Source of the DNA: Mycobacterium sp. EPa45
Lineage (GTDB): Bacteria > Actinomycetota > Actinomycetes > Mycobacteriales > Mycobacteriaceae
NCBI RefSeq assembly: GCF_001021385.1
Contig: NZ_CP011773.1
Span: forward strand, 3,410,001 to 3,474,000
Direction: 5' to 3'
Length of the DNA stretch: 64,000 bases
Below are positions 1 to 64,000 of the stretch, piece after piece (positions within the stretch are counted from its first letter, which is position 1; each line of letters begins with the position of its first letter). The notes under the pieces were generated by a model. That model was not told the origin of the DNA, searched no databases, and was given only the letters and a program-made list of their open reading frames with translations. The position numbers were made by a program, and so were the translations under genes.

Positions 1-458
1 CGCGGTGCCGCGGCCGCACGGGCGCGCGCCCGCCTGGCGGTTGGCTCCGCCCTCTTCGGCGTGCTCCGAGCCGACGACCCGATTCCGGCCTACCGGCTGT
101 CGGCCTCCTCGAAACTTCCGGGCAGCACGACGCTCGCCGCTCGGTGGCGCCCCGTCCTGGAGCCGGTGCTGGCCGAGATGGCCGCCGCCGAGCTGATCGT
201 CGACCTGCGGTCAGGTTCCTACGCGGCCTTGGGCCGCCTTCCCGACGCGGTGCGCGTCGACGTCCTCGCCGAACACCCCGATGGTCGCCGCACCGTGATC
301 ACCCACTTCAACAAGGCACACAGGGCCGGTTCGCCCGGGCGCTTGCGACGACGCGGTCCGAACCCGGTGACGCGGCCGCGGTCGCCGCCGTCGCGCGCCG
401 GGCCGGGATGCGGGTCGAGCGCACCGGCAACGAGCTGACCGTCGTCGTCTCGGCCTGA
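1..458 (+). pseudogene. yaaA: Peroxide stress protein YaaA (DUF328), 5' partial and frameshifted
   Basis: Frame 1 is open from the first base and reads like the C-terminal half of YaaA/DUF328, a family linked to protection against iron-mediated oxidative damage. Visible family blocks are ADDPIPAYRLS, LRSGSYAALG and VITHFNKAH. Directly after HFNKAH the reading frame breaks near base 322. Continuing one frame over gives GRFARALATTRSEPGDAAA and ends at the TGA at 456-458. Adding a single A (CAC-AAG-GGC instead of CAC-AGG-GCC) restores one continuous family-like protein, so a one-base deletion or a sequencing error is the simplest explanation. The 5' end lies outside the window. Confidence in the family is high; whether the gene is truly broken is unknown. 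Confidence 0.8.
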
Positions 459-461
459 CCG

Positions 462-491
462 ATTTCGACCGTTCGCCAGCGCCGTCGAAAT
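462..491 (+). terminator. Possible hairpin terminator after yaaA
   Basis: ATTTCGAC (462-469) and GTCGAAAT (484-491) form an 8-bp perfect inverted repeat with a 14-nt loop, starting 4 nt after the yaaA stop. There is no U tract, which is usual for mycobacterial hairpins. It could instead be an operator for the downstream gene. Confidence 0.35.
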
Positions 492-636
492 TGTCGCAGC
501 TGCAAAATCTCAGAAAAGCCGGGGTGGCCTGTGCAGAAAGCGTTCGCTAGGCTCGTTATCCGGCACCGATGGCGCGACCGCGAATTCGTTGCTGGCGAAT
601 CGTGCAGCAGCGGTGCGATGACGAAGGGGTGGGTTG

Positions 637-1761
637 ATGCGACTGTCGTTGTCGGCCCGTTCCGCGAATCAGTACTACACCCTGACCGCGCTGCTTGCAG
701 CCCGCGGCGCGCAGACCTACACGTCCCGGGTGATTGCGGGAAGTGTCTTCACGTTGGGCCTGATCACGCTGTCGACGATCGGGAGCGGGGCGACGCTGCA
801 GTGGCCGATCAGCCGCCCGCTGCTCATCGGCGTGTCCGTCCTGTGCTTCGCGTCCACGTTCATCTGGCTACGCCACCGCTGGCCGACCCGCAACGAGTCG
901 GCGTTGCTGGTCGCCATCGCGGCGGTTGCCATTCCGGTCGGGACCATCGTCCCGGTGATTCCGTTGTACGGGCTGCTGGGCGCATCGTCGTTCGCGTTGA
1001 TCATCGGCTACACCGCGCTCTTTCATGGCCCGCGGCTGCTGGCGACGGTCCTGACAATCGCCGTCGGGACACTGATCTACCTCGCGGTGCGGATGGCCAG
1101 GATCGACCTGCCTTTGGCGTTGGCCGGTGTCGCGCTGATGCTGCTGCTGTATGTGTTCGCCGCCTTCTCCTGCCGGCTGGTGGTTTGGCTGACCGGAGCC
1201 GAGGACGGGGCCGACGCCGTCGAACCGCTGACCGGCCTGCTCAACCGCGATGCGTTCTATCTTCAGACCGCCACACTGCTGGCCTCCCGCAACCGCGACG
1301 ACGACCGCTACCTGGTGATCGCCGTCGTCAACATCGACAGCTTCGCGGCGATGGTCGCCGTCGCCGGGAACCGGGGCGGTAACCGGGCGCGGGTGGCCGC
1401 CGGTCAGGCGCTGCGCGAAACCGTCCGCCGGGACGCCATCGTCGGCCACGTCAGCGAGGCCGAATTCCTTGTGGCCGACTGCTTCACGACCCCCGATTCG
1501 TCACCGCTGATCGAGCGCATCCGCGGCGCGGTCGCCTCATCGCCGGCCGGCATGACAGCCAGCATCGGGGTGGTGAGCACCCCGCTGCAGCCGTTGGTGG
1601 AGCACCCGCCCAACGAGATCCTCGACGAGATCGTCGCGCTGGCGACCACGGCGATGTACGAAGCGCGCCGGGCCGGCGGTAACCAGGCCCGCTACGTGGT
1701 GCGCCCGAACCTCAGCATCTCCGACGACGAGGCCGACGGTTACGACACCCCGCTGCTGTGA
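637..1761 (+). CDS. Membrane protein with degenerate GGDEF (diguanylate cyclase-like) domain
   Basis: This 374-residue protein has about five to six hydrophobic segments in residues 30-190, then a C-terminal GGDEF-type domain beginning with the typical EPLTGLLNRDAF block near residue 196. The signature GGDEF loop is replaced by a HVSEAEF sequence around residue 272, so both glycines are lost; cyclase activity is doubtful. A sensory or nucleotide-binding role, or a dead cyclase partner, is an inference. ATG 637 was chosen because AAGGGG lies about 10 nt upstream; an in-frame TTG sits one codon earlier. It converges with the NTF2-like gene, 3 bp away. Confidence 0.75.
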   Translation: MRLSLSARSANQYYTLTALLAARGAQTYTSRVIAGSVFTLGLITLSTIGSGATLQWPISRPLLIGVSVLCFASTFIWLRHRWPTRNESALLVAIAAVAIPVGTIVPVIPLYGLLGASSFALIIGYTALFHGPRLLATVLTIAVGTLIYLAVRMARIDLPLALAGVALMLLLYVFAAFSCRLVVWLTGAEDGADAVEPLTGLLNRDAFYLQTATLLASRNRDDDRYLVIAVVNIDSFAAMVAVAGNRGGNRARVAAGQALRETVRRDAIVGHVSEAEFLVADCFTTPDSSPLIERIRGAVASSPAGMTASIGVVSTPLQPLVEHPPNEILDEIVALATTAMYEARRAGGNQARYVVRPNLSISDDEADGYDTPLL

Positions 1762-1764
1762 TCC

Positions 1765-2163
1765 TCAGCGAGCCGCTGGCCGGACGTCGGCGGGCGCGCC
1801 CACCGAGTCCGGGTCGACCTCCACGCCGTACGACGTGATCGACGCGATCTGCGGGCCGACGAATCGGCAGATGTGGCAGCTCGAGACGACGGTGACGCCG
1901 TCCGGGCGCTGGTACCGGCCCAGTACCTCGACGACCACGGTGTCGGCCTGCTCCACCGTCAAGCATCGGTCCCAGGTGGCGACCGTCGCGGCGAGCCCGC
2001 CTGCGGTGTCGCGGCAGGTGGTGCCGACGGCGTCGGCGCCCTCCAGCACCGAGAAGCCGACGATCGTCCACACCACATCGCGGGCCAGATGAGGCAGGGC
2101 CTCGTCGAAACGGTGCTGGGCGAAGGCGCGGGCGATCTCAACCCGGTCGGTCGGTTCGCTCAC
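1765..2163 (-). CDS. SnoaL/NTF2-like family protein
   Basis: This is a 132-residue alpha+beta-barrel-type protein of the SnoaL/nuclear transport factor 2 superfamily. The pattern is an N-terminal helix (EIARAFAQHRFDEALPHLA), then DVVWTIVGF and a long beta region ending in FVGPQIASITSYG. Members are small enzymes or ligand-binding proteins acting on diverse polar or polycyclic substrates, and the sequence does not identify the substrate. It is divergent from agmatinase across 70 bp and converges with the GGDEF-like gene. The length is typical of the family, and no catalytic residues can be assigned with confidence. Confidence 0.65.
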   Translation of the reverse strand: MSEPTDRVEIARAFAQHRFDEALPHLARDVVWTIVGFSVLEGADAVGTTCRDTAGGLAATVATWDRCLTVEQADTVVVEVLGRYQRPDGVTVVSSCHICRFVGPQIASITSYGVEVDPDSVGAPADVRPAAR

Positions 2164-2221
2164 TGCTCAACTCCTATCGACGGCACTGTCTTCGAGGCTA
2201 ACTCCGGCGGCGGGCCGGAGG

Positions 2222-2227
2222 TAATGT
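2222..2227 (+). promoter_or_regulatory. -10 box of a leaderless agmatinase promoter
   Basis: TAATGT fits the mycobacterial TANNNT -10 consensus and is followed by exactly 6 nt before ATG 2234. Transcription would therefore start at or next to the start codon. No Shine-Dalgarno sequence is present in front of the ATG. Confidence 0.5.
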
Positions 2228-2233
2228 CTGGCC

Positions 2234-3280
2234 ATGAGTTCCGGCCATGACGACAAGCCCGTGCGCGAACTGCCTCCCGGGATGGCCGGGCAACTGGATC
2301 TGCCCTACGCGGGCCTGGCGTCGTTCGGGCATCGCCCGTTTCTGACCGAGCCGGAGCAGTTGGACAGCTGGCGTCCGGATGTGGCGATCGTCGGGGCCCC
2401 GTTCGACATCTCGACCACGAACCGCCCGGGTGCCCGATTCGGGCCGCGGGCGATCAGAGCCACCGCGTACGAGCCCGGCACGTACCACATGGATCTCGGG
2501 CTGGAGATCTTCGACTGGCTCGAGGTCGTGGACTTCGGTGACGCGTATTGCCCGCACGGGTTGACCGAGGTCTCGCACGCCAACATCCGCGAACGGGTGC
2601 ACACCATCGCCTCGCGCGGCATCGTGCCGGTCGTCCTCGGCGGTGACCATTCGATCACCTGGCCGGCGGCGACCGCGGTGGCCGACGTGCACGGCTACGG
2701 CAATGTCGGGATCGTTCATTTCGATGCCCACGCCGACACCGCCGACATCATCGACGGCAACCTTGCCAGCCACGGAACTCCGATGCGACGTCTGATCGAG
2801 TCCGGCGCCGTTCCCGGAACGCATTTCGTTCAGGTCGGTCTGCGCGGGTACTGGCCACCGCAAGACACTTTCGAGTGGATGCAGGAACAGGGCATGACCT
2901 GGCATACCATGCAGGAAATCTGGGACGTGGGCTTCAAGGACGTGATGCGCCGGGCCGTCGCCGAAGCCCTCGACAAGGCCGAAAAGCTTTACGTCTCAGT
3001 CGATATCGATGTTCTGGATCCGGCGCACGCCCCGGGCACGGGCACACCGGAGCCGGGCGGCATCACCAGCGCCGACCTGCTGCGCATGGTCCGGCAACTC
3101 TGTCACGAACACGACGTCGTCGGCGTCGACGTGGTCGAGGTCGCCCCGGCCTATGACCACGCGGAGCTGACCGTCAACGCTGCCCATCGGGTGGTGTTCG
3201 AGGCGCTGGCCGGGATGGCGGCGCGCCGCCGTGACGCGGCGAACGCCAAGCCGGGACCACCGTCCCCGCTGGCTCAGTAG
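2234..3280 (+). CDS. speB: Agmatinase / ureohydrolase family enzyme
   Basis: This 348-residue ureohydrolase hydrolyses a guanidino group using a binuclear Mn centre, classically agmatine to putrescine plus urea. The metal-binding motifs are intact: GGDHS (136-140), FDAHAD (163-168) and SVDIDVLDPAHAPGTG (255-270) followed by TPEPGG. The fold is complete and the length usual for agmatinases, including a roughly 45-residue N-terminal extension. Guanidine or guanidinobutyrate hydrolases share these motifs, so the substrate is inferred. The gene has its own leaderless-type promoter. Its 3' end overlaps the convergent gene by 7 bp. No polyamine genes are adjacent. Confidence 0.82.
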   Translation: MSSGHDDKPVRELPPGMAGQLDLPYAGLASFGHRPFLTEPEQLDSWRPDVAIVGAPFDISTTNRPGARFGPRAIRATAYEPGTYHMDLGLEIFDWLEVVDFGDAYCPHGLTEVSHANIRERVHTIASRGIVPVVLGGDHSITWPAATAVADVHGYGNVGIVHFDAHADTADIIDGNLASHGTPMRRLIESGAVPGTHFVQVGLRGYWPPQDTFEWMQEQGMTWHTMQEIWDVGFKDVMRRAVAEALDKAEKLYVSVDIDVLDPAHAPGTGTPEPGGITSADLLRMVRQLCHEHDVVGVDVVEVAPAYDHAELTVNAAHRVVFEALAGMAARRRDAANAKPGPPSPLAQ

Positions 3281-4398
3281 TCGGACTCGGCGGCCAGTAT
3301 CTCGGCGAGGTAGGCGTCCGGCCCCGGTTGGGCGAGACGGCGCCTCGCGAGTTGCCGGACCCGCTCGCGTGCTTGTCTCGACTCCGCCACCTCCGCCCCG
3401 ACCGTGACCGCGGTCGCCGACCAGTCCTGGTCCCACGCCGCCGACGCGGTCACCGGGGCGTCTGCGTCGTCGAGGAGTGTGATCGTCGCCCGGCCCCACG
3501 AGTCCAGCGCGCCGGCTCCGGTGAACTCCCCACAACGCAGGGCGATGGGAATACCGGCCGGCGAGCCCGGGCCGATCGCCGCGGCGTACACCGTCGCGGT
3601 CACCCGGTCGCCGTCGGCGGCCACCGCCCAGCTCACGGTGTCCTCGGCGGCGTCGAACACGCCGCCCGGTACCCCGGACCAGGCGATCGACGCGGCGCCA
3701 CGGGCGATCAGCCCGGCCGGCGCCGGTCCGGCATCGCCTCCCGCGGCCAGCGCATAGTCGTCCTGGTGCGCGGTCGCCTGGTGGTGCTGCGCGTTCTCCA
3801 CTGCGTCGGACAGCTCGGCCCAGCCTGGGGCGTCGACGCCGGCATCGTCGGCCAGGTGGACGGATCTGCGCACCAGTTCCACCACCCGCGGATCCCCGAC
3901 CAGCAGGTGCATTGTCAGAGCGGCCGCGTGCGGGGCCAGCAGCGCGGCGATGTCGCCGTCGATGCTGTCCTCCCCCACGAAGTCCTCGGCGTCCGCGGTC
4001 AGCAGCGCGATCTCGGCATCCAACAGCGCCGGATCCAGTCCGCTGATGCCGTCGCGTACGCTCGCCGGCCACCAACGGCGCAGCCAGTGCCCCAACGCCA
4101 GCCTGCGTAAGCCGTCGAGTGCGCCGACCCGTACCTCGACTCCGGAAAGCTCAACTCCGGCAGTGTGATCCGGCGGGTCCTCGGTGGCGGCCGCCAGGGC
4201 ATGATGGCCGTCCTCACCGAGCACCTGCCACAGCCAATCGGCCCGGGTGGTGTCGGTCAGCGTGATCTGGGCGCCCGCATCAAGCTCGTCAACGGTCCAG
4301 GCCAGCACGGCGCCATCGACCTCGAGCACCGCGACCAGTGGCACCGCCGCCACCGCCGGCCCGAGACGCCACAGCCCGGAGTCGGCAACCATTCTCAT
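3274..4398 (-). CDS. Unknown protein, last gene of the CHAT/TPR-associated cluster
   Basis: The 374-residue soluble protein matches no family I recognise. Its first third is beta-rich (VAAVPLVAVLEVDGAV), the middle is helical and acidic, and the C-terminal third looks like a beta-sandwich (GRATITLLDDADAPVTASAA) with a basic helical tail (ARERVRQLARRRLAQ). There is no signal peptide or membrane segment. Its ATG overlaps the upstream stop in a 4-nt ATGA junction (4395-4398), so it is translationally coupled to the 439-residue protein and the two are probably partners. The location next to a CHAT protease suggests a substrate, adaptor or effector role; this is inference only. Confidence 0.7.
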   Translation of the reverse strand: MRMVADSGLWRLGPAVAAVPLVAVLEVDGAVLAWTVDELDAGAQITLTDTTRADWLWQVLGEDGHHALAAATEDPPDHTAGVELSGVEVRVGALDGLRRLALGHWLRRWWPASVRDGISGLDPALLDAEIALLTADAEDFVGEDSIDGDIAALLAPHAAALTMHLLVGDPRVVELVRRSVHLADDAGVDAPGWAELSDAVENAQHHQATAHQDDYALAAGGDAGPAPAGLIARGAASIAWSGVPGGVFDAAEDTVSWAVAADGDRVTATVYAAAIGPGSPAGIPIALRCGEFTGAGALDSWGRATITLLDDADAPVTASAAWDQDWSATAVTVGAEVAESRQARERVRQLARRRLAQPGPDAYLAEILAAESDY

Positions 4399-5714
4399 TG
4401 CGCCACCTGCACTTCCAGCATCGCCTTGATCCGCTGGCGGTGATCGAGGCTCACCGAACGGGCGACGCCCTCCAACAGGGCTCGCAGATCGTCGACGTCA
4501 TCACAGGGTTCCTGCCACACGTCGCGACCGTGCAGCCGCGCCCACAGCCGGCTCAGGTACGGCCTGGCGAAGCGGGCAAGATCCTCGACGACCTGGCGCT
4601 GCCGCGGATGCACCGGCTCGGCACCGGCCAGAACGCGGCGTGCGTGCAGCACGTAAGCTTCCTTGCGCAGCCGGGCCTGAATGATCGACGCCAGCTGATA
4701 CCCAGCGACGGCACGTTCGTCCAGGGGCGCCAGCTGGCCGGCCACCTCGATGCCCGCCACCAGTGCGGCCTGCTTGTCCTCACCGAGGAAACCCCAAGGG
4801 GCGCAAGCCCGGTCGACCTCCTCGGCGCACAACAGCGGGACGTCCGGCAGCTCATCGCGATCCAGTGCCCGGCGCAGGGTCGCGCGGACGCGGTCGACCA
4901 CGCTGCGGTCCAGCGGCCGGTCGCGCTCCGGTCCGCCGGACAACGACGGCGGCGCCAGCGGCAGCGCCGAGGTGAGGCCGAGGTCGAGGATCGACCAGGG
5001 CAGCGCTGACGGCTCGGTGCGCGCCCGAGCGCCGAGGTTGTGCGGCGTCGCGTCGGCGATCAGTGCCGACCACACCCGTTGACGGGCAACGCCGGCGCGA
5101 TGTCCCTCGGCCGGCCCCAGCACCGTGGTCAGCCCGGCCAGGAATGGTCCACTGATGCTGTCGTCGGCCCGGACGTCGGCCCAGCTGCGGTCCAGTTGGG
5201 CCGACAGGCGAGCAACGACCTGCGGGGAGGCCACGTGCTGGTTGAGCACTTCGACAGCTGTGCGGTCGCGGTCGTCGTGGACGGCGCGCAATGCGTCTGC
5301 CGCGGCGCGGGTGCCGTGGTCGCCGGGCGCGCCGTCGGTGACCGCGAGCTCGAAACACACCGGGAAGTAGAGATCCTGGGCGTTGCCGGTGGTGATGCGC
5401 AGGCGGCGACGCTCCTGCTTCATCAGCTCGAACCACGCTGCGGCCCATCGCAATCGGTCGGCATGATCGAGAATCACATCGGTCATCTCGGCTGCCAGGT
5501 CGGCGTCCACGAACGGCGCCGAATACGCGGGATTACTGCGTAGCCGCAGCACGAGCGGGTCGATGATGCGCTTCACCGTCCGACGCAGTGGGCCGCCGTC
5601 GTCGCCGCTGAGAACCTCCACACCCGGCCCGATCGTCCGCCACGCACGGTCGATCACGGCCCGCCGCGGTTGCGACGTGCCGACACCCACGACCGTGTCC
5701 GAGCCGGCGCTCAT
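4395..5714 (-). CDS. Unknown helical protein coupled to the 374-aa gene in the CHAT/TPR cluster
   Basis: This 439-residue protein is predicted mostly helical, with no signal peptide or membrane segment. Charged helices such as LRWAAAWFELMKQERRRL (about residues 89-106) and a basic C-terminal bundle are visible. I do not recognise the family. The open frame continues far upstream through the opposite-strand membrane gene, but that extension is Arg/Gly-rich shadow sequence. ATG 5714 starts the first protein-like stretch and leaves room for a divergent promoter shared with the gene at 5781. The stop overlaps the next ATG by 4 nt. Confidence 0.7.
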   Translation of the reverse strand: MSAGSDTVVGVGTSQPRRAVIDRAWRTIGPGVEVLSGDDGGPLRRTVKRIIDPLVLRLRSNPAYSAPFVDADLAAEMTDVILDHADRLRWAAAWFELMKQERRRLRITTGNAQDLYFPVCFELAVTDGAPGDHGTRAAADALRAVHDDRDRTAVEVLNQHVASPQVVARLSAQLDRSWADVRADDSISGPFLAGLTTVLGPAEGHRAGVARQRVWSALIADATPHNLGARARTEPSALPWSILDLGLTSALPLAPPSLSGGPERDRPLDRSVVDRVRATLRRALDRDELPDVPLLCAEEVDRACAPWGFLGEDKQAALVAGIEVAGQLAPLDERAVAGYQLASIIQARLRKEAYVLHARRVLAGAEPVHPRQRQVVEDLARFARPYLSRLWARLHGRDVWQEPCDDVDDLRALLEGVARSVSLDHRQRIKAMLEVQVAQ

Positions 5715-5780
5715 CGGGACAGAATAAGGCCAGCGCAAAGTTGGGTTCGGTAGCCGGTGACGGTAGGCACGCTGCTCACC

Positions 5781-6440
5781 ATGTCTGATGCACTCCTGGG
5801 CGCCATCGCCGTCGTCTCCGCCATCGCACTCGCCTCGATCATCGTCGCTGCCGGGCTCGCCGGCCAGCCGCCGCGACCGTCCCGCCCCCGCAGTACCCGC
5901 TGCTCGCGTTCGATCGGTGTCGGCACCGTGCAGATGGTCGCCGGCGCCGACGATCCGGTCATCGTCGTCGAGGTGGAAAGCGTTGCCGGTCAGCGCTTCA
6001 CCGGACGCCTGTGCCACGGCCACAACGATCCGGTGGTGTCGGCCCTGCGTCCCGGCCTCATCGTGCTGGTGTCGTTCGACCCGGCCAGCCGCAAGCGGCT
6101 CTCGCTGGCCGACGATGCGATCGCCGTGCGGGCCGCCGCCGACCACACGCTGCTGCGTCAGGGCGTGCTCACCCACGACCAGCTCGATCTGATCCGGTTC
6201 GGCACCCGGTCCTGCGGTGTGGTGACCGGGATGCGGGCCACCGGCCGTGAGCGCGAGGACTATCGCGAAGTCGAACTGGATCTGATGGTCAGCCGCCGGG
6301 GCGGCGGGCAGTTCCCGGCCCAGGAGGTCACGCTGGTGCCCGAGGCCGTGCTGGCGAAGGTCGCCCCCGGCAGCATCATCGACACGTACTACCTGCCGGA
6401 GGACGAGTCCGCGATCGCGGTCTGCCTCCCCCCGGCCTGA
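5781..6440 (+). CDS. Membrane-anchored protein with two beta-domain repeats, inside the CHAT/TPR cluster
   Basis: The 219-residue product has one N-terminal transmembrane helix (residues about 5-27). Two related beta-rich units of roughly 75 residues follow: the first around VVEVESVAGQRFTGRL and LRPGLIVLVSFDPASR, the second around YREVELDLMVSRRGG and VAPGSIIDTYYLPEDES. The second resembles a small beta-domain that recurs in tandem in many actinobacterial membrane proteins. It is a type II anchored, probably outside-facing protein of unknown role. An in-frame GTG at 5757 is an alternative start; neither start has a good ribosome site. It is divergent from the 439-aa gene and ends 5 bp from the convergent CHAT gene. 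Confidence 0.7.
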   Translation: MSDALLGAIAVVSAIALASIIVAAGLAGQPPRPSRPRSTRCSRSIGVGTVQMVAGADDPVIVVEVESVAGQRFTGRLCHGHNDPVVSALRPGLIVLVSFDPASRKRLSLADDAIAVRAAADHTLLRQGVLTHDQLDLIRFGTRSCGVVTGMRATGREREDYREVELDLMVSRRGGGQFPAQEVTLVPEAVLAKVAPGSIIDTYYLPEDESAIAVCLPPA

Positions 6441-6445
6441 CGCGC

Positions 6446-7828
6446 TCACCGGGCATCCCCGACCGCGAAGGTGACCACTGCCGCCCAGTACAACGGGCTG
6501 GCGGTGGTTTCGCCGTCGCGCCACCGCCGCATCTGGTTGCGCTGCCAGCGGTTCAGGCTCAATACCGCGTCGTCGGCCTCGTGGGCGTCGTCGACGGCCA
6601 TGACCACCTCCGCCATCGGGTCCGCGGTTCGCCCGGTGAACCGTCGATAACCTGCGGTGGTGGGCAACGACCACAGCGTCGCGGTCACCAGTTCGCTGCC
6701 GCACAGGACCATCGCAGCGACCAGACCGGTCGCCTCGTCGAACTGATAGTCACCACCGGAACCACACGCGAGCAGAGCCACCCGCGGGGGCACCGGCAGC
6801 TGGGCAGCCATCAGGTCGGCGGCCAGTAGCGGGCGGTGATCGCCCACCGGCTCCGCGGCGCCCTCCACCGCGGACGTGCACGCCAGGTGCAGGGCGGCGC
6901 GGTCGGCGTAACCGTGCGCGCGGTCGGCAGCGCTGGCATGGCCGACGTACAACAGGCGGCTCGGCGCGCGATCCAGCTGCGCGGCCAGCCAGCCCCGGTC
7001 GGTGTCACTGCGGCGGAACAGCTCCACCGGTGCCTCGACCTCAGGCAGCACACAGCGGTGGGCGAGCAGCTCACCGAAATGACGAGACAACGCGCTCTCA
7101 CTCGACGGCCGGCCCAGGACCGACCCGAGGGCCGAATCCGGCCGCTGACCCGGCACACGGGGATCGACCACGAGAAGCGCTGGGGAGCTTCGCCTTTCGC
7201 GCCACTGTGCCGGCTTGCGCGGCGCGTGCACGATGTTGGGTGGGACCGCCATCACCACGTCGGCCATCTCCATCAGGCGGAAACCCTCGGTGACGGTGTC
7301 GATGTCGGCAAGCTGCCACGGAATGCGCGCCGCCCTGGTCCCTTTGAACGTCACGGCTTCATTGCGGGCGGCGACCAGTTCCTCGGGGCTGGGGCCGGTC
7401 AGCGGGACCGCCAGCGCCCCCCAGGGGATGCGCGCCAGGCGAGCGCTCGGCGAGATGAACAGCACCGGCCGCGGATCGGCGACCGTAGCCATGTCCCCGG
7501 TCGCTTCGCTCCTGGCCGCCGCTTCCCCCAGCAGCTGCCAGGCGGGCTCGGAAATCAGCAGCACACCCAGGATGTAGGCGAGGGTCAGTTCCCCCTGTGC
7601 GGTGGCGAATGGGCCCCGGGTCAGTGCCCGGTCGAGAGCGTCGGCCAGGCTCTCGTCACCATCGGGGTCGGGCAGCGCACCACGCAGTTCTTCCAGTGCG
7701 GCAAGCACGATCGGCTCGTGGACCACCCACGTCACCGTGCGCTCGGGCTGGCCGACGATCCGCAGGCTGGCGTAGGTCGCCACGCCGACATCGGCGAACC
7801 GCAGCACCAGTGTCGTCGTCATGGCCAT
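6446..7828 (-). CDS. CHAT-domain caspase-like cysteine protease
   Basis: This 460-residue protein carries a C-terminal CHAT domain (caspase HetF-associated with TPRs), a clan CD protease fold. The catalytic dyad is visible: His297 in LLYVGHASAAD and Cys355 in VALLACGSGGDY, 58 residues apart. The following VLCGSELVTATLWSLP block is also typical of CHAT domains. Residues 1-200 form a beta/helical region with no family I can name. The start overlaps the stop of the TPR gene (10 nt with ATG 7828, or a 4-nt ATGA with ATG 7822), so the two are translationally coupled. CHAT proteins are often regulated by TPR partners and cleave partner proteins; the target here is unknown. Confidence 0.85.
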   Translation of the reverse strand: MAMTTTLVLRFADVGVATYASLRIVGQPERTVTWVVHEPIVLAALEELRGALPDPDGDESLADALDRALTRGPFATAQGELTLAYILGVLLISEPAWQLLGEAAARSEATGDMATVADPRPVLFISPSARLARIPWGALAVPLTGPSPEELVAARNEAVTFKGTRAARIPWQLADIDTVTEGFRLMEMADVVMAVPPNIVHAPRKPAQWRERRSSPALLVVDPRVPGQRPDSALGSVLGRPSSESALSRHFGELLAHRCVLPEVEAPVELFRRSDTDRGWLAAQLDRAPSRLLYVGHASAADRAHGYADRAALHLACTSAVEGAAEPVGDHRPLLAADLMAAQLPVPPRVALLACGSGGDYQFDEATGLVAAMVLCGSELVTATLWSLPTTAGYRRFTGRTADPMAEVVMAVDDAHEADDAVLSLNRWQRNQMRRWRDGETTASPLYWAAVVTFAVGDAR

Positions 7829-9501
7829 GTCGACCAGACGGGACCGCCGGACGTGACGGCCTGACCATAGCGGTTCTGCGCCAGGAGCCGGTAACGCGCC
7901 AGGATGGGCGAACCGTCAGGGTCCATCTGCAGCGGCGGAAGTGCACCCAGTGTGGTCTGGGTCAGGGCATCGACCGAGTACCCACCCGCGGCCAGCGCCT
8001 CCTCGTCGAGGGTCTCGACGGGGACCGTCACCGTGGCCGGGGCGTCCCAGCCACCGGCTTCACCGCGCGGCTCGTTGGCGAAAGTACCTCGTGCACAGTG
8101 ATATTCGATGAGCTCGCTGAGCAGGGCGTCGTTCTCCCACTCCCACGCCACCGAGAACGCGCCGGCCAGCATCCGCGCCGAAACCTGAGAGGCCCATCGC
8201 CAGCGGGCGTCGGCGTCGGTCATGGCGTAGCGCACCGAGTCGACGGCCAGGGCGGCGGGAATCTTGAGCTCCGCGGCTTTTTCCAGCTTTCTACATGCAC
8301 TGCGGTGGCGCTCGCTTCCGCTGTCGAAACGGGTGACTCCCTGAGAGGCCACCTGGCGTTCCTTGCCGGCTTGCCAACTCTCCGACGGATCGCCGATACC
8401 GTCGAAGTTCAGGTCGGCCAACGCGTCCGCCCGCCAGATCGAGCCGAGGTGGTCGTCGAGCCGCGCGTACTGCAGCCAACTCGATCTCGGCCAGCGGTCG
8501 AGGAACGTGCGGGCTTCGGCCACCTGTTCGACCGCCTCGGCGAATCGGCCGCGAAACACCGAGATCCAGCTGCGCTGCAACAGGATGCGGTGCACGAACA
8601 GCGGGCGTCCCAGTTCTCGCCACTGCGTTTCGGCGTGGCCCCAGGATTCATCGGCCTCTTTCAGCCACCCGAATCCCAGTCGGGTGAGGCCGAAATACAG
8701 CCAGCAGCGGGCGACGTCGTGGGCGCGGGAGTGTTCGGCGATCACCGGATAGGCGGACCCGACCAGCCGCTCGGTCGATTCGTGGTCACCGCGCATCCAC
8801 ATGGCCGCGGCGGTCTCGAGTTCGGCTCTCGCCCAATACAGTCCCCATTCCCGCCGCTGCGCCCGGGCACCCGCGCGACGCAGCCACTGCTCCCCCTCGT
8901 CCAGCCGGCCGGTCTCCACACAGAACCGGCCATAGGCGATACCGGCGGCGACCAGCAGTTGATCGGCCTCGTCGGTGCCTGCGCCCAGCCCGTCGACGAT
9001 CGGAATGATGTTCTGCCACAGTTCGGCTGCCGGTACGTGCAGGTCGTCGTCGCACAACGCCGTCGCGCACAGCACCCCGGCCAACGTTTCCAGGTGCCGT
9101 TGCTCGGGCTCCAGGTCGGCGAACCGCCGCGCGGCGTCGTCGTCGCGCAGGCCCGCGAGTTCGCGCGCGGCTTCTTCGTGATCGCCTGCGGCTGCGGCCA
9201 GACCGGTGCGCAGGAAGCCGGCTCGCAGGCGGTAACGGGCGACCATGTGGTCGGTATCGGGTCCCGCATCGGAATACTTGTCGAGGCAGTCGGTCATCCG
9301 CTGCAGACACTCGCGGGTCCCGTCGTAAGCCGTTCGGGTGAGGTAGATTTCGCCGAGCTGAGCGAAGACTTCGAGCGCCAGGTCGTCTCGGTCGTCGCGT
9401 TCGATGTCCGGCATCAACGACAGCAGGAGGTCTTTGGCCTTCTCCTCCTGGGCGGCGAGGGCGAGCTGGCGAGCCCGTTGCAGCTCACCGGTAATGGACA
9501 C
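7819..9501 (-). CDS. TPR-repeat protein, first gene of the CHAT operon
   Basis: The 560-residue all-helical protein has TPR-like helix pairs through residues about 5-400. Examples are the hairpins around ALEVFAQLGEIYLTRTAYDG, YGRFCVETGRLDEGEQWLRR and ARCWLYFGLTRLGFGWLKEA. The C-terminal 130 residues are less regular. It probably senses or scaffolds for the CHAT protease, whose gene overlaps its 3' end. GTG 9501 was chosen because a perfect TATGAT -10 box lies 6 nt upstream; longer in-frame starts would run through the hairpin that ends the lpqH transcript. There is no signal peptide, so it is presumably cytosolic. Confidence 0.8.
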   Translation of the reverse strand: MSITGELQRARQLALAAQEEKAKDLLLSLMPDIERDDRDDLALEVFAQLGEIYLTRTAYDGTRECLQRMTDCLDKYSDAGPDTDHMVARYRLRAGFLRTGLAAAAGDHEEAARELAGLRDDDAARRFADLEPEQRHLETLAGVLCATALCDDDLHVPAAELWQNIIPIVDGLGAGTDEADQLLVAAGIAYGRFCVETGRLDEGEQWLRRAGARAQRREWGLYWARAELETAAAMWMRGDHESTERLVGSAYPVIAEHSRAHDVARCWLYFGLTRLGFGWLKEADESWGHAETQWRELGRPLFVHRILLQRSWISVFRGRFAEAVEQVAEARTFLDRWPRSSWLQYARLDDHLGSIWRADALADLNFDGIGDPSESWQAGKERQVASQGVTRFDSGSERHRSACRKLEKAAELKIPAALAVDSVRYAMTDADARWRWASQVSARMLAGAFSVAWEWENDALLSELIEYHCARGTFANEPRGEAGGWDAPATVTVPVETLDEEALAAGGYSVDALTQTTLGALPPLQMDPDGSPILARYRLLAQNRYGQAVTSGGPVWSTWP

Positions 9502-9507
9502 GGCTGG

Positions 9508-9513
9508 ATCATA
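9508..9513 (-). promoter_or_regulatory. -10 box of the TPR-CHAT operon, leaderless type
   Basis: On the minus strand TATGAT is followed by CCAGCC and then GTG at 9501. The 6-nt spacing from -10 to the start codon predicts a leaderless mRNA beginning with GTG. It lies between the lpqH terminator hairpin and the gene. Confidence 0.6.
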
Positions 9514-9547
9514 AATCGCGCGCAGCCGAGGATGCAGATAACGGCGA

Positions 9548-9578
9548 GACGGCGGACGTGCTCGGCACGTCCGCCGTC
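9548..9578 (-). terminator. Hairpin terminator downstream of lpqH
   Basis: A 14-bp perfect stem (GACGGCGGACGTGC at 9548-9561 paired with 9565-9578) with a 3-nt TCG loop lies 24 bp beyond the lpqH stop. It is GC-rich with no U tract. It separates lpqH from the TPR-CHAT operon on the same strand. Confidence 0.7.
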
Positions 9579-9601
9579 CCTCGCGCGGGTTGTTGATCAC
9601 G

Positions 9602-10099
9602 TCACTTGCAGGTGACGGAGATTTCGAACTTCTTGGTGATCATGCCGGCCATCGGGTTCTTCATGTCCGCGCCGGCGGCCTCACCGGTGATGGTGTAGGT
9701 GGTGCCGTCGACCTTCACGTCGGCAGAACCGGTCTTGACGCCCATGTTGTCGCTGACCGCGAGTGCGTTGCCGTCAACGACCATCCCGAGGGACTGCACG
9801 GTCGGCGGCTGGCCGTCTTTCATGACCACCCCGAGCCCCTGCTGACCACCTACCGCCCCACTGGCGATGTTGATCGTGCCGCCCTGCTTGACGCACGTCA
9901 CGGAATTCAGATCCAGGCCCTGCAGGTCGTTGCCCTCGACCTTCACCGACGTCTTCCCGCCGGATGCCACCGAAACGCTGGTGGGCGCGCCGCCGGTTGC
10001 CGAGCTGGAGCCCTTGCTGCTGCTGTTGTTGTCGGAGCAAGCCATGAGCAGCATGCTGCAGCCGAGCACGCCGACACCGACCGCGAGAATTCGCTTCAC
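9602..10099 (-). CDS. lpqH: LpqH-family (19 kDa antigen) lipoprotein
   Basis: This 165-residue secreted lipoprotein starts with a signal peptide ending in the lipobox LMAC, with Cys21 as the lipidation site. A Ser/Gly/Thr-rich linker and a compact beta domain follow, with two cysteines (in NSVTCVKQGG and at ISVTCK near the end) that probably form a disulfide. Length and pattern fit the mycobacterial LpqH family: cell-surface, TLR2-stimulating lipoproteins whose physiological role in the envelope is unsettled. It is transcribed alone; a strong hairpin follows the stop. Confidence 0.85.
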   Translation of the reverse strand: MKRILAVGVGVLGCSMLLMACSDNNSSSKGSSSATGGAPTSVSVASGGKTSVKVEGNDLQGLDLNSVTCVKQGGTINIASGAVGGQQGLGVVMKDGQPPTVQSLGMVVDGNALAVSDNMGVKTGSADVKVDGTTYTITGEAAGADMKNPMAGMITKKFEISVTCK

Positions 10100-10266
10100 C
10101 TGTAGTCCCTTCGCTCGCGCGGCGCCTCGGTGGCGCCGTCACGAGCCAAGTACAGATCGCGGCCGCGGCTACCGATCCCAAACTTTCTGCGCCGAGATCG
10201 ACGAAATGATGGCGATTACTCGCACTTTCTCAGCGGATCGTCGGTTTCGGCGAAAGGGAAAGCGGC

Positions 10267-11529
10267 TCAGGCCTTGGTGAGCTGCTTTTCGGCGTAGCGT
10301 GCGGCCCACTCCTTGCGCGACCGGATCGACACGTCGACATCGGCGGCCATGGCACGCAGCGCAGCGACAGTGGTTTCCTCGCGGGGCGTGCGGGCGAAGG
10401 GATCCCAGCTGAAGAACCGGCAGGAGTTCTCCCAGGTGATCTTGTTGATGTCGGAATCGTCGGCGCCGGCCGCGTTCAACTCCGCGAGAACTTGCTCGGG
10501 CGCATCGGGCCAGAAGCAGTCCGAGTGCGGGTAGTCGCACTCCCAGGCGATGATGTCGATGCCGATCTCGTGGCGCAGCTTCAGCGACGTCTTGTCGGTG
10601 ACGTAGCAGGCCAGCGAGTGATCGCGGAAGACCTCACTGGGCATTTGAGCGCCGAAGTCGCGGCGTAGCCACTTCTGGTTGGTGTAGTGCCGATCTGAGC
10701 GGTCCAGATAGAACGGGATCCAGCCGATGCCACCTTCGGAGAAGGCGAACTTCAGGTCCGGGTAATTACGCATGGCCGGACCCCACAACAGGTCCTGAGC
10801 GCACATTGCCGAGACCTGGGTGGCCAGGATGATCATGTTGTCGATCGGCGCGTTCGGCGCCATGCTGATCGCGCCGAAGCCGGTGCCGATGTGCAGACAC
10901 ATCACCACGTTCTCTTCCGACAGCGTGCGGAACACCGGGCCCCAATAGTCCTCGTCGTGGTAACTCGGCAGGCCCTCCAGGTGCGGGAGTTCGGGCATCG
11001 TGACCGCCCGGCAGCCCTTGGCCGCGACGCGACGGATCTCATTGCACATTCCCTCGGGGGTCCACGTCGGCAGGATCGCGATGGGGATGAAGCGGTCCGG
11101 GTAAGAACCGGCCCATTCGTCGATGTGCCAGTCGTTGTAGGCCGACACCATCACCAGGGTGACGTCTTCGCGGGTCATGTTCAGGTGGCGGGCGGAGAAG
11201 CCGGTGAACGTCGGGAAGCACATCGAGGCGAGGATGCCGTTGCGGTTCATGTCGCGCACCCGCTCGTGGACGTCGTAGACACCCGGGCGCATCTCGGCGA
11301 AGCCGGCCGGGTCGCGGCCCCACTCCTCGGCGGGCCAGGACACCACGGCGTTCAGGCCACTGACGCCCTGCGGGCGACCCTGGTACATCCACTGATCGAC
11401 ACCTTTGTCGTCGGTGACGACGATCGGGGCCTCGGGCTTGTACTTGGCGGGGACGTGGTTGAGGAACATGTCAGGCGGCTCCACGACATGGTCATCGATG
11501 CTCACCAGGATCAGGTCGTCGACATTCAT
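10267..11529 (-). CDS. Amidohydrolase family (Amidohydro_2) enzyme
   Basis: The 420-residue protein belongs to the metal-dependent amidohydrolase-2 family, TIM-barrel hydrolases or decarboxylases that include ACMSD and gamma-resorcylate decarboxylase relatives. Visible elements are an early DDHVVEPPDMF metal-site block, a CLHIGTGFG histidine and WECDYPHSD near residue 345. Mycobacteria carry several such genes in lipid and aromatic catabolism, but the substrate is not readable here. ATG 11529 begins a natural MNVDDLILVSIDDH start; an in-frame extension upstream would overlap the divergent AraC gene. It lies only 24 bp from that regulator, which may control it. Confidence 0.75.
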   Translation of the reverse strand: MNVDDLILVSIDDHVVEPPDMFLNHVPAKYKPEAPIVVTDDKGVDQWMYQGRPQGVSGLNAVVSWPAEEWGRDPAGFAEMRPGVYDVHERVRDMNRNGILASMCFPTFTGFSARHLNMTREDVTLVMVSAYNDWHIDEWAGSYPDRFIPIAILPTWTPEGMCNEIRRVAAKGCRAVTMPELPHLEGLPSYHDEDYWGPVFRTLSEENVVMCLHIGTGFGAISMAPNAPIDNMIILATQVSAMCAQDLLWGPAMRNYPDLKFAFSEGGIGWIPFYLDRSDRHYTNQKWLRRDFGAQMPSEVFRDHSLACYVTDKTSLKLRHEIGIDIIAWECDYPHSDCFWPDAPEQVLAELNAAGADDSDINKITWENSCRFFSWDPFARTPREETTVAALRAMAADVDVSIRSRKEWAARYAEKQLTKA

Positions 11530-11553
11530 GCAACAGTTGTACCCTCGATATTC

Positions 11554-12414
11554 GTGACCGTCTCCGCACATTCGGCCAGAGAATTGGCCGGAACGGCCAA
11601 AATTGGGCCGCGCGCTCTACCGGCCAACATCGGCCAGGTGGAACTGCGGCGGGGCGGCCGGGTCCTGGCCGGCAGCTATCTCTACGAAGGCGAGCTGCTG
11701 GTCACCGGCTGGCATTTCCACGATGTGCACCAGATCGAATACGCGATCGGCGGCGTGGTCGAGGTCGAGACAGCTTCGGCGCACCATCTGCTGCCACCCC
11801 AGCAGGCCGCGTGGATTCCGGCCGGCTTGGAACATCAGGCGACCATGAACCCGTCGGTCAAGACGCTGGCGGTGATGTTCGACCCGGAACTCATCCCGAC
11901 TGCGGGTGACCGGGCCCGGATCTTGGCGGTCTCGCCGCTGATCCGCGAGATGATGCTCTACGCCCTCCGGTGGCCGATCTACCGGGCCGCCGGAGACGAA
12001 ACCTCCGACGGGTTCTTTCGCACGCTGGCCAACCTGGTGGCCGAGGCACTGGATCACGAAGCGCCGCTGAGCCTTCCGAGCTCCCATGATCCCGTGGTTG
12101 CCGCGGCGATGGCCTACACCAAGGAGCACCTGCAGACGGTGACGCTCGCACAGGTGTGCCGGGCGGTCGCGGTATCCGAACGGACCCTGCGCCGACAATT
12201 CCAGATCGAGGCCGAAATGTCTTGGCGCACCTATTTGTTGCACGCAAGGATGCTGCGGGCGATGGCCTTGCTGGCCGCCCCTACCCAGAGCGTGCAACAG
12301 ACCGCCACCGCCGTGGGCTTCGACAGCGTGGGGTCGTTCACCCGGGCGTTCAGTCAGTTCTGCGGAGAAACCCCGTCGTCATACCGAAGGCGAGTGACCA
12401 GTACCGGTATGTGA
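11554..12414 (+). CDS. AraC-family transcriptional regulator
   Basis: This 286-residue regulator has an N-terminal cupin-like sensor (GWHFHDVHQIEYAIGG, WIPAGLEHQ) and a C-terminal AraC/XylS double helix-turn-helix. The second helix pair contains TATAVGFDSVGSFTRAFSQF. GTG 11554 is preceded by TACCCT 8 nt upstream, compatible with a leaderless start. The gene is divergent from the amidohydrolase across 24 bp containing the dyad CAACAGTTG (11531-11539). It therefore probably regulates itself and the amidohydrolase in response to an unknown small molecule. Confidence 0.85.
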   Translation: MTVSAHSARELAGTAKIGPRALPANIGQVELRRGGRVLAGSYLYEGELLVTGWHFHDVHQIEYAIGGVVEVETASAHHLLPPQQAAWIPAGLEHQATMNPSVKTLAVMFDPELIPTAGDRARILAVSPLIREMMLYALRWPIYRAAGDETSDGFFRTLANLVAEALDHEAPLSLPSSHDPVVAAAMAYTKEHLQTVTLAQVCRAVAVSERTLRRQFQIEAEMSWRTYLLHARMLRAMALLAAPTQSVQQTATAVGFDSVGSFTRAFSQFCGETPSSYRRRVTSTGM

Positions 12415-12626
12415 GGTGAGCGGCCGCCGGTGGTTGCGCTCGTGCCAACGCAGACGCAGCAACAGCAGGCCGCGGTGCGCCTCGAACCCCAGCGACAACG
12501 GGTGTCGCCAGGGACCCGATCGTGTCCGCCGAATTTGTGCCACACCACCACTGTGCCAGCCGGCCGGCACCGGTTGCCGCGACACGCGACCGATTGTGCC
12601 GCTTGTCACCTGAAGTTCGTTGGCTG

Positions 12627-13262
12627 TCAAGAATCCTCACCTGTGCCCGTGATCGCGGCGACCAGCGGCTGGAGTTCACCTCCGACGGCATCGCGGACCT
12701 CCTGACCGGCCCGCTTGACCGACTCGTTGACGTCACCTCGGGCGGCGACCGCGGTGGCCCGTAATGCCTCGATGTTGCGGGACAGCGCCGCACGTACGTC
12801 GTCACCCCGGGTGGCGGCGGTCGCCACACCGAAAACACCGTCGAGGGCCGAACCCGCCACCGTGCCCTGCGCGGACGCCACGGAAGCCGCCACCTCGCCG
12901 GCATATCCGAGGGCAGCCACCGGCAGCGTCGCCTGGTGGCCCACGTAGCTCACGAGTGCGGTACGTAGCCGGCCGCGGGCCTCGCCGACGACGTCCTGCA
13001 CGCCGGTGCCGGTGCGCTCCCAGGCCGCCGCGATCGTGTCGCCGTCCTGGATCACGCCCGCGAAGGTGGCGGGTGCGTGGGCGACGGCGGTGGTGACAAG
13101 TGTTGCAGCATCGATCAATTGGCCGCCTAGCGCCTGACCGGCGGCGATCTGGCGCTCGAGGATGTGGCGGATGGCAATTTTCGTCCGTGGTTCCGGCTGC
13201 TCGTCGACGATCAAGACGGTGTCGACTCGTTCGGACTCGGTCGGGGTCTCAGTCTCAGACAT
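12627..13262 (-). CDS. Alanine-rich helical protein of unknown function
   Basis: This 211-residue protein has an acidic, disordered N-terminus (SETETPTESERV) and then a long run of amphipathic helices rich in Ala, Val and Gly (for example GQALGGQLIDAATLVTTAVA). I do not recognise a family. The composition is reminiscent of phasin-like or heparin-binding-hemagglutinin-like mycobacterial helical proteins, but that is only an analogy. ATG 13262 starts a clean MSETE sequence; longer frames read into Cys-rich unlikely sequence. The 212 bp between it and the convergent AraC gene hold no gene that I can support. Confidence 0.6.
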   Translation of the reverse strand: MSETETPTESERVDTVLIVDEQPEPRTKIAIRHILERQIAAGQALGGQLIDAATLVTTAVAHAPATFAGVIQDGDTIAAAWERTGTGVQDVVGEARGRLRTALVSYVGHQATLPVAALGYAGEVAASVASAQGTVAGSALDGVFGVATAATRGDDVRAALSRNIEALRATAVAARGDVNESVKRAGQEVRDAVGGELQPLVAAITGTGEDS

Positions 13263-13477
13263 GGTGTCAGTCAACCCGTCCGGCCCGACCGGCCGATATC
13301 GGCAACATGACAGGCAGCACTCCGGCAGGCAAAAAGCCGTCGCTGGGTGAAGCCTGTCAGCTACCAGCATGCAACCAGCTGTCACCCAGTTAATTGCCAG
13401 TAAGTGGCCCTATTCTCAGTTTTCCGCGTCCCGGCGCCTGTGACGCTGGTTGGGATCTGCCGTGGAGGACACTCGAT
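13263..13477. promoter_or_regulatory. Divergent promoter region with nested inverted repeats
   Basis: Between two divergent genes lie the palindrome GCCGATATCGGC (13292-13303), the dyad TGACAGGC/GCCTGTCA (13308-13315 and 13352-13359), and the dyad CTGGGTGA/TCACCCAG (13343-13350 and 13382-13389). These are possible operator sites; no regulator can be named. Confidence 0.35.
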
Positions 13478-13915
13478 ATGACCAAGCTCATCGGACTCGG
13501 ACTCGGAGCGTTGTGCCTCGGTGCGCTGTCGCTCACCCTCGGATCGGGCGTCGCGCTCGCAGACGCCTACGCCGGGCAGTCGTATTCGGATGCGTCCAAG
13601 GCGATCAGCGACGCCGGACAGAAGGCCGTCATCGCCACGGCCGTCGGAGACTCGGTCAGCCAGGGCGACTGTGTGGTGACCCGCTCACAGAAGGCGGACT
13701 GGCTCAAAGGTGACAACTTCTCCCCGGTCACCGACACCGTGCTCCTCTACCTGAACTGCAACGCCAAACTCGCCTCGGCGGGTAAGTCCGGTAACTCGTT
13801 GGGCAGCCCGGAGGGTCGTGCGGAGAAGGCAGCCGAGGAGGAACAGGCCGCCAAGGACGCCGCCGCCGCCCAGCAGAGCCAATCGAGCGAACTGGCCACC
13901 CCCGGCGGGAACTGA
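13478..13915 (+). CDS. Small secreted protein with PASTA-like segment
   Basis: This 145-residue exported protein has a signal peptide (hydrophobic core LGLGALCLGALSLTL, likely cleavage after ALA or ADA). A short domain follows with AGQSYSDASKAISDAGQKA and two cysteines (GDCVV and LNCNA) likely to form a disulfide. The SYSDASKAI pattern recalls a single PASTA-type repeat seen in small mycobacterial exported proteins. The C-terminus is an Ala/Glu/Gln-rich disordered tail. GGAGGA at 13464-13469 supports ATG 13478. Confidence 0.7.
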   Translation: MTKLIGLGLGALCLGALSLTLGSGVALADAYAGQSYSDASKAISDAGQKAVIATAVGDSVSQGDCVVTRSQKADWLKGDNFSPVTDTVLLYLNCNAKLASAGKSGNSLGSPEGRAEKAAEEEQAAKDAAAAQQSQSSELATPGGN

Positions 13916-13922
13916 CGGTCCG

Positions 13923-13942
13923 CGCGCCGGCTTGCCGGCGCG
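13923..13942 (+). terminator. Hairpin between the secreted protein and the amidase
   Basis: CGCGCCGG (13923-13930) and CCGGCGCG (13935-13942) pair perfectly with a 4-nt loop, starting 8 nt after the secreted-protein stop. Confidence 0.5.
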
Positions 13943-13968
13943 ACCCCCGGCGGCGAGGATCCGTGGCA

Positions 13969-15438
13969 ATGGATCTCAAACATGCCGCCGACCTTGCCGA
14001 TCTCGACGCCATCGGACAGGCGGCCCTTGCCGCTTCCGGAGAGGTGTCGGCCGCCGAATTGCTGGACGCGGCGATCTTGAGGCTCGAAGCCGCCCGCGGC
14101 CTCAATGCCGTCATCACCGACCTTTTCGAACGTGGACGCGATCAAGCGGTCGCCATCGACCGGGCGGGCACGCTGCGCACCGGTGACGCAGGACCGGTGG
14201 CCGGAGTTCCCTTCCTGCTCAAGGACCTTGGGGCGTCGCTGGCCGGCGCTCGTGAGGCGATGGGTTCGCGCGCCCTGCGCAATCACATCGCCCCGCACAC
14301 GGCGTGGATCGTCGAGCGTTATCTGGCGGCCGGGCTGGTGGTGTTCGGCAAGACCAACACTCCGGAATGGGGCAACCACTGCACCACCGAACCGACGCTG
14401 TTCGGCCGCACCGCCAACCCGTGGGCGCCGGACATCACGCCCGGCGGTTCAAGCGGCGGGTCGGCTTCGGCGGTGGCCGCCGGTGTCGTGCCGGCAGCCT
14501 CGGGCGGCGACGGCACGGGGTCGATCCGAGTGCCCGCGTCCTGCTGCGGACTGGTCGGCCTCAAACCTCGGCGGGCACGCACGTCGTTCGCACCGTCCGG
14601 TCAGCTGCTCGAGGGACTGGCGGTCGAACATGCGCTGACCCGCACGGTCCGCGACAGCGCCGCCCTGCTCGATGTGGTCACCGGCGGTGCGCCGGGCGAT
14701 CCGTACAACGCGCCGTTGCCCGCTCAGGGTTTTCTGCAGGCACTCGGTCAGCCACCGGCACCGCAGCGGATCCTGGTCGCCACACATTCCCCTTTTCCGG
14801 CCCCGCAGACCGACCCGCGGGTCGCGGCCGCTGTCGAATCCGCCGGGCTCGCATTGGAATCAGCCGGCCACCACGTAGACCCGGGGGCGCCGGCGTTCGA
14901 CACCGACGCCGTCGCCGACGCAATCGCGATCCTGCACACCGTGAGCAACGTGCAGCTGTACAACTACGCGAAGTCCCACCTCGGCCGTGAGCCCCGCGAG
15001 GACGAGTTCGAGCCCAGCAGCTGGGTGATGATGCGGGAAGGCTTCACCACCTCCGGTGTCGACTACGCCGACGCCATCGAAGCCATTCACGCCCAGACCC
15101 GCCGATTCGTCACGGGAATGAGCGCCCACGACGTCCTGTTGGTTCCGACGTTGCTGGCGCCGCCGCCGCATTACGGCATTCTGGATCAACCCCGGGGCAC
15201 CACCCGCGCGTTCTTCGACGTCGAATTCGCACATACCGGGTGGACCACCATGGCCAACGTGACCGGCTGGGCGGCGATCTCGCTACCCCTGGCGACCACC
15301 GAGGACGGGTTGCCCATCGGTGTTCAGTTGATGGCGCCCGAGGAGACGGTACTGCTGCAGCTGGCCGCGCAACTCGAGCAGGCGGTTCCGTGGGCGCAGC
15401 GACACCCGGCGGGATGGTTGGGCGCGCCCCCGGCCTGA
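13969..15438 (+). CDS. Amidase signature family enzyme
   Basis: This 489-residue amidase hydrolyses a carboxamide through a Ser-cisSer-Lys triad, all of which is visible: Lys85 in FLLKDLG, cis-Ser161 in GGSSGGSAS and nucleophile Ser185 in GDGTGSIRVPAS. The 24-residue spacing between the serines is the family norm. It is longer than GatA-type housekeeping members only at the C-terminus and has no gatB/gatC neighbours, so it is a catabolic or detoxifying amidase of unknown substrate. ATG 13969 is preferred over GTG 13963 because GAGGA sits 9 nt upstream of it. Confidence 0.85.
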   Translation: MDLKHAADLADLDAIGQAALAASGEVSAAELLDAAILRLEAARGLNAVITDLFERGRDQAVAIDRAGTLRTGDAGPVAGVPFLLKDLGASLAGAREAMGSRALRNHIAPHTAWIVERYLAAGLVVFGKTNTPEWGNHCTTEPTLFGRTANPWAPDITPGGSSGGSASAVAAGVVPAASGGDGTGSIRVPASCCGLVGLKPRRARTSFAPSGQLLEGLAVEHALTRTVRDSAALLDVVTGGAPGDPYNAPLPAQGFLQALGQPPAPQRILVATHSPFPAPQTDPRVAAAVESAGLALESAGHHVDPGAPAFDTDAVADAIAILHTVSNVQLYNYAKSHLGREPREDEFEPSSWVMMREGFTTSGVDYADAIEAIHAQTRRFVTGMSAHDVLLVPTLLAPPPHYGILDQPRGTTRAFFDVEFAHTGWTTMANVTGWAAISLPLATTEDGLPIGVQLMAPEETVLLQLAAQLEQAVPWAQRHPAGWLGAPPA

Positions 15439-15512
15439 GCGCCTTTGCTGCGGCACCCCCCCTTTGCAGCGAACCGCGCGGCGGCGGTCCACCGGCGTGA
15501 GACACTGTGCCT

Positions 15513-16427
15513 ATGGTTGTCGCTATCGCTCGTCCCAAGCTGGAGGGCAATATCGCCGTCTCGGAGGACCGTCAGATCGGTTTCGCCGAGTTCGGCTGTG
15601 CCCAGGGCCGGGCCGTCTTCTGGTTGCACGGTACGCCCGGCGCTCGACGGCAGATCCCGGTAGAAGCGCGAGTGTTCGCCGAACAGAACGACATTCGGCT
15701 CATCGGGGTCGACCGGCCCGGGATCGGATCGTCCACCCCGTACCAGTACGAAAATGTGTTGGCGTTTTCGAAGGACCTGGCGATCATCGCCGACACCCTC
15801 GGGGTCGACAAGATGGCCGTCGTCGGGCTGTCCGGCGGCGGTCCGTACACGCTGGGCTGTGCGACCGCGATGCCCGAACGGGTCGTGGCTGCCGCCGTGC
15901 TTGGCGGGGTGGCACCGACCGTCGGGCCCGAGGCCATCAAAGGCGGGTTGATGAAGGTGGGCACGGCCGCGGCCCCGCTCATCGAGGTCGCCGGCGCGCC
16001 GCTGCGTCTCGCGGCCGTCAGCTTGATCCGGCTGATCAAGCCGGTGGCGGAGCCCGCCCTCTACATCTATGCCAGCATCTCCCCCGAGGGTGACCGCAAG
16101 ATGCTGGTGCGACCGGAATTCAAGGCGATGTTCCTCGACGACCTGCTCAACGGCAGCCGCAAGCAGCTGGCGGCCCCACTGGCCGACATCGTGGTGTTCG
16201 CCCGGGACTGGGGATTCCGCCTCGACGAGGTGAAGGTGCCTGTCCGGTGGTGGCACGGCGACAAAGACCACATCGTGCCGTTCGCGCATGGACAGCACGT
16301 GGTGTCCAAGCTGCCCGACGCGCAGCTCTACACCCTGCCCGGTGAGAGCCACCTGGCCGGCCTGGGCCGCGCCGAGGAGATCCTGCGCGCCATGCTGGAG
16401 CTGTGGGATCGCGACGAGAACGCGTAA
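15513..16427 (+). CDS. Alpha/beta hydrolase
   Basis: The 304-residue cytosolic alpha/beta-hydrolase has the oxyanion block WLHGTPG, nucleophile elbow GLSGGG (Ser107), Asp in WWHGDKDHIVP and His in GESHLAGLG, giving a full triad. A small cap lies between them. The family includes esterases, lipases and epoxide or haloalkane hydrolases, and nothing here selects one. An alternative GTG start lies two codons upstream at 15507. It is transcribed alone and followed by a hairpin shared with the convergent secreted-protein gene. Confidence 0.8.
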   Translation: MVVAIARPKLEGNIAVSEDRQIGFAEFGCAQGRAVFWLHGTPGARRQIPVEARVFAEQNDIRLIGVDRPGIGSSTPYQYENVLAFSKDLAIIADTLGVDKMAVVGLSGGGPYTLGCATAMPERVVAAAVLGGVAPTVGPEAIKGGLMKVGTAAAPLIEVAGAPLRLAAVSLIRLIKPVAEPALYIYASISPEGDRKMLVRPEFKAMFLDDLLNGSRKQLAAPLADIVVFARDWGFRLDEVKVPVRWWHGDKDHIVPFAHGQHVVSKLPDAQLYTLPGESHLAGLGRAEEILRAMLELWDRDENA

Positions 16428-16471
16428 CTCAAGGTTCAATTAGCCTCGGAATCACCGCGATTCGACGAAAG

Positions 16472-16510
16472 TGCCCGCGCCGCGCGGATTGATCCGGCGC
16501 GACGCGGGCA
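16472..16510. terminator. Bidirectional hairpin terminator
   Basis: TGCCCGCG (16472-16479) pairs with CGCGGGCA (16503-16510), and the inner bases also pair largely (CGCGCGGA with TCCGGCGCG, imperfect). It sits between the convergent alpha/beta hydrolase and the secreted-protein gene. Confidence 0.65.
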
Positions 16511-16518
16511 TCGAGTCA

Positions 16519-17046
16519 CTAAGCGCCGAGTTGGCTCTTGATCAACGCGTCCTGCTTCTGGCCGAACTCGATCACCAGATCGTTGGGCGCCGGGTCGGCG
16601 ACGGGGCCGGAGAACTCCAGTGCCGAAGCGGCATTGCCTTCGGTGAAATACAGAACGCTCAGCGATCGCGTGCCATCCGGGGACGTCCCGGTGATCAGTT
16701 GTCCGCCCTGTCCGACCGGAGCGGCCACCGACTTCTGGTTGGCGACCGGCGTGGCCGCCTGCGCCGAACTGATTGCACCGGCGGCGGCACCCGGATCACG
16801 CAACACCCATACGGTGTCGGTGATCGTGCGCCCGTCGCGGTGGGTGTAGACCGTCATGGCGCCGGGCTGACCGCCGGGGTTGAGGGTCGGCGGGCCCGCG
16901 GTATAGGCCAGCGAGTCGGTCACAATGTTCGGATCGATCAACAGGACGGTGTAATCACCGGGGTCGGCGGATGCCAAGCCGGCGCCAAGAGACATACCGG
17001 CCGACAACAGAGCGGCGGTCAGACCGCCGATACAACGAGAGTTCAT
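16519..17046 (-). CDS. Secreted mycobacterial protein of unknown function
   Basis: This 175-residue protein has a signal peptide (LTAALLSAGMSLGAGLASA, cleavage likely before DPGDY). The mature beta-rich domain contains YTVLLIDPNIVTDSLAY, YTHRDGRTITDTVWVL and LSVLYFTEGNAASALEF. No cysteines or catalytic motif stand out. It looks like one of the exported mycobacterial proteins of unknown function. It is on the same strand as, and 56 bp downstream of, a small Cys-rich secreted protein, so the two may be cotranscribed. Confidence 0.65.
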   Translation of the reverse strand: MNSRCIGGLTAALLSAGMSLGAGLASADPGDYTVLLIDPNIVTDSLAYTAGPPTLNPGGQPGAMTVYTHRDGRTITDTVWVLRDPGAAAGAISSAQAATPVANQKSVAAPVGQGGQLITGTSPDGTRSLSVLYFTEGNAASALEFSGPVADPAPNDLVIEFGQKQDALIKSQLGA

Positions 17047-17102
17047 ATTCGAAGTCTTCCGTTCAGGAAAGGAATGAATGACGGGTTATTCGGCGAAAGC
17101 GA

Positions 17103-17330
17103 TCAGCACGGGTAGCAACCCCAGCCGCGCCAGCCGTCGCGCCAGAAAAAGCCTGCGCCACAACCCATGTCGCCGGTTCCTCCTCGACAATCCAGCGCGG
17201 TGATCACCGGTGAATGCCCCGGGCCATACGGCGTGGGAGTGGTCGTCGATGCGGCATTGGCGGACACTGCGCCGGCCAGCGAACCGGCAATCATTCCTGC
17301 CGTCGCAATACCCAAGATGAATTTTCGCAT
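17103..17330 (-). CDS. Small Cys-rich secreted protein
   Basis: This 75-residue precursor has a clear signal peptide (KFILGIATAGMIAGSLAGAV, cleavage after SANA) and a mature part of about 50 residues. The mature part carries four cysteines (LDCRGG, DMGCGAG, GWGCYPC), so two disulfides are likely. It is Gly- and aromatic-rich at the end. The family is unknown to me; size and cysteines resemble small exported mycobacterial peptides. The reading frame shifted by one over the same DNA lacks a convincing start and signal. The 261 bp upstream (17331-17591) hold promoter-type sequence only. Confidence 0.65.
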   Translation of the reverse strand: MRKFILGIATAGMIAGSLAGAVSANAASTTTPTPYGPGHSPVITALDCRGGTGDMGCGAGFFWRDGWRGWGCYPC

Positions 17331-17591
17331 GAAAGTCGCTCCACATTAGGGTCGCGGTGAATAGGACCGTCCTACGGTACGTGAGCTATTGCGCCGGTCG
17401 CGGTAATTTCGGACGTGTTGGTCAATTTGTGTTGTACGCGAACTGACTCCGGCTTATGTCCAATGCCCCCACCGGCATGGGCCAGAAGTCCCTGTCGGTA
17501 AGCGCGGACACAGGAGAAGCTAATAGGGGTAATGGGGGTCGCCGGTGTATTGACGCTCGAGTCATGAGCACCGCCGTCGAAAGGTGCAGAT

Positions 17592-17849
17592 ATGAACGAC
17601 GTGCTCGCAGAACGCAATTACGCGTGGCGGATGATCCGTGCCGCGCGGATATCGCACGCGGATGGCATCAATGCCGATGGTGCGCAGAATCGCCGTATCG
17701 ACATCGGTCTACTGCTCGGCGAGGCTCTCGAAGCCGGACTGGACCGCGCCGAGATCATTCTCGAACTCGCCGACCTCGGAGCGCGCATGTATGCGCTGTG
17801 CAATCCCGACGAGCTCGTCGTCGCCGATGCCGAAGGCTGTCTGACTTAA
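17592..17849 (+). CDS. Small helical protein of unknown function
   Basis: This 85-residue soluble protein is mostly helical ([39 protein letters not shown]), with no signal peptide or known motif. An AAGG site 9 nt before ATG 17592 supports the start. Its TAA stop overlaps the convergent cinA stop through the palindrome TTAA at 17846-17849. The function is unknown and I can offer no family. Confidence 0.55.
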
Positions 17850-19108
17850 GCCAATCCGAGCAGAGTTCGCCGCAGTAGGTGCATTGCCACTGTGGTGGAC
17901 CGCTCTCTGATGTCTGCGCGCTCACCGGGTAGCCGAACCGAGCGGCTGACCGTCGTGCCGTCACCCAGCATCACGCAAAAACACACCGTCCCTACCGGTT
18001 TGGCTTCCGTCCCGCCACCCGGCCCGGCGATACCGGTGATCGCGACCGCGGTATCTGCGCCGAACCGGCGTAACGCCCCGGCGGCCATGGCCTCGGCCAC
18101 CTCCTGGGAGACCGCGCCGCGGGTGTCGATGAGCGCGCGATCGACCCCCAGCACATCCACCTTCGCCTCGTTCGCATAAGCCACCACCGCACCTGCCACG
18201 TAGGCCGACGAACCGGCCTGGTCGGTGAGCCGTGCCGCCAGCAAGCCCGCCGTGCACGACTCCGCCGTCACGATGCGCCGCCCCGCCAACAGTCGCGCGA
18301 CCTGATCATCGACCAGGGAGCCATCCTCAGAGAACACCAGTTCACCGTGCCGGGCCCGGATCAGTTCCATCAGCTGCGCATAGGCCGGCGCGCTGTGCGG
18401 TTCGTAGCGGGTGACCATTTCCACCTCGCCACGGCGCAGGCAGGTGGTCTCCAGGTCGGTGAAGCCCGGCAGCGCCTCGGCTTCGCGCAAGGTCTCGGCC
18501 AACCCGGACTCGGCCAGCCCGAACATCCGGACCGTCTCCTGGCGGTAGACGGTCCGCCCGGCGACGGCCTGCTGGAAGGCCTCATCCGCGACGGCGGCCG
18601 GCCACATCGCCTGAAGTTCACGCGGCGGGCCGGGAAGCACCAGCACCGTCGGCGAACCAGGGACGACGACGCCCGGCGCGGTTCCCACCGGGTCGAGGAC
18701 GTGGGCGCCGACCGGCACCATCGCCTGTTTGCGGTTGGCCGCACGCACCGCATCGAAATCGACACCGGTGAAGCGCGCCATCAGATTCCGCAGGATCGCG
18801 GCGATCCTGGCTTCCAGTTCCGCGTCGAGCGCCAGTTCGCGTCCGCAGAAGCGCGCCACGATTTCCACGGTCATGTCGTCGGCGGTCGGGCCGAGGCCAC
18901 CGGTGGTGACGATCAGGTCGACGCCCTCGGCGGCGAGGAAGCGAAGCTGTGCTTCGATGTCGGCGGGCCGGTCGCCGCAGATCGTGATGTGGGCCAGCTC
19001 GACGCCCAGTTCCAGCAGGCGGTCGGCCACCCAAGGGCCGTTGCGATCTGCGACGCGCCCCGTCAGGACCTCGGTGCCAGTGACCACGATTCCCGCGCGC
19101 ACGCTCAT
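17846..19108 (-). CDS. cinA: CinA-family protein (MoCF domain plus NMN/nicotinamide-nucleotide amidase)
   Basis: The 420-residue two-domain CinA has an N-terminal COG1058/MoCF-type domain ([26 protein letters not shown]) and a C-terminal CinA/PncC domain ([37 protein letters not shown]). PncC-type domains deamidate nicotinamide mononucleotide in NAD recycling, and the N-terminal domain has ADP-ribose pyrophosphatase activity in characterised homologues. Both motifs are intact and the length is normal. TAATCT lies 7 nt before ATG 19108 and suggests a leaderless promoter. It is downstream of, and 24 bp from, the PH-like gene. Confidence 0.88.
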
Positions 19109-19115
19109 ACCGGCG

Positions 19116-19121
19116 AGATTA
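19116..19121 (-). promoter_or_regulatory. -10 box of a leaderless cinA promoter
   Basis: On the minus strand TAATCT is followed by CGCCGGT and then ATG at 19108, a 7-nt spacing as in leaderless mycobacterial promoters. Confidence 0.5.
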
Positions 19122-19132
19122 CGCAGTAGCGA

Positions 19133-19597
19133 TCAGGCCACGGGATCGGGCTTGCGCCCGGTGGCCTCACCGAGAGCCTGCAGCCAAGCCGCAGTGTCCG
19201 TGACGTAGAAGCCGATCTCCCCGCCGGCAGTGCGCACCAGCAGGTGCGTCCAGCCGCCGGCGACGCTGCCCTTGAATGTCTTCGCCAGCCGCAGCCCGGT
19301 GATGGTGTCCAACGGAATGCTGATCGTGGTGCCGGTCAGCGTGAGGAAGACCAGACGCCGCCTCGTCAGGGCGATACGGCCGTTGTTCTTCACCGCCGGG
19401 TAGCCCGGTGCGGTGGCGCCCCGGTAGTTCCCCTTCTCGAATGGCCGGATGACGGTCTCGACCGCCAGTTCACTCGTCAGCTGTCCGGAGGCGGCGCGGT
19501 ACTTGCCTCGGTAGATCAGCACGATGACGCCGGCGATCAGTCCGAGCACCACGGCGATGCCGACCACCAACGCGCCGATCTGTACCGCGATGTTCAT
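19133..19597 (-). CDS. Single-pass membrane protein with PH/GRAM-like domain
   Basis: This 154-residue protein has one N-terminal transmembrane helix (residues about 5-28, ending at YRGKYR). The cytosolic beta-rich domain has the pattern NNGRIALTRRRLVFL-TLTGTTISIPLDTI-TGLRL, which resembles bacterial PH-like or GRAM-like domains. These often bind lipids or proteins at the membrane. No partner is known. It sits 12 bp after the GNAT fusion gene on the same strand and probably shares its transcript. Confidence 0.65.
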   Translation of the reverse strand: MNIAVQIGALVVGIAVVLGLIAGVIVLIYRGKYRAASGQLTSELAVETVIRPFEKGNYRGATAPGYPAVKNNGRIALTRRRLVFLTLTGTTISIPLDTITGLRLAKTFKGSVAGGWTHLLVRTAGGEIGFYVTDTAAWLQALGEATGRKPDPVA

Positions 19598-19609
19598 CCG
19601 GTCACCCGG

Positions 19610-20275
19610 TCAGCGCGGCGCCGCGCCGGGAGCGCGAACGACCAGCGGCACCGCGGGGAATGCGGCCGCCATCTCCGAGCGCGACTTCCGCAGGGCTGCC
19701 GTGCCGTAACCCTTCTTGCGGTGGTCGGGATGTATCCAGATTCGCACGTTGACCTCCCCGCCGACCAACTCGCCGAACACCAGGCCAACCTTGTCCTCGC
19801 CGTCGATGGCGACGAACCAGGCCGCCTCCTCGGCGCTCAATCTGTCACGCGCCAAGCGGATTTCGTCGTCCAGATTTCCGGCCGGCGCGCCTGAACCGTC
19901 ACCCGCCGCGCCGACCTCCTGGGTACGGGTGGCGAAGATGTCGCGGTCGGACTCGTCGGAGAACGGACGCAGTTGCAGGCTCTCATCGGTACTGGCCGGC
20001 CGCTCCCCCAGGGTGAAGGACAGTTGGCTGTTGAGGTCGCGCAGTTCGGCGGTGATGCGGTCGCGCGAGTCCCGCGTCACCTGATCGAACGACAGGCCCA
20101 GGACGGCTTCGGTACCCCGGCGTGACGTGCCGAGTAGCGCGCTGACGGCAGTGATTGCAGAGTCCCGATTGTCAGAGGCGACGATCGCGTCGAGCACCTC
20201 GTGGCGGCGCTCGAGCGCGTTGAGTAGTGCATCGGCTATCTCGCGGCGGGCGGCGGCACGGTCTTGGGCGGTCAT
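19610..20275 (-). CDS. GyrA-like helical segment fused to a GNAT acetyltransferase
   Basis: In this 221-residue protein, residues about 8-80 (for example ADALLNALERRHEVLDAIVA and AVLGLSFDQVTRDSRDRITA) closely resemble the helical segment of DNA gyrase/topoisomerase IV subunit A. That is the stretch following the breakage-rejoining domain, with its typical ALD-x-DEVI, QAQAILDM and LERxxI pattern. Residues about 115-215 are a GNAT fold with VFGELVGGEVNVRIWIHPDH and the acetyl-CoA loop RKKGYGTAAL. A TACGCT -10 box 6 nt before ATG 20275 supports the start. The substrate is unknown; an inferred role could involve topoisomerase or an oligomer of this segment. Confidence 0.75.
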   Translation of the reverse strand: MTAQDRAAARREIADALLNALERRHEVLDAIVASDNRDSAITAVSALLGTSRRGTEAVLGLSFDQVTRDSRDRITAELRDLNSQLSFTLGERPASTDESLQLRPFSDESDRDIFATRTQEVGAAGDGSGAPAGNLDDEIRLARDRLSAEEAAWFVAIDGEDKVGLVFGELVGGEVNVRIWIHPDHRKKGYGTAALRKSRSEMAAAFPAVPLVVRAPGAAPR

Positions 20276-20281
20276 GGCCCC

Positions 20282-20287
20282 AGCGTA
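20282..20287 (-). promoter_or_regulatory. -10 box of a leaderless promoter for the GNAT fusion gene
   Basis: On the minus strand TACGCT is followed by GGGGCC and then ATG at 20275 (6-nt spacing). No Shine-Dalgarno sequence is seen. Confidence 0.5.
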
Positions 20288-20504
20288 GATCCGCCCGCCC
20301 GAGTTCGGCGGCGCTGCGCCGAACTCCGCGACTAACCTGGATCTCGGAGTCACGGTGCGGCCCGCACGCGAGCTCACTGTGCGACGTTGCACATGAACCA
20401 GATACGGCCATTGCGCCACCGCTCTGCCAAGATGAACGCGCGGCAGATGACCGGTTGCGCGACGGTGTCCTGTCGCGGATCTCGACAAGAGGAGTTTGGG
20501 GACG

Positions 20505-23261
20505 GTGGCGAAGACCTTCGGGACGCTGTCCGTCTTGCTGCTCTTGCTGCTCTGCGCGGGAGACCTGCGCGTGTTGGGCGGTCCGCAACCGCATCCCGCG
20601 CAAGACATCGAGCTGGCCGACGGCTGGCGGCTCACCTCGGCACAAGGCCTCGCCGCCGACGGCGCGACCATCTCGGCCGACGGTTATGACGCCGCGGCAT
20701 GGCACCCGGTGCGACGGATGCCGGCCACCGTTCTGGAGACGCTGCAGGACGACGGCGTGTACCCGAACCTCTATTACGGCAAGAACCTGCTCCAGGAGGT
20801 CCCGCAGGACCTCTACGAACAGGATTGGTGGTACCGCACCACCTTCACCGCACCGAGCGACTATCCGACCTACGTTCTGGACTTCCCGGGCATCAACTAC
20901 CGCGCCGAGGTCTGGCTCAACGGCCGTCGCGTCGCCGACAACCGGCAGGTCGTCGGCATGTACAACGACCACGAACTCGACGTCTCGCGCTGGATTCAGC
21001 CCGGCCAGCCCAACACCCTGGCCGTCAAGGTGACCCCCGAACGGGCCATCCAGGACGTCAGCGGCGTCGAACTCGCCGACAGCTGGTACGACTGGATCAA
21101 CTGGCGGTACCTGGGCTACCAGGGGCCCGACAAGAACCCGGCGAACGGCAATTCCTTCGTGCCCGACCGCAATGCCGGTATCTGGAAACCGGTGTACCTC
21201 AAGACATCCGGACGGGTGTCGATCGGTGAGGCCACGGTCAACACCGATCTCCCGCTGCCCGACACCGACAGCGCTCGGCTGACGGTCTACGCCCCGCTGC
21301 GCAACTACGGACGCGAAAAGATGCGCGGCGTATTGCGCACCTCGATCACCCGCGAGGGCAAAGCACCCATCCGCATCGACGAACCCGTGACGCTGATGCC
21401 CGGCGAGCAGCGTGAGGTCACGCTGAGCCCCGACCGTTTCGATGCCCTGATCGTCGACCACCCGGACCTGTGGTGGCCGTACACGATGGGGCAGCCGAAC
21501 CTCTACGACCTGAAGCTCGAGTTCGTGCAGAACGGCCAGGCCACCGAGGTGGCGACACAGAAGTTCGGCATCCGCACCATCACCCAGGGCCGCGACTCCG
21601 ACGACACGTTCGCCGACCTTGGCACCGGCGGCAACTTCTACCTCCAGGTCAACGGCAAGAACTTCCTGGTGCGCGGCGCCACGTACACGCCCGACCTGCT
21701 CTACAAGTACGACCCCGAGCGCGACGCCGCGATCCTGCGCTACGTCAAGGACCTCGGGCTGAACATGCTGCGACTGGAGTCCAAGATCTCGTCGCAGCGG
21801 TTCGTCGAGCAGGCCGACGAACTCGGCATCCCGCTGATGTACGGCTGGATGTGCTGCAACCAGTGGGAGAAGTGGCAGCAATGGGACGACGAGGATCGGC
21901 GCGTCTCGCAGGACAGCATGCGCTCGCAGATCGAGATGCTGCGCTCGCACGCCTCGGTGTTCGTGTGGGCCAACGGCAGCGACGGCCGGCCGCCGGCAGA
22001 AGTGCTGGCCGACTATCACCAGATCCTGTCCGACCTGCATTGGCAGAACGCCACCGTCGACACGGTGTCGTCGTTGAACCGCGACGCCGACGGCCAGCAG
22101 GTGTGGGACGGCATCCAGATGGCCGGCCCTTACACCTGGCGCCCACCGTCGTACTGGTTCGCCGGCCAGTACGGCGCGGCCCGCGGCTCCTCGGCCGAAC
22201 AGGGCGACAACGAACACATCCCACCGTTCGCGAGCCTGCAGAAGTTCATCCCGCCGGACAAGCTGTGGCCGATCAACGACACCTGGTTCTTCCACGCCGG
22301 ATCGGACCCGCAGAACTCGCGGTTGGCCAACGTCCAGCGGGTCATCGACCGCCGCTACGGGCCGTCCACCAACGCGCGGATGTTCGCCGACAAGGCGCAG
22401 CTGGCCCACTACGAGGCCACCCGCGCCCAGTTCGAGTCGTTCGCGGCCAACGGCTGGGACGGGCACAAGATGACGATCTACTGGATGCTCAACAGCCACT
22501 GGCCGTCGTTCTTCGGCAACATCTTCGACTACTACCTGCGTCCCGGCGGCGCGTACTACGGCGCCAAGAAAGGGCTGCAGCCGCTGTCGGTGGTGTTCGA
22601 CTCCTACGCGACCGGCAATCATCGCCAGGCCCGGGTGTTCGTGGTGAACCAGACGCCCGACACCCGCGAGAACCTGCGTGTCCGGGTGCGCATCTACGGC
22701 TTGAACGGCGCGCTGCGCGACGACCGGGCCGCCGACGACATCACCGTCGACCCGGGCGGCGCGGTGCAGGCGATGACGCTGCCGCCCGGGCCGGCCGACG
22801 CCCCCGTGTTCTTCGTGCGCGCCGAGCTCATCGACCCGTCCGGCAACGTCGTCGCGAACAACGTCTACTGGCAGTCCCGCCAGGCCGACGACGTCGGCCC
22901 GCCGGCCAACGATGCGGCGTTCAACTCCAATCAGGTCAGCTGGGCCGATATGACCGCATTGAACGCCATGCCGAAGGTGCCGCTGGACGTCAGCGCCACC
23001 GGCGGGGACGACGCCGGCCGCGACGTCACGATCAGCGTGCACAACCCGACGCGGGACATCGCCTTCTTCGAGCGCGCCGAACTGCTGACCGGCCCGCTCG
23101 CCGACGAGATCCTGCCGATCGAATACGACGACAACTATGTGACCGTGTTCCCCGGGGAGACGGTCCAGATCAAGGGCCGGGTACCGGACTCCGGGCCCGC
23201 CCCGGCGTGGGTCAGGGTCACCGGGTACAACAGCACACCGGTGGTCGCGCAGGTTCGCTGA
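20505..23261 (+). CDS. Membrane-anchored GH2 glycosidase, exo-beta-D-glucosaminidase (CsxA)-like
   Basis: This 918-residue GH2 enzyme has an N-terminal signal/anchor (LSVLLLLLLCAGD). A jelly-roll sugar-binding domain follows (YVLDFPGINYRAEVWLNGR), then an Ig-like domain, a TIM barrel and C-terminal beta domains. The barrel contains GWMCCNQWEKW and VFVWANGSDGRP; by pattern with CsxA-type exo-glucosaminidases, Asp493 of GSD would be the acid/base and Glu565 of SSAEQGD the nucleophile. The substrate (beta-glucosaminide, mannoside or another) is inferred. GTG 20505 sits 10 nt after AAGAGGAG; a TTG at 20496 is too close to it. A long open frame on the opposite strand is only a codon-bias shadow. 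Confidence 0.8.
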   Translation: MAKTFGTLSVLLLLLLCAGDLRVLGGPQPHPAQDIELADGWRLTSAQGLAADGATISADGYDAAAWHPVRRMPATVLETLQDDGVYPNLYYGKNLLQEVPQDLYEQDWWYRTTFTAPSDYPTYVLDFPGINYRAEVWLNGRRVADNRQVVGMYNDHELDVSRWIQPGQPNTLAVKVTPERAIQDVSGVELADSWYDWINWRYLGYQGPDKNPANGNSFVPDRNAGIWKPVYLKTSGRVSIGEATVNTDLPLPDTDSARLTVYAPLRNYGREKMRGVLRTSITREGKAPIRIDEPVTLMPGEQREVTLSPDRFDALIVDHPDLWWPYTMGQPNLYDLKLEFVQNGQATEVATQKFGIRTITQGRDSDDTFADLGTGGNFYLQVNGKNFLVRGATYTPDLLYKYDPERDAAILRYVKDLGLNMLRLESKISSQRFVEQADELGIPLMYGWMCCNQWEKWQQWDDEDRRVSQDSMRSQIEMLRSHASVFVWANGSDGRPPAEVLADYHQILSDLHWQNATVDTVSSLNRDADGQQVWDGIQMAGPYTWRPPSYWFAGQYGAARGSSAEQGDNEHIPPFASLQKFIPPDKLWPINDTWFFHAGSDPQNSRLANVQRVIDRRYGPSTNARMFADKAQLAHYEATRAQFESFAANGWDGHKMTIYWMLNSHWPSFFGNIFDYYLRPGGAYYGAKKGLQPLSVVFDSYATGNHRQARVFVVNQTPDTRENLRVRVRIYGLNGALRDDRAADDITVDPGGAVQAMTLPPGPADAPVFFVRAELIDPSGNVVANNVYWQSRQADDVGPPANDAAFNSNQVSWADMTALNAMPKVPLDVSATGGDDAGRDVTISVHNPTRDIAFFERAELLTGPLADEILPIEYDDNYVTVFPGETVQIKGRVPDSGPAPAWVRVTGYNSTPVVAQVR

Positions 23262-23356
23262 CACACGCGGCGCGACCTCGCTGACGTCGCGACATACGCG
23301 CGTGCCCTAGATTCGGTGGTGACGCCGCCGGAGAGACACCGTGGAAGGGACGGAGA

Positions 23357-24253
23357 TTGCTGCAGCACGCACTCGTCGTGGCAGCCGCCCTTGCCGGTGC
23401 GGTGTTCGCCGCCATCGGCATCGTGGTCCGTCAGCGGGCCACCATGGACGTGCCCGCCGACCAAGGTGTCAGCACCATGATGGTGTCGACGTTGTTGCGG
23501 CGCCGGCTGTGGTGGGCCGGCACCGCCTCCGCGGTGACGGGCTACGCGTTCCAGGCGGTCGCGCTGGCTTATGGCTCGCTGCTGTTGGTCGCCCCGCTCA
23601 TGGTGTCGGCGTTGCTGTTCGCGCTGCCGCTGAGCGCGCGGCTGGCCCACCGCCGGGTGTCCCGCGCCGAGTGGATGTGGGCCGTGGTGCTCACCCTCGC
23701 GCTGGCGGTATTCGTGTTGCTGGCCCGTACAAAGCCCGGTGACTACGACGGCGCGACGCTGCCTGCCGTGGTGGTGGCCGGGATCAGCCTGCTGTTCGTG
23801 GCGGGCTGCCTGCTGATAGCGCTGCGACTCTCGGACTGGCGGCGGGCGATCCTGCTGGCGGTTGGCGTCGGCGTCCTCTTCGGTGTGGTGGCCGTGCTGA
23901 CCAAACTCGTCATGCACATCGTGCGTGAAGGCAACATGGTGCGGCTGTTCACCTCACCGGTGCTATACGTCGTCCTCGCCGTCGGTGTTGTCGCAACCCT
24001 GCTGCAGCAGTCGGCATTTCACGCCGGGTCGTTGCGCGCGTCGGTGCCGGCGATGCTGGTCCTGGAACCGGTGATCGCGGTGTTGTTCGGTGAGGTGGTC
24101 CTCGGGGAGCACCTCGCGGTCACCAAACCGGTAGCGCTGGTGCTGGCCGTCGCCGTCGGGGCCATGGCCGCTGCCACCATCGCACTCGGACGTGACGAGG
24201 GTGCGTGGGAAGAGGAGCTCGAAGCGAGCGCCAAGAACCGCCCGCGCGGCTAG
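23357..24253 (+). CDS. DMT/EamA-family membrane transporter
   Basis: This 298-residue polytopic membrane protein has about nine to ten hydrophobic helices and the repeated EamA/DMT layout. Late in the sequence come RASVPAMLVLEPVIAVLFGE and LGEHLAVTKPVALVLAVAV, typical of drug/metabolite transporters. The substrate is unknown. The start is TTG 23357 preceded by GGAG 5 nt upstream. Its TAG stop shares the palindrome CTAG (24250-24253) with the convergent oxidoreductase gene. Confidence 0.75.
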   Translation: MLQHALVVAAALAGAVFAAIGIVVRQRATMDVPADQGVSTMMVSTLLRRRLWWAGTASAVTGYAFQAVALAYGSLLLVAPLMVSALLFALPLSARLAHRRVSRAEWMWAVVLTLALAVFVLLARTKPGDYDGATLPAVVVAGISLLFVAGCLLIALRLSDWRRAILLAVGVGVLFGVVAVLTKLVMHIVREGNMVRLFTSPVLYVVLAVGVVATLLQQSAFHAGSLRASVPAMLVLEPVIAVLFGEVVLGEHLAVTKPVALVLAVAVGAMAAATIALGRDEGAWEEELEASAKNRPRG

Positions 24254-24675
24254 GGCGCCCAGGGCCCGATGCCGCCGACGGCGTCGATCCGGATCCGGGT
24301 GAGGTATCCCGGTGGCGCGTCCTCGGGTGGGAACACCACGCCGTCGTCGGAGACCATCACCGACGCGAGTTGCCGCAGCAGTTCGGGCGCCCCGCCCTCG
24401 ACGATGCGGGCTGTGCCGGTCACCGCCAGATAGGGGCGTCGTACTTCGCCCGGCTCGCTCGAGATGATGGTCAGCGCGACGCGGCCGTCACGGCGCACGT
24501 TGCGGACCTTTTTGCGATCGGCCAGGCTTGCGACGACCAGTTCGTCGCCGTCCTCACCGCGTTGCAGTGCGACCCACACCAATGACACCTGTGGGCTGCC
24601 GTCCGGATTGAGGGTGACCAAGGTGGCGTCGGCACCGGAGCCGATCAGAGCGCGTGCCGCGGCGTTGAGCAACAT
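24250..24675 (-). CDS. PPOX-class F420-dependent oxidoreductase
   Basis: This 141-residue split-barrel flavin/deazaflavin protein of the pyridoxamine-phosphate-oxidase-like class shows the family start MLLNAAARALIGSGADATLV, then TLNPDGSPQVSLVW and KKVRNVRRDGRVALTI. Mycobacterial members use F420 or FMN/haem ligands to reduce quinones, aflatoxins or biliverdin-type substrates; the cofactor is inferred from family. ATG 24675 is chosen because longer reading has no family similarity. It is divergent from the HAD gene over 55 bp. Confidence 0.75.
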   Translation of the reverse strand: MLLNAAARALIGSGADATLVTLNPDGSPQVSLVWVALQRGEDGDELVVASLADRKKVRNVRRDGRVALTIISSEPGEVRRPYLAVTGTARIVEGGAPELLRQLASVMVSDDGVVFPPEDAPPGYLTRIRIDAVGGIGPWAP

Positions 24676-24730
24676 GTGAGTGTGCAACACCACACGGCGC
24701 CGGGCATTCCCACCTCGGCATGATGGTGTG

Positions 24731-25552
24731 GTGGCGCTGTCATCGGATCCACTGACCCAGATCGCCGGAAGCCCCCCGGGCCCGGCGGTCGGTGCGTTCT
24801 TCGACCTGGACGGCACCTTGGTCGCCGGGTTCACCGCGACCGCGCACGCCAGCGACCGGGTCCGGCGGGGGCAGGCCAGGATCGGCGAGGTGCTCGGGGT
24901 GATCGAGGCCTCCCTGCGCTACAAGCTGGGCCGGATGCAGTTCGAGCGGCTGCTGGTCCGCGCCGCGGGCTATCTGCGCGGCGAATCACTGGCCGAGCTC
25001 GATGAGATCGGCGAGCGGCTCTACGCCGAACAGATCGCCGCGCGGGTGTATCCGCTGATGCGCGATATCGTCGCCGCACACCGGGCGCGCGGACACACGG
25101 TCGTGTTGAGCTCGTCAGCCCTGACCATCCATGCCGAGCCGGTGGCCCGCGCGCTGGGCATCACCGACGTCGTCTGCAACACCTTCGAACTCGACGGCGA
25201 CGGCCGGTTGACCGGGACCATCACCAAGCCCGTCGTGTGGGGGCGACAGAAAGCCGCTGCGGTGCAACGGTTCTGCGAGTCCAACGGGATCGACCTGGCC
25301 CGCAGCTACTTCTACGCCGACGGCGACGAGGATGCCGCGCTGATGACGCTGGTCGGCCATCCGCGCCCGGTCAACCCGCGGCCGGGCCTGGCGGCGAAAG
25401 CTGCGGCGAACGACTGGCCGGTGCTGCGCTTGTCGCTTCCGGGCCGTCGCAGCAGCGCAGCCAATGCGATGGGCCACTTCCCCGCGCTGGGGCGCGCGGC
25501 CCTCGGCGCGGCGTTCGGGTCTCTGGCGCTGCGGACGCGCAGACGCGACTAG
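24731..25552 (+). CDS. HAD-IB family phosphatase
   Basis: This 273-residue haloacid-dehalogenase phosphatase has nucleophile motif FFDLDGTLV, motif II VVLSSSALT, the motif III lysine region and acidic motif IV ADGDEDAALM. The SerB/HAD-IB subfamily layout matches mycobacterial proteins related to the HAD half of PlsC-type acyltransferases, so a lysophospholipid or phosphoserine-like substrate is possible but unproven. GTG 24731 lies 6 nt after CATGAT, a near-consensus -10 box, again a leaderless pattern. It converges with the SDR gene, with stops 3 bp apart. Confidence 0.78.
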   Translation: MALSSDPLTQIAGSPPGPAVGAFFDLDGTLVAGFTATAHASDRVRRGQARIGEVLGVIEASLRYKLGRMQFERLLVRAAGYLRGESLAELDEIGERLYAEQIAARVYPLMRDIVAAHRARGHTVVLSSSALTIHAEPVARALGITDVVCNTFELDGDGRLTGTITKPVVWGRQKAAAVQRFCESNGIDLARSYFYADGDEDAALMTLVGHPRPVNPRPGLAAKAAANDWPVLRLSLPGRRSSAANAMGHFPALGRAALGAAFGSLALRTRRRD

Positions 25553-25555
25553 GGG

Positions 25556-26299
25556 CTAGGGCATCGCCCGGTGTGGGACGTCGGTGATCAGGCCGCCGTC
25601 GACGACGTACTCCGAGCCGGTGGAGAACGACGACTCGTCGCTGGCCAGGAACACGATGAAGGTGGCAACCTCCTCGGGCCGACCCGGACGGCCCAGCGGG
25701 GCACTGACCATGTCCTCGGGCAGGTGCTTGGTCATCGGTGTGCGAATGAAGCCCGGGTGCACCGAGTTGACCCGGATGTTGTCCGAGGCCAGTTCCAGCG
25801 CAGCCGATTTCGTCAGGCCGCGCAGGCCCCACTTGGACGCCACGTAGCTGTGCACCCATGAGGCGCCGCGCATGCCCTCGATGGAGGACACGTTGATGAT
25901 CGACCCGCCGCCGGCGGCCTTCATCGGCTCCAGCACCGCTTTGATACCGAGCAGCGCGCCGGTCAGGTTGACGTCGAGAACCTTCTTCCAGCGCTCCACG
26001 TCGAGCGATTTCAGCGGCGCGACCTGGACGATGCCGGCGTTGTTGACCAGCACGTTGACCTTGCCGAACTCGGTGACGGCGGTCTCGACGGCAGCCGCCC
26101 ACTGGTCGGCGTCGCTGACGTCGAGGTGCACATAGCGCGCGGCGTCGCCCAACTCGTCGGCGAGCTCCTTGCCCTTGTCATCGAGGATGTCCCCGATGAG
26201 GACCTTGGCGCCCTCGGCGACCAGCATCCGCGCGTCAGCGGCACCCATCCCCTGTGCGCCACCGGTGATGATGGCTACCTTGTCGTCTACGCGTCCCAT
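25556..26299 (-). CDS. SDR oxidoreductase, 3-alpha/20-beta-hydroxysteroid dehydrogenase-like (FabG3-like)
   Basis: This 247-residue classical SDR has the NAD-binding TGGAQGMGAADA, NNAG, and the catalytic Tyr-Lys in YVASK. It closely resembles the mycobacterial FabG3/3-alpha,20-beta-hydroxysteroid dehydrogenase pattern (AARYVHLDV, NVSSIEGMRG, SSFSTGSEYVVDGG). The likely reaction is NAD(H)-dependent oxidation or reduction of a steroid or similar hydroxyl. A KstR box lies 35 bp upstream, over the probable -35 region of a TAGCCT promoter 8 nt before ATG 26299. Steroid-regulated expression is therefore likely. Confidence 0.82.
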   Translation of the reverse strand: MGRVDDKVAIITGGAQGMGAADARMLVAEGAKVLIGDILDDKGKELADELGDAARYVHLDVSDADQWAAAVETAVTEFGKVNVLVNNAGIVQVAPLKSLDVERWKKVLDVNLTGALLGIKAVLEPMKAAGGGSIINVSSIEGMRGASWVHSYVASKWGLRGLTKSAALELASDNIRVNSVHPGFIRTPMTKHLPEDMVSAPLGRPGRPEEVATFIVFLASDESSFSTGSEYVVDGGLITDVPHRAMP

Positions 26300-26333
26300 G
26301 AGCCGACAGGCTACCGCAGCGAATTTCTCGAAG

Positions 26334-26347
26334 TAGAACTTGTTCCA
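26334..26347. promoter_or_regulatory. KstR operator between divergent SDR and amine-dehydrogenase-like genes
   Basis: TAGAACTTGTTCCA matches the published KstR consensus TnnAACnnGTTnnA at every fixed position. It lies centrally in the 106-bp divergent intergenic region, where it would cover the -35 areas of both promoters. KstR represses cholesterol-catabolism genes until a steroid-CoA ligand binds. Confidence 0.75.
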
Positions 26348-26405
26348 GTTTCGCGCTGGAGTGCGCATACTGATCCCACCGCAGACCCGAGCATGAGGAG
26401 AAGTC

Positions 26406-27482
26406 ATGGCCATCCGCGTTGCCCATATCGGCACCGGAAACGTCGGACGCATAGCGCTATCCGAGTTGATCGAGAACCCGGGATTCGAGCTGACCGGATT
26501 GTGCGTGTCGGCCGACGAGAAGGTGGGCAAGGACGCGGGCGAGCTGGCCGGCCTGGATATCAAGACCGGAATCCTGGCCACGAAGGACCTCGACGCGGTC
26601 CTGGCCGGAGAGCCCGAGTGCGCCGTCTACTGCGCGATGGGTGACAACCGCATGCCGCAGGCGATGGAGGATGTCCGCAAGATCCTGGCGGCCGGTATCA
26701 ACGTCGTCGGCTCCGCCCCGGTGGTGCTGCAGTTCCCCTGGCATGTGATGCCGGACAAGTACATCGAGCCGTTGGAATCCGCTGGCCGCCTTGGCAATTC
26801 GAGCATATACATCAACGGCGTCGACCCCGGCTTCGTCACCGACCTGATTCCGTTGGCGTTCGCCAGCACCTGTCAGAGCATCGAGGCTGTGCGCTGTATG
26901 GAGATCGCCGACTACGCCACCTACGACGGCGCGATCGTGATGTTCGACGTCATGGGGTTCGGCAAGCCGCTCGACGAGGTCCCGATGCTGTTCCAGCCCG
27001 GTGTGCTCGGCATCGCCTGGGGCTGCGGCATCCGCCAGCTCGCGGCCGGGCTGAACATCTCTCTGGACTCGATCACCGAAAGCTACGAACGTGAGCCTGC
27101 CCCAGAGTCTTTCGACGTCGCCGCCGGCCACATCCCGAAGGGCGGCGTGGCCGCGGTGCGATTCGAGATCAAGGGCATGGTCGGCGACCACGCGGCGATC
27201 GTCGTCGAGCACGTGACCCGGCTCCGGGAAGACCTGCGGCCGGACTGGGCGCAGCCGGCCCAGCCCGGCGGCTCCTACCGCGTGGAGATCACCGGTGAGC
27301 CGTCCTACCGCGTCGACATCTGCCCGACGAGCAAGAAGGGCGACCACAACTACGCCGCGATTGCGGCCGGCGCCGGCCGCATCGTCAACGCCATTCCCGC
27401 GGTGGTCGCCGCCCCGCCGGGCATCCGCACCACCCTGAACCTGCCGCTGGTCTCCGAGGTGGAGCTCTTCGCCAAGCCCTGA
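26406..27482 (+). CDS. NAD(P)-dependent amine dehydrogenase-like / dihydrodipicolinate reductase-like protein
   Basis: The 358-residue Rossmann protein starts with VAHIGTGNVGRIALSEL and belongs to the large NAD(P)H-dependent amine dehydrogenase/DapB-like family, which includes 2,4-diaminopentanoate dehydrogenase. The C-terminal domain carries conserved NYAAIAAGAGRIVNAIPAVV. Mycobacteria hold many paralogues, commonly in lipid or steroid regulons. The KstR box 59 bp upstream places it there; the real substrate is unknown. GAGGAGAAG precedes ATG 26406. Confidence 0.78.
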   Translation: MAIRVAHIGTGNVGRIALSELIENPGFELTGLCVSADEKVGKDAGELAGLDIKTGILATKDLDAVLAGEPECAVYCAMGDNRMPQAMEDVRKILAAGINVVGSAPVVLQFPWHVMPDKYIEPLESAGRLGNSSIYINGVDPGFVTDLIPLAFASTCQSIEAVRCMEIADYATYDGAIVMFDVMGFGKPLDEVPMLFQPGVLGIAWGCGIRQLAAGLNISLDSITESYEREPAPESFDVAAGHIPKGGVAAVRFEIKGMVGDHAAIVVEHVTRLREDLRPDWAQPAQPGGSYRVEITGEPSYRVDICPTSKKGDHNYAAIAAGAGRIVNAIPAVVAAPPGIRTTLNLPLVSEVELFAKP

Positions 27483-27557
27483 CGCCGCGTTTGACCGAAT
27501 CAACGCCGGGGTATTTACCGCGCACCGATTTCGACGGATGCGTAAGGAGACACGGAC

Positions 27558-27905
27558 ATGGCGGCTAAGCGCTTGATCCTTCTGGTGGGCGCGGTGCTCC
27601 TGGTGGCCGGAGTGATCGCACTCTTGGTGCCGGTGTCGACCTCGGACGGCAACGGCGGCAGCATCGGCTGCGGTAACGCGATCTCGGAAGACCTGTCGGC
27701 AGCGCGCGAAGCCAACAACAAGAACGTCATCGCCAATGTGCCGATCCTCAACCAGATCGTCCAGCACCCCGATTTCGTGGCGCAGTGCCAGTCGTCGGTC
27801 TCGTCGCGGCGGGCATGGTCGATCCCACTCGCCGTGATCGGCGTGCTGGTGGCCGGCGGGTCGCTGGTGGTCGGCAACCGGCGCGGAGTCGGCTCGACGA
27901 CCTAG
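27558..27905 (+). CDS. Small two-helix membrane protein
   Basis: The 115-residue protein has a transmembrane helix at each end (residues about 5-26 and 86-105). Between them is a loop of about 55 residues with two cysteines (IGCGNA and AQCQSS), probably outside the membrane and disulfide-bonded. AAGGAG precedes ATG 27558. The family is unknown to me. The stop shares CTAG (27902-27905) with a convergent secreted-protein gene. It lies between two KstR-box genes but has no box of its own. Confidence 0.6.
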   Translation: MAAKRLILLVGAVLLVAGVIALLVPVSTSDGNGGSIGCGNAISEDLSAAREANNKNVIANVPILNQIVQHPDFVAQCQSSVSSRRAWSIPLAVIGVLVAGGSLVVGNRRGVGSTT

Positions 27906-28180
27906 GGGCGATAGCCCGGGACGATCAGGGTGCCCGGGTAATTCACGTAGTACGACAGGCAGATCGGGCTGTGCCGGCACGCGATGATCGCCCCGGCATC
28001 GGGCGCGCCGCCCATGACTTGGTTGCCACGCGGCGGCAGGTTGCAGTTCACCACGTACGGGTTGAGCGGGACGACGCCGTTGGTGCAGTCCGGTGAAGCG
28101 CTCGCCGGGGCGGCCGGCGCGAGCACCGAAGTCAGGGCGGTCGCGGCGATTCCGGCCGATGCCAGCCTGGACAAGATCAT
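27902..28180 (-). CDS. Small secreted protein with four cysteines
   Basis: This 92-residue precursor has a signal peptide (ASAGIAATALTSVLAPAAPA, cleavage near SAS) and a mature part of about 63 residues with four cysteines (PDCTNG, NCNLPPRG, IIACRHSPICLSYY). It is Pro- and Tyr-rich. Similar small exported proteins are common in mycobacteria, and no function is known to me. It converges with the membrane-protein gene through a shared CTAG stop. Confidence 0.6.
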   Translation of the reverse strand: MILSRLASAGIAATALTSVLAPAAPASASPDCTNGVVPLNPYVVNCNLPPRGNQVMGGAPDAGAIIACRHSPICLSYYVNYPGTLIVPGYRP

Positions 28181-28302
28181 GCCGCACCCCCGTGAAGAGC
28201 AGACGCGTCAACGGTACTCCAAGCACGGAGTTTGGCCGATAGTCATTCGTTCGCGCCCCGATGCCGGATACCTGCAACTGACACCGACGGTCCGTACTAA
28301 AC

Positions 28303-28316
28303 TAGAACACGTTCCA
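28303..28316. promoter_or_regulatory. KstR operator upstream of the flavin oxidoreductase
   Basis: TAGAACACGTTCCA is an exact TnnAACnnGTTnnA match, and the AACACGTT core itself is near-palindromic. It is 35 bp upstream of ATG 28352, within the promoter. Confidence 0.75.
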
Positions 28317-28351
28317 GTCTGCTTACGCCCCCCGCTTGAAGGAGCCGGTCC

Positions 28352-29485
28352 ATGCGCACTCCCCTTTGCGACGACCTCGATATCGAATATCCGATCTTCG
28401 CGTTCACCCACTGCCGCGACGTGGTCGTGGCGGTCAGCAAGGCCGGCGGCTTCGGCGTGCTCGGCGCGGTCGGATTCTCGCCCGAACAACTCGAGATCGA
28501 ACTCAAGTGGATCGACGAGAACATCGGCGACCACCACTACGGCGTCGACATCGTAATCCCCAACAAATACGAGGGCATGGACTCGGCGGACTTGTCCCCC
28601 GAGGTGCTGAAGAAGACGCTCAACGATCTGGTCCCGCAGGAGCACATCGATTTCGCGAAAAAGGTTCTCGCCGACCACGGTGTGCCGGTCGAGCACAGCG
28701 ACGACGATGCCCTGCAATTGCTGGGCTGGACCGAGGCGACCGCGACCCCGCAGGTTGAGGTCGCGCTCCAGCATCCGAAGTGCACGCTGATCGCCAACGC
28801 CCTCGGCACCCCGCCCGCCGAGATGATCAAGCACATCCACGACGAGGGCCGTAAGGTCGCCGCGCTCTGCGGTTCCCCGTCACAGGCGAAGAAGCACGCC
28901 GAAGCCGGCGTGGACATCATCATCGCCCAAGGCGGCGAGGCCGGCGGTCACTGCGGCGAGATCGGCTCGATCGTGCTGTGGCCACAGGTCGTCAAGGCGG
29001 TGGCGCCGGTGCCGGTGCTGGCGGCCGGCGGTATCGGCAGCGGCCAACAGATCGCCGCGGCGCTCGCGCTGGGTGCGCAGGGCGCATGGACGGGCTCGCA
29101 GTGGGTCATGGTCGAGGAGTCCGAGCACACCGACGTGCAACACGCCGCGTACGCGAAGGCCGAAAGCCGCGACACCGTGCGCAGCCGGTCGTTCACCGGC
29201 AAGCCCGCACGCATGCTGCGCAATGAGTGGACCGAGGCCTGGGAGAAGGAGGGCAATCCCAAGCCGCTCGGAATGCCGTTGCAGTACATGGTTTCCGGCA
29301 TGGCCGTCGCGGCCACGCACAAGTACCCCAACGAGAGTGTCGACGTCGCGTTCAATCCGATCGGACAGGTCGTCGGTCAGTTCACCAAGGTCGAGAAGAC
29401 CGCGACGGTGATCGAACGCTGGGTGCAGGAGTATCTCGAGGCCACCACCCGCCTCGACGAGCTCAACGAGGCGGCGTCGGTCTAA
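28352..29485 (+). CDS. Nitronate monooxygenase-family FMN oxidoreductase
   Basis: The 377-residue TIM-barrel flavoprotein of the nitronate monooxygenase/2-nitropropane dioxygenase family has GGFGVLGAVGFSPEQLE near the start, the FMN/substrate block AQGGEAGGHCGEIG around residue 190, and AAGGIGSGQQIAAALALGAQ. Family members also act as NADH:quinone reductases or as flavin reductases in steroid ring catabolism (IpdC). The KstR box suggests a steroid-related role, but the sequence is not IpdC itself. AAGGAG supports ATG 28352. A strong hairpin follows the stop. Confidence 0.8.
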   Translation: MRTPLCDDLDIEYPIFAFTHCRDVVVAVSKAGGFGVLGAVGFSPEQLEIELKWIDENIGDHHYGVDIVIPNKYEGMDSADLSPEVLKKTLNDLVPQEHIDFAKKVLADHGVPVEHSDDDALQLLGWTEATATPQVEVALQHPKCTLIANALGTPPAEMIKHIHDEGRKVAALCGSPSQAKKHAEAGVDIIIAQGGEAGGHCGEIGSIVLWPQVVKAVAPVPVLAAGGIGSGQQIAAALALGAQGAWTGSQWVMVEESEHTDVQHAAYAKAESRDTVRSRSFTGKPARMLRNEWTEAWEKEGNPKPLGMPLQYMVSGMAVAATHKYPNESVDVAFNPIGQVVGQFTKVEKTATVIERWVQEYLEATTRLDELNEAASV

Positions 29486-29499
29486 CACGCACTGAGAGT

Positions 29500-29541
29500 G
29501 CAATCAGGGCGAGGATCCCCAGGATCTCTCGCCCTGATTGC
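29500..29541. terminator. Strong bidirectional terminator hairpin
   Basis: GCAATCAGGGCGAG (29500-29513) pairs perfectly with CTCGCCCTGATTGC (29528-29541). The stem continues as GATCC/GGATC with one bulged T and a CCA loop. It lies between the convergent flavin oxidoreductase and secreted-protein genes. Confidence 0.85.
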
Positions 29542-29552
29542 GTTCTCGACGC

Positions 29553-29996
29553 CTAGCTGGCCGGGTAGAAGTCGTTCCCGTTGCCCCAGTCGCCGGAATG
29601 CATCGATCCCGGCTGCCAGCCCTGAGCGCCCAAGCAGAGCATGGGCAGCCCGTCGGGCGACTGGGCCGCGGCCTGCGATCCCGGGCACGGCGAGCCGACG
29701 GCCTGCACGCCGTAGATCTTGGGCGAGAGCACCCAGAAGCCAACGCCCTCCGGCGGACGGTCCATGCCGATCGGCGACTGCCCCGGAATCCAATGGCAGG
29801 CCAGCGGCTCCCCACCGGGTCCGCGGCCGAAGACGAACCGGTCCCAGCGATAGCAGGGCGCGTTCAGATAGGCCTCGTAGCTCATGCCCGGCGGATCGCC
29901 CGGGAACGGGCCGTGGGGTTCGTCGGCTGCGGCAGCTGGTGCCACAGCCAGCGCCGTGCCGGCAACGGCCGCTGCGATGACGAATTCGCGGAGCAT
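29553..29996 (-). CDS. Secreted protein of unknown function
   Basis: The 147-residue precursor has a signal peptide (FVIAAAVAGTALAVAPAAAA, cleavage near ADE). The mature domain is rich in Gly, Pro and Trp with four cysteines (APCYRW, LACHWI, SPCPGS, MLCLGA), indicating two disulfides. It has no catalytic motif I recognise. The layout matches exported mycobacterial proteins of unknown role. It is transcribed toward the shared terminator at 29500-29541. Confidence 0.65.
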   Translation of the reverse strand: MLREFVIAAAVAGTALAVAPAAAADEPHGPFPGDPPGMSYEAYLNAPCYRWDRFVFGRGPGGEPLACHWIPGQSPIGMDRPPEGVGFWVLSPKIYGVQAVGSPCPGSQAAAQSPDGLPMLCLGAQGWQPGSMHSGDWGNGNDFYPAS

Positions 29997-30461
29997 CTAT
30001 CCACCCTCTAGGTCTCAACCCGCGGGCCCCTTGCCCCCGGCAACCCTCGGGCTTGAGCCTAACCGCTGTTGCGGGTGTGTCTGCGGTGAACTCCGAAAGG
30101 CGCCGCGGTAATCGTCGGAGGCGATGGCCCGGTAGTTTTGCCATCGCTGACAGCTTGGGGCGCATCGAAGCTTGCTAAGCTGCGCGGCGATTACGTCGTC
30201 GGGGGTGGAGATGGCGACGGGAGGAGTGGTGGGTTCAGCGCGCGGCCCGGTATCGGTTGCTGCGACCGATCAGAGTGCGACCGGTCAGAGCGGGTGTTCG
30301 GGCCTAACATGGTGTCGACTGCCCGATCCCCGGTCGGCGGTCACCGGCTGCGGATTCCGATTCGGCGACACCTGTTGGAACCATCCGCGACAATCGCGGA
30401 GTAACTGCCGTTACGGTTCGTGCATCGGAACCACCACCGAGATACTCGAGGAGTTGCGCTG
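29997..30461. other. 465-bp region with no clearly supported gene
   Basis: This is a divergent intergenic region. It holds an 8-bp inverted repeat GCGATGGC/GCCATCGC (30121-30128 and 30140-30147) and the dyad GGTTC/GAACC (30415-30432). An 83-codon open frame (ATG 30211, stop 30460-30462) has a stop overlapping the STAS gene ATG in TGATG. The frame has GGTGGAG close upstream but an unusual Cys/Ser/Arg composition, so I list it as a weak candidate only. Confidence 0.3.
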
Positions 30462-30773
30462 ATGGCAGAGGCCCAGTTCCGGGTCGCGGTGGGCTCCGAT
30501 GTGGAGTCGCCGCATGTGGTTGCCGCCGGCGAGATCGATCTGGCCAATGTCAGCCAGTTTCAGGACGTCATGGCCAAGGCCGCCGCTGGATCTGCCAGGC
30601 TGACCGTTGACCTGTCCCAGGTCAGCTATTGCGACAGCGCGGCGGTGCGCGCTCTGTTCGCCATCGCCGCGACAACCGCGCTCACGATGATCGTGGCGGC
30701 CCAGGGACCGATAAAAACCCTGCTCGGTATCTCCGGTCTGGACCGGGTGGCCACCGTCGTCACCCAGGAGTGA
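30462..30773 (+). CDS. STAS-domain anti-sigma-factor antagonist
   Basis: The 103-residue single STAS domain of the SpoIIAA/RsbV type has VVAAGEIDLANVSQFQ, then LTVDLSQVSYCDSAAVRAL, where Ser59 aligns with the phosphorylated serine. The C-terminal helix is complete. Such proteins bind and inhibit anti-sigma kinases, freeing an alternative sigma factor; no kinase is adjacent here. GAGGAG lies about 10 nt before ATG 30462. It is followed after 10 bp by a GAF-ANTAR gene, so the pair probably forms a signalling operon. Confidence 0.82.
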   Translation: MAEAQFRVAVGSDVESPHVVAAGEIDLANVSQFQDVMAKAAAGSARLTVDLSQVSYCDSAAVRALFAIAATTALTMIVAAQGPIKTLLGISGLDRVATVVTQE

Positions 30774-30783
30774 GTCGCACACC

Positions 30784-31599
30784 ATGCCCGTCCCCGAGTT
30801 CCACCCGCGCGAGGATTCCCAGCAGGGCGAGCTGTTCGACCGGATCCTCGAACGTGTCCATCTCGACCTTCCCGACGCTGTCGGACTGGCGATCACCCTG
30901 CATGAACGGCGCCTCGACGAAGAAGAGGTGACGGTGCTGGCCGCCCGCGGCTACGGCGGCGAGATCGTCGAAGCCCAGTTGGCCGGCCTCGGCGGTCCGG
31001 TCATCGACGCCTTCACCTACCAGATGCCGGTCCTGACGCTGGATCTGTGGGCCGATGAACGCTGGCCTGAGCTGAGCCTGCAGGCCATAGAGAGCCGGGT
31101 GCCCGAACACAGCGCCGCGTGGCGCGAGGTCCGCGGCGTGGTCGCGGTGCCCGGGGTGTGGAAGGCCGACAGCATGGTCGTGCTGTCCTGCGCACTGGAC
31201 CGGCCGTCGACTGCAACGACGGTCACCACCCTCATCGGCTATGAGCAGCTGGTCTCGGCGGCCATGGTGTCAGCCGGAGCGGAGGACGAGACCGCGACTG
31301 CCGACATGCTGGCCGTGTTGCAGTCGCGCGGCGCCATCGAGCAGGCCAAAGGCGCGATCATGGGACGGCTGATGTGCGATGCCGACACCGCGTGGGCGAC
31401 GCTGCGCCGCGCCAGCCACGAATCCAACGTGAAGCTGCGATCACTGGCAGTGGCGTTGGTCGAACACATCAGCGGCGCCCCGGCCGAACAACCCGCGGCG
31501 GGCTCGCCCATCGTGCCGAACGAGCAGGCCCGGCAGGCCGCCGGTCTGTTGTGGGCGGTGCTCACCCACGAGTCGACGCCGGCCGAACCGGCCGGCTGA
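30784..31599 (+). CDS. GAF and ANTAR domain regulator (RNA-binding antiterminator type)
   Basis: In this 271-residue protein, residues about 15-170 resemble a GAF-type sensor (LDLPDAVGLAITLHER, VPGVWKADSMVVLSCAL). Residues about 175-230 form an ANTAR domain with the diagnostic AIEQAKGAIMGRL and a helical continuation. ANTAR proteins bind paired hexaloop RNA hairpins and prevent termination. Its neighbour is a STAS protein. A GC-rich 8-bp hairpin (31578-31596) overlaps the last codons. The 3' 159 bp overlap the open frame of the convergent gene. Confidence 0.82.
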   Translation: MPVPEFHPREDSQQGELFDRILERVHLDLPDAVGLAITLHERRLDEEEVTVLAARGYGGEIVEAQLAGLGGPVIDAFTYQMPVLTLDLWADERWPELSLQAIESRVPEHSAAWREVRGVVAVPGVWKADSMVVLSCALDRPSTATTVTTLIGYEQLVSAAMVSAGAEDETATADMLAVLQSRGAIEQAKGAIMGRLMCDADTAWATLRRASHESNVKLRSLAVALVEHISGAPAEQPAAGSPIVPNEQARQAAGLLWAVLTHESTPAEPAG

Positions 31600-32208
31600 C
31601 GCGCCCACGTCGATGGTCGTCGTGACGGCGACGATCTGAGGGGCCGGTGGCGCCGACGAAAACCCGAAACCGACTGCAGGCAGCAATGGAGCCACCGCAC
31701 CGAGGTCATGCCCGCCGAAGTTGCCGCTGACCGAAACGATGCGGCGGGAACGCCGGACGCCGTAGTACTCCCGCCGTCCCTGTCCGGCGCTACCGGCGGT
31801 GTGGACGCCCGGCACGATCCGTGACGCGACGGGGTCGATCGCACTGAGCCACCACGGCGCAACGGCCAGTCGGGCAGGCACCAGACGCAACAGCCGGTTC
31901 AAGGGTGCGGGTCCGCCGATACCGACAGCGACGGAAAGCTCACCGGCAGTAACCTCGAGCCGGTCCTCGGACATCTCGGCCGTCACCGTGTCGACCTCGA
32001 CGCGGTCGAACTGATAGGTGTCCGAGACGAAGTCCGCGACCTCGGCGCCGGGTGCCAGCAGGATGCGCTCGTCAGCCGCGGTCTGCACCATGACGTCGGT
32101 GAACGCGCCGAACGGTGATCGCGTCCAGTGTCCGATGACCAGGCGCACACCGGAGCTGGTCCCGAACCCCGCGATGTATCCGCTGAAAACCAAACGCTGT
32201 CCGCCCAT
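31441..32208 (-). CDS. Conserved beta-rich protein of unknown function
   Basis: The 255-codon frame has a well-formed first two thirds (GYIAGFGTSSGVRLVIGHW, VDTVTAEMSEDRLEV, YGVRRSRRIVSVSGNFGGHD) that look like a beta-rich soluble protein. It may bind small molecules, but I cannot name the family. Residues after about 205 are Arg/Gly-rich and lie antisense to the GAF-ANTAR gene, so the natural stop may have been lost or the tail may be unselected. ATG 32208 is the start. The functional part is probably 31600-32208. Confidence 0.55.
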   Translation of the reverse strand: MGGQRLVFSGYIAGFGTSSGVRLVIGHWTRSPFGAFTDVMVQTAADERILLAPGAEVADFVSDTYQFDRVEVDTVTAEMSEDRLEVTAGELSVAVGIGGPAPLNRLLRLVPARLAVAPWWLSAIDPVASRIVPGVHTAGSAGQGRREYYGVRRSRRIVSVSGNFGGHDLGAVAPLLPAVGFGFSSAPPAPQIVAVTTTIDVGASAGRFGRRRLVGEHRPQQTGGLPGLLVRHDGRARRGLFGRGAADVFDQRHCQ

Positions 32209-32305
32209 GGGCTCGAGCGTAGTGACGAACCTCTGCCGACGATTGATCGCCGAAACGCCGCTGCACCAGCGCCGAAATTGCCGCGCGAGGTGGTTCGCTT
32301 AGGCC

Positions 32306-32965
32306 ATGTCAGCTCAATTAGTGCCGTGGCTCGGGATCAGCGGGGTCGTCGCTGCGGTCGGTCTGGTGGTCGGGGCGGCCGTGACCTCCGGCTCCTCCGA
32401 CGCGCTGCCCGTCGCGCATGCCGCGCCCACGACCTTGTCATCGACGGCCGCCACGACAACCGCGACAACGTCGGCCTCGACCTCCACCAGCTCGACGACC
32501 TCCACGTCGAGCGCCGGCGCACCGGCGTCATTCAAAGCCGATTCGCGGGGCTACGTCGACACCGGCGCCCGGTGCGACGAAAACCAGACGCTGATGGCCT
32601 ACGGCCGCACCTCGAAGTCTCTGGTGGTCATCTGCGTGAAGGCCGACGGCGGCCTCGAATACCGCGGCGTGCGACTGTCCGACAACGCTCCCCTGCACCT
32701 GCCGATCACCCGTAGCTCCGACGGAACGCTGGTCGCCTCGAACGACGGTGTCACGTACGCGGTTTCGCCCACCCAGATCCTGGTGTCCTCGGGTGACGAC
32801 GTGATCTACAAGGACTCGTGGATCGAGTTCAAGGAAGCCAGCTTCTCGCCGCCCAGCACCTCGGGCAGCGCCAGCACCTCGGCGAGCGCGACAACGACGG
32901 TGAGTACGACCACGGTCACGGTGACGTCATCGGCGACCCCTACATCGACGAAGCCGGCCGGCTAG
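32306..32965 (+). CDS. Ser/Thr-rich exported protein
   Basis: The 219-residue protein has an N-terminal hydrophobic segment (LGISGVVAAVGLVVGAAV), acting as a signal or anchor. A Ser/Thr/Ala-rich linker, a compact beta domain (residues about 75-180, with CDENQTLMAYG and LVVICVKADGG) and a second Ser/Thr-rich tail follow. The low-complexity tails suggest wall spanning or glycosylation; O-mannosylation is plausible but inferred. No family is recognised. Its stop lies 3 bp from the convergent SDR gene. Confidence 0.65.
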   Translation: MSAQLVPWLGISGVVAAVGLVVGAAVTSGSSDALPVAHAAPTTLSSTAATTTATTSASTSTSSTTSTSSAGAPASFKADSRGYVDTGARCDENQTLMAYGRTSKSLVVICVKADGGLEYRGVRLSDNAPLHLPITRSSDGTLVASNDGVTYAVSPTQILVSSGDDVIYKDSWIEFKEASFSPPSTSGSASTSASATTTVSTTTVTVTSSATPTSTKPAG

Positions 32966-32968
32966 ACC

Positions 32969-33679
32969 CTAGGTGTTGCGGCCGCCGTTGACGCCGAGGA
33001 TCTGGCCGGTGATGTAGCCGGCTTCTTCGGAGATGAAGAAGGCGCAGGCAGCCGCGATGTCCTCGGGCTTGCCCATCCGCCGCACCGGGGTGGCGTCGAT
33101 CGTGGCCTGGATGTCACCCATGTTTCCGCGGGCTTCGGCCTTGCGCAGCATCGGGGTGTCGATGAAACCGGGTGGGACGGCGTTGACGGTGATACCGGCC
33201 GGGCCGTATTCCAGGGCAAGGCTTTTCGTGAGGCCGTTGACACCGGACTTGGCCGCGACGTAGGCGGACATGTAGGGCACCCCCGAATGGGTGCTCGACG
33301 ACGAAATGTTGACGATACGGCCCCAGCCGGCCTCGATCATGTCGGGCAGGACGGCCTGTGTGGTGTGGAAGACCCCGTGCAGGTTGATGTCGACGATGTT
33401 CTGCCACTGCTCGAAGCTGAGGTCGAGGAACCGGCGGAAGCTGTCCTTGCCTGCGGCGTTGACGAGGATCGTGACCGGACCCAGCGTGGCGCGGATTTCG
33501 GTGAGCGCTGCGTCGATCTGCGCGCGGTCGGTGACGTCGGCGACGTAGGAGAACTCCGCTTCCGACGGGGTCAGGTCGAGGATGGCCACGTTGTAGCCGT
33601 CCGCGCGCAGCCGATTGACGATCGCCGCACCGATCCCCGAGCCGCCACCGGTCACCACTGCCGTCTTCGAGGTGGACAC
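32969..33679 (-). CDS. SDR-family oxidoreductase
   Basis: The 236-residue classical short-chain dehydrogenase has TGGGSGIGAAI (cofactor), NAAG and catalytic YVAAK with the upstream serine in NISSSSTHSG. The C-terminal ITGQILGVNGGRNT resembles 3-oxoacyl reductases and BadH-type alicyclic dehydrogenases. The substrate is not determined. GTG 33679 has AAGGGGAA upstream. It lies 89 bp downstream of the TetR gene on the same strand and may share its regulation with the P450-ferredoxin genes opposite. Confidence 0.8.
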   Translation of the reverse strand: MSTSKTAVVTGGGSGIGAAIVNRLRADGYNVAILDLTPSEAEFSYVADVTDRAQIDAALTEIRATLGPVTILVNAAGKDSFRRFLDLSFEQWQNIVDINLHGVFHTTQAVLPDMIEAGWGRIVNISSSSTHSGVPYMSAYVAAKSGVNGLTKSLALEYGPAGITVNAVPPGFIDTPMLRKAEARGNMGDIQATIDATPVRRMGKPEDIAAACAFFISEEAGYITGQILGVNGGRNT

Positions 33680-33768
33680 AGGTTTCCCCTTTCCGGCGGT
33701 CGTACCGCCTGGTGAACACGGCGCCTGATTGCGCTCTTCACTTCGTTCATCGCAGATATGTTGCGAAT

Positions 33769-34347
33769 TCAGGACGTTCGCCGGGGTGGACGCAACCCCA
33801 GCGCCCGTCGGCCGGTGTCGACGAGCTGGCCGTGCAACCACTCGTCGTCGGCCTCGCGTTTCGGATCGGCCGACCCGGCGATGCCCGCGAACACGAACTG
33901 CGCCCGCATGAGCCCACCCGGGCCGGGGTGGACGTCGGCGAGTAGCGTCATCTGACGCGCGATCATGCGCGTCCAGTCGCGGTTGGCCTTCAGGACCGTG
34001 TGCACGCTCGGATCGGCCGCGAGCACCGAGACCAGCATGGGGTTCTCCACGGCCAGTCGCGCGTAACCGTTGAGCATCCGCTCGGCGCGGGCATGCACAC
34101 CGCGCTGCTTCTCCGCGTCGTCGACCACCGCAGACAGCTTGTCGATGATCGGCTCGAGGATCGCGGTGAGCAGTTGCTCGCGAGTCCGAAAGTGATGGTA
34201 GATGGCAGCTTTGGTGAAACCGAGCTCGTCGGCGATCATCTGCAGCGACGTGCCGGCAAAGCTGTGCCGGATGAACAGCGCGATCGCAGCGTCGATCAGC
34301 CGCTGTCTGGTATCGGGTGTCGAGGCGGCTACAGCGACTGCGCTCAT
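33769..34347 (-). CDS. TetR-family repressor of the P450-ferredoxin locus
   Basis: The 192-residue TetR regulator has an N-terminal HTH (AIALFIRHSFAGTSLQMIAD then ELGFTKAAIYHHFRTREQLL) and a ligand-binding helical C-domain. GAAGGGAG precedes ATG 34347. It is divergent from a P450 gene, and the 115 bp between them contain three copies of a CGATCG-centred repeat. Autoregulation and repression of the P450-ferredoxin operon are therefore the likely role; the inducing ligand is presumably the P450 substrate. Confidence 0.85.
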   Translation of the reverse strand: MSAVAVAASTPDTRQRLIDAAIALFIRHSFAGTSLQMIADELGFTKAAIYHHFRTREQLLTAILEPIIDKLSAVVDDAEKQRGVHARAERMLNGYARLAVENPMLVSVLAADPSVHTVLKANRDWTRMIARQMTLLADVHPGPGGLMRAQFVFAGIAGSADPKREADDEWLHGQLVDTGRRALGLRPPRRTS

Positions 34348-34373
34348 CGTCGACTCCCTTCGAACGCCAGCTT

Positions 34374-34432
34374 TACGATCGGCTAGTAAACTACCATACG
34401 ATCGGCTAGCATTCTCCTTGCCGATCGTATGG
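34374..34432. promoter_or_regulatory. Triple-repeat TetR operator
   Basis: CCATACGATCGGC (34394-34406) and GCCGATCGTATGG (34420-34432) are perfect 13-bp inverted repeats separated by 13 bp. A further direct copy TACGATCGGCTAG lies at 34374-34386. All three share a CGATCG core, and they occupy the space between the divergent TetR and P450 genes. Confidence 0.75.
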
Positions 34433-34462
34433 CAGCTGCCGTGTAGTGAAGGGATTCCCTCA

Positions 34463-35743
34463 GTGACCGACGTAGACGCCGTCAACTTCTTCACCGATCG
34501 CGGCCTGGTGGCCGATCCGTATCCCTATCTGGAGGCGCTGCAGGCCCGCTGCCCGGTCTCGAAGGAGCCGCACCACAACGTGTGGATGGTCACCGGCTGG
34601 GAAGAGGCCACCGAGGTCGCCGGCGACGCCGACCGATTCTCGTCCTGCATCGCGGTGACCGGCCCCTTCCCCGGCTTCCCGGTTCCCGTCGAGGGCCGCG
34701 ACGATGTCGCCGAGCTCATCGAGGAACATCGCGACGAGCTTCCGTTCTTCGATCAGTTGCCGGCGCTGGATCCGCCGGTGCACACCGATCACCGTGCCTT
34801 GCTGATGCGGCTCATCACGCCCAAGCGCCTCAAGGAGAACGAGGACGCGATGTGGACGATGGTCGACCGCGCGCTCGACGACTACCTCGTCGGCACCCGT
34901 GGCGAGCTGATTTCCGGCTTCGCCCAACCGTTTACGTTGATGATCATCGCCGACCTGCTCGGTGTTCCCGACGCCGATCGCGAGCAGTTCCTCCGCGAGA
35001 TGCAAAGCGGTGCCCACCACGGCGGCGGCATCGGCAGCGTCAAGGGGGAAAGCCTGGCCAAGTCCCCGCTGGAATTCCTGTACGACAAGTTCGTCGACTA
35101 CATCGAAGACCGGCGGGCCAACCCCCGCGGGGACGTACTCTCCGAGATGGCCGCAGCGACCTTCCCCGACGGGTCGGTGCCCGACCCCGGCGACGTCGCG
35201 CGGGTGGCCGCAAACCTGTATTCCGCCGGCCAGGAGACCACCGTCCGGCTGCTCAGCGCCGCCCTGCAGATCCTCGGCGACCACCCCGAATTCCAGGCAC
35301 AGCTGCGAGCAGACCGATCCAAGGTGAGCAACTTCATCGAGGAGGCCCTGCGCTTCGAGAGCCCGGTCAAGGGCGACTTCCGGTTGTCCAAGGAGCCGGT
35401 CACCCTCGGCGGGGTGGAGGTGCCCTCGGGCTCCACACTGATGGTCGTTCAGGCCGCGGCCAACCGCGATCCGCGTCGTTTCACCGATCCGAACACCTTC
35501 GATCCCGCGCGGTCAAATGCCCGCCAGCACATAGCATTCGGCCGCGGCATCCACACCTGCCCGGGCGCCCCACTGGCTCGGGCCGAGGCCCGGGTGGCGC
35601 TCGAGCGGTTGCTCGATCGCACCACCGACATCCGCATCAGCGAGGAGCACCACGGCCCCGCCGATGCGCGCCGGTACAGCTACGTGCCGACCTACATCCT
35701 GCGTGGGCTCACCGAATTGCACCTGGAGTTTGATCTCGCATGA
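34463..35743 (+). CDS. Cytochrome P450 with adjacent ferredoxin
   Basis: This 426-residue P450 has the oxygen-binding helix SAGQETTVRLL, the ExxR motif in EEALRFES and the haem-ligand loop FGRGIHTCPGAPLARAE with Cys366. The subfamily is uncertain; the sequence recalls CYP150/CYP108-type actinobacterial enzymes more than CYP125. GTG 34463 is preceded by AAGGGA. The stop overlaps the ferredoxin ATG by 4 nt, so electron donor and enzyme are co-translated. Expression is probably controlled by the divergent TetR. The substrate is unknown. Confidence 0.85.
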   Translation: MTDVDAVNFFTDRGLVADPYPYLEALQARCPVSKEPHHNVWMVTGWEEATEVAGDADRFSSCIAVTGPFPGFPVPVEGRDDVAELIEEHRDELPFFDQLPALDPPVHTDHRALLMRLITPKRLKENEDAMWTMVDRALDDYLVGTRGELISGFAQPFTLMIIADLLGVPDADREQFLREMQSGAHHGGGIGSVKGESLAKSPLEFLYDKFVDYIEDRRANPRGDVLSEMAAATFPDGSVPDPGDVARVAANLYSAGQETTVRLLSAALQILGDHPEFQAQLRADRSKVSNFIEEALRFESPVKGDFRLSKEPVTLGGVEVPSGSTLMVVQAAANRDPRRFTDPNTFDPARSNARQHIAFGRGIHTCPGAPLARAEARVALERLLDRTTDIRISEEHHGPADARRYSYVPTYILRGLTELHLEFDLA

Positions 35744-35931
35744 AAGCCAGCATCGATGACGGACGCTGTCGCGGACACGGCGTGTGCACCACCGTCTGCC
35801 CGGACGTCTTCGCCATGACCGACGACGGGTACGCCGAGGCCATCGTCGACGAGGTGCCCGCCGGCCTCGAGGACTCTGCCCGGGAGGCCGCGGACGCCTG
35901 CCCGGAGAATGCGGTCATCCTCGATCAGTAG
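35740..35931 (+). CDS. Single-cluster ferredoxin for the P450, with His at the variable ligand position
   Basis: The 63-residue ferredoxin has cluster motif C10-x2-H13-x2-C16 and C54-Pro, so His occupies the position that is Cys in a 4Fe-4S cluster. Actinobacterial P450 ferredoxins of this class vary here and bind 3Fe-4S or atypical 4Fe-4S clusters. An extra Cys20 precedes PDVF. It overlaps the P450 stop by 4 nt and must be its electron donor. No ferredoxin reductase gene is adjacent. Its end overlaps the convergent membrane-protein gene by 7 bp. Confidence 0.85.
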   Translation: MKASIDDGRCRGHGVCTTVCPDVFAMTDDGYAEAIVDEVPAGLEDSAREAADACPENAVILDQ

Positions 35932-36212
35932 TTCACGATCGAGCGCCAATAGTCCTCGGGGATCTCGGCATTCGAGCGCATGATCATCGCCAGTCCGGTG
36001 GCCATCGCGACCCCGAGCAAGCCGAGCCAGAGCCCGAACAGGCCGACGATCACCCAGATCGCGAGGGTCAGCCCGGGCCACGGTGACACCAGGGTGAGCA
36101 GCGGCGCCAGGAAGAAGCCGGCCCCGACGAACCACGCCGAGCCGGCGCGGTCGGACCTGAGCACGAAGCCGAGCCAGCGCGGAACCGGATGCGGATCACT
36201 GTGGGTCATCAT
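35925..36212 (-). CDS. Small two-helix membrane protein
   Basis: This 95-residue protein has two transmembrane helices (WFVGAGFFLAPLLTLV and LTLAIWVIVGLFGLWLGLLG), a basic N-terminus and a short cytosolic tail. Its function is unknown. ATG 36212 (or 36209) is preceded by GGAG. It is divergent from the XRE/MmyB-type regulator, whose probable operator array lies in the 86-bp gap, so regulation by it is likely. Confidence 0.6.
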   Translation of the reverse strand: MMTHSDPHPVPRWLGFVLRSDRAGSAWFVGAGFFLAPLLTLVSPWPGLTLAIWVIVGLFGLWLGLLGVAMATGLAMIMRSNAEIPEDYWRSIVNY

Positions 36213-36232
36213 GGCTCCAACGCTCCTCCGCT

Positions 36233-36263
36233 GAGGTAAGCGGCGCAATTACCCCAGAGGTAA
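36233..36263. promoter_or_regulatory. Probable operator array of the XRE/MmyB regulator
   Basis: Two direct copies of GAGGTAA (36233-36239 and 36257-36263, 24 bp apart) flank an inverted TTACC (36249-36253), giving two overlapping dyads in the divergent intergenic region. Confidence 0.55.
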
Positions 36264-36298
36264 TGGCGCAGCGTCCTGGTGTGGGTGATGCTGACGGG

Positions 36299-37066
36299 AT
36301 GGGCAGCACGGCTTTCGGTGAACTACTGCGTGACTGGCGACGCCGGCGTCGGCTCAGCCAGCTCGACCTCGCGCTGGAGGCCGACGTCTCGGCGCGGCAT
36401 GTCAGCTTTGTCGAGAGCGGACGCTCGACGCCCAGCCGCGCCATGGTGCTGCGACTGGCGGATGCGTTGGCGGTACCGCCGCGCGAGCAGAACCGCCTGC
36501 TGCTCGCCGCGGGGCTGGCGCCGGCGTATGCCGAGCGGGACCTCGACGACCCCGAGATGGCCGCCGTCGTCGCCGGCGTGGACCGGGTTCTCGCCGCCTA
36601 CGATCCGTACCCCTGTCTGGCGGTGGACCGCAATTGGGATGTGCTGCAGATCAATTCGGGCACCTCGGTCCTCTTGGACGGGATCGCGACGCATCTGCTG
36701 GTAACCCCGAATGCCCTGCGAATCGCGTTACACCCCGACGGTCTGGCACCCCGTATCCGCAATCTGGCGCAGTGGCGTCACCATCTGCTGAGCCGACTGC
36801 GCCGTGAGGCCGGCGCGGGCGGCTCCGCCGAGTTGCTGGCCGAGCTCGAGTCCTACCCCGGCGGCGAGGACGCGTCGACCGATCTCGGTGGTGTCGCGGT
36901 GCCGCTGGCGTTCGACCGGCTCGACGGGGTGCGGCTGACGTTCATCTCGATGGTCACGACGTTCGGAACCGCACTCGATCTGACCGCCGCGGAGCTGAGT
37001 ATCGAGGCGTTCCTGCCCGCCGACGAGGCCACCGCCCAGGCGCTGCAGCCCACGGCGGCGGGCTGA
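36299..37066 (+). CDS. XRE-family regulator with MmyB-like ligand-binding domain
   Basis: The 255-residue regulator has an N-terminal XRE helix-turn-helix (RLSQLDLALEADVSARHVSF, VESGRSTPSRAM) and a C-terminal MmyB-like PAS-type domain (RNWDVLQINSGTSVLL, VRLTFISMVTTFGTALDLT). That domain binds fatty acids in the MmyB family. ATG 36299 is chosen because the alternative ATG 36263 lies inside the GAGGTAA operator repeat. It probably controls the divergent membrane-protein gene and itself. Its stop is followed immediately by the KstR box of CYP125. Confidence 0.8.
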   Translation: MGSTAFGELLRDWRRRRRLSQLDLALEADVSARHVSFVESGRSTPSRAMVLRLADALAVPPREQNRLLLAAGLAPAYAERDLDDPEMAAVVAGVDRVLAAYDPYPCLAVDRNWDVLQINSGTSVLLDGIATHLLVTPNALRIALHPDGLAPRIRNLAQWRHHLLSRLRREAGAGGSAELLAELESYPGGEDASTDLGGVAVPLAFDRLDGVRLTFISMVTTFGTALDLTAAELSIEAFLPADEATAQALQPTAAG

Positions 37067-37080
37067 TAGAACACGTTTCA
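37067..37080. promoter_or_regulatory. KstR operator upstream of cyp125
   Basis: TAGAACACGTTTCA is an exact TnnAACnnGTTnnA match starting on the base after the XRE gene stop and 95 bp upstream of the CYP125 start. CYP125 genes are KstR-regulated in characterised mycobacteria. Confidence 0.75.
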
Positions 37081-37175
37081 GTTATCAGTTCCCGAAAGCC
37101 CGCCCGAGGCCTCCGTGCGTGGTGTAGGCATGGATTACCGGGCACTAGATGACGTCGTATGGAGGTGCGCTTTTT

Positions 37176-38423
37176 ATGCCCAGTCCGAACCTGCCCCCCG
37201 GTTTCGACTTCACTGATCCTGATCTGAACAACGAGCGGCTGCCCGTCGAGGAACTCGCCGAGCTGCGCCGAACCGCGCCGATCTGGTGGAACGAGCAACC
37301 GCGGGATGTCGGCGGTTTCGACGACGACGGCTATTGGGTCGTCACCAAGCACAAGGACGTCAAGGAGATCTCGCGCCGCAGCGACGTCTTCTCCAGCCTG
37401 GAGAACACCGCCCTGCCGCGCTACCCGGACAACGCGGCGGTGTCGCACAAGGACACCGGCCAGTTCATCCTGCTGAACATGGACGCGCCGCGGCATACGC
37501 ATCTACGCCAGATCGTGTCTCGCGCGTTCACGCCGCGAGCGGTCGAGACCCTACGCGAGAATCTGAGAGAGCGCGCCCAGGCGATCGCCAAGGCCGCCGC
37601 CGCGGAGGGCTCGGGCGATTTCGTCGAACAGGTATCCTGCGAGCTGCCGCTGCAGGCCATCGCAGACCTGATGGGGGTTCCACAGGAGGAACGCAAGAAG
37701 CTCTTCGACTGGTCCAATCAGATGGTCGGTGAAGCGGATCCCGAGTTTCACCGCAACGACCCTCAGGGGGCCGCCGGTGAGCTGATCATGTACGGGATGC
37801 AGATGGCGGCCGACCGAACGGCCAATCCGGGCGACGACCTGGTGACCAAGCTGGTGCAGGCCGACGTCGACGGACACAAGCTCTCCGACGACGAGTTCGG
37901 CTTCTTCGTGATTCTGCTGGCGGTGGCAGGCAACGAGACCACCCGCAACTCGATCACCCACGGGATGACCGCGTTCACCGATTTCCCGGATCAGTGGCAG
38001 CTGTACAAAGCTCAACGCCCTGTGACCGCGGTGGACGAAATCGTGCGGTGGGCCACGCCCGTGACATCGTTCCAGCGGACCGCCCTGGAAGACGTCGAGC
38101 TCTCGGGTGTGCAGATCAAGAAGGGCCAGCGGGTGGTGATGTCCTACCGCTCGGCCAATTTCGACGAAGAGGTGTTCGAGGATCCGTTCAGGTTCAACAT
38201 CCTTCGCGACCCCAATCCGCATGTCGGCTTCGGCGGCACCGGCGCGCACTACTGCCTCGGCGCCAACCTGGCCAGGATGACGATCGATCTGATGTTCAAT
38301 GCGATCGCCGACCACATGCCGGATCTGACCCCGCTGGCGAAGCCCGAGCGATTGCGCTCGGGCTGGCTCAACGGCATCAAGCACTGGCAGGTCGACTACA
38401 CCGGTGCCGCCGCGGGCAAGTAG
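37176..38423 (+). CDS. cyp125: CYP125-family steroid C26/C27-monooxygenase
   Basis: This 415-residue P450 closely matches CYP125 of M. tuberculosis: start block PSPNLPPGFDFTDPDL, EISRRSDVFSS, FVEQVSCELPLQAIADLMGV, I-helix LAVAGNETTRNS, haem loop GFGGTGAHYCLGANLAR with Cys360, and SGWLNGIKHWQVDYTG at the end. CYP125 oxidises the terminal side-chain methyl of cholesterol/cholestenone to the acid, the first step of side-chain removal. GGAGG 10 nt upstream supports ATG 37176. A KstR box lies upstream. No ferredoxin gene is adjacent. Confidence 0.92.
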   Translation: MPSPNLPPGFDFTDPDLNNERLPVEELAELRRTAPIWWNEQPRDVGGFDDDGYWVVTKHKDVKEISRRSDVFSSLENTALPRYPDNAAVSHKDTGQFILLNMDAPRHTHLRQIVSRAFTPRAVETLRENLRERAQAIAKAAAAEGSGDFVEQVSCELPLQAIADLMGVPQEERKKLFDWSNQMVGEADPEFHRNDPQGAAGELIMYGMQMAADRTANPGDDLVTKLVQADVDGHKLSDDEFGFFVILLAVAGNETTRNSITHGMTAFTDFPDQWQLYKAQRPVTAVDEIVRWATPVTSFQRTALEDVELSGVQIKKGQRVVMSYRSANFDEEVFEDPFRFNILRDPNPHVGFGGTGAHYCLGANLARMTIDLMFNAIADHMPDLTPLAKPERLRSGWLNGIKHWQVDYTGAAAGK

Positions 38424-38440
38424 CTTGTGGCACAGGCCGA

Positions 38441-38446
38441 TACAGT
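38441..38446 (+). promoter_or_regulatory. -10 box of a leaderless yceI-family promoter
   Basis: TACAGT is followed by CGAGGT and then GTG at 38453, a 6-nt spacing that fits leaderless mycobacterial promoters. Confidence 0.5.
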
Positions 38447-38452
38447 CGAGGT

Positions 38453-38998
38453 GTGACGGATACCGCGTGGAAACTGACTGCGGCCGAGGGCGAGCTGCAG
38501 ATACTCACCGGCGTCGGAGGGCCCGCCGCCAAGATGGGGCATCGCCTGACCATCGCCTTCGCAGCGTGGCAGGCTGAGGTCCATTGGCGGGGGGATGACC
38601 CGGTGGCGGCCAGGCTGGTCGTCGATGTTGACTCGCTGCAGGTCCTCAGGGGCGAGGGTGGCGTGACACCGTTGACCGGACCGGAGAAAGGCGTGGTGCG
38701 CTCCAACGCCTTGAAGTCCCTCGACGCCAAGAAGTATCCGGCGATCACCTTCGTCGCCGACGACATCGACGCGATTTCGACCGGCTATCGCCTGACCGGC
38801 ACCGTCGAAATCCATGGCAAGTCGCGACCGCAATCGGTGGATCTCGCGGTGGAGGACGCCGGCGACACATGGGTGATGACGACGTCGGTGGCGGTGGTGC
38901 AAAGTCAATTCGCCATCAAGCCGTACTCGCTGTTCATGGGGACATTGAAAGTGGCCGACGAGGTCACACTGCGGTTCACCGCGCGCCACGCGAAGTAG
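38453..38998 (+). CDS. YceI-family lipocalin-like protein
   Basis: The 181-residue YceI-like beta-barrel has the diagnostic blocks LVVDVDSLQV, RSNALKSLDAKKYPAITFVAD, GTVEIHGKSRP and FAIKPYSLFMGTLKVADEV. YceI proteins bind long isoprenoid or fatty amide ligands in a lipocalin fold. Unlike many homologues it has no signal peptide, so it is probably cytosolic. GTG 38453 starts 6 nt after a TACAGT -10 box. It follows CYP125 by 29 bp but appears to have its own promoter. Confidence 0.85.
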   Translation: MTDTAWKLTAAEGELQILTGVGGPAAKMGHRLTIAFAAWQAEVHWRGDDPVAARLVVDVDSLQVLRGEGGVTPLTGPEKGVVRSNALKSLDAKKYPAITFVADDIDAISTGYRLTGTVEIHGKSRPQSVDLAVEDAGDTWVMTTSVAVVQSQFAIKPYSLFMGTLKVADEVTLRFTARHAK

Positions 38999-39124
38999 TC
39001 GGTGCCGAGATCGACGACAGCGCGGGCTCTACTCGCACATCGGCGTCCAATCGTCGGTTTGGCCGATGAGGAGCACTGGTCTGACCACTTGACCTCTGGC
39101 CGGTGCGTCGGGCATGCTGGGGTC

Positions 39125-39847
39125 ATGGCACTGCAGCCGGTGAACCGACGCTCCGTTCCCGAGGACGTCTTCGAGCAGATCCTCGCCGACGTGCTCAGCG
39201 GCGAGATGCAACCCGGGGAGCCACTTCCCAGTGAGCGCAGGCTCGCGGAGGTACTCGGCGTTTCCCGTCCCGCTGTCCGTGAGGCGCTCAAGCGGGTCGC
39301 GGCCGCGGGCTTGGTCGAGGTCCGCCAGGGCGATGCCACCACCGTCCGCGACTTCCGCCGGCACGCCGGGCTGGACCTACTCCCCCAATTGCTCTTGCGC
39401 GGCGGGCAACTCGATGTGTCGGTGGCCCGCAGCATCCTCGAAGCTCGCCTGCACAACGGGCCCAAGGTCGCCGAGCTGGCGGCGCAACGTCAGCGCGCCG
39501 GCTTGGCCGGGCTGCTCGAGGATTCGATCAGGGCGCTGGAATCGGCCGAGGACCCGCTCGAGCAGCAGCGGCACGCACTGGCGTTCTGGGATCACGTCGT
39601 CGACGGCGCCGACTCCATCGCCTTTCGGTTGATGTTCAACACGTTACGGGCCGCCTACGAGCCCGCACTGCCCGCGCTGGCCACACTGATGGCCGCCGAA
39701 GTGGGACAAACCCAGGCTTACCGCACCGTGGCGCAGGCCATCGCGGCCGGCAAGCCCGACGAGGCGGCAGCCGCCGCCCGTGCACTCCTCGAGCCCGCCA
39801 CCACCGCGCTGGTGACGGCCCTGACCGCACTGGAGGATCAGCAATGA
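39125..39847 (+). CDS. FadR-type GntR regulator
   Basis: The 240-residue GntR/FadR-subfamily regulator has winged [23 protein letters not shown] followed by [20 protein letters not shown] and an all-helical FCD-type sensor domain. Such proteins sense acyl-CoA or carboxylates. Its 3' end overlaps the fatty-acid hydroxylase ATG by 4 nt (39844-39847), an arrangement that suggests it regulates its own operon and lipid modification. The 126 bp upstream hold the promoter; CATGCT 6 nt before ATG 39125 is a weak leaderless -10. Confidence 0.82.
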
Positions 39848-40527
39848 GCGCACCGAATGCCCGCCGCGGCCTCACCCTCGCCGACGCCGGCCGCGAATTC
39901 TGGCGCCACCGGACCCCGTGGCTGTTCGTCGTCGCACTGACCGGGGCCGTGATCGCCCGGATCGTCGTCGGCGACTGGCAGCTCACCGATGCCGTGGTGC
40001 CGTTTGCAGTCGCCGCGGCATTTCCGTTCCTGGAGTGGACGATTCACGTGTTCATCCTGCACTGGCGGCCACGCCGGGTCGGCAGGATCACCCTTGATCC
40101 GCTGCTCGCCCGGAAGCACCGCGAGCATCACGTCGCCCCGCGTGACGTAGACCTGGTGTTCATCCCGCTGCAGTCTGCGATCGGCGCGGTGGTCTCCGCG
40201 GTCGCGATCGCCCTGTTGCTCTTTCCGCGAACCGGAATGGGACTGACATTCCTGGTCGTGATGCTGACCTTCGGGCTGCTCTACGAGTGGTGCCACTACC
40301 TGGTGCACACCGACTACAAACCGAAAACCGCTGCCTACCGGGTCATCTGGCGCGACCACCGGCTGCATCACTTCAAGAACGAGCACTACTGGTTCGGGGT
40401 GACCACCCCCGGCACCGCCGACCGGGTGCTGCGGACGTACCCCGATCCCGCCACGGTGCCGGCCTCACCGACCGCCAAGAACCTCCACGCGATCGACTCC
40501 GAAAGCGCAGCGGCAGTTACGCGTTGA
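39844..40527 (+). CDS. Fatty acid hydroxylase / sterol desaturase superfamily membrane enzyme
   Basis: The 227-residue integral membrane protein has three to four hydrophobic segments and the diiron histidine boxes of the FA-hydroxylase superfamily: RKHREHH, HYLVHTD and [12 protein letters not shown]. These enzymes use a diiron centre and O2 to hydroxylate lipids; bacterial members act on carotenoids, fatty acids or sphingolipids. It is coupled to an upstream FadR-type regulator, so a fatty-acyl substrate is likely. The 3' end overlaps the convergent L,D-transpeptidase gene by 11 bp. Confidence 0.82.
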
Positions 40528-41272
40528 TGACCACCGGGTCCCCGACGTGGACCTGGTTGAAATACCACGAGGCGTTGTCCGGGCTCAGATTGATGCAGCC
40601 GTGACTGACGTTGGCGTAGCCCTGGGAGCCGACCGACCACGGCGCGGAATGCACGTACACCCCGCCCCACGTGACGCGGACGGCGTCATTCACGGTGAGC
40701 TTGTAACCCTCCGGATCGCTGAGCGGAATGCCGATCGTGCGCGAATCCATCACCACGGTGGATTGCTTTTCCAGGACGCTGAAGCTGCCCACCGGGGTTG
40801 GGTGCCTGGGCTTGCCCATCGACGCGGGCATCTGACGGGCCACCTGCCCGTCGATGCTGACGGTGAACGTGTGCGCCGAGATATCGGCGACGCCAAGGAC
40901 GATCGAGCCGGTGCCGAATGTCCGCGGGATGCCGCCGGCCATCATCGTGATCTCGGAGTGCGCCGGCCAGTATTGGTCGGGCACGAACTGAACCGTCTTG
41001 TCATCGCGCCAGTCGAACCGTCCCGCCACATTGGCAGGCGTCGTCACCGTGATCGACTGCTGAGCCGCCCAGCGATCGGTGACCGGCTTGGTGAACGTCA
41101 CGGTGATCGGCATGGCGACCCCGACGACCTGCCCGTTGGTGGGTGCAACGGAGGCAACCGTCGCTCCGTCGATGGAAGGGGCGACAGCTGCCGTGCTGGT
41201 CTGCACAGAAGCCGCCATTGAAAGCACCGCGATCCCCGCGGCGGCGATTGCTCGTCGAACTGCTTTGGCCAT
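40517..41272 (-). CDS. ldtA: L,D-transpeptidase (LdtA-like)
   Basis: The 251-residue exported L,D-transpeptidase has a signal sequence (AIAAAGIAVLSMAASVQTS), an Ig-like domain (PITVTFTKPVTDRWAAQQSI) and a YkuD catalytic domain. The domain carries HSAPW, then SHGCINLSPDNA with nucleophile Cys226. It forms 3-3 crosslinks in peptidoglycan and is a carbapenem target. Length and single Ig-domain layout match the LdtA (Rv0116c) type rather than the longer LdtB. AAGGACGG precedes ATG 41272. It is transcribed alone. Confidence 0.88.
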   Translation of the reverse strand: MAKAVRRAIAAAGIAVLSMAASVQTSTAAVAPSIDGATVASVAPTNGQVVGVAMPITVTFTKPVTDRWAAQQSITVTTPANVAGRFDWRDDKTVQFVPDQYWPAHSEITMMAGGIPRTFGTGSIVLGVADISAHTFTVSIDGQVARQMPASMGKPRHPTPVGSFSVLEKQSTVVMDSRTIGIPLSDPEGYKLTVNDAVRVTWGGVYVHSAPWSVGSQGYANVSHGCINLSPDNASWYFNQVHVGDPVVINA

Positions 41273-41420
41273 GGCTTCCGTCCTTACGTGGGCGATCAGC
41301 AAAGTGACAGTCTAGATGTTCCGCATGGCTGCACCGGCCAAACATGAGGTGACATGCCGTAACTGCGCCAGGTGGGCGGTGAAACGCGTGCGATAGCCGA
41401 TCCTCAGCGAAAGCCGGGTA

Positions 41421-42614
41421 TCAACCGCCGTGCAGACGTTCCCAAATGCGCTGCCGAAGCGACTGCTTGGGCTGGTTCACCGGTGGCACGGTGGCGACCG
41501 GTGCCGGGGGCGGCGGTGGTGCCGCGGCCTCGACCGGCGGCATGGCGGCCGGGTCAGCGTTCAGGTCCGCGGGGGGCGCCTGGGGCGGCGGCGCGGGCAC
41601 GTTCATCGTCATCGCCACGACGGGAGCGCTGTCAAAGGTGGGCTCGGTCGTCGACTCCGGTGCCTGAGCCGGGCGGGACCGCTCGTCGGCACCGGAGAGC
41701 GATTCCGGTGCGGGTGCCGGTGCCGTGACGGGCCGCAGCGGTGGCGCCTCGGCGGTGTTGACCACGTCGCGATGTTCGGGGCGCGCTCCCCGGTCGGGCA
41801 GCAGCTCGAGACCGACGGCCACCGAAGCGGACACCACAAACGCCACCACGCCGCCGGCCAGCAGCGCGGTCGCCCCGCGTAGTGCGGTCGAGTCCTGCCG
41901 GCGCGCTGCCGGCGCAGCGGGGAGGTCGAACAGCTGGTCGTCGGCCACACCGATGCCGTTCACCGAGGCCAGCGCCGCCCCGCGGGCAAGCGCTAACTCT
42001 GCCTCGGCCGGCGCGAATACCGGGATGCCCAGGATCTGCTCGAGGCGGCGGGCGATCGACTCCAACCCCTCGCCCGAACCCAGCAGCACCAGGCCGTCGG
42101 GCTCCCACTCGCTGCCACCCAGCATTTCGGAGAGCCAGTCGATCAGGTCCTGATCGGTTTCCAGGGCGTAGGTCACGGCCGTTTGCACTGCGCCCTCGCG
42201 TGCGTCGACGATCAACGCGACGATGGCTTCCGGCTCGACGACGCACACTGCGGTGACGTCGGAGCCGATGACCGCTCCGATGCCGCGGGCGAACGCCTCG
42301 GTGGCTTCGGGCAGGCGGATGGGGATGACGTTGGCGAACCCACAGTCCGCGAGCGATTCCAACAGCAGCGAGGCCTCCACGGAGGCGTCATCACTCCATG
42401 TCACACCGATGGACTGCAGGCGTTGTCCGCCCGCGATGGCCTGTGTGCGCGACAGCGCCTCGGCGACGAACTCCGAGGTCGTCACCGGGCTGAACCCGCC
42501 GCGGCGGACCTCGAACGCGTCGTGGCCCTTCGTGGCGCTCTCGGCGCCGTCGCCTTCGACCAGCACGAGGCCGACGGTGGTCGGGGTCATCGACAGTCCT
42601 AGGACGGTCTCCAA
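41421..42614 (-). CDS. Mycobacterial DUF7159-type protein with ATPase-like N-domain and Pro-rich tail
   Basis: The 397-residue protein begins ETVLGLSMTPTTVGLVLVEG, the start of a mycobacterial family related to actin/hexokinase-fold proteins. The N-terminal 240 residues contain VCVVEPEAIVALIVDAREG and LVLLGSGEGLESIARRLEQI. One transmembrane helix (about 255-280) follows, then a roughly 110-residue Pro/Ala-rich tail, presumably extracytoplasmic. TTG 42614 has GAGGAG 9 nt upstream. The role is unknown; the fold suggests nucleotide-dependent signalling across the membrane. The 229 bp upstream hold no supported gene. Confidence 0.7.
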   Translation of the reverse strand: METVLGLSMTPTTVGLVLVEGDGAESATKGHDAFEVRRGGFSPVTTSEFVAEALSRTQAIAGGQRLQSIGVTWSDDASVEASLLLESLADCGFANVIPIRLPEATEAFARGIGAVIGSDVTAVCVVEPEAIVALIVDAREGAVQTAVTYALETDQDLIDWLSEMLGGSEWEPDGLVLLGSGEGLESIARRLEQILGIPVFAPAEAELALARGAALASVNGIGVADDQLFDLPAAPAARRQDSTALRGATALLAGGVVAFVVSASVAVGLELLPDRGARPEHRDVVNTAEAPPLRPVTAPAPAPESLSGADERSRPAQAPESTTEPTFDSAPVVAMTMNVPAPPPQAPPADLNADPAAMPPVEAAAPPPPPAPVATVPPVNQPKQSLRQRIWERLHGG

Positions 42615-42843
42615 CTTCAAGCACTCCTCTTCGGTGCGCACTTGCCGGCCTCACACAACACGCAGACGCACCGAAAAGCCCGGTGCGGTACTGCGCTGGA
42701 AGCGCCGGAGAGCGTGGTCGCCTTCGATCTCCGTGGAGCCTACCCGCAGCGGCGTATACCGGCGAATGAGCACCATTCGGCACCGCGATGGCGACGATCC
42801 GATAACGGCGGCCCCGGAGGAGCCGACGACGAGTGCGGGCTGG

Positions 42844-43188
42844 TCAGCCCTGGTGTTGGGGAAGCGCGGCGACCATCGGGGTATCCACCCCGACCGGACC
42901 GAGCTCGCAGGCCCCGCCCGGGTTGCCGATCGGAGCATCGCGACCCGGCAGCACCTCGGTGAAGAAAGCGGCGTTGTCGGCGAGGAACTTCTTCTCCTCG
43001 TCGGGCAGATCACTCTCGAAGTAGATCGCGTCCACCTCGCAGAGGATCCGGCACGCGCCGCATTCCACGCATTCGACGGGGTTGATGTACATCGTCCGGT
43101 CACCCTCGTAGATGCAGTCGACCGGGCATTCCTGCATGCAGGCCTTGTGCTTGACATCGACACACGCACTGCTGATCACGTAGGTCAT
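42844..43188 (-). CDS. fdxA: 7Fe ferredoxin FdxA
   Basis: The 114-residue ferredoxin carries a 3Fe-4S plus 4Fe-4S arrangement: Cys9, 17, 21, 25 and Cys40, 43, 46, 50 in ISSACVDVKHKACMQECPVD and NPVECVECGACRILCEVDA. The C-terminal extension DLPDEEKKFLADNAAFFTEV is typical of actinobacterial FdxA. It acts as a low-potential electron carrier, and in M. tuberculosis fdxA (Rv2007c) belongs to the DosR hypoxia regulon. A DosR-type box lies 57 bp upstream of ATG 43188. Another transmembrane-protein gene precedes it on the same strand. Confidence 0.9.
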   Translation of the reverse strand: MTYVISSACVDVKHKACMQECPVDCIYEGDRTMYINPVECVECGACRILCEVDAIYFESDLPDEEKKFLADNAAFFTEVLPGRDAPIGNPGGACELGPVGVDTPMVAALPQHQG

Positions 43189-43244
43189 GACGCCGATTCT
43201 ATCTGTAACCCGCCGTATCATGTACGGGCAGAAGGCCCGTGAAG

Positions 43245-43264
43245 TCCGGGACGAAAGTCCCCGA
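43245..43264 (-). promoter_or_regulatory. DosR/DevR-type box upstream of fdxA
   Basis: The sequence contains GGGACGAAAGTCCC (43248-43261), a near-perfect palindrome differing at one core base from the DosR consensus GGGACTWWAGTCCC. It is centred 66 bp upstream of the fdxA start, between it and the preceding gene. Confidence 0.75.
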
Positions 43265-43283
43265 TCGCCGGGATACGCCCAGC

Positions 43284-43853
43284 TCAGCGCGGTAGCGCTG
43301 GGGTGACATCGATCCACCCCGTGGTGTCCCTGCGGTGGTCAGTGGTGTTGCGGCATTCACCGTAGATCTGCATTGTGGCCCGGTTGCTTCTGTCGTCATT
43401 GCGGAAGTAGATGACGATGACGCCGTCGCGGGTGAACGTGTGCCCGCCGGGATGCCGGTTGGGCGGCATTCCCTCAGTCCAGCCGTCGGCTGCCATCGTC
43501 GTTGCCAGCGAGTCGAAGTACTTCGGTGTCGCCAGGACGTCGGGAACGTCGAAGTTGAGATAGATCGCACCCTGATAGGGCGGCTCGTCGGCGTTCTTGC
43601 ACGACACGAGCAGATAACTTGCGCTGACGCCCTTGAGTTGGCCGGCACCGACGACCTCCCGCGCCGGTCCGAGCACCTGCGCTTTGGCCTGCTCGTCGGT
43701 CAGCGGCTGCGCCACCGGGTCGACCGCCGCGCCGCGCATATCCCGAAAGTGGTGCAGCGCAACAAAACTCAGGGCCAGAATCAAACTGACCAACAGGGCG
43801 GCCGCGATCAGCAACCGCGCGGGGCGGGAGCGCAGGACAGTCGCGGCGGGCAT
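43284..43853 (-). CDS. Single-pass membrane/exported protein of unknown function
   Basis: The 189-residue protein has an N-terminal transmembrane helix (LLIAAALLVSLILALSFVAL) and an extracytoplasmic alpha/beta domain (SASYLLVSCKNADEPPYQGA, DGVIVIYFRNDD, MQIYGECRNTTDHR) with two cysteines. I do not recognise the family. It lies upstream of fdxA on the same strand, with a DosR-like box 27 bp upstream of its own ATG, so hypoxia induction is possible. No ribosome site is strong. Confidence 0.6.
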   Translation of the reverse strand: MPAATVLRSRPARLLIAAALLVSLILALSFVALHHFRDMRGAAVDPVAQPLTDEQAKAQVLGPAREVVGAGQLKGVSASYLLVSCKNADEPPYQGAIYLNFDVPDVLATPKYFDSLATTMAADGWTEGMPPNRHPGGHTFTRDGVIVIYFRNDDRSNRATMQIYGECRNTTDHRRDTTGWIDVTPALPR

Positions 43854-43879
43854 GACCTCAACATAGTGACACCGAGCAA

Positions 43880-43894
43880 GGGACCAATGGCCCT
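43880..43894 (-). promoter_or_regulatory. Possible second DosR box upstream of the membrane-protein gene
   Basis: GGGACCAATGGCCCT resembles DosR-box variants (GGGAC then 4 nt then GGCCC) and lies 27 bp upstream of ATG 43853. It is weaker than the fdxA box. Confidence 0.5.
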
Positions 43895-44003
43895 ATGAGT
43901 TGCGGGCCTTCTACCCGCGACCGCGACTCGGTCGGACCAATAACGTCAAAGCTGTCATCGTGATGCGGCGTACGCCGGGGGATACGTCTCGATGGGTGCC
44001 CAC

Positions 44004-44044
44004 TCACCCGCCAAGGGTGAAGCCGGGGGCTGGCGAAGCGTCAG
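44004..44044 (-). terminator. Hairpins downstream of the cyclopropane synthase gene
   Basis: TCACCC/GGGTGA (44004-44009, 44015-44020) with a 5-nt loop, and GGGCTG/CAGCCC across the stop region up to about 44044, form two short stems at the 3' end of the gene. Confidence 0.4.
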
Positions 44045-44952
44045 CCCTTGGCCAGGGTGAACTGGCAGATGTCGGTATAGCCGTCACGGAACAGCTCGGC
44101 GCAGCCGGTCAGATACTTCATGTAGCGGTCGTAGACCTCGCGGGACTGCAGGGCGACGGCCTCTTCCTCATTCTCTTGCAGCGCTGCGGCCCACAGATCC
44201 AGCGTGCGGGCGTAGTGCAGCCGCAAGGGCTGAATTCGGTTGATGCTGAAGCCGGCACGGGTGGCGTGCTCGGTCACCGTCTCCGGCTGCGGAAGCCGCC
44301 CGCCGGGGAAGATCTCGTCCATGATGAATTTGAAGAACTTCAGGTGCCGCATGGTGATCGGCAGTGCGCGCGCCGTGAAGTCCTCGTCGCTCGGCTTGAC
44401 GATGGTGTGCAGCAACATGACACCGTCGGCGGGCAGCGTGTCGTAAGCCATCTTGAAGAACGCGTCGTAGCGGTCGTAGCCGAAATGTTCGAAGGCACCG
44501 ATGGAGACGATCCGGTCGACCTTCTCGTCGAACTGCTCCCAGCCCTCGAGCAGGACGCGCTTGGACCGTGAACTCTGCGATTCGTCGAAGAGATGCTGGA
44601 CATGCAGGGCCTGATTCTTGCTCAGTGTCAAGCCGATGACATTGACGTCGTACTTCTCCAGGGCGCGCATCATCGTCGCTCCCCAGCCACAGCCGATGTC
44701 GAGCAGCGTCATGCCCGGTTCGAGTCCGAGCTTTCCCAGCGACAAATCGATCTTCGCGATCTGCGCCTCTTCCAGCGTCAGGTCATCGCGCTCGAAATAT
44801 GCGCAGCTGTAGGTCTGAGTCGGGTCCAGGAACAGCCGATAGAAGTCGTCCGACAGGTCGTAATGATGCTGCACATCATCGAAGTGCGGCTCCATCTGCG
44901 GCGTTTTCGCGGGTGTTTTCAAAATCTCGATGTCCTGTTCTTGCGTCTGCAC
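44041..44952 (-). CDS. Mycolic acid cyclopropane synthase / methoxymycolate-type methyltransferase
   Basis: This 303-residue SAM-dependent methyltransferase of the CmaA/MmaA/PcaA family shows DVQHHYDLSDDFYRLFLDP, TYSCAYFERDDLTLEEAQ, SAM motif LLDIGCGWGATMMRA, VSIGAFEHFG and YMKYLTGCAELFRDGYTD. It resembles MmaA2/PcaA most. It modifies meromycolate double bonds, adding cyclopropane or methyl groups, in the cytosol. The start is uncertain: GTG 44952 gives a normal N-terminus; GTG 44982 and an internal ATG at PQMEPHF are alternatives. It is monocistronic. Confidence 0.88.
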   Translation of the reverse strand: MQTQEQDIEILKTPAKTPQMEPHFDDVQHHYDLSDDFYRLFLDPTQTYSCAYFERDDLTLEEAQIAKIDLSLGKLGLEPGMTLLDIGCGWGATMMRALEKYDVNVIGLTLSKNQALHVQHLFDESQSSRSKRVLLEGWEQFDEKVDRIVSIGAFEHFGYDRYDAFFKMAYDTLPADGVMLLHTIVKPSDEDFTARALPITMRHLKFFKFIMDEIFPGGRLPQPETVTEHATRAGFSINRIQPLRLHYARTLDLWAAALQENEEEAVALQSREVYDRYMKYLTGCAELFRDGYTDICQFTLAKG

Positions 44953-45069
44953 TCCGGTCCACCCCCGCGAGACCAGTCGCACTCCCCTGGTGACGTATCC
45001 CGGGTAGCCTACGCGACTGCGCTCAAACTCCACACCTGAGCAAACTGGACGGCGCCTGGGTGCAAGCTG

Positions 45070-45309
45070 TCATGAAGATTTTTCGGCGTCGCCCTCGTTG
45101 CCGAATTTCGGCCGTCCTTCCTCGTCAAGCCAGTCGTTGACTGCCGTCCCCGTGACGGTGTTGTCGGATCCGGGCAACACCGCGGTCGGCCGGTCCTCGT
45201 AGGACGTCATCATTTCTTTAGCTTTGGCCTTCGCGCTGTCGTCCGGCTCGGGTTTTTCGATCGCCGGCTCCCGCTGGTCGGGGCTTTCGGAGCGTTCCGG
45301 TGTGCTCAC
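45070..45309 (-). CDS. Small acidic hydrophilic protein
   Basis: The 79-residue protein is disordered, acidic and Lys-rich (STPERSESPDQREPAIEKPE), with a more ordered C-terminal half (TSYEDRPTAVLPGSDNTVTG, VNDWLDEEGRPKFG). It has no signal peptide or motif. AAGGAA 8 nt before GTG 45309 supports the start. I can name no function. It lies between the cyclopropane synthase (same strand, downstream) and pepA (divergent, 161 bp away). Confidence 0.6.
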   Translation of the reverse strand: MSTPERSESPDQREPAIEKPEPDDSAKAKAKEMMTSYEDRPTAVLPGSDNTVTGTAVNDWLDEEGRPKFGNEGDAEKSS

Positions 45310-45470
45310 GATGGGGTTCCTTCGCGTTCGGTTCCGAGCGGACGTGATGCTTGCATGGGTCTGCCCACTAATGTGACGCACCAAACAGTGCGATCGCCGT
45401 CAGCAACCCCGCGAACGGCCAAAAGGCCATCCGAATGTTATGTACGCCGCTTTTCGGGCAAAGTTGAGTC

Positions 45471-46541
45471 ATGGACGCAACGCCATCTCGTCATCGGCGC
45501 CGGCTATTGACCGTGCTGGCCGCCCTTCTGCTGGTGCCCGGTCTGCTCTCCGGACCGGCCCACGCGGCACCTGTAGTTGGTGTGCCGGCTCCCCTGGCGC
45601 CGCTGGACCAGTCGGCGGTGATGGGCCGGGTCACCCCTGGCCTGGTCGACATCAACACGACGCTCAACTATCAGAGCGCCGTCGGTGCGGGCACCGGCAT
45701 CGTGCTCGATCCCAGCGGCGAGGTGCTGACCAACAACCACGTCATCGAAGGCGCCACCAGCATCACGGCGACCAGCCTGGCCAACGGGCGCACCTACCCT
45801 GTCGACGTCATCGGCTTCGACCGGGCCAATGACATCGCCCTGGTGCGGTTGCGTGGCGCCGGGGACCTGCCCGTCGCATCACTGGGCACCTCGTCGTCGC
45901 TGGCGGTCGGTGACCCGATCGCGGCGATCGGCAATGCCGGTGGGGCGGGTGGGGCCCCGAGTTTCTCGCCGGGCAATGTCACGCAGCTCGGCGCTTCAGT
46001 GCGGGCATCCGACGAATCCGGCGGTGGCTCACGGGAGCTCACCGATCTGATCCGGGTGGCCGCCGACGTGCGCCCCGGTGATTCCGGTGGCCCGCTGGTC
46101 AACGCTGCCGGCCAGGTGGTCGGCGTCAACGTCGCCGCGACGCTGACCTACCGGATGGGCAACGTGCGCGGCGGCGAGGGCTTCGCGATCCCGATCGACC
46201 GTGCGCTCGGCGTCGCGGGCGCGATCCGGTCCGGCGGCGGCCCCGGCATTCATATCGGCGACACCGCCTTCATCGGTGTCGGAATCGCCGACCCGGCAGC
46301 CGGCGGACCATCGGGAGCCGTTGTGCGCCAGGTTCTTCCGGATACCGCCGCACGCGGCGCGGGCCTCGCGGCGGGTGACGTCATCACCTCGGCGGACGGG
46401 GTGCCGATCAACACCGCCACCGACCTCTCCAACTTCATGGACGCCCACCATCCCGGTGACACCATCACGTTGAACTGGGTGGACCGCGAGGGCAATCCCC
46501 GCAGCGCGCCCATCGTGCTCGGCGCGGGCCCGGTCGGCTGA
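45471..46541 (+). CDS. pepA: PepA-type secreted serine protease with PDZ domain
   Basis: The 356-residue exported trypsin-like protease is of the HtrA/S1C class. It has a signal peptide (RLLTVLAALLLVPGLLSGPA, cleavage after HAA), His90 in LTNNHVIEG, Asp121 in NDIALVRL and Ser205 in RPGDSGGPLVN. A C-terminal PDZ domain (GAVVRQVLPDTAARGAGLAA) follows. It matches mycobacterial PepA (Mtb32A/Rv0125) in order and length. It acts outside the cytosol on unknown substrates. It is transcribed alone and converges with a methyltransferase gene 2 bp away. Confidence 0.88.
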   Translation: MDATPSRHRRRLLTVLAALLLVPGLLSGPAHAAPVVGVPAPLAPLDQSAVMGRVTPGLVDINTTLNYQSAVGAGTGIVLDPSGEVLTNNHVIEGATSITATSLANGRTYPVDVIGFDRANDIALVRLRGAGDLPVASLGTSSSLAVGDPIAAIGNAGGAGGAPSFSPGNVTQLGASVRASDESGGGSRELTDLIRVAADVRPGDSGGPLVNAAGQVVGVNVAATLTYRMGNVRGGEGFAIPIDRALGVAGAIRSGGGPGIHIGDTAFIGVGIADPAAGGPSGAVVRQVLPDTAARGAGLAAGDVITSADGVPINTATDLSNFMDAHHPGDTITLNWVDREGNPRSAPIVLGAGPVG

Positions 46542-46543
46542 AC

Positions 46544-47320
46544 TCAGGCCCGCAACTCGGCCCGCAGCTGCATGAACCGGAACAGACCCGGACGGCCGGC
46601 GACCGGCTGGTAGGCGCCGACCATATCGTCGACAAACGCCGCACGGTCAGAATCGGGCAGACGGTCGGTCCACGCCGTCGAACCCACACTGCACCAGGCG
46701 GTGAACCGCTCGACGGTCCCGAAATCCCACTCGCGGTCACGCACCGTCATCGCATCCACCCGCAGACCGCAACTTTCGGCCAGTTCGCGCAGCGCTGCCG
46801 GATCGGGATGGCTGAAGGGAGCGCTGAATCCGGCGAAATAGGATACCCAGCGGTCGCCGGCGGCCACCTGCATGGCAGTGGACTCGATGCTGGGTCGCGT
46901 TCCCCCGCAGACCATTTGGATCAGGGCGCGGCCCTGCGGGCGCAGCACCGCGGCGATACCGGCGATCGCGTCGCCGAGCTGAACCACCCAGTGCAACGCG
47001 TTGAACGAGACGACCATGTCGAAGCTCCTGCCGAACGGCAGTTGTCGCGCGTCGGCGCATACGAAAACCGGCCCGGCCGGCGACGACGGGCCGGAATGCC
47101 CTGCGGTGGCGACCATCCGCGGCGAGGCGTCGACTCCGACGATGTAGCCGCGTGGGAGGCGGGTGCCGATCTCGCGGGTGAGGAAGCCGTCGCCGCAACC
47201 GATGTCGAGGACCCACTCGCCACCGTCGACGACGAGTTCGGCCAGTGTCTCGGCGGCGACCGTGCGCTGCAGGCTGCTGACCCGGCTGTAGTCCCGGCCG
47301 CTCCAGTCCGCCACCGACAC
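46544..47320 (-). CDS. Class I SAM-dependent methyltransferase
   Basis: The 258-residue methyltransferase_11-type protein has motif I VLDIGCGDGFLTREI, acidic loop VGVDASPRM, post-motif FDMVVSFNALHWV and a C-terminal substrate domain. It resembles trans-aconitate or cypemycin-type methyltransferases; the substrate is not known. GTG 47320 is selected as start because a leading TTG at 47350 would add ten hydrophobic residues with no family look. It is divergent from the chorismate mutase gene over 51 bp. Confidence 0.75.
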   Translation of the reverse strand: MSVADWSGRDYSRVSSLQRTVAAETLAELVVDGGEWVLDIGCGDGFLTREIGTRLPRGYIVGVDASPRMVATAGHSGPSSPAGPVFVCADARQLPFGRSFDMVVSFNALHWVVQLGDAIAGIAAVLRPQGRALIQMVCGGTRPSIESTAMQVAAGDRWVSYFAGFSAPFSHPDPAALRELAESCGLRVDAMTVRDREWDFGTVERFTAWCSVGSTAWTDRLPDSDRAAFVDDMVGAYQPVAGRPGLFRFMQLRAELRA

Positions 47321-47371
47321 AGTTAACGTCAATGCCGGTATCGGGGGCAATAGTCGTCAAGGATGGGTCTC

Positions 47372-47938
47372 ATGACCACTGCCCTGGCGCGCGGCGCCGC
47401 AGCGATGATGGCGATCACGGCGCTGGCGACCGCCGCACCGGCCTTGGCCGATTCACCGGGACCGCTGTACGAACTGGTCGACGCGGCGGCGCAGCGCCTG
47501 CAGACCGCTGACGCGGTGGCCGCCAACAAGTGGTTGACCGGCGGCCCGATCACCGACCCCGCCCGGGTGCAGCAGGTGCTGGCCGCGGTGTCCAAGGATG
47601 CCGAATCACGTGGTGTGGCAACCGATTACGTTGCCACTATCTTCACCAACCAGATCAATGCCACCGAGGCGATCGAGTACGCGAGGTTCGCCGGCTGGAA
47701 GTTCGACCCGGCCGGGGCCCCGACATCCGCCCCTGACCTCGCATCGTCCCGCACGGCGATCGACGCCCTCAATCGCCGAATGGTCGAACAGATCGCCGCG
47801 CAGGGGCCGCTGTTGCACTCACCGGGATGCGGCGTCGAGCTGGACGCGGCCAAGAACGCAGTCGCCGCGCAGCGCCAGTTCGACGATCTGTACCGCACGG
47901 CGCTGGACGCCGCCACCCGGTCGTACTGCGGGTTCTAA
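47372..47938 (+). CDS. Secreted chorismate mutase (AroQ-gamma)
   Basis: The 188-residue exported chorismate mutase is of the AroQ-gamma class. It has a signal peptide (MMAITALATAAPALA), then the all-helical mutase with LVDAAAQRLQTADAVAANKW, INATEAIEYARFAGWKF and DALNRRMVEQI. A disulfide pair (SPGCGVEL, SYCGF) matches M. tuberculosis Rv1885c. It converts chorismate to prephenate outside the cytosol, a reaction whose purpose there is unclear. AAGGA 8 nt before ATG 47372 favours it over ATG 47363. Its stop overlaps the convergent DUF4331 gene. Confidence 0.88.
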   Translation: MTTALARGAAAMMAITALATAAPALADSPGPLYELVDAAAQRLQTADAVAANKWLTGGPITDPARVQQVLAAVSKDAESRGVATDYVATIFTNQINATEAIEYARFAGWKFDPAGAPTSAPDLASSRTAIDALNRRMVEQIAAQGPLLHSPGCGVELDAAKNAVAAQRQFDDLYRTALDAATRSYCGF

Positions 47939-48945
47939 TCCGAGGGGTGCGGGTTGCCCAGGTAGGGGAACACGTCCAGGGTGTCGGTGTGCGGGGCGAG
48001 ACCGCTGGGCGGGCAGTCGCCCTTGGTCAGGAACGCCAGCCGATAGTCGATGACGTCGTCTTTGAACGTCCGCCCGTTCGGGTACTTGGCCGGCTTGGCC
48101 GGATCGAACGTCAGCATGTCGGGCAGGGTGCCCTCGGTGTCGATCGCCTCGATGGCCTCGTCATCGGTGTAACCACCGGTATGCCCCATCAAGTGGATGA
48201 ACTGCCCGATCCAGCGCTCGCGGTCGCGGATCGGCTCGCTGGCGTTGTATTCCTCTTTGGTGTCGTCGGTGTTGAAGAAGCTGCTCACCGACGGGTGACC
48301 GGCGCGGTCGACGTGGAGCAGTTCGCCGTCGCGGTTGAGGCTGCAGCGCCCCCATATCCGGAGGTCGGGATCGGGGCCGAGCTCGGCGGTCGGCAGCTCG
48401 ATGGCGATCGAGAACACGTTGGCGCTTGTGTTCGAGTCCACCCCGGTCCACGGCGATTCACCGCCGAGATGTGGCGCGGTGAAGTTACGGCCGCCGGTGA
48501 TGTCGAACAGATTCTTGATGCCGTCGAAGTCGAAGAAGAACGCGTCGCTGCGCGCACCGGCGGCGAAGGTGTAGCCGTCCGACGAGACGACATTGGCGGT
48601 CGGTCCGAACGACACGTCGACAGCCTCGAAGATCTTCTCGCCCACGGCATATGGTGACTCGGCCTCGTCGCCGACCGCCTTGAAGACATCGACGGTCTGG
48701 CGCCCGTCCTCGGGCACCGAGAACACGAAGCTGAACGCGATGTCGTTGCGCAGGTCGCCGTTGTTGTCGACAGCCAACCGATAGATCGCGTCGGGATGCA
48801 GGGCGTCGGCGTTCGGGTTGGCGTTCAAGATGAGCACCGTTCGGCCCGCGTCGGCCGGCGACTGAAATGCATAGAGATCACAAAGATCCAGTCGCTGGTC
48901 GCCCAGTGGTGGGCCGAGGCTCAGGCCGGTGAAGTGATTCGACAT
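47935..48945 (-). CDS. DUF4331 family protein
   Basis: The 336-residue DUF4331-type protein has a conserved N-terminus (GDQRLDLCDLYAFQSP), ILNANPNAD, then DNNGDLRNDIAFSFVFS and FFFDFDGIKNLF. It is a predicted beta-propeller-like or beta-rich protein without a signal peptide. Its function is unknown in the literature I know. It lies 18 bp downstream of an F420-type LLM oxidoreductase on the same strand and is probably cotranscribed. The stops of this gene and chorismate mutase share CTAA (47935-47938). Confidence 0.75.
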   Translation of the reverse strand: MSNHFTGLSLGPPLGDQRLDLCDLYAFQSPADAGRTVLILNANPNADALHPDAIYRLAVDNNGDLRNDIAFSFVFSVPEDGRQTVDVFKAVGDEAESPYAVGEKIFEAVDVSFGPTANVVSSDGYTFAAGARSDAFFFDFDGIKNLFDITGGRNFTAPHLGGESPWTGVDSNTSANVFSIAIELPTAELGPDPDLRIWGRCSLNRDGELLHVDRAGHPSVSSFFNTDDTKEEYNASEPIRDRERWIGQFIHLMGHTGGYTDDEAIEAIDTEGTLPDMLTFDPAKPAKYPNGRTFKDDVIDYRLAFLTKGDCPPSGLAPHTDTLDVFPYLGNPHPSD

Positions 48946-48963
48946 CAGCGGTACTCTGCCGGA

Positions 48964-49854
48964 TCAGTTCTGCCGCGGCAACAGCTCGTCGATGAAACGT
49001 TCGATGAACTCGTCCACCGGCGTCTCGCCGACCGGCCGGATGACGAACTTGCTCAGCCCCGCGGCGATCAGCCCGTCAAGCTGCCGGTGCAGCTGCGGCC
49101 AGTCGCCGGCGATCAATTCGGCCGGATCGACGTCGGACCGCCGGGACCGGACGGCGGCGGCGATCTCGCCGGGCAGCTGACCGTCGGCGACCGCCAGGCT
49201 CAGCCCGTAGTGGTCCGGCTCGACCGTGCGACCCGCCTCGGCGGCGGCCCGCTCGATGCTCTCCCGCGCGCCGCGCGCCTCCTCAGCAGTGAGGAAGCTG
49301 CCAAGCCAGCCGTCGGCCAGCCGCCCGATCCGGCGAAACGCGGCGGGCGCCGAGCCGCCGAGCCAGATGTCGACCGGGCCCGGCGGCTGGACGCCCAGCG
49401 ACACACCGGCGAGTTGAAAGTACCGGCCGTCGAACGTGACCTCGTCACCAGTGAGCAAGGCGCGCAACACTTCCAAGGCTTCGTCGAACACCGCGGCGCG
49501 CTGCCCGTCGGGGACCGGGAACAAGTCCCATTCCGCCTTCGACGCCGGGCGCAGACCGAATGCCGGCAGCACCCGCTTTGGAGCCAGGGCGGCCAGCGAT
49601 GCCAGCTGTTTGGCGACCAGCACCGGGTTGCGGCCGGGCAGTACCGCCACCGAGGTGCCGACCTTCAGCCGGCTGGTGCGGCCCAGGGTGTAGGCCATCC
49701 CGGCGAACGGGTCGACGGCGGGGGTGTAGACCAACTCCGAGAACCACAGCGAGTCGACGCCCGCGGACTCGAGCCGATCGACGATGCGCGGCAGTTCCTC
49801 GACTCCGGTGTTGAACCCCAAACTGACCCCGAACCGGATCTTCACTGCGCCCAC
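48964..49854 (-). CDS. LLM-class F420-dependent oxidoreductase
   Basis: The 296-residue luciferase-like TIM-barrel enzyme is of the F420-dependent class (the TIGR03854-type group). It shows IRFGVSLGFNTGVEELPRIV, VDSLWFSELVYTPAVDPFAG, VGTSVAVLPGRNPVLVAKQL and VDIWLGGSAPAAFRRIGRLA. It reduces or oxidises an unknown organic substrate using F420. GTG 49854 is preferred because TACCGT lies 6 nt upstream (leaderless); GTG 49845 is the alternative. It is first in an operon with DUF4331. Confidence 0.8.
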   Translation of the reverse strand: MGAVKIRFGVSLGFNTGVEELPRIVDRLESAGVDSLWFSELVYTPAVDPFAGMAYTLGRTSRLKVGTSVAVLPGRNPVLVAKQLASLAALAPKRVLPAFGLRPASKAEWDLFPVPDGQRAAVFDEALEVLRALLTGDEVTFDGRYFQLAGVSLGVQPPGPVDIWLGGSAPAAFRRIGRLADGWLGSFLTAEEARGARESIERAAAEAGRTVEPDHYGLSLAVADGQLPGEIAAAVRSRRSDVDPAELIAGDWPQLHRQLDGLIAAGLSKFVIRPVGETPVDEFIERFIDELLPRQN

Positions 49855-49860
49855 CCCGCC

Positions 49861-49866
49861 ACGGTA
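49861..49866 (-). promoter_or_regulatory. -10 box of a leaderless promoter for the LLM-DUF4331 operon
   Basis: On the minus strand TACCGT is followed by GGCGGG and then GTG at 49854 (6-nt spacing). Confidence 0.5.
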
Positions 49867-49980
49867 TCCCGCTTGCGAAGGCGACACAGTGGCGGATGTA
49901 CCCGGTTTGGGCGGTCGCGCAGCTTAGCCTATGGGTGTGACGGGTGTTACGGATGTGACTTCAGGACGCAGGATCGTGAC

Positions 49981-50805
49981 GTGCCCGAGGTAACCCGCCG
50001 CCAGTTCGTGATCGGGTTGTTCGCCTCGGCCGGACTTGTCGGCGCATCCAGCGCAATCGCGATGTCGCAGGCGCCTGCGCCGTTGGCCGCCAAGGCTCCC
50101 CCGCCGCCGATCGGCGCGGCACCGCTGCTGCCCCCGCCGCCGGTGACGGCGCGAATCCCGTTGCCGGGTGGCGGTGAGCTGACCAGGATCCCCGGCAAGG
50201 GGGATCTGCTGGCGCTCACCGTCGATGACGGCGTGGATTCCGACGTGGTCCGCCTTTATACGCAACTGGCCAAGGACACCGGGATCCGGCTGACATTCTT
50301 CGTCAACGGGGTCTACGACTCCTGGCGGGACAATGCCGCCCTGCTGCGACCGCTGGTGGATTCCGGCCAGATCCAGCTCGGCAACCACACCTGGTCACAT
50401 CCGGACCTCACCACGCTGACCAAGGAACAGGTCGCCGACCAGTTGCAGCGCAACGACCGATTCCTGCGCAACACATTCGGTACCGACGCCACACCGTACT
50501 TCCGCCCGCCCTACGGCAATCACAACGATGCCGTCGACGCGGTGGCCGCCGACCTGGGATACCGGGTTCCCACCCTGTGGGCGGGTTCGCTGGCCGACTC
50601 CACCCCGGTTGCCGAGGACTTCATCGTGAAGATGGCCGACCAGTACTTCATTCAGCAGAACATCGTGATCGGGCACCTCAACCACCCGCCGGTCACCCAC
50701 GTCTTTCCCGCACTGGTCGACGTCATCCGGTCACGCAACCTGCGCACGGTCACTCTCAACGATGTGTTCCTACAGCCGGAGATCCCGCACGTCACGTCCG
50801 CGTAG
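49981..50805 (+). CDS. Tat-exported polysaccharide deacetylase (NodB domain)
   Basis: The 274-residue protein begins with a twin-arginine signal (VTRRQFVIGLFASAGLVG) followed by a Pro/Ala-rich linker. The NodB/CE4 domain has Asp82-Asp83 in LTVDDGVDS, metal ligands His136 and His140 in GNHTWSHPDL, and RPPYGNHND. CE4 enzymes remove N- or O-acetyl groups from peptidoglycan, chitin or other glycans, so cell-wall modification is likely. GTG 49981 gives a normal Tat start; longer open sequence upstream is the antisense of neighbouring genes. The 3' end overlaps the SRPBCC gene by 14 bp. Confidence 0.85.
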   Translation: MPEVTRRQFVIGLFASAGLVGASSAIAMSQAPAPLAAKAPPPPIGAAPLLPPPPVTARIPLPGGGELTRIPGKGDLLALTVDDGVDSDVVRLYTQLAKDTGIRLTFFVNGVYDSWRDNAALLRPLVDSGQIQLGNHTWSHPDLTTLTKEQVADQLQRNDRFLRNTFGTDATPYFRPPYGNHNDAVDAVAADLGYRVPTLWAGSLADSTPVAEDFIVKMADQYFIQQNIVIGHLNHPPVTHVFPALVDVIRSRNLRTVTLNDVFLQPEIPHVTSA

Positions 50806-51202
50806 CGGCCAGAGTTTCGATGCGCCGCAACGCAATTGCGCACACAGCAGCGTACGGCGCGGCCCATATCGGCACCTCGAACCAGGCCCGGCAGCCACCC
50901 GGCGCCGACTCGACGCCGTGAGCGGTGGCCGGCACCCCGACGACCGACCACGCCCACCGTCGTCCCGCATCGAACTCGGTGACCGTGAACGGCACGCTGA
51001 CGCCGGGTAGCGCCCACACCCGTCCGGTCGACCCGGCTGTGAGCTGCTTGCCACCGTCATCGAGTGCGGCCCCGCTGATCGTCGGGCCCCATCGCGGCCA
51101 GGCATCCAGATCGACTAGCACGCTCCAGACCGCTTCAGGCGGAGCCTCGATAGCGCGATCCACCCGCACCATGGGCAGCCGAAGTCGCACACCTGAGCCC
51201 AT
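50792..51202 (-). CDS. SRPBCC-family protein (polyketide cyclase/START-like)
   Basis: The 136-residue SRPBCC fold starts with VRVDRAIEAPPEAVWSVLVD and contains PRWGPTISGAALD and VTEFDAGRRWAWSV. Such domains bind hydrophobic ligands; no catalytic residue is clear. TAGCGT lies 7 nt before ATG 51202 (leaderless). The gene is divergent from a second SRPBCC gene with only 37 bp between starts, so the two promoters must overlap. Confidence 0.7.
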   Translation of the reverse strand: MGSGVRLRLPMVRVDRAIEAPPEAVWSVLVDLDAWPRWGPTISGAALDDGGKQLTAGSTGRVWALPGVSVPFTVTEFDAGRRWAWSVVGVPATAHGVESAPGGCRAWFEVPIWAAPYAAVCAIALRRIETLAATRT

Positions 51203-51209
51203 GGCTGAA

Positions 51210-51232
51210 ACGCTACGCCTGCTGCATAGGAT
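51210..51232. promoter_or_regulatory. Bidirectional promoter for two divergent SRPBCC genes
   Basis: Minus-strand TAGCGT (51215-51210) is 7 nt from ATG 51202, and plus-strand TAGGAT (51227-51232) is 7 nt from ATG 51240. Both -10 boxes face outward in a 37-bp gap. Confidence 0.55.
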
Positions 51233-51239
51233 CAGCGTC

Positions 51240-51695
51240 ATGGAAGGCTCCGTGACAGTGCACATGGCCGCACCGGCCGACAAGATCTGGAATGTCATCT
51301 CCGACATCACCAGGACCGGCGAGTTCTCGCCGGAGGTGTTCGAGTCTGAGTGGCTCGGCGGCGCCACCGGTCCCGCACTGGGCGCGAAGTTCCGCGGCCA
51401 CGTGCGCCGCAACGAGATCGGCCCGGTGTACTGGACCACCTGCCGCGTCACCGCCTGCGAACCCGGACGCGAATTCGGCTTCGCCGTCCTGGCCGGCGAC
51501 AAAGTGGTCAACAACTGGCACTACCGGCTGGACCCACAAGGTGACGGCACCGACGTGACGGAGTCCTTCCGGCTCGCCGACTTCCCCGGGGTGCGGCTCT
51601 TCGAGTTGTTCGGCGGGCAGCTGCGGGTCCGCCGCAACAAGCGAGACATGCGCACCACACTGGAACGGATCAAGAAGGTCGTGGAGAAGGACTGA
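51240..51695 (+). CDS. SRPBCC-family protein
   Basis: The 151-residue START-like domain has VTVHMAAPADKIWNVISDIT, SPEVFESEWLGGATGPALGA, GREFGFAVLAGDKVVNNWHY and a basic C-terminal helix (RNKRDMRTTLERIKKVV). It belongs to the SRPBCC superfamily of ligand-binding proteins, and its ligand is unknown. ATG 51240 is supported by TAGGAT 7 nt upstream. It differs from its divergent neighbour and is not a recent duplicate. Confidence 0.72.
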   Translation: MEGSVTVHMAAPADKIWNVISDITRTGEFSPEVFESEWLGGATGPALGAKFRGHVRRNEIGPVYWTTCRVTACEPGREFGFAVLAGDKVVNNWHYRLDPQGDGTDVTESFRLADFPGVRLFELFGGQLRVRRNKRDMRTTLERIKKVVEKD

Positions 51696-51736
51696 ATCGT
51701 CGCCACACCTGCCGGTCCGTTTGATAGAACCGGTGC

Positions 51737-52240
51737 ATGGGTCGGTGGTCACACGAGGAAATCGCGTCGGCGTTCGAGGAACACAAGCAGGTTGTCGTCG
51801 GTATCGCCGACAGCTGGGACTGGTCGCGATTCGCCGACCAGTTCACCGAAGACGCCACCTACGTCGAACATTCCTACGGGACGTTCCATGGCCGGGAAGC
51901 GATCCGCACGTGGATCGTCAACACCATGAACACATTTCCCGGCAACGAGATGCCCTGGTTCCCCTCGACTTGGCATTCGATCGATGTGGACAAGGGTTGG
52001 GTGATCTGCGAGTTCCAGAATCGGATGCGCGATCCCGGCGACGGCAGCATCCATGAGGAGCCGAACATCTCGGTGCTCAAGTACGCCGGCGACGGGCTGT
52101 GGAGTTACGAGGAAGACGCATACAACCCGATGAATTTCATGCCGATGGTGCGCGGCTACATCGAAGCGTCGAAGAAGCTGGGCACCATTTCCGATGATGC
52201 GGTGGTTTTCGCCCGCAACATGGGATGGGATCTGGCCTGA
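51737..52240 (+). CDS. SnoaL/NTF2-like protein
   Basis: The 167-residue SnoaL-type alpha+beta cone has IASAFEEHKQVVVGIADSWD, FTEDATYVEHSYGTFHGREA and WHSIDVDKGWVICEFQNRMR. A roughly 35-residue C-terminal helical extension follows. Homologues are often annotated as ketosteroid-isomerase-like proteins; the catalytic identity is not clear. It lies 41 bp after an SRPBCC gene on the same strand and may be cotranscribed with it. It converges with a 62-residue gene whose stop is 1 bp away. Confidence 0.7.
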   Translation: MGRWSHEEIASAFEEHKQVVVGIADSWDWSRFADQFTEDATYVEHSYGTFHGREAIRTWIVNTMNTFPGNEMPWFPSTWHSIDVDKGWVICEFQNRMRDPGDGSIHEEPNISVLKYAGDGLWSYEEDAYNPMNFMPMVRGYIEASKKLGTISDDAVVFARNMGWDLA

Positions 52241-52241
52241 G

Positions 52242-52430
52242 TCAGTCCGGGCTACCTTCGCTGTCGTCGAAGAAGCTCCACTCACCGTCGTGCTCGACTT
52301 CCATGCGCCAGCCCAATTCAGAGTTGTCCGCTTTGGAATCGACGAACCAGGCGTGGGCGTCCTCGGCGCTCTCGATGTCCTTCGTGTCGACGACGTCGCC
52401 CTTGGGGTTGATCACGCGATAGGTTGCCAT
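52242..52430 (-). CDS. Small acidic hypothetical protein
   Basis: The 62-residue acidic protein has a compact beta-alpha-beta appearance (TYRVINPKGDVVDTKDIES, EDAHAWFVDSKADNSELGWR, EHDGEWSFFDDS). There are no cysteines, signal or known motif. ATG 52430 lacks a strong ribosome site. It lies 29 bp downstream of the threonine-synthase-like gene on the same strand and probably belongs to the YoaK-threonine synthase transcript. The composition is unlike shadow frames, which supports it as real. Confidence 0.6.
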   Translation of the reverse strand: MATYRVINPKGDVVDTKDIESAEDAHAWFVDSKADNSELGWRMEVEHDGEWSFFDDSEGSPD

Positions 52431-52459
52431 GCTTCATTGCTTCCCCGCGTGAGCGCAGT

Positions 52460-53572
52460 TCAATCGCCCGGATGCTTGAGACCCGCGCCGCACAGTGGAA
52501 GCACCATGTCGCCTCCTGCCAAGAAATCATTGAGCCGCCGCCAGTTCGACTCTGATCGGCCGGGCGCGGCGACGGCGGCGGCGTAGCAGACCGCTGCCGT
52601 CGGCTCGACGAACAAGCCCTCCCGCGCCAACGCATGACGCCCGGCGACGATCGCGTCGTCGTCGACGGTGACGATCGTGCCGCCGCAGGCCCGAACCGCC
52701 GCCAGGATCTGTTCGGCGCGCGGCGGTGCGGTGATCGCGATGCCCTCGGCCACCGTCGGCGCGGCAGCGTATTCCGTGCCCTCCCATACCGCGCCCTCCC
52801 ATACCGCGCCCTCCCATACCGCCGCCAGCGGTGCGCAGCCGGCCGCCTGAACCGCGAACAGCGCCGGCATCCGGTCCGCGAGCCCGGCCGCGACGAGTTC
52901 GGCGAACGCCAGATAACAGCCCAGCAGCAGAGTGCCGTTGCCGACCGGGACCAGCACCCCCGACGGCAGGCGGCGTCCGTTCTGCTGCCAGATCTCGTAG
53001 CCGTAGGTCTTCACACCGTGCATGAAGTACGGGTGGTAGACGTGGCTGGCGTAGAACATGCCGGGGAGCGCGGCGATGTCCATTGCCGCAGCGGCGGTAT
53101 CGGCCCGGCTGCCCGGTACCAGGGTCAGGGTGGCGCCGTGCGCCCGGATCTGGGCGAGCTTTTCCGGTGAGGTCGACGCCGGAACCAGCACCTCGCAGTC
53201 GATGCCGGCCCTGGCGAAATAGGCCGCGGCCGCCGTACCGGCATTGCCGCTGCTGTCCACCACGGCCCTGCCGACGCGCAGCTCCGCGGCCAACGCTGCC
53301 AGCACCACTGCTCCGCGGTCCTTGAAAGACAAGGTGGGACTGAGGAATTCGAGCTTGAACCGAACGCTCGGCAGGGTCTGCGACGGGATCATCGGGGTGT
53401 TGCCCTCACCCAGCGTGATCGATCGACCCACCGGCACCGGCAGGACTGACTGCGCAGTGGGCCGCCACGTGCGCGTCACGTCGAGCAATCCCCCACACGC
53501 ACATCGCCACACCAGCTCGGCGACGTCGAATTCGCGCCCACACGAGCGGCATTGCAGCGGCGGCAGATTCAT
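52460..53572 (-). CDS. Threonine-synthase-like PLP enzyme with zinc-ribbon N-terminus
   Basis: The 370-residue fold-type II PLP enzyme has an N-terminal Cys4 zinc ribbon (LQCRSCGREF, WRCACGGLLD). The threonine-synthase core follows: GEGNTPMIPS, PLP-lysine Lys84 in LSFKDRGAVV, SSGNAG and VPVGNGTLLLG. It may make threonine from phosphohomoserine or act on another beta/gamma substrate; thrB and hom are not adjacent. Three VWEGA units encoded by a 15-bp tandem repeat (52778-52822) expand a surface loop. ATG 53572 overlaps the upstream yoaK stop by 4 nt. Confidence 0.8.
   Translation of the reverse strand: MNLPPLQCRSCGREFDVAELVWRCACGGLLDVTRTWRPTAQSVLPVPVGRSITLGEGNTPMIPSQTLPSVRFKLEFLSPTLSFKDRGAVVLAALAAELRVGRAVVDSSGNAGTAAAAYFARAGIDCEVLVPASTSPEKLAQIRAHGATLTLVPGSRADTAAAAMDIAALPGMFYASHVYHPYFMHGVKTYGYEIWQQNGRRLPSGVLVPVGNGTLLLGCYLAFAELVAAGLADRMPALFAVQAAGCAPLAAVWEGAVWEGAVWEGTEYAAAPTVAEGIAITAPPRAEQILAAVRACGGTIVTVDDDAIVAGRHALAREGLFVEPTAAVCYAAAVAAPGRSESNWRRLNDFLAGGDMVLPLCGAGLKHPGD
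52778..52822. repeat. In-frame 15-bp tandem repeat, three copies
   Basis: GCCCTCCCATACCGC is repeated three times without mismatch inside the threonine-synthase-like gene, encoding VWEGA units. Copy number change would keep the frame, so it is a potential length-variable locus. Confidence 0.9.
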
Positions 53573-54237
53573 GGCTCGATCCCCTTGCGCTCATCGACGA
53601 CGAACAGGATCAGCGTGACGAACAACACCGCCGCGGGGATCCAGATTGCGTGCACGCTCCACGCCCGGGTGGCGAAGGCACCGATCACCGCGCCGCCGGT
53701 GAAGGACACGGTCAGCCAGACGTACGTGGTGAACGCCTGCCGCGCTGTGGAATCGCGGTCCACGAAGCCGGTATAACCACTTTCCACCAGGCGCATCAAG
53801 TTGCCGGTGGTTGCCACCGGCAGATACACGAAATCACCGATATTCCGGAACAACCCGATCTGCATTGCCGCGACGAATGAGATGGGCACCGTCACATAGC
53901 TGTGCGCGACGGTGGTCGGTACGAAACCGATCGTGAACAGGACAACGGCCTGCAGCAGCATGGTCCAGCGCATCGGGTGCTTGAGATACCGCTCCACCCG
54001 GCCCGACTTGAGATGCGATGCCAGCCCCACGCCGGCGAAGAACGCGAGCAGCGGCCAGACATGCGCAAGCGCCCCGGTGAGATTGCGGTGACTCATGTTG
54101 AGCGCGAACAAGATGACGTTGGCTGTCTGCACGTTCGCGAACACCCCGCCACGGGCCAGGTAGGTGTAGGCGTCCAGGAAGCCGTTTGCCAGCGTGAGCA
54201 GCAAGCCGAAACGCAGTGTCGTCGAGGTGCGCGTCAT
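53569..54237 (-). CDS. YoaK/DUF1275-family membrane protein
   Basis: The 222-residue integral membrane protein has about six helices and the DUF1275 signature near the start (LTLANGFLDAYTYLARGGVF then NVQTANVILFALNMS). A second conserved block is FRNIGDFVYLPVATTGNLMR. The transport or other function of this family is not established. It is coupled by a 4-nt ATGA overlap to the threonine-synthase-like gene. It is divergent from CYP124 over 99 bp. Confidence 0.82.
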   Translation of the reverse strand: MTRTSTTLRFGLLLTLANGFLDAYTYLARGGVFANVQTANVILFALNMSHRNLTGALAHVWPLLAFFAGVGLASHLKSGRVERYLKHPMRWTMLLQAVVLFTIGFVPTTVAHSYVTVPISFVAAMQIGLFRNIGDFVYLPVATTGNLMRLVESGYTGFVDRDSTARQAFTTYVWLTVSFTGGAVIGAFATRAWSVHAIWIPAAVLFVTLILFVVDERKGIEP

Positions 54238-54336
54238 CGTGGCAGCAAGCTTGCCTGAATACGGAAATGATCACGAGCGCAGGAGGCGAGAATCTACTGT
54301 CGTACTGACCGCAGCACGACGACGGAACGGATCCGC

Positions 54337-55617
54337 ATGGGCATCGCCACTCGAATCAATGGTCAGCAGCCACCCGAGATGCCCCTCGAAGACATCAATC
54401 TGGGCACCTTCGAGTTCTGGGGCATGGACGATTCGCTGCGCGACGGCGCATTCGCGACCCTTCGCCGCGAGGCCCCGATCAAGTTCTTCGGTGAGGTGGA
54501 GTTCGAGGGTATCGAGCCGGGCCCCGGCCATTGGGCCCTGACCAAGCTCGACGATGTCTTCTACGCCAGCCGCCATCCGGAGATCTTCAGTTCCTACCCC
54601 AATATCACCATCGGCGACCAGATCCCCGAGGTCGCCGAGTACTTCGGCTCGATGATCGCGCTGGACGACCCGCGGCATGCCCGGCTGCGCAACATCGTGC
54701 GCAGCGCCTTCACCCCGAAGGTGGTGGCCCGCACCGAGGAGTCGGTGCGCGACCGCGCGCAGCAACTCGTGTCGGCGATGATCGCCAACCACCCGGACGG
54801 CAACGCCGAACTGGTGACCGAGCTGTCCGGCCCGCTGCCGTTGCAGGTCATCTGCGACATGATGGGCATCCCCGAAGAAGACCACGACCGGATCTTCCAT
54901 TGGACCAACATCATTCTGGGCTTCGGCGACCCCGACCTGACCACCGATTTCGACGAGTTCCTCAAAGTGGCCTTCGACATCGGCGCCTACGCCACCGCCC
55001 TCGCCGAGGATCGGCGGGTCAACCCCCGTGAAGACCTGACGACCGCGCTGGTGGCCGCCGAGGTCGACGGGGAGCGGCTGACGTCGGCCGAGATCGCGTC
55101 GTTCTTCATCCTGCTGGCCGTCGCAGGTAACGAGACCACCCGCAACGCCATCAGCCACGGGGTTCTGGCGCTGACCCGCTATCCCGAGCAGCGCCAGATC
55201 TGGTGGGACAACTTCGAGGACGTCAGCGGTACCGCGGTCGAGGAGGTGGTGCGGTGGGCGTCGCCGGTGATCTACATGCGCCGCACGGTCACCCGTGACG
55301 TCGAGCTCAGCGGCGTCACGATGGCCGAGGGCGACAAGGTGACCATGTGGTACGCCTCGGCCAACCGTGACGAAGACAAGTTCGCCAACCCGTGGCTCTT
55401 CGATGTCACCCGCACCCCCAACCATCATGTCGGGTTCGGCGGCGGTGGTGCGCACTTCTGCCTGGGCGCCAATCTGGCCCGCCGCGAGATCGCCGTGGTG
55501 TTCTCCGAACTGCACCGTCGCATGCCGGACATCGCGGTGACCGAAGAGCCGTCGATGCTGCTTTCGGCGTTCATCCATGGCATCAAGCGGCTGCCGGTCA
55601 GCTGGTCGCCTGCCTGA
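54337..55617 (+). CDS. cyp124: CYP124-family methyl-branched lipid omega-hydroxylase
   Basis: The 426-residue P450 closely follows CYP124A1: DGAFATLRREAPIKF, DDVFYASRHPEIFSSYPNIT, FHWTNIILGFGDPDLTTDF, I-helix LAVAGNETTRNAISHG, haem loop GFGGGGAHFCLGANLARRE with Cys375, and FIHGIKRLPVSW. CYP124 hydroxylates the terminal carbon of methyl-branched lipids, including isoprenoids and the cholesterol side chain, and overlaps functionally with CYP125. I see no KstR box upstream. CYP140 follows 41 bp later on the same strand with its own -10 box. Confidence 0.92.
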   Translation: MGIATRINGQQPPEMPLEDINLGTFEFWGMDDSLRDGAFATLRREAPIKFFGEVEFEGIEPGPGHWALTKLDDVFYASRHPEIFSSYPNITIGDQIPEVAEYFGSMIALDDPRHARLRNIVRSAFTPKVVARTEESVRDRAQQLVSAMIANHPDGNAELVTELSGPLPLQVICDMMGIPEEDHDRIFHWTNIILGFGDPDLTTDFDEFLKVAFDIGAYATALAEDRRVNPREDLTTALVAAEVDGERLTSAEIASFFILLAVAGNETTRNAISHGVLALTRYPEQRQIWWDNFEDVSGTAVEEVVRWASPVIYMRRTVTRDVELSGVTMAEGDKVTMWYASANRDEDKFANPWLFDVTRTPNHHVGFGGGGAHFCLGANLARREIAVVFSELHRRMPDIAVTEEPSMLLSAFIHGIKRLPVSWSPA

Positions 55618-55645
55618 GGTTGTGGCGCGCACCGCGGCACCCTCG

Positions 55646-55651
55646 TAGCGT
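55646..55651 (+). promoter_or_regulatory. -10 box of a leaderless cyp140 promoter
   Basis: TAGCGT is followed by GATGAGC and then ATG 55659 (7-nt spacing). This makes ATG 55659 a better start than ATG 55653. Confidence 0.5.
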
Positions 55652-55658
55652 GATGAGC

Positions 55659-56969
55659 ATGAAGCAGCGGGTGCACTGGTTGGTGATGCACGGCGTGATC
55701 CGAGCGGTGGCCAGCGTGGCGGCCCGGCGCGGCGACCCGCAGGCCCGGATGGCATTCGACCCGACGGTGCGCACCGACCCGGTCTCGTTCATCGAGGAGA
55801 TGCGTCCTGCGGGCCCGATGATCCCCACCCGCCTGGGTTTCCTCACCCTCGACCACGCGGTGGCGCACGAGTTGCTGCGGTCCGACGATTTCCGGGTGAT
55901 CATTCTCGGCGGCAATCTGCCCAAGCCGCTGCGATGGGTGGAGCGACACACCCGTGACGACCTGCTGCACCCCCTGCGCCCGCCGTCACTGCTGGCCGTC
56001 GAGCCACCGGAGCACACCCGCTATCGCAAGACCGTCTCGTCGGTGTTCACCTCGCGTGCGGTGGCCGCGCTGCGCGACCGGGTCGAGGAGACCGCCGCTG
56101 ATCTGCTCGACGGCTTGTCGGACGGACCGGGCGTCGTCGACATCGTCGACCGGTACTGCTCGCAGCTGCCCGTCGCGATCATCGGCGACATTCTCGGCGT
56201 GCCGGATGCCGACCGCCCGCGGATTCTGGAGTTCGGCGAACTCGCCGCACCCAGCCTGGACGTCGGGTTGTCCTGGTCGCAGTACCAGCGGGTGCAGGCC
56301 GGCCTCGCCGGCTTCAACCGGTGGCTGTCCGCGCACCTTCGCCACCTGCGCGAGCACCCGGGTGACGATCTGATGAGCCAGCTGATCGCCGCGTCCGAGG
56401 ACGGTCAGTACCTCGACGAGACCGAGCTGCAGGGCGTCGCCGGTCTGGTGCTCGCCGCCGGATTCGAGACCACAGTGAACCTGCTGGGCAATGGAATTCG
56501 GTTGCTGCTGAACTCCCCTGATCAGCTTGCCCGGTTGCGCGAAGATCCGTCGCTGTGGCCGAACGCGGTCGAAGAGATTCTCCGCCTCGAGTCGCCGGTG
56601 CAGTTGTCGGCACGCATCGCGCTGCGCGACACCGAGGTTGCCGGCGCCACCGTGCGGGCCGGCGATATGGTGGCGATCTATCTCGCCGCCGCCAACCGCG
56701 ACCCGGCCGTGTTCGACGACCCGCACCGCTTCGATGTTGCCCGGCCGAATGCCGGTAAGCACCTTGCCTTTTCCGGTGGACGGCACTTCTGCCTCGGGGC
56801 GGCGCTGGCGCGCGCCGAGGGCGAGGTGGGCCTGCGCCGGTTCTTCACGCACTTCCCCGAGGCGCGGTTGGCCGGGCTCGGCAGCCGCCGCGACACCCGG
56901 GTGCTGCGTGGGTGGGCCGAACTACCGGTCAGCCTGGGTGCGCCCGGGCTGATCTCCTCGCGCGACTGA
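55659..56969 (+). CDS. cyp140: CYP140-family cytochrome P450
   Basis: The 436-residue P450 closely matches CYP140A of mycobacteria: HWLVMHGVIRAVASV, LLRSDDFRV, HPLRPPSLLAVEPPEHTRYR, FGELAAPSLDVG, I-helix LVLAAGFETTVNLLGNGIR, ExxR in EEILRLESPV, haem loop FSGGRHFCLGAALARAEGE with Cys378, and SRRDTRVLRGW. The substrate of CYP140 is unknown. The protein begins MKQRVHW as in M. tuberculosis. The last 48 bp overlap the convergent coiled-coil gene. Confidence 0.9.
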   Translation: MKQRVHWLVMHGVIRAVASVAARRGDPQARMAFDPTVRTDPVSFIEEMRPAGPMIPTRLGFLTLDHAVAHELLRSDDFRVIILGGNLPKPLRWVERHTRDDLLHPLRPPSLLAVEPPEHTRYRKTVSSVFTSRAVAALRDRVEETAADLLDGLSDGPGVVDIVDRYCSQLPVAIIGDILGVPDADRPRILEFGELAAPSLDVGLSWSQYQRVQAGLAGFNRWLSAHLRHLREHPGDDLMSQLIAASEDGQYLDETELQGVAGLVLAAGFETTVNLLGNGIRLLLNSPDQLARLREDPSLWPNAVEEILRLESPVQLSARIALRDTEVAGATVRAGDMVAIYLAAANRDPAVFDDPHRFDVARPNAGKHLAFSGGRHFCLGAALARAEGEVGLRRFFTHFPEARLAGLGSRRDTRVLRGWAELPVSLGAPGLISSRD

Positions 56970-57338
56970 TTCGGCGCGCTCGCCGTCGGAGACCCGGGGG
57001 TCGAGCGAGTCGGCCTCCTGCGCGCGCTGGTCGAGGTCTTCGCGATGGGCGGAGGCCTCGGTGCGATGCTTTTCGGCGTGCTCCTGCAGGCGGGCCGCCT
57101 CGGCTGCCTTGGCCTCCGCTTCGGCTTGCGCCGCACGGGCTTTCGCAGCGGTTTCGGCAGCCAATGCCTCACGGCGCTGCACCTTGACGTGGTCCTCGCG
57201 GACCCCTTCGCGGATCTCGTCGGCCTTCGCGACACGGCGGCTGATCTGCCGCTTGCGGCCAACCCAGACAAGGGCGGCGACGACGATCAGCGCGGCGATG
57301 ACGGCGATAACGATCCACACGACATTGTTCGAGGCCAT
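56922..57338 (-). CDS. Membrane-anchored coiled-coil protein
   Basis: The 138-residue protein has one N-terminal transmembrane helix (VVWIVIAVIAALIVVAALVW). A basic hinge (GRKRQISRR) and a long charged coiled coil of about 80 residues rich in Ala, Glu, Gln and Arg follow. It presumably sits at the inner face of the membrane and dimerises. The function is unknown. The C-terminal tail overlaps the end of CYP140 on the other strand, where composition constraints may be shared. GAAGGAGCC precedes ATG 57338. Confidence 0.65.
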   Translation of the reverse strand: MASNNVVWIVIAVIAALIVVAALVWVGRKRQISRRVAKADEIREGVREDHVKVQRREALAAETAAKARAAQAEAEAKAAEAARLQEHAEKHRTEASAHREDLDQRAQEADSLDPRVSDGERAESVARGDQPGRTQADR

Positions 57339-57377
57339 GCTGGCTCCTTCAGTGAGCGGGCCGCTGATGCGGCACCG

Positions 57378-58517
57378 TCAATTCACGGCGTTCCCGTCGC
57401 GGCCCCCTGCCAAACCGCCCAGCGCCGTCAGCATGCCCGCCGCCGACCGTGGCCAGGTGAAAGTCTCGGCACGCCGACGAGCGCAATACCGCCGCTGCTG
57501 CTCGGGACGGCCGATGACACCGGCGACGGCCGCGGCGATCGCCTGCGGATCATTGTCCGCACATGCGCCGCTGTCAGAAGTCAGGATCTCGGTCAGTGCG
57601 GAGGTGCGCGACACCACCGCCGGTGTACCACAAGCCAGCGCCTCCAACGCAGCCAAGCCGAACGTCTCGTGCGGGCCGGGCGCCAGGGCGACGTCGGCGG
57701 AGGCCAGCAGGGTGGCAACGGCGTTTCGCGAGTCGATGAAACCGGTGAAGTCGACCGGCAGGCGCGCGGCCTGTCGCTGCAGGCGCGCCCGCATCGGTCC
57801 ATCGCCGGCGATCACCAGTCGGGCATCGACACCCGAATCACGAAGGGCGGCAAGCGCATCGATACTTCGGTCGGCGCGTTTCTCGACCGACAGCCGGCCG
57901 CAGTGCACCAGCAGAACCTGGTCCGGGGCGGCCCAGCGGTTGCGGGTTCGGGTGCAGAACCGGTTGGGATGGAACATGTCCAGGTCCACACCCAGCGGCA
58001 CGGTCATCACGTTGGTGGCGCCGATGCGGTCGAACTCTTCTCGGGCAAAGCTGGTGGTACACAGCACTGTGTCGTAGTTCGCCGCGGTGCGTCGGTTGGC
58101 CATGTCGGCGATCCGGCGCGCCAGCGGCCTTGGCATGACCTGACCGGTCAACCGGTCCAGCCGCTCATGGGAGATCATCACGGTGGTGACACCCTGCCGT
58201 GCGCCCCATCCACCCAGCGAGCGCAGGGTGAACCGGTCGGACACTTCGATCGCGTCGGGTGCCAACCGTTCCAGCAGCGCGGTCACCGGGGCGGGCATCA
58301 CCGCCCGGTATCCACCGGTGAAGGGAATGTGCCTGGCGGGCACAGTGATTCGGGTGACACCGCTCGGCAACGCGGCGCGGGCACCCGTCGCTCCCGGCAC
58401 GATCAGGAAGACTTCGTGCCCCGCCGCGCAGTATTCCGCGCCCAGCCGGTCGACCGCCGTGCGCAGGCCACCCGAGCGTGGACCGTAGAAGTTCGCGACC
58501 TGCGCGACCCTCATCAT
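57378..58517 (-). CDS. mgtA: GT4 glycosyltransferase MgtA (mannosyltransferase, formerly PimB)
   Basis: The 379-residue GT4/GT-B glycosyltransferase begins MRVAQVANFYGPRSGGLRT and contains VMISHERLDRLTGQ, VPLGVDLDMFHP, VHCGRLSVEKRADRSIDAL, VIAGDGPMRARL and the donor-binding FGLAALEALACGTP. It matches M. tuberculosis Rv0557 (MgtA). That enzyme mannosylates a glucuronosyl-diacylglycerol acceptor using GDP-mannose at the inner membrane and was earlier reported as PimB. ATG 58517 or 58514 starts the protein. It follows the coiled-coil gene on the same strand. Confidence 0.88.
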   Translation of the reverse strand: MMRVAQVANFYGPRSGGLRTAVDRLGAEYCAAGHEVFLIVPGATGARAALPSGVTRITVPARHIPFTGGYRAVMPAPVTALLERLAPDAIEVSDRFTLRSLGGWGARQGVTTVMISHERLDRLTGQVMPRPLARRIADMANRRTAANYDTVLCTTSFAREEFDRIGATNVMTVPLGVDLDMFHPNRFCTRTRNRWAAPDQVLLVHCGRLSVEKRADRSIDALAALRDSGVDARLVIAGDGPMRARLQRQAARLPVDFTGFIDSRNAVATLLASADVALAPGPHETFGLAALEALACGTPAVVSRTSALTEILTSDSGACADNDPQAIAAAVAGVIGRPEQQRRYCARRRAETFTWPRSAAGMLTALGGLAGGRDGNAVN

Positions 58518-58603
58518 GGCCGTATCCGACCTTGCTGCGGTGTGCACATGGCGACCCCAGCGCTTCCGCGTCCTGAACACGCGGTGAACAGCCCCGATTG
58601 GAC

Positions 58604-58609
58604 TAGCGT
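58604..58609 (+). promoter_or_regulatory. -10 box of a leaderless promoter for the nitroreductase-family gene
   Basis: TAGCGT is followed by TGACCAC and then GTG 58617 (7-nt spacing). Confidence 0.45.
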
Positions 58610-58616
58610 TGACCAC

Positions 58617-58964
58617 GTGCGGATTTCGGAGGTGCTCCACGCAGCAGCCGGTGCGGTGAATCGCGGCGCCACCGCGCTGATCACATCGCCGCGATGGGGC
58701 CGCATCGTCGGGCTCGGGCTGACTGAGATCCGCTATACGGGCCGGCGCAGCGGACGCACCGTGGCTTTGCCCGTCGGCTACCGGCGTCGTGGTTCCGAAA
58801 TTCTGATCGGGGTCGCCATGCCGGACGGCAAGAAATGGTGGCGCAACTTCACCGGAGCGGGTGCGCCGCTGACTATCCTGCTCGGCGGCACCGAACGACC
58901 CGGCCATGGGGTCGCCAACCGCGACGAGCGCGGCCGGGTGACGGTCACCGTCCGGCTCGACTAG
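58617..58964 (+). CDS. Short nitroreductase/quinone reductase-family (deazaflavin-type) protein
   Basis: The 115-residue split-barrel protein of the mycobacterial Ddn-like nitroreductase/quinone reductase family carries LTEIRYTGRRSGRTVALPVG and the WWRNFTGAGAPLTILLGG block that contacts the cofactor. F420H2 is the usual cofactor. It is about 35 residues shorter than Ddn at both ends, so it may be a divergent or reduced member. GTG 58617 is supported by a TAGCGT box; GTG 58583 is an alternative adding eleven residues. The stop shares CTAG with the convergent lipoprotein gene. Confidence 0.72.
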   Translation: MRISEVLHAAAGAVNRGATALITSPRWGRIVGLGLTEIRYTGRRSGRTVALPVGYRRRGSEILIGVAMPDGKKWWRNFTGAGAPLTILLGGTERPGHGVANRDERGRVTVTVRLD

Positions 58965-59875
58965 CCGACGTACCGAGAAAACCAGTCCTGCACACGCGTC
59001 CACGCGTCAGCAGCGGCGACCGGGTTGTACCGCGGTCCGGTGTCGTTGAAGAACGCATGATCGGCATCGGGTTCGACGACGAGGTCGTTGACCAGACCGG
59101 CCTGATTCAGCGCCGCCTTGGCCGCCGGCTCCGACGACGTGACGCGTTGGTCGAGCGCGCCGTACAAGCCGAGCACCGCCGCGTTCGTGGAGCCGGCGAA
59201 GATCGGGGTGTCGGGCAGCGGACCGTAGAACGGCACCGCTGCAGCCAGTCGTTTCTCACCGGTGGCCAACAGCCGCCAGACCAGCCCGCCGCCGAAGCAG
59301 AAGCCGACGACGGCGAGCTTCTGCCCCGGCGTGCGGCGTGCCACCTCGTCGAGCCCGGACCGTAGATCGGCGACGAAACGATCGGGTGCGATGGTGCCCA
59401 GCGCGGCGGTTGCCGCGGCGGGGTCGGTGAACTTGGCGGTACCGCCCTCCTCGGAGAGCAGGTCGATCGCCAGTGCGGAGTAGCCGATCCCGGCCAGCCG
59501 GCCGGCGACGGTGCGCACCCAGTCGTTGAGGCCCTTGTTCTCGTGGATGACCAGCACCCCTCCGCGTGGGGTGGCGGCCTGCGCCCAGGCGCCCTGCAAT
59601 GTCCCCCTCGGGCCGGCCCAGGTGACCGGCGAAGTGGGCAGTGCCGTCGCCATCCCCGGCGGCGGCGCGTCGGGTGTCGGTGAGGCGGTCGATGACGAGG
59701 ACGGCGACGACGCGGCCTTCGGCTTGTCGGTGGCGCACGCGGCGATCAGCGCGCTCGCTGCCCCCGCGCCGACGCCCAGCAACGCCAGCCTGCGCAGCGC
59801 TTCGCGGCGGCTCAGCAGGCCGTCCACGTGATCCGTGGCGATCTCTTCGGCGATGTAGCGCTGTAGTGGAGTCAC
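58961..59875 (-). CDS. Dienelactone hydrolase-family lipoprotein
   Basis: The 304-residue protein has a Tat-like RR motif (SRREALRRLALLGVGAG) and a lipobox (LIAAC), then a Ser/Pro linker and a dienelactone-hydrolase alpha/beta fold. Catalytic Cys193 lies in VVGFCFGGG, Asp in GALDQRV and His in DADHAFFND. DLH enzymes hydrolyse lactones in aromatic degradation, but exported lipoprotein forms have unknown substrates. GTG 59875 starts it, with CATACT 7 nt upstream as a possible -10. It converges with the nitroreductase-family gene. Confidence 0.82.
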   Translation of the reverse strand: MTPLQRYIAEEIATDHVDGLLSRREALRRLALLGVGAGAASALIAACATDKPKAASSPSSSSTASPTPDAPPPGMATALPTSPVTWAGPRGTLQGAWAQAATPRGGVLVIHENKGLNDWVRTVAGRLAGIGYSALAIDLLSEEGGTAKFTDPAAATAALGTIAPDRFVADLRSGLDEVARRTPGQKLAVVGFCFGGGLVWRLLATGEKRLAAAVPFYGPLPDTPIFAGSTNAAVLGLYGALDQRVTSSEPAAKAALNQAGLVNDLVVEPDADHAFFNDTGPRYNPVAAADAWTRVQDWFSRYVG

Positions 59876-59942
59876 CTAGGCGAGTATGCGCTTGCTGGGT
59901 AGCCGTGGGCTGAAGGCATGATCGTCACCGGAGGTATCGACT

Positions 59943-60455
59943 ATGGCAGACCACGACGTACTACCTGGTTCCGAGGCGTTCGAGCAGGTGGTCGGGCTGT
60001 TGGACTATCCGATGTTCGTGGTGACGACGCGCGTCGGAGACCAGCGTGCGGGTTGCCTGGTCGGCTTCAGCAGCCAGGTGTCGATCAATCCGTCCAGGTT
60101 TCTGGTCGGACTCTCCAAGAAGAACCACACCTACCGGGTTGCCGCGGATGGCGCGACGCATCTGGCCGTGCACCTACTGGCCAAGGAACACCGGGAGCTG
60201 GCGCGACTGTTCGGCAGCGAGACCGGCGACCGGGTGGACAAGTTCACCCGCTGCGAATGGTCGGACGGCCCCGAGGGCCTGCCGATCCTTGCCGACGCCT
60301 CGGCGTGGTTCGCCGGCCGAATTCTGACGCGGTTCGACCTCGGTGATCACGTGGGGCATCTGACCCAGCCGGTGGCCGGCGCGGCACCTGAGCAGTTCGG
60401 CGACTTGGTGACGTTCACCGACGTCAAAGACCTAGAGCCGGGGCATGAGGCCTGA
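59943..60455 (+). CDS. Flavin reductase-family protein
   Basis: The 170-residue split-barrel flavin reductase-like protein has VGLLDYPMFVVTTRVGDQRA, CLVGFSSQVSINPSRFLVGL, NHTYRVAADG and AVHLLAKEHRELARLFG. These proteins bind FMN and reduce flavin or small molecules with NAD(P)H, often supporting a monooxygenase. GGAGG precedes ATG 59943. Its end overlaps the SDR gene by 11 bp, so the two are cotranslated and may act on the same pathway. Confidence 0.8.
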   Translation: MADHDVLPGSEAFEQVVGLLDYPMFVVTTRVGDQRAGCLVGFSSQVSINPSRFLVGLSKKNHTYRVAADGATHLAVHLLAKEHRELARLFGSETGDRVDKFTRCEWSDGPEGLPILADASAWFAGRILTRFDLGDHVGHLTQPVAGAAPEQFGDLVTFTDVKDLEPGHEA

Positions 60456-61329
60456 CCGGTTGACTGGCCGGATCGCCGTCGTGGCCGGTGCCACCCGGGG
60501 GGCCGGTCGCGGAATCGCAGCAGCGCTCGGCGAAGCAGGCGCAACCGTGATCTGTACCGGCCGGAGCAGCGTCACCGGGCGCGGCGGATCCGACTACGAC
60601 CGGCCGGAGACGATCGAAGAGACCGCGGCACTGGTCGACGAACTCGGCGGAACGGGCGTGGCAATCCAGGTCGATCACCTGGACCCGTCCCAGGTTGCCG
60701 GGTTGGCCGACCGAATCCGGTCGGAGTACGGCCACATCGACGTGCTGGTCAACGACATCTGGGGTGCCGAGATCCTCAAGGGTCCGCCCCCGCAGTGGGA
60801 CCGCCCGATCTGGGAACTCGACATCGATGACGGCCTGCGAATCCTTCGGCTCGGCGTCGACACCCACCTGATCACCGCGCACGCGCTGCTGCCGCTGTTG
60901 GTCGGGCAGCCAGGCGGCCTGCTGATCGAAATGACCGATGGCACAGCTGAATACAATGCAACCAACTACCGCATCTCGGTGTTCTACGACGCGGTGAAAT
61001 CCGCCGTCAACCGGCTGGCCTTCGCGCTGGGGCACGAGCTGACGCCCTACGGCGCGACGGCCGTCGCCGTCACGCCCGGCTGGTTGCGCTCGGAGATCAT
61101 GCTCGAGCACTACGGGGTCACCGAAGAGACCTGGCGAGAAGCGGACGCCCCACCGGGTTTCGCCGAGTCGGAGTCGCCCCGTTTCGTGGGCCGAGGAATC
61201 GCCGCCCTCGCCGCCGACGACGACCACTCGCGCTGGCATCAGCGCTCGGTGACGGCTGCGGAGTTGGCCCGCGAGTACGGGGTCACCGACCTCGACGGCC
61301 GGCAACCGGACGCCTGGTCAGCAGGTTAG
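60445..61329 (+). CDS. SDR-family oxidoreductase
   Basis: The 294-residue SDR has nucleotide-binding VVAGATRGAGRGIAAALG, NDIWGAEILKGPPPQWDRPI in place of the classical NNAG, and catalytic Tyr-Lys in FYDAVK. The C-terminal 60 residues (GRGIAALAADDDHSRWHQRS then VTAAELAREYGVTDLDG) mark a particular SDR subgroup with unknown substrate. It starts inside the flavin-reductase gene. A dyad operator follows its stop and belongs to the next operon. Confidence 0.78.
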   Translation: MRPDRLTGRIAVVAGATRGAGRGIAAALGEAGATVICTGRSSVTGRGGSDYDRPETIEETAALVDELGGTGVAIQVDHLDPSQVAGLADRIRSEYGHIDVLVNDIWGAEILKGPPPQWDRPIWELDIDDGLRILRLGVDTHLITAHALLPLLVGQPGGLLIEMTDGTAEYNATNYRISVFYDAVKSAVNRLAFALGHELTPYGATAVAVTPGWLRSEIMLEHYGVTEETWREADAPPGFAESESPRFVGRGIAALAADDDHSRWHQRSVTAAELAREYGVTDLDGRQPDAWSAG

Positions 61330-61357
61330 TAAACACATCCGAAAATGTGTCCACTAA
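61326..61357. promoter_or_regulatory. Long dyad operator before the amidohydrolase operon
   Basis: TTAGTAAACACAT (61326-61338) and ATGTGTCCACTAA (61345-61357) are inverted repeats matching at 11 of 13 positions with a 6-bp spacer. The dyad overlaps the SDR stop and ends 4 bp before a TTGACA -35 element. Confidence 0.65.
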
Positions 61358-61361
61358 ATCG

Positions 61362-61391
61362 TTGACACTCGCGCAGGCAAACGGTTCTATT
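61362..61391 (+). promoter_or_regulatory. Promoter of the amidohydrolase-NTF2 operon
   Basis: TTGACA (61362-61367) and TCTATT (61386-61391) are 18 bp apart. GTG 61399 lies 7 nt after the -10, again compatible with a leaderless message. Confidence 0.5.
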
Positions 61392-61398
61392 GACGCTC

Positions 61399-63189
61399 GT
61401 GAGCTACGACACGATCATCCGCAACGGCCGGTGGTTCGACGGCACGGGCGCTCCGTCCGGAATTCGTGACATCGGTATCCGCGATGGCCGCGTCGCCGTG
61501 GTCAGCCTGCGTCCACTCGACGTGACCGGCTGCGACGACGTCGTCGAGGCCGGCGGCCGGTGGGTCCTGCCGGGGATGGTCGACGTGCACACCCACTACG
61601 ACGTCGAGGTGCTGGGCGGTCCCGGTCTGCCGGAATCGGTACGCCACGGCGTCACCACCGTCCTGCTCGGTTCCTGCTCGCTGTCCACGATCCACGTCAA
61701 CGGCAGTGACGCCGGCGACTTGTTCGGGCGGGTCGAGGCAATTCCCCGCGAGCACGTCATCGCCGCGGTCGACGACGCCAAGACGTGGAACACGGCCGAG
61801 GGGTACGTCCAGGCCCTGGAATCGCGGGCCCTGGGACCCAACGTCGCGGCGTTCATCGGTCACTCCGATATGCGCACTGCTGTGCTGGGATTGGATCGCG
61901 CCACCCGAGAAGATGTGCGGCCCAACGCGAGTCAGCAGGCCGAGATGGAGCGCATGCTGACCGAGGCGCTGGATGCCGGGTTTGTCGGGCTGTCCTCGCA
62001 ACAGCTGTTGTTCGACAAGATCGACGGCGAGACCTGCCGATCGCGCACCCTTCCGTCCACCTACGCCAAGCCGCGCGAGCTGCGCCGGCTCAAATCGCTG
62101 CTGCGCAAACGCGGTCGCGTGCTGCAATCCGGCCCGGACATCCAGAATCCACTGAACCTGGTCTCACAAGTGGCGCAATCGATTCCAGTCCTGCGGGACA
62201 AGCTCAAGACCAGCCTGCTGTCGGCCGCCGACGTCAAGGCGAATCCGTTCGCCATTTTCATCATGGGTCCCCTGGCCAAGGCGGCGAACAAGTTGGGCGG
62301 CGACTTCCGCTGGCAGCACCTGCCGGTTCCGTTCGAGGTCTACGCCGACGGGATCGACCTGGTGGTGTTCGAGGAGTTCGGTTCAGGCGCTGCCGCGCTG
62401 CACCTGCGTGACGAGGTCGAGCGCAACGCCCTGCTGGCCGACGAGGCATACCGGCGGCAGTTCCGCAAGGATTACGACAGCAAGTTCGGGGTCCGCGTGT
62501 GGCACCGAGACTTCTTCGACGCCGAGATCGTTTTCTGCCCTGACGAATCCGTGGTGGGCAAGTCCTTCGGCCAGGTCGGCATGGAACGCGGCGAGCTGCA
62601 TCCGGTCGACGCGTTCCTGGATCTGGTCCTCGAGCACGGCACGAAGCTGCGCTGGCGCACCACGATCTCCAACCACCGGCCGGAAATTCTCCAGAAGCTC
62701 GCCCGCGACCCCGGCGTCCAGATGGGCTTCTCCGATGCCGGTGCGCACCTGCGCAACATGGCGTTCTACAACTACGGCCTGCGGCTGCTGCGCCATGTGC
62801 GCGACGCCGACCGCAAGGGACGCCCGTTCATGAGCGTTGAGCAGGCTGTGCATCGAATGACCGGTGAACTGGCCGACTGGTATCAGATCGACGCGGGCCA
62901 CCTCCGCGTCGGCGACCGCGCCGACCTGGTGGTGATCAACCCCAAGTACCTGGACAAGCACCTCGACGACTACGCCGAAGAACCGGTGGAGCAGTACGGC
63001 AACTTGCCGAGGATGGTCAACCGCAACAACGACGCTGTCGAGCTGGTGCTGATCGGCGGACGTGCGGTGGTCCGCGACGGTGAGCCGACCGATGTGCTCG
63101 GGTCCGAGCGCACCGGAAGCTTCCTTCGGGTGGGTCGGGCGACGCCGGCGCCCGGGACGACGGAATCGGAGCTGGCCCATGCCAATTGA
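61399..63189 (+). CDS. N-acyl-D-amino-acid deacylase-type amidohydrolase
   Basis: The 596-residue amidohydrolase starts SYDTIIRNGRWFDGTGAPSG and has the metal motif VDVHTHYDVEVLGG, IGHSDMRT, FSDAGAHLRNMAFYNYGLRL and a closing LRVGDRADLVVINPKYLD. It belongs to the D-aminoacylase/dihydropyrimidinase-like superfamily, TIM-barrel hydrolases acting on C-N bonds. The exact substrate is unknown. GTG 61399 gives the usual start; TTG 61390 is an alternative. The NTF2-like gene overlaps its 3' end by 11 bp. The operon has a strong dyad operator. Confidence 0.82.
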   Translation: MSYDTIIRNGRWFDGTGAPSGIRDIGIRDGRVAVVSLRPLDVTGCDDVVEAGGRWVLPGMVDVHTHYDVEVLGGPGLPESVRHGVTTVLLGSCSLSTIHVNGSDAGDLFGRVEAIPREHVIAAVDDAKTWNTAEGYVQALESRALGPNVAAFIGHSDMRTAVLGLDRATREDVRPNASQQAEMERMLTEALDAGFVGLSSQQLLFDKIDGETCRSRTLPSTYAKPRELRRLKSLLRKRGRVLQSGPDIQNPLNLVSQVAQSIPVLRDKLKTSLLSAADVKANPFAIFIMGPLAKAANKLGGDFRWQHLPVPFEVYADGIDLVVFEEFGSGAAALHLRDEVERNALLADEAYRRQFRKDYDSKFGVRVWHRDFFDAEIVFCPDESVVGKSFGQVGMERGELHPVDAFLDLVLEHGTKLRWRTTISNHRPEILQKLARDPGVQMGFSDAGAHLRNMAFYNYGLRLLRHVRDADRKGRPFMSVEQAVHRMTGELADWYQIDAGHLRVGDRADLVVINPKYLDKHLDDYAEEPVEQYGNLPRMVNRNNDAVELVLIGGRAVVRDGEPTDVLGSERTGSFLRVGRATPAPGTTESELAHAN

Positions 63190-63649
63190 CACCTCGGCGG
63201 TACCGACTGAGGTCGCCGAGACCGTGCTCGGCATGTGGAAGGCGCTCTCGAACCGCGACTGGGAGACGCTGAAGACGTTCCTGTCCGACGACTGCATTTA
63301 CGTCGACATGCCGGTCGGTCCGATCGCGGCTGCGCGTGGACCCGAGGACATCGTCAAGCGACTCAAGATCGGTCTCGAGCCGCTGGCCGGCTACGAGAAT
63401 CACGACGGCGTGCTGGTGAGCAACGGCGTGGACACCATGTACGAGCACTCCGAGACGTGGACGTTCGCCACCGGCGAGCAGGGCGTGCTGCGCTTCGTCA
63501 CCGTGCACAAGGTCTCCGACGGCAAGATCACGCTGTGGAAGGACTATTGGGACATGAACGGCCTCACGAGCTTCGCGCCCCCCACGTGGCTCGAGGATCT
63601 CGCAGGAGCCGACATGTCGTGGATGTTCGACGCCACCGGCCTGATCTGA
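63179..63649 (+). CDS. Limonene-epoxide-hydrolase/NTF2-like protein
   Basis: The 156-residue NTF2-fold protein has VPTEVAETVLGMWKALSNRD, FLSDDCIYVDMPVGPIAAAR, VKRLKIGLEPLAGYENHDG, EHSETWTFATG and VTVHKVSDGKITLWKDYWD. The Asp/Arg pattern and the LWKDYWDM ending resemble limonene-1,2-epoxide hydrolases (EphG type), suggesting a hydrolase, but this is not certain. ATG 63179 lies inside the deacylase gene, so the two are coupled. Confidence 0.72.
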   Translation: MPIDTSAVPTEVAETVLGMWKALSNRDWETLKTFLSDDCIYVDMPVGPIAAARGPEDIVKRLKIGLEPLAGYENHDGVLVSNGVDTMYEHSETWTFATGEQGVLRFVTVHKVSDGKITLWKDYWDMNGLTSFAPPTWLEDLAGADMSWMFDATGLI

Positions 63650-63654
63650 GCTGA

Positions 63655-64000
63655 CTAGCCCATCTGGACCGATTCGCCCAGATCCTGATCCAGGATCGTG
63701 CCCGCTCGACCCATCGCGGCGTTGCCCGAGCGGAGGAACTCGAGCGAGTGCCGCAGTTCGTTGGCGTCGATGTCTTCCGTTGCCGCCATGCAGAAGTGCA
63801 TCGCCACGTCGTAATCCGAGAGCCCAGCCTGGAATTCGGCCCCGAAAGCCGGGTCAGGCGGCGGCATGTGACCCTGCAGTCCAGCCACCCCATCGTGGTA
63901 ACGCACGCAGGCCGTACTCAGCGACGCGACGTCGTTGGCCTGCGCTGCCGCCGACACGGCGTCGGTCGCCGACTGGATTGCCCTGACGTGGTCCTGCACC
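63655..64000 (-). CDS. Helical protein of unknown function, cut by the window edge
   Basis: The C-terminal 115 residues of a gene that runs out of the window. It is helical and rich in Ala, Asp and His (VRAIQSATDAVSAAAQANDV, LQGHMPPPDPAFGAEFQ, DYDVAMHFCMAATEDIDAN). The form is similar to small mycobacterial exported proteins of unknown function, but the N-terminus that would show a signal or lipobox is missing. It converges with the NTF2-like gene, 5 bp away. Confidence 0.6.
   Translation of the reverse strand, partial: VQDHVRAIQSATDAVSAAAQANDVASLSTACVRYHDGVAGLQGHMPPPDPAFGAEFQAGLSDYDVAMHFCMAATEDIDANELRHSLEFLRSGNAAMGRAGTILDQDLGESVQMG

What the first reader, a model, noticed from the sequence alone, without database searches (positions are those of the whole stretch)
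3274..9501. CHAT protease-TPR-unknown protein cluster: candidate undescribed system
Five adjacent genes include a TPR protein overlapping a CHAT caspase-like protease with visible His297 and Cys355, two mutually coupled (ATGA) proteins of no recognisable family, and a membrane-anchored beta-domain protein on the opposite strand. CHAT and TPR modules are known to work as sensor-protease pairs (for example in type III-E CRISPR effectors and gasdermin-linked defence), but I know of no description of this gene set. A protease-triggered stress, defence or regulated-cell-death role is plausible. The two unknown proteins could be substrate and adaptor.
Basis: partly seen in the sequence, partly recalled or inferred. 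Interest (0 to 1): 0.75.

Follow-up and report, generated by a model that had tools for sequence, protein, structure and literature searches.

The report
Caspase-like protease cassette with promoter code
A caspase-like protease gene in a mycobacterium belongs to an apparently undescribed gene set shared with Nocardia, Rhodococcus and Streptomyces, and in mycobacteria that set goes together with one short promoter-like sequence placed before genes for lipoproteins, secreted proteins and membrane proteins, so it looks like a protease-controlled gene switch for the cell surface.

Summary
In detail: TPR, CHAT, E, F and opposite-strand D lie at 3274-9501, and the CHAT His and Cys are invariant in 141 of 141 aligned rows. 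The cluster is a real system. In 60 Mycobacterium genomes CHAT and TPR occur in the same 43, E in those plus one fragmented genome. Outside the genus the order is E-F-TPR-CHAT: 76 of 80 named loci, the other 4 cut by contig ends; TPR and CHAT are one protein in 22. A dedicated LpqH-family lipoprotein travels with it in Mycobacterium, Nocardia and Rhodococcus. The decisive find is a promoter-like element, TGGGATCGGTAG, conserved from Streptomyces to Mycobacterium. In the genus an exact 14-mer occurs in all 44 E-positive genomes (213 copies, most outside the cassette) and in none of 16 E-negative ones. Sites precede lipoprotein, secreted and membrane proteins at preferred spacings. Best reading: E-F-TPR-CHAT is a proteolysis-gated transcriptional switch for an exported-protein regulon, working like Craspase/CASP-sigma without CRISPR. 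Defence or cell death found no support here. E and F have no recognised relatives; what reads the element and what is cleaved are inferred.

The parts
3274..4398 (-). F: 374 aa, acidic (pI 4.3); predicted N-terminal beta part, helical part, Ig-like beta sandwich (about 229-337), C-terminal helices; last residue aromatic
   Evidence: no Pfam match above chance level in the window protein or in 61 aligned members
4395..5714 (-). E: 439 aa, predicted all-helical, best conserved component; overlaps F by ATGA
   Evidence: no clear PDB match; no Pfam match above chance level in 63 members
5721..5726 (-). TATTCT, -10-like box (TANNNT) 6 bases before the E start
   Evidence: TAT.CTG consensus in an alignment of 29 sequences
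5737..5755 (+). promoter-like element AAAGTTGGGTTCGGTAGCC read towards D (GGCTACCGAACCCAACTTT towards E)
5781..6440 (+). D: 219 aa, one likely N-terminal membrane helix (by eye) and two beta-type domains (by eye), opposite strand
   Evidence: read in 38 of 43 mycobacterial loci; divergent neighbour of E in most Nocardia-side loci
6446..7822 (-). CHAT caspase-like protease, 458 aa (460 if the start at 7828 is used)
   Evidence: Pfam PF12770, 40.1 bits against a cut-off of 24
6764..6766 (-). codon of predicted catalytic Cys353
   Evidence: invariant in 141 of 141 aligned rows, 133 of them distinct
6938..6940 (-). codon of predicted catalytic His295
   Evidence: invariant in 141 of 141 aligned rows
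7819..9501 (-). TPR protein, 560 aa; its relatives are fused to CHAT in 22 of 76 complete named loci
9602..10099 (-). cassette lipoprotein Lp, LpqH family PF05481 (109.3 bits), lipobox LMAC by eye
10149..10154 (-). TGTACT, -10-like box of the proposed Lp promoter
   Evidence: TACT at this distance in 36 of 99 motif-site rows against 15 of 2970 control windows
10167..10185 (-). promoter-like element AAGTTTGGGATCGGTAGCC upstream of Lp, TPR and CHAT

Best explanation
E, F, TPR and CHAT form a proteolysis-gated transcriptional switch. I propose that E is the promoter-reading factor, that acidic F holds it inactive, and that the TPR protein, on a signal that involves the lipoprotein Lp and the membrane protein D, activates the CHAT protease, which cuts F (perhaps near its conserved C-terminal end). 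Released E then drives promoters that carry TGGGATCGGTAG followed by a -10 box: Lp and D themselves (feedback) and other lipoproteins, small secreted proteins and small membrane proteins. SHOWN by sequence comparison: the gene set, its co-inheritance, the invariant His and Cys, the natural TPR-CHAT fusions, the separate lipoprotein branch, the element, its preferred spacings, the kinds of genes behind it, and its presence and absence with the cassette. INFERRED: that the element is a promoter part in the cell, that a cassette protein reads it, that this is E, that F is inhibitor and substrate, that CHAT is an active protease, and that the signal is an envelope signal.
For: Co-inheritance and collinearity. 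Exact 14-mer GCTACCGAWCCCAA in 44 of 44 E-positive and 0 of 16 E-negative Mycobacterium genomes, 213 copies summed from the rows, of which at most 88 can be cassette copies (two per genome at most); reversed-pattern control 3 copies in 60 genomes. In 301 family genomes SCTACCGATCCCAR in 65 of 70 E-positive and 13 of 231 E-negative; of the 5 misses, 3 carry the one-base variant TGTGATCGGTAG before Lp, 1 carries the core followed by T, 1 has E at a contig end. 12-base core exact within 400 bp upstream of E in 36 of 37 Streptomyces-side and 39 of 43 Nocardia-side named loci; in a control stretch 0 of 80 come within one mismatch. In two of the four Nocardia-side misses Lp and D lie elsewhere and the exact element lies upstream of the displaced Lp. 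Start codon at +39 to +41 in 30 and +79 to +90 in 24 of 96 site rows with an ORF, against 55 and 139 of 2466 control positions. Hydrophobic N-region in 45 of these 54 ORFs against 65 of 294 background ORFs, a crude score. Precedent: Csx29, a TPR-CHAT protease, cleaves Csx30, an inhibitor of a sigma factor (PMC10028731, abstract and passages).
Against: E resembles no known DNA-binding or sigma fold by Foldseek or VIA-align and is near neutral (pI 6.4; mycobacterial median 6.8). No protein-protein or protein-DNA contact was modelled. In mycobacteria the element near E points to D, and nothing shows that E binds it. No expression data were available. Genome comparisons are not corrected for shared ancestry, so the number of independent losses is unknown. 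13 E-negative family genomes hold one or more copies; 5 of these 13 sites or genomes were looked at (L280-L283, L295) and show none of the spacing, the other 8 were not, and one, G555, belongs to a genus (g244) whose other members have the cassette. The -10 box differs between lineages. Other copies of the element in Streptomyces genomes were not sought. Cleavage of F is a guess.
Confidence: 0.5

Rival explanations
1. The cassette is a target, not the regulator. A sigma factor or regulator encoded elsewhere reads the element and drives an envelope programme; TPR-CHAT with E and F is an envelope maintenance or quality-control machine within that programme, and regulator and cassette are lost together.
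For: The element lies before Lp, TPR and CHAT in mycobacteria; no cassette protein has a recognised DNA-binding domain; a conserved upstream box plus a -10-like box at preferred spacing fits an alternative sigma factor.
Against: In Nocardia-side loci the element is oriented towards Lp and D, and in two loci it lies with the displaced Lp and D, away from E-F-TPR-CHAT, so the protease operon need not be in the regulon. The exact 14-mer is absent from all 16 cassette-negative Mycobacterium genomes, which an unlinked regulator would not predict unless it too is always lost.
Confidence: 0.25
2. Anti-phage or regulated-death system: TPR-CHAT is unleashed by infection and cuts E or F into a harmful product.
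For: CHAT proteases are listed for Borvo and type III-E CRISPR in a review of phage defence (PMC10952713, passage); some copies of E lie on actinobacterial plasmids over 1 Mb, 6 records.
Against: No PADLOC match for the five window proteins, weak hits only for two of six relatives, one weak PHROG hit for F (E 0.021); no E relative in phage records or confirmed in viral contigs; recurrent chromosomal sites within the genus; high conservation of E; element sites before exported-protein genes.
Confidence: 0.1
3. The CHAT protease processes the exported proteins or lipoproteins of the regulon directly and has no part in transcription; the shared element only co-expresses protease and clients.
For: Lp lies directly before TPR and CHAT in mycobacteria, and Lp-type lipoproteins are the commonest genes behind the element (17 of 96 ORF rows, cassette copies included).
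Against: CHAT, TPR, E and F show no signal peptide by eye and would be cytoplasmic, whereas Lp carries a lipobox; 0 of 37 named loci outside Nocardia, Rhodococcus and Antrihabitans have a detectable Lp.
Confidence: 0.12

Closest known systems
Craspase / CASP system of type III-E CRISPR: Csx29 (TPR-CHAT) with Csx30, Csx31 and CASP-sigma (PMC10028731, abstract and passages)
   Same: TPR-CHAT protease; neighbouring proteins of unknown kind; a promoter motif that also lies in the locus itself; proposed release of a transcription factor by cleavage
   Different: No CRISPR component was recognised among the cassette proteins (one Csm3 hit at E 0.009 for a Kutzneria CHAT is taken as chance); no relation of E or F to Csx30, Csx31 or an ECF sigma factor was recognised; TPR and CHAT are mostly two proteins; the set includes an LpqH-family lipoprotein and a membrane protein in Mycobacterium, Nocardia and Rhodococcus
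DegS/RseA-type protease-regulated anti-sigma systems (as compared in passages of PMC10028731)
   Same: Proposed logic: proteolysis of an inhibitor frees a transcription factor for an envelope regulon
   Different: Caspase-like protease with a TPR partner; the factor is not identified
LpqH / 19-kDa lipoprotein family (PF05481; sub-families LpqH, LppE, Lp3 in PMC2689228, section 12)
   Same: Cassette Lp is a member over the family cut-off
   Different: Chosen cassette copies form one side of a branch against 23 chosen non-cassette mycobacterial copies; it may be the 2009 'Lp3', which I could not check because figures are not held
VMAP ternary conflict systems (PMC7159879, passages)
   Same: Caspase-superfamily protease in multi-gene loci, also in actinobacteria
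   Different: No vWA, MoxR or other NTPase match among the five window proteins

Membership tests
CHAT protease family (PF12770) | Profile match over the curated cut-off | tested here: met
   40.1 bits against 24; a Kutzneria, a Nocardia and a fused Streptomyces relative 37.9, 43.1 and 41.6
CHAT protease family (PF12770) | His-Cys pair at the expected places | tested here: met
   His295 and Cys353 in 141 of 141 rows; that this is the CHAT pair is from general knowledge of the family
CHAT protease family (PF12770) | Proteolytic activity | not testable with these tools
   needs purified protein
Type III-E Craspase | TPR and CHAT in one protease or pair | tested here: met
   adjacent in the window, one ORF in 22 of 76 complete named loci
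Type III-E Craspase | Cas7-11 effector and CRISPR array in the locus | not tested
   only cassette proteins were scanned with PADLOC; no array or Cas7-11 search was run
Type III-E Craspase | Csx30-like substrate | tested here: inconclusive
   no listed Foldseek or VIA-align match of E or F names Csx30; absence from these lists excludes nothing
Sigma factors or known transcription factors (E) | Recognised DNA-binding or sigma domain | tested here: inconclusive
   no Pfam family above chance level in 63 members; no clear fold match
LpqH family (PF05481) | Profile match over the cut-off | tested here: met
   109.3 bits against 23
LpqH proper (non-cassette branch) | Groups with the non-cassette copies | tested here: not met
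   37 chosen cassette rows are one side of a branch, support 96/82, against 23 chosen non-cassette rows; rows of named LpqH were not included
Known anti-phage systems (PADLOC 2023) | Match to a system model | tested here: not met
   no match up to E 1 for the five window proteins; weak hits, E 0.009 and 0.023, for two of six relatives
VMAP ternary system | vWA and MoxR components | tested here: not met
   no such Pfam match in the five window proteins; not looked for elsewhere

The most novel reading that the evidence does not exclude
E is the founding member of a new class of promoter-specific transcription factor with a new all-helical fold, freed by a caspase-like TPR-CHAT protease. The E-F-TPR-CHAT set would then be a CRISPR-free, chromosomal counterpart of the Craspase/CASP-sigma pathway, spread over Streptomyces, Nocardia, Rhodococcus and Mycobacterium, and the first functional setting for a branch of the LpqH lipoprotein family.
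Probability: 0.33. Interest if true: 0.92.

Novelty: new variant of a known kind. Interest (0 to 1): 0.82.

Why it matters
Bacterial CHAT proteases are known to me mainly from CRISPR and other defence settings. This would show one used as a chromosomal gene switch, with a DNA element whose 12-base core is the same in Streptomyces and Mycobacterium. It makes two questions directly testable: what reads TGGGATCGGTAG, and what a branch of the 19-kDa lipoprotein family is for (PMC2689228, section 12, calls the function of the family largely unknown). It also hands over two protein families, E and F, with models of high mean pLDDT (88.8 and 90.8) and no recognised relatives.

Tried and rejected

Rows dropped before counts: one-mismatch sites of the own genome (L240-L247) were left out of the 99 site rows. 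Those 99 rows hold 98 distinct contexts (L254 = L321), include cassette copies, and include sites from five E-negative genomes (L280-L283, L295). The lipoprotein tree used a choice: 19 mycobacterial-side, 15 Nocardia-side and 3 other cassette copies, and 23 non-cassette copies out of the many listed; the tool warned of long branches and odd composition among non-cassette rows.
Full report
WHAT IS THERE. On the minus strand run a TPR protein (9501-7819), a CHAT protease (7822-6446), E (5714-4395) and F (4398-3274); D (5781-6440) lies between CHAT and E on the plus strand. TPR/CHAT and E/F each overlap in ATGA. CHAT passes its Pfam cut-off; E, F and D match nothing above chance level in Pfam, NCBIfam or PADLOC. 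The window lies in a 6.18 Mb genome, in which PF12770 finds only this CHAT gene. A sixth gene, an LpqH-family lipoprotein (9602-10099, here Lp), belongs to the set, as shown below.

CO-INHERITANCE IN THE GENUS. In the same 60 Mycobacterium genomes CHAT is in 43, TPR in 43 and E in 44. The CHAT and TPR sets are identical; E adds one fragmented genome, G005, where the contig ends. Among the 53 genomes that are at least 90% complete and at most 5% contaminated, each of the three is in 39. I fetched 43 loci, the window's own left out; as far as contigs reach, they share the order Lp, TPR, CHAT, D (reversed), E, F. F was read in 41 of 43 and D in 38 of 43. By mean column identity E is the best conserved (75%), then CHAT (69%), TPR (65%) and F (59%) (chosen subsets of 26 to 32 sequences).

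DEPTH AND OTHER ORDERS. In 301 genomes of the family E occurs in 70, in 7 of 31 genera. With an alignment led by a Streptomyces E, a scan of the species-genome collection confirmed 416 stretches and kept the best 80 loci: Streptomyces, Kitasatospora, Actinacidiphila, Kutzneria, Streptomonospora, Nocardia, Rhodococcus, Antrihabitans and a few unnamed actinobacteria. Of these 80 named loci 76 hold E, F, TPR and CHAT on the E strand, all in the order E-F-TPR-CHAT; the other 4 are cut by contig ends (how it was counted is told under Tried and rejected). TPR and CHAT are a single ORF in 22 of the 76, strong evidence that they work together. So the mycobacterial order looks rearranged. TPR identity, doubtful in the window protein, is clear in relatives.

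HIS AND CYS. His295 and Cys353 are invariant in the 43 mycobacterial rows, window included, and in 141 of 141 rows overall, 133 distinct.

SPECIFICITY. A CHAT profile in the 301 family genomes hits 80. The 70 E genomes are all among them (in G640 only as a piece at a contig end). The other 10 hold fragments or a lower-scoring sister CHAT. I fetched 13 loci of the sister type or doubtful type: none has E, F or Lp nearby, though most have further TPR-like hits by a profile that is partly contaminated. E, F and Lp therefore go with one CHAT subfamily.

THE LIPOPROTEIN. Lp lies beside the cassette in 41 of 43 mycobacterial loci (the other two are contig ends), although the outer flanks fall into different site groups (speB in 6 loci, an aminotransferase in 15, a winged-helix-type gene in 16). 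In Nocardia-side loci an Lp lies between D and E, divergent from E; it was found in 42 of the 43 named Nocardia, Rhodococcus and Antrihabitans loci and in 0 of the other 37. Mycobacterial genomes carry up to 8 PF05481 copies. In a tree of 60 chosen rows the 37 cassette copies are one side of a branch (96/82) against 23 non-cassette copies, all from Mycobacterium. So Lp looks like a dedicated branch, not classical LpqH. PMC2689228 (section 12) describes three sub-families and a largely unknown function.

THE PROMOTER-LIKE ELEMENT. Aligning the D-E gap of 29 sequences showed GGCTACCGAACCCAACTTT nearly unchanged, shortly upstream of a TANNNT box at the E start; a sister copy lies upstream of Lp. 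Exact GCTACCGAWCCCAA was sought in the 60 genomes: found in 44, exactly the E-positive ones, with 213 copies (summed from the rows), and in none of the 16 E-negative ones; the reversed pattern gave 3 copies in 60 genomes. Since fetched cassettes hold at most two exact cores, at least 125 copies lie elsewhere. In Streptomyces-side loci the upstream gap holds CCTACCGATCCCAGGTTC and in Nocardia-side loci CCTACCGATCCCA. The 12-base core is exact within 400 bp upstream of E in 36 of 37 Streptomyces-side and 39 of 43 Nocardia-side loci; in a control stretch 0 of 80 come within one mismatch. Of the 4 Nocardia-side misses, two have Lp and D displaced with the exact element upstream of the displaced Lp, one (L168) has no detectable Lp, one (L180) has two mismatches. 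In 301 family genomes SCTACCGATCCCAR is in 65 of 70 E-positive and 13 of 231 E-negative (Fisher 2e-46, not corrected for ancestry). Three of the five misses carry TGTGATCGGTAG upstream of Lp, one carries the core followed by T, one has E at a contig end.

WHAT LIES BEHIND THE ELEMENT. Read as TTGGGATCGGTAG it behaves like the upstream half of a promoter. Of 99 site rows 96 have an ORF downstream; the start that my heuristic chose lies at +39 to +41 in 30 and at +79 to +90 in 24, against 55 and 139 of 2466 control positions in the same loci. A TACT box lies at +27 to +36 in 36 of 99 rows against 15 of 2970 control windows. Of the 54 ORFs at the two spacings 45 have a hydrophobic N-region and 12 a lipobox-like motif, against 65 hydrophobic of 294 background ORFs (crude score). 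Recurrent genes among the 96: Lp-type lipoproteins (17 rows), small secreted-type proteins with a WCPG motif (15), a DUF4870-type membrane protein (12), small membrane proteins (10), D (6). The DUF4870 rows are 12 of 20 extra Nocardia-side sites fetched; one was scanned and passes the Pfam cut-off. These rows include cassette copies. Sites in five E-negative genomes (of 13 with a copy) show none of this geometry, as expected of chance hits; the other eight were not looked at.

STRUCTURES. E is predicted all-helical (pLDDT 88.8, pTM 0.67), F as a beta part, a helical part and an Ig-like sandwich (pLDDT 90.8, pTM 0.88). Neither has a clear PDB match, which does not show that the folds are new. 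Pfam scans of 63 and 61 members gave only scattered weak hits. F is acidic (pI 4.3) and ends in Phe or Tyr in 76 of 79 named and 39 of 39 mycobacterial proteins longer than 340 residues.

MECHANISM. In Nocardia-side loci the element belongs to the Lp-D side and is found with it when it is displaced, so E-F-TPR-CHAT is the better candidate for regulator than for target. In the genus, absence of the cassette goes with absence of the exact element everywhere in the genome, so whatever reads it is in the cassette or is always lost with it. TPR-CHAT proteases have a precedent for this logic: Csx29 cleaves Csx30, an inhibitor of the sigma factor CASP-sigma, which has sites in its own locus and perhaps elsewhere (PMC10028731, abstract and passages). 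I therefore propose E as reader, F as inhibitor and substrate, TPR-CHAT as trigger, Lp and D as envelope-side partners under feedback. Only the sequence facts are shown; the biochemical steps are inference.

LIMITS. 

Noticed in passing
L221-L233: A sister CHAT subfamily in the same bacterial family, without detectable E, F or Lp, often near other TPR-like genes; a second, different CHAT setting.
   Followed up: partly
L302-L308, L311, L312, L317, L319, L320: In unnamed Nocardia-side genomes the same DUF4870-type membrane-protein gene carries the element: 12 of 20 extra sites fetched; start chosen at +40 or +41 in 10 of these 12.
   Followed up: partly
L234, L251, L262, L268, L270 and others: A family of small secreted-type proteins with a WCPG motif recurs behind the element in mycobacteria (15 rows); no Pfam match in the two scanned.
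   Followed up: no
window 3274-4398 and relatives: F ends in an aromatic residue, mostly Asp-Phe or Asp-Tyr, in nearly all relatives; it may be a recognition or processing signal.
   Followed up: partly
L034, L038, L106/L190: Some genomes carry interrupted copies: E in pieces in G031 and G045, a stop inside TPR in G031, a stop inside E in Rhodococcus tibetensis. Described only.
   Followed up: no
L098, L099, L100: Plasmid records over 1 Mb (two Streptomyces, one Nocardia farcinica) carry E, F, TPR and CHAT side by side.
   Followed up: partly
L122 7879-8433 and 36 other loci: On the Streptomyces side the divergent gene beside E is a different small protein (D2) with a beta-type domain that may be related to D.
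   Followed up: partly
L109, L112, L113: In one unnamed genus (g4) the TPR gene is reversed between CHAT and E, and the element before Lp has the variant TGTGATCGGTAG.
   Followed up: partly
G555: One genome of genus g244 has a copy of the element but neither E nor CHAT was found in it; its relatives have the cassette.
   Followed up: no
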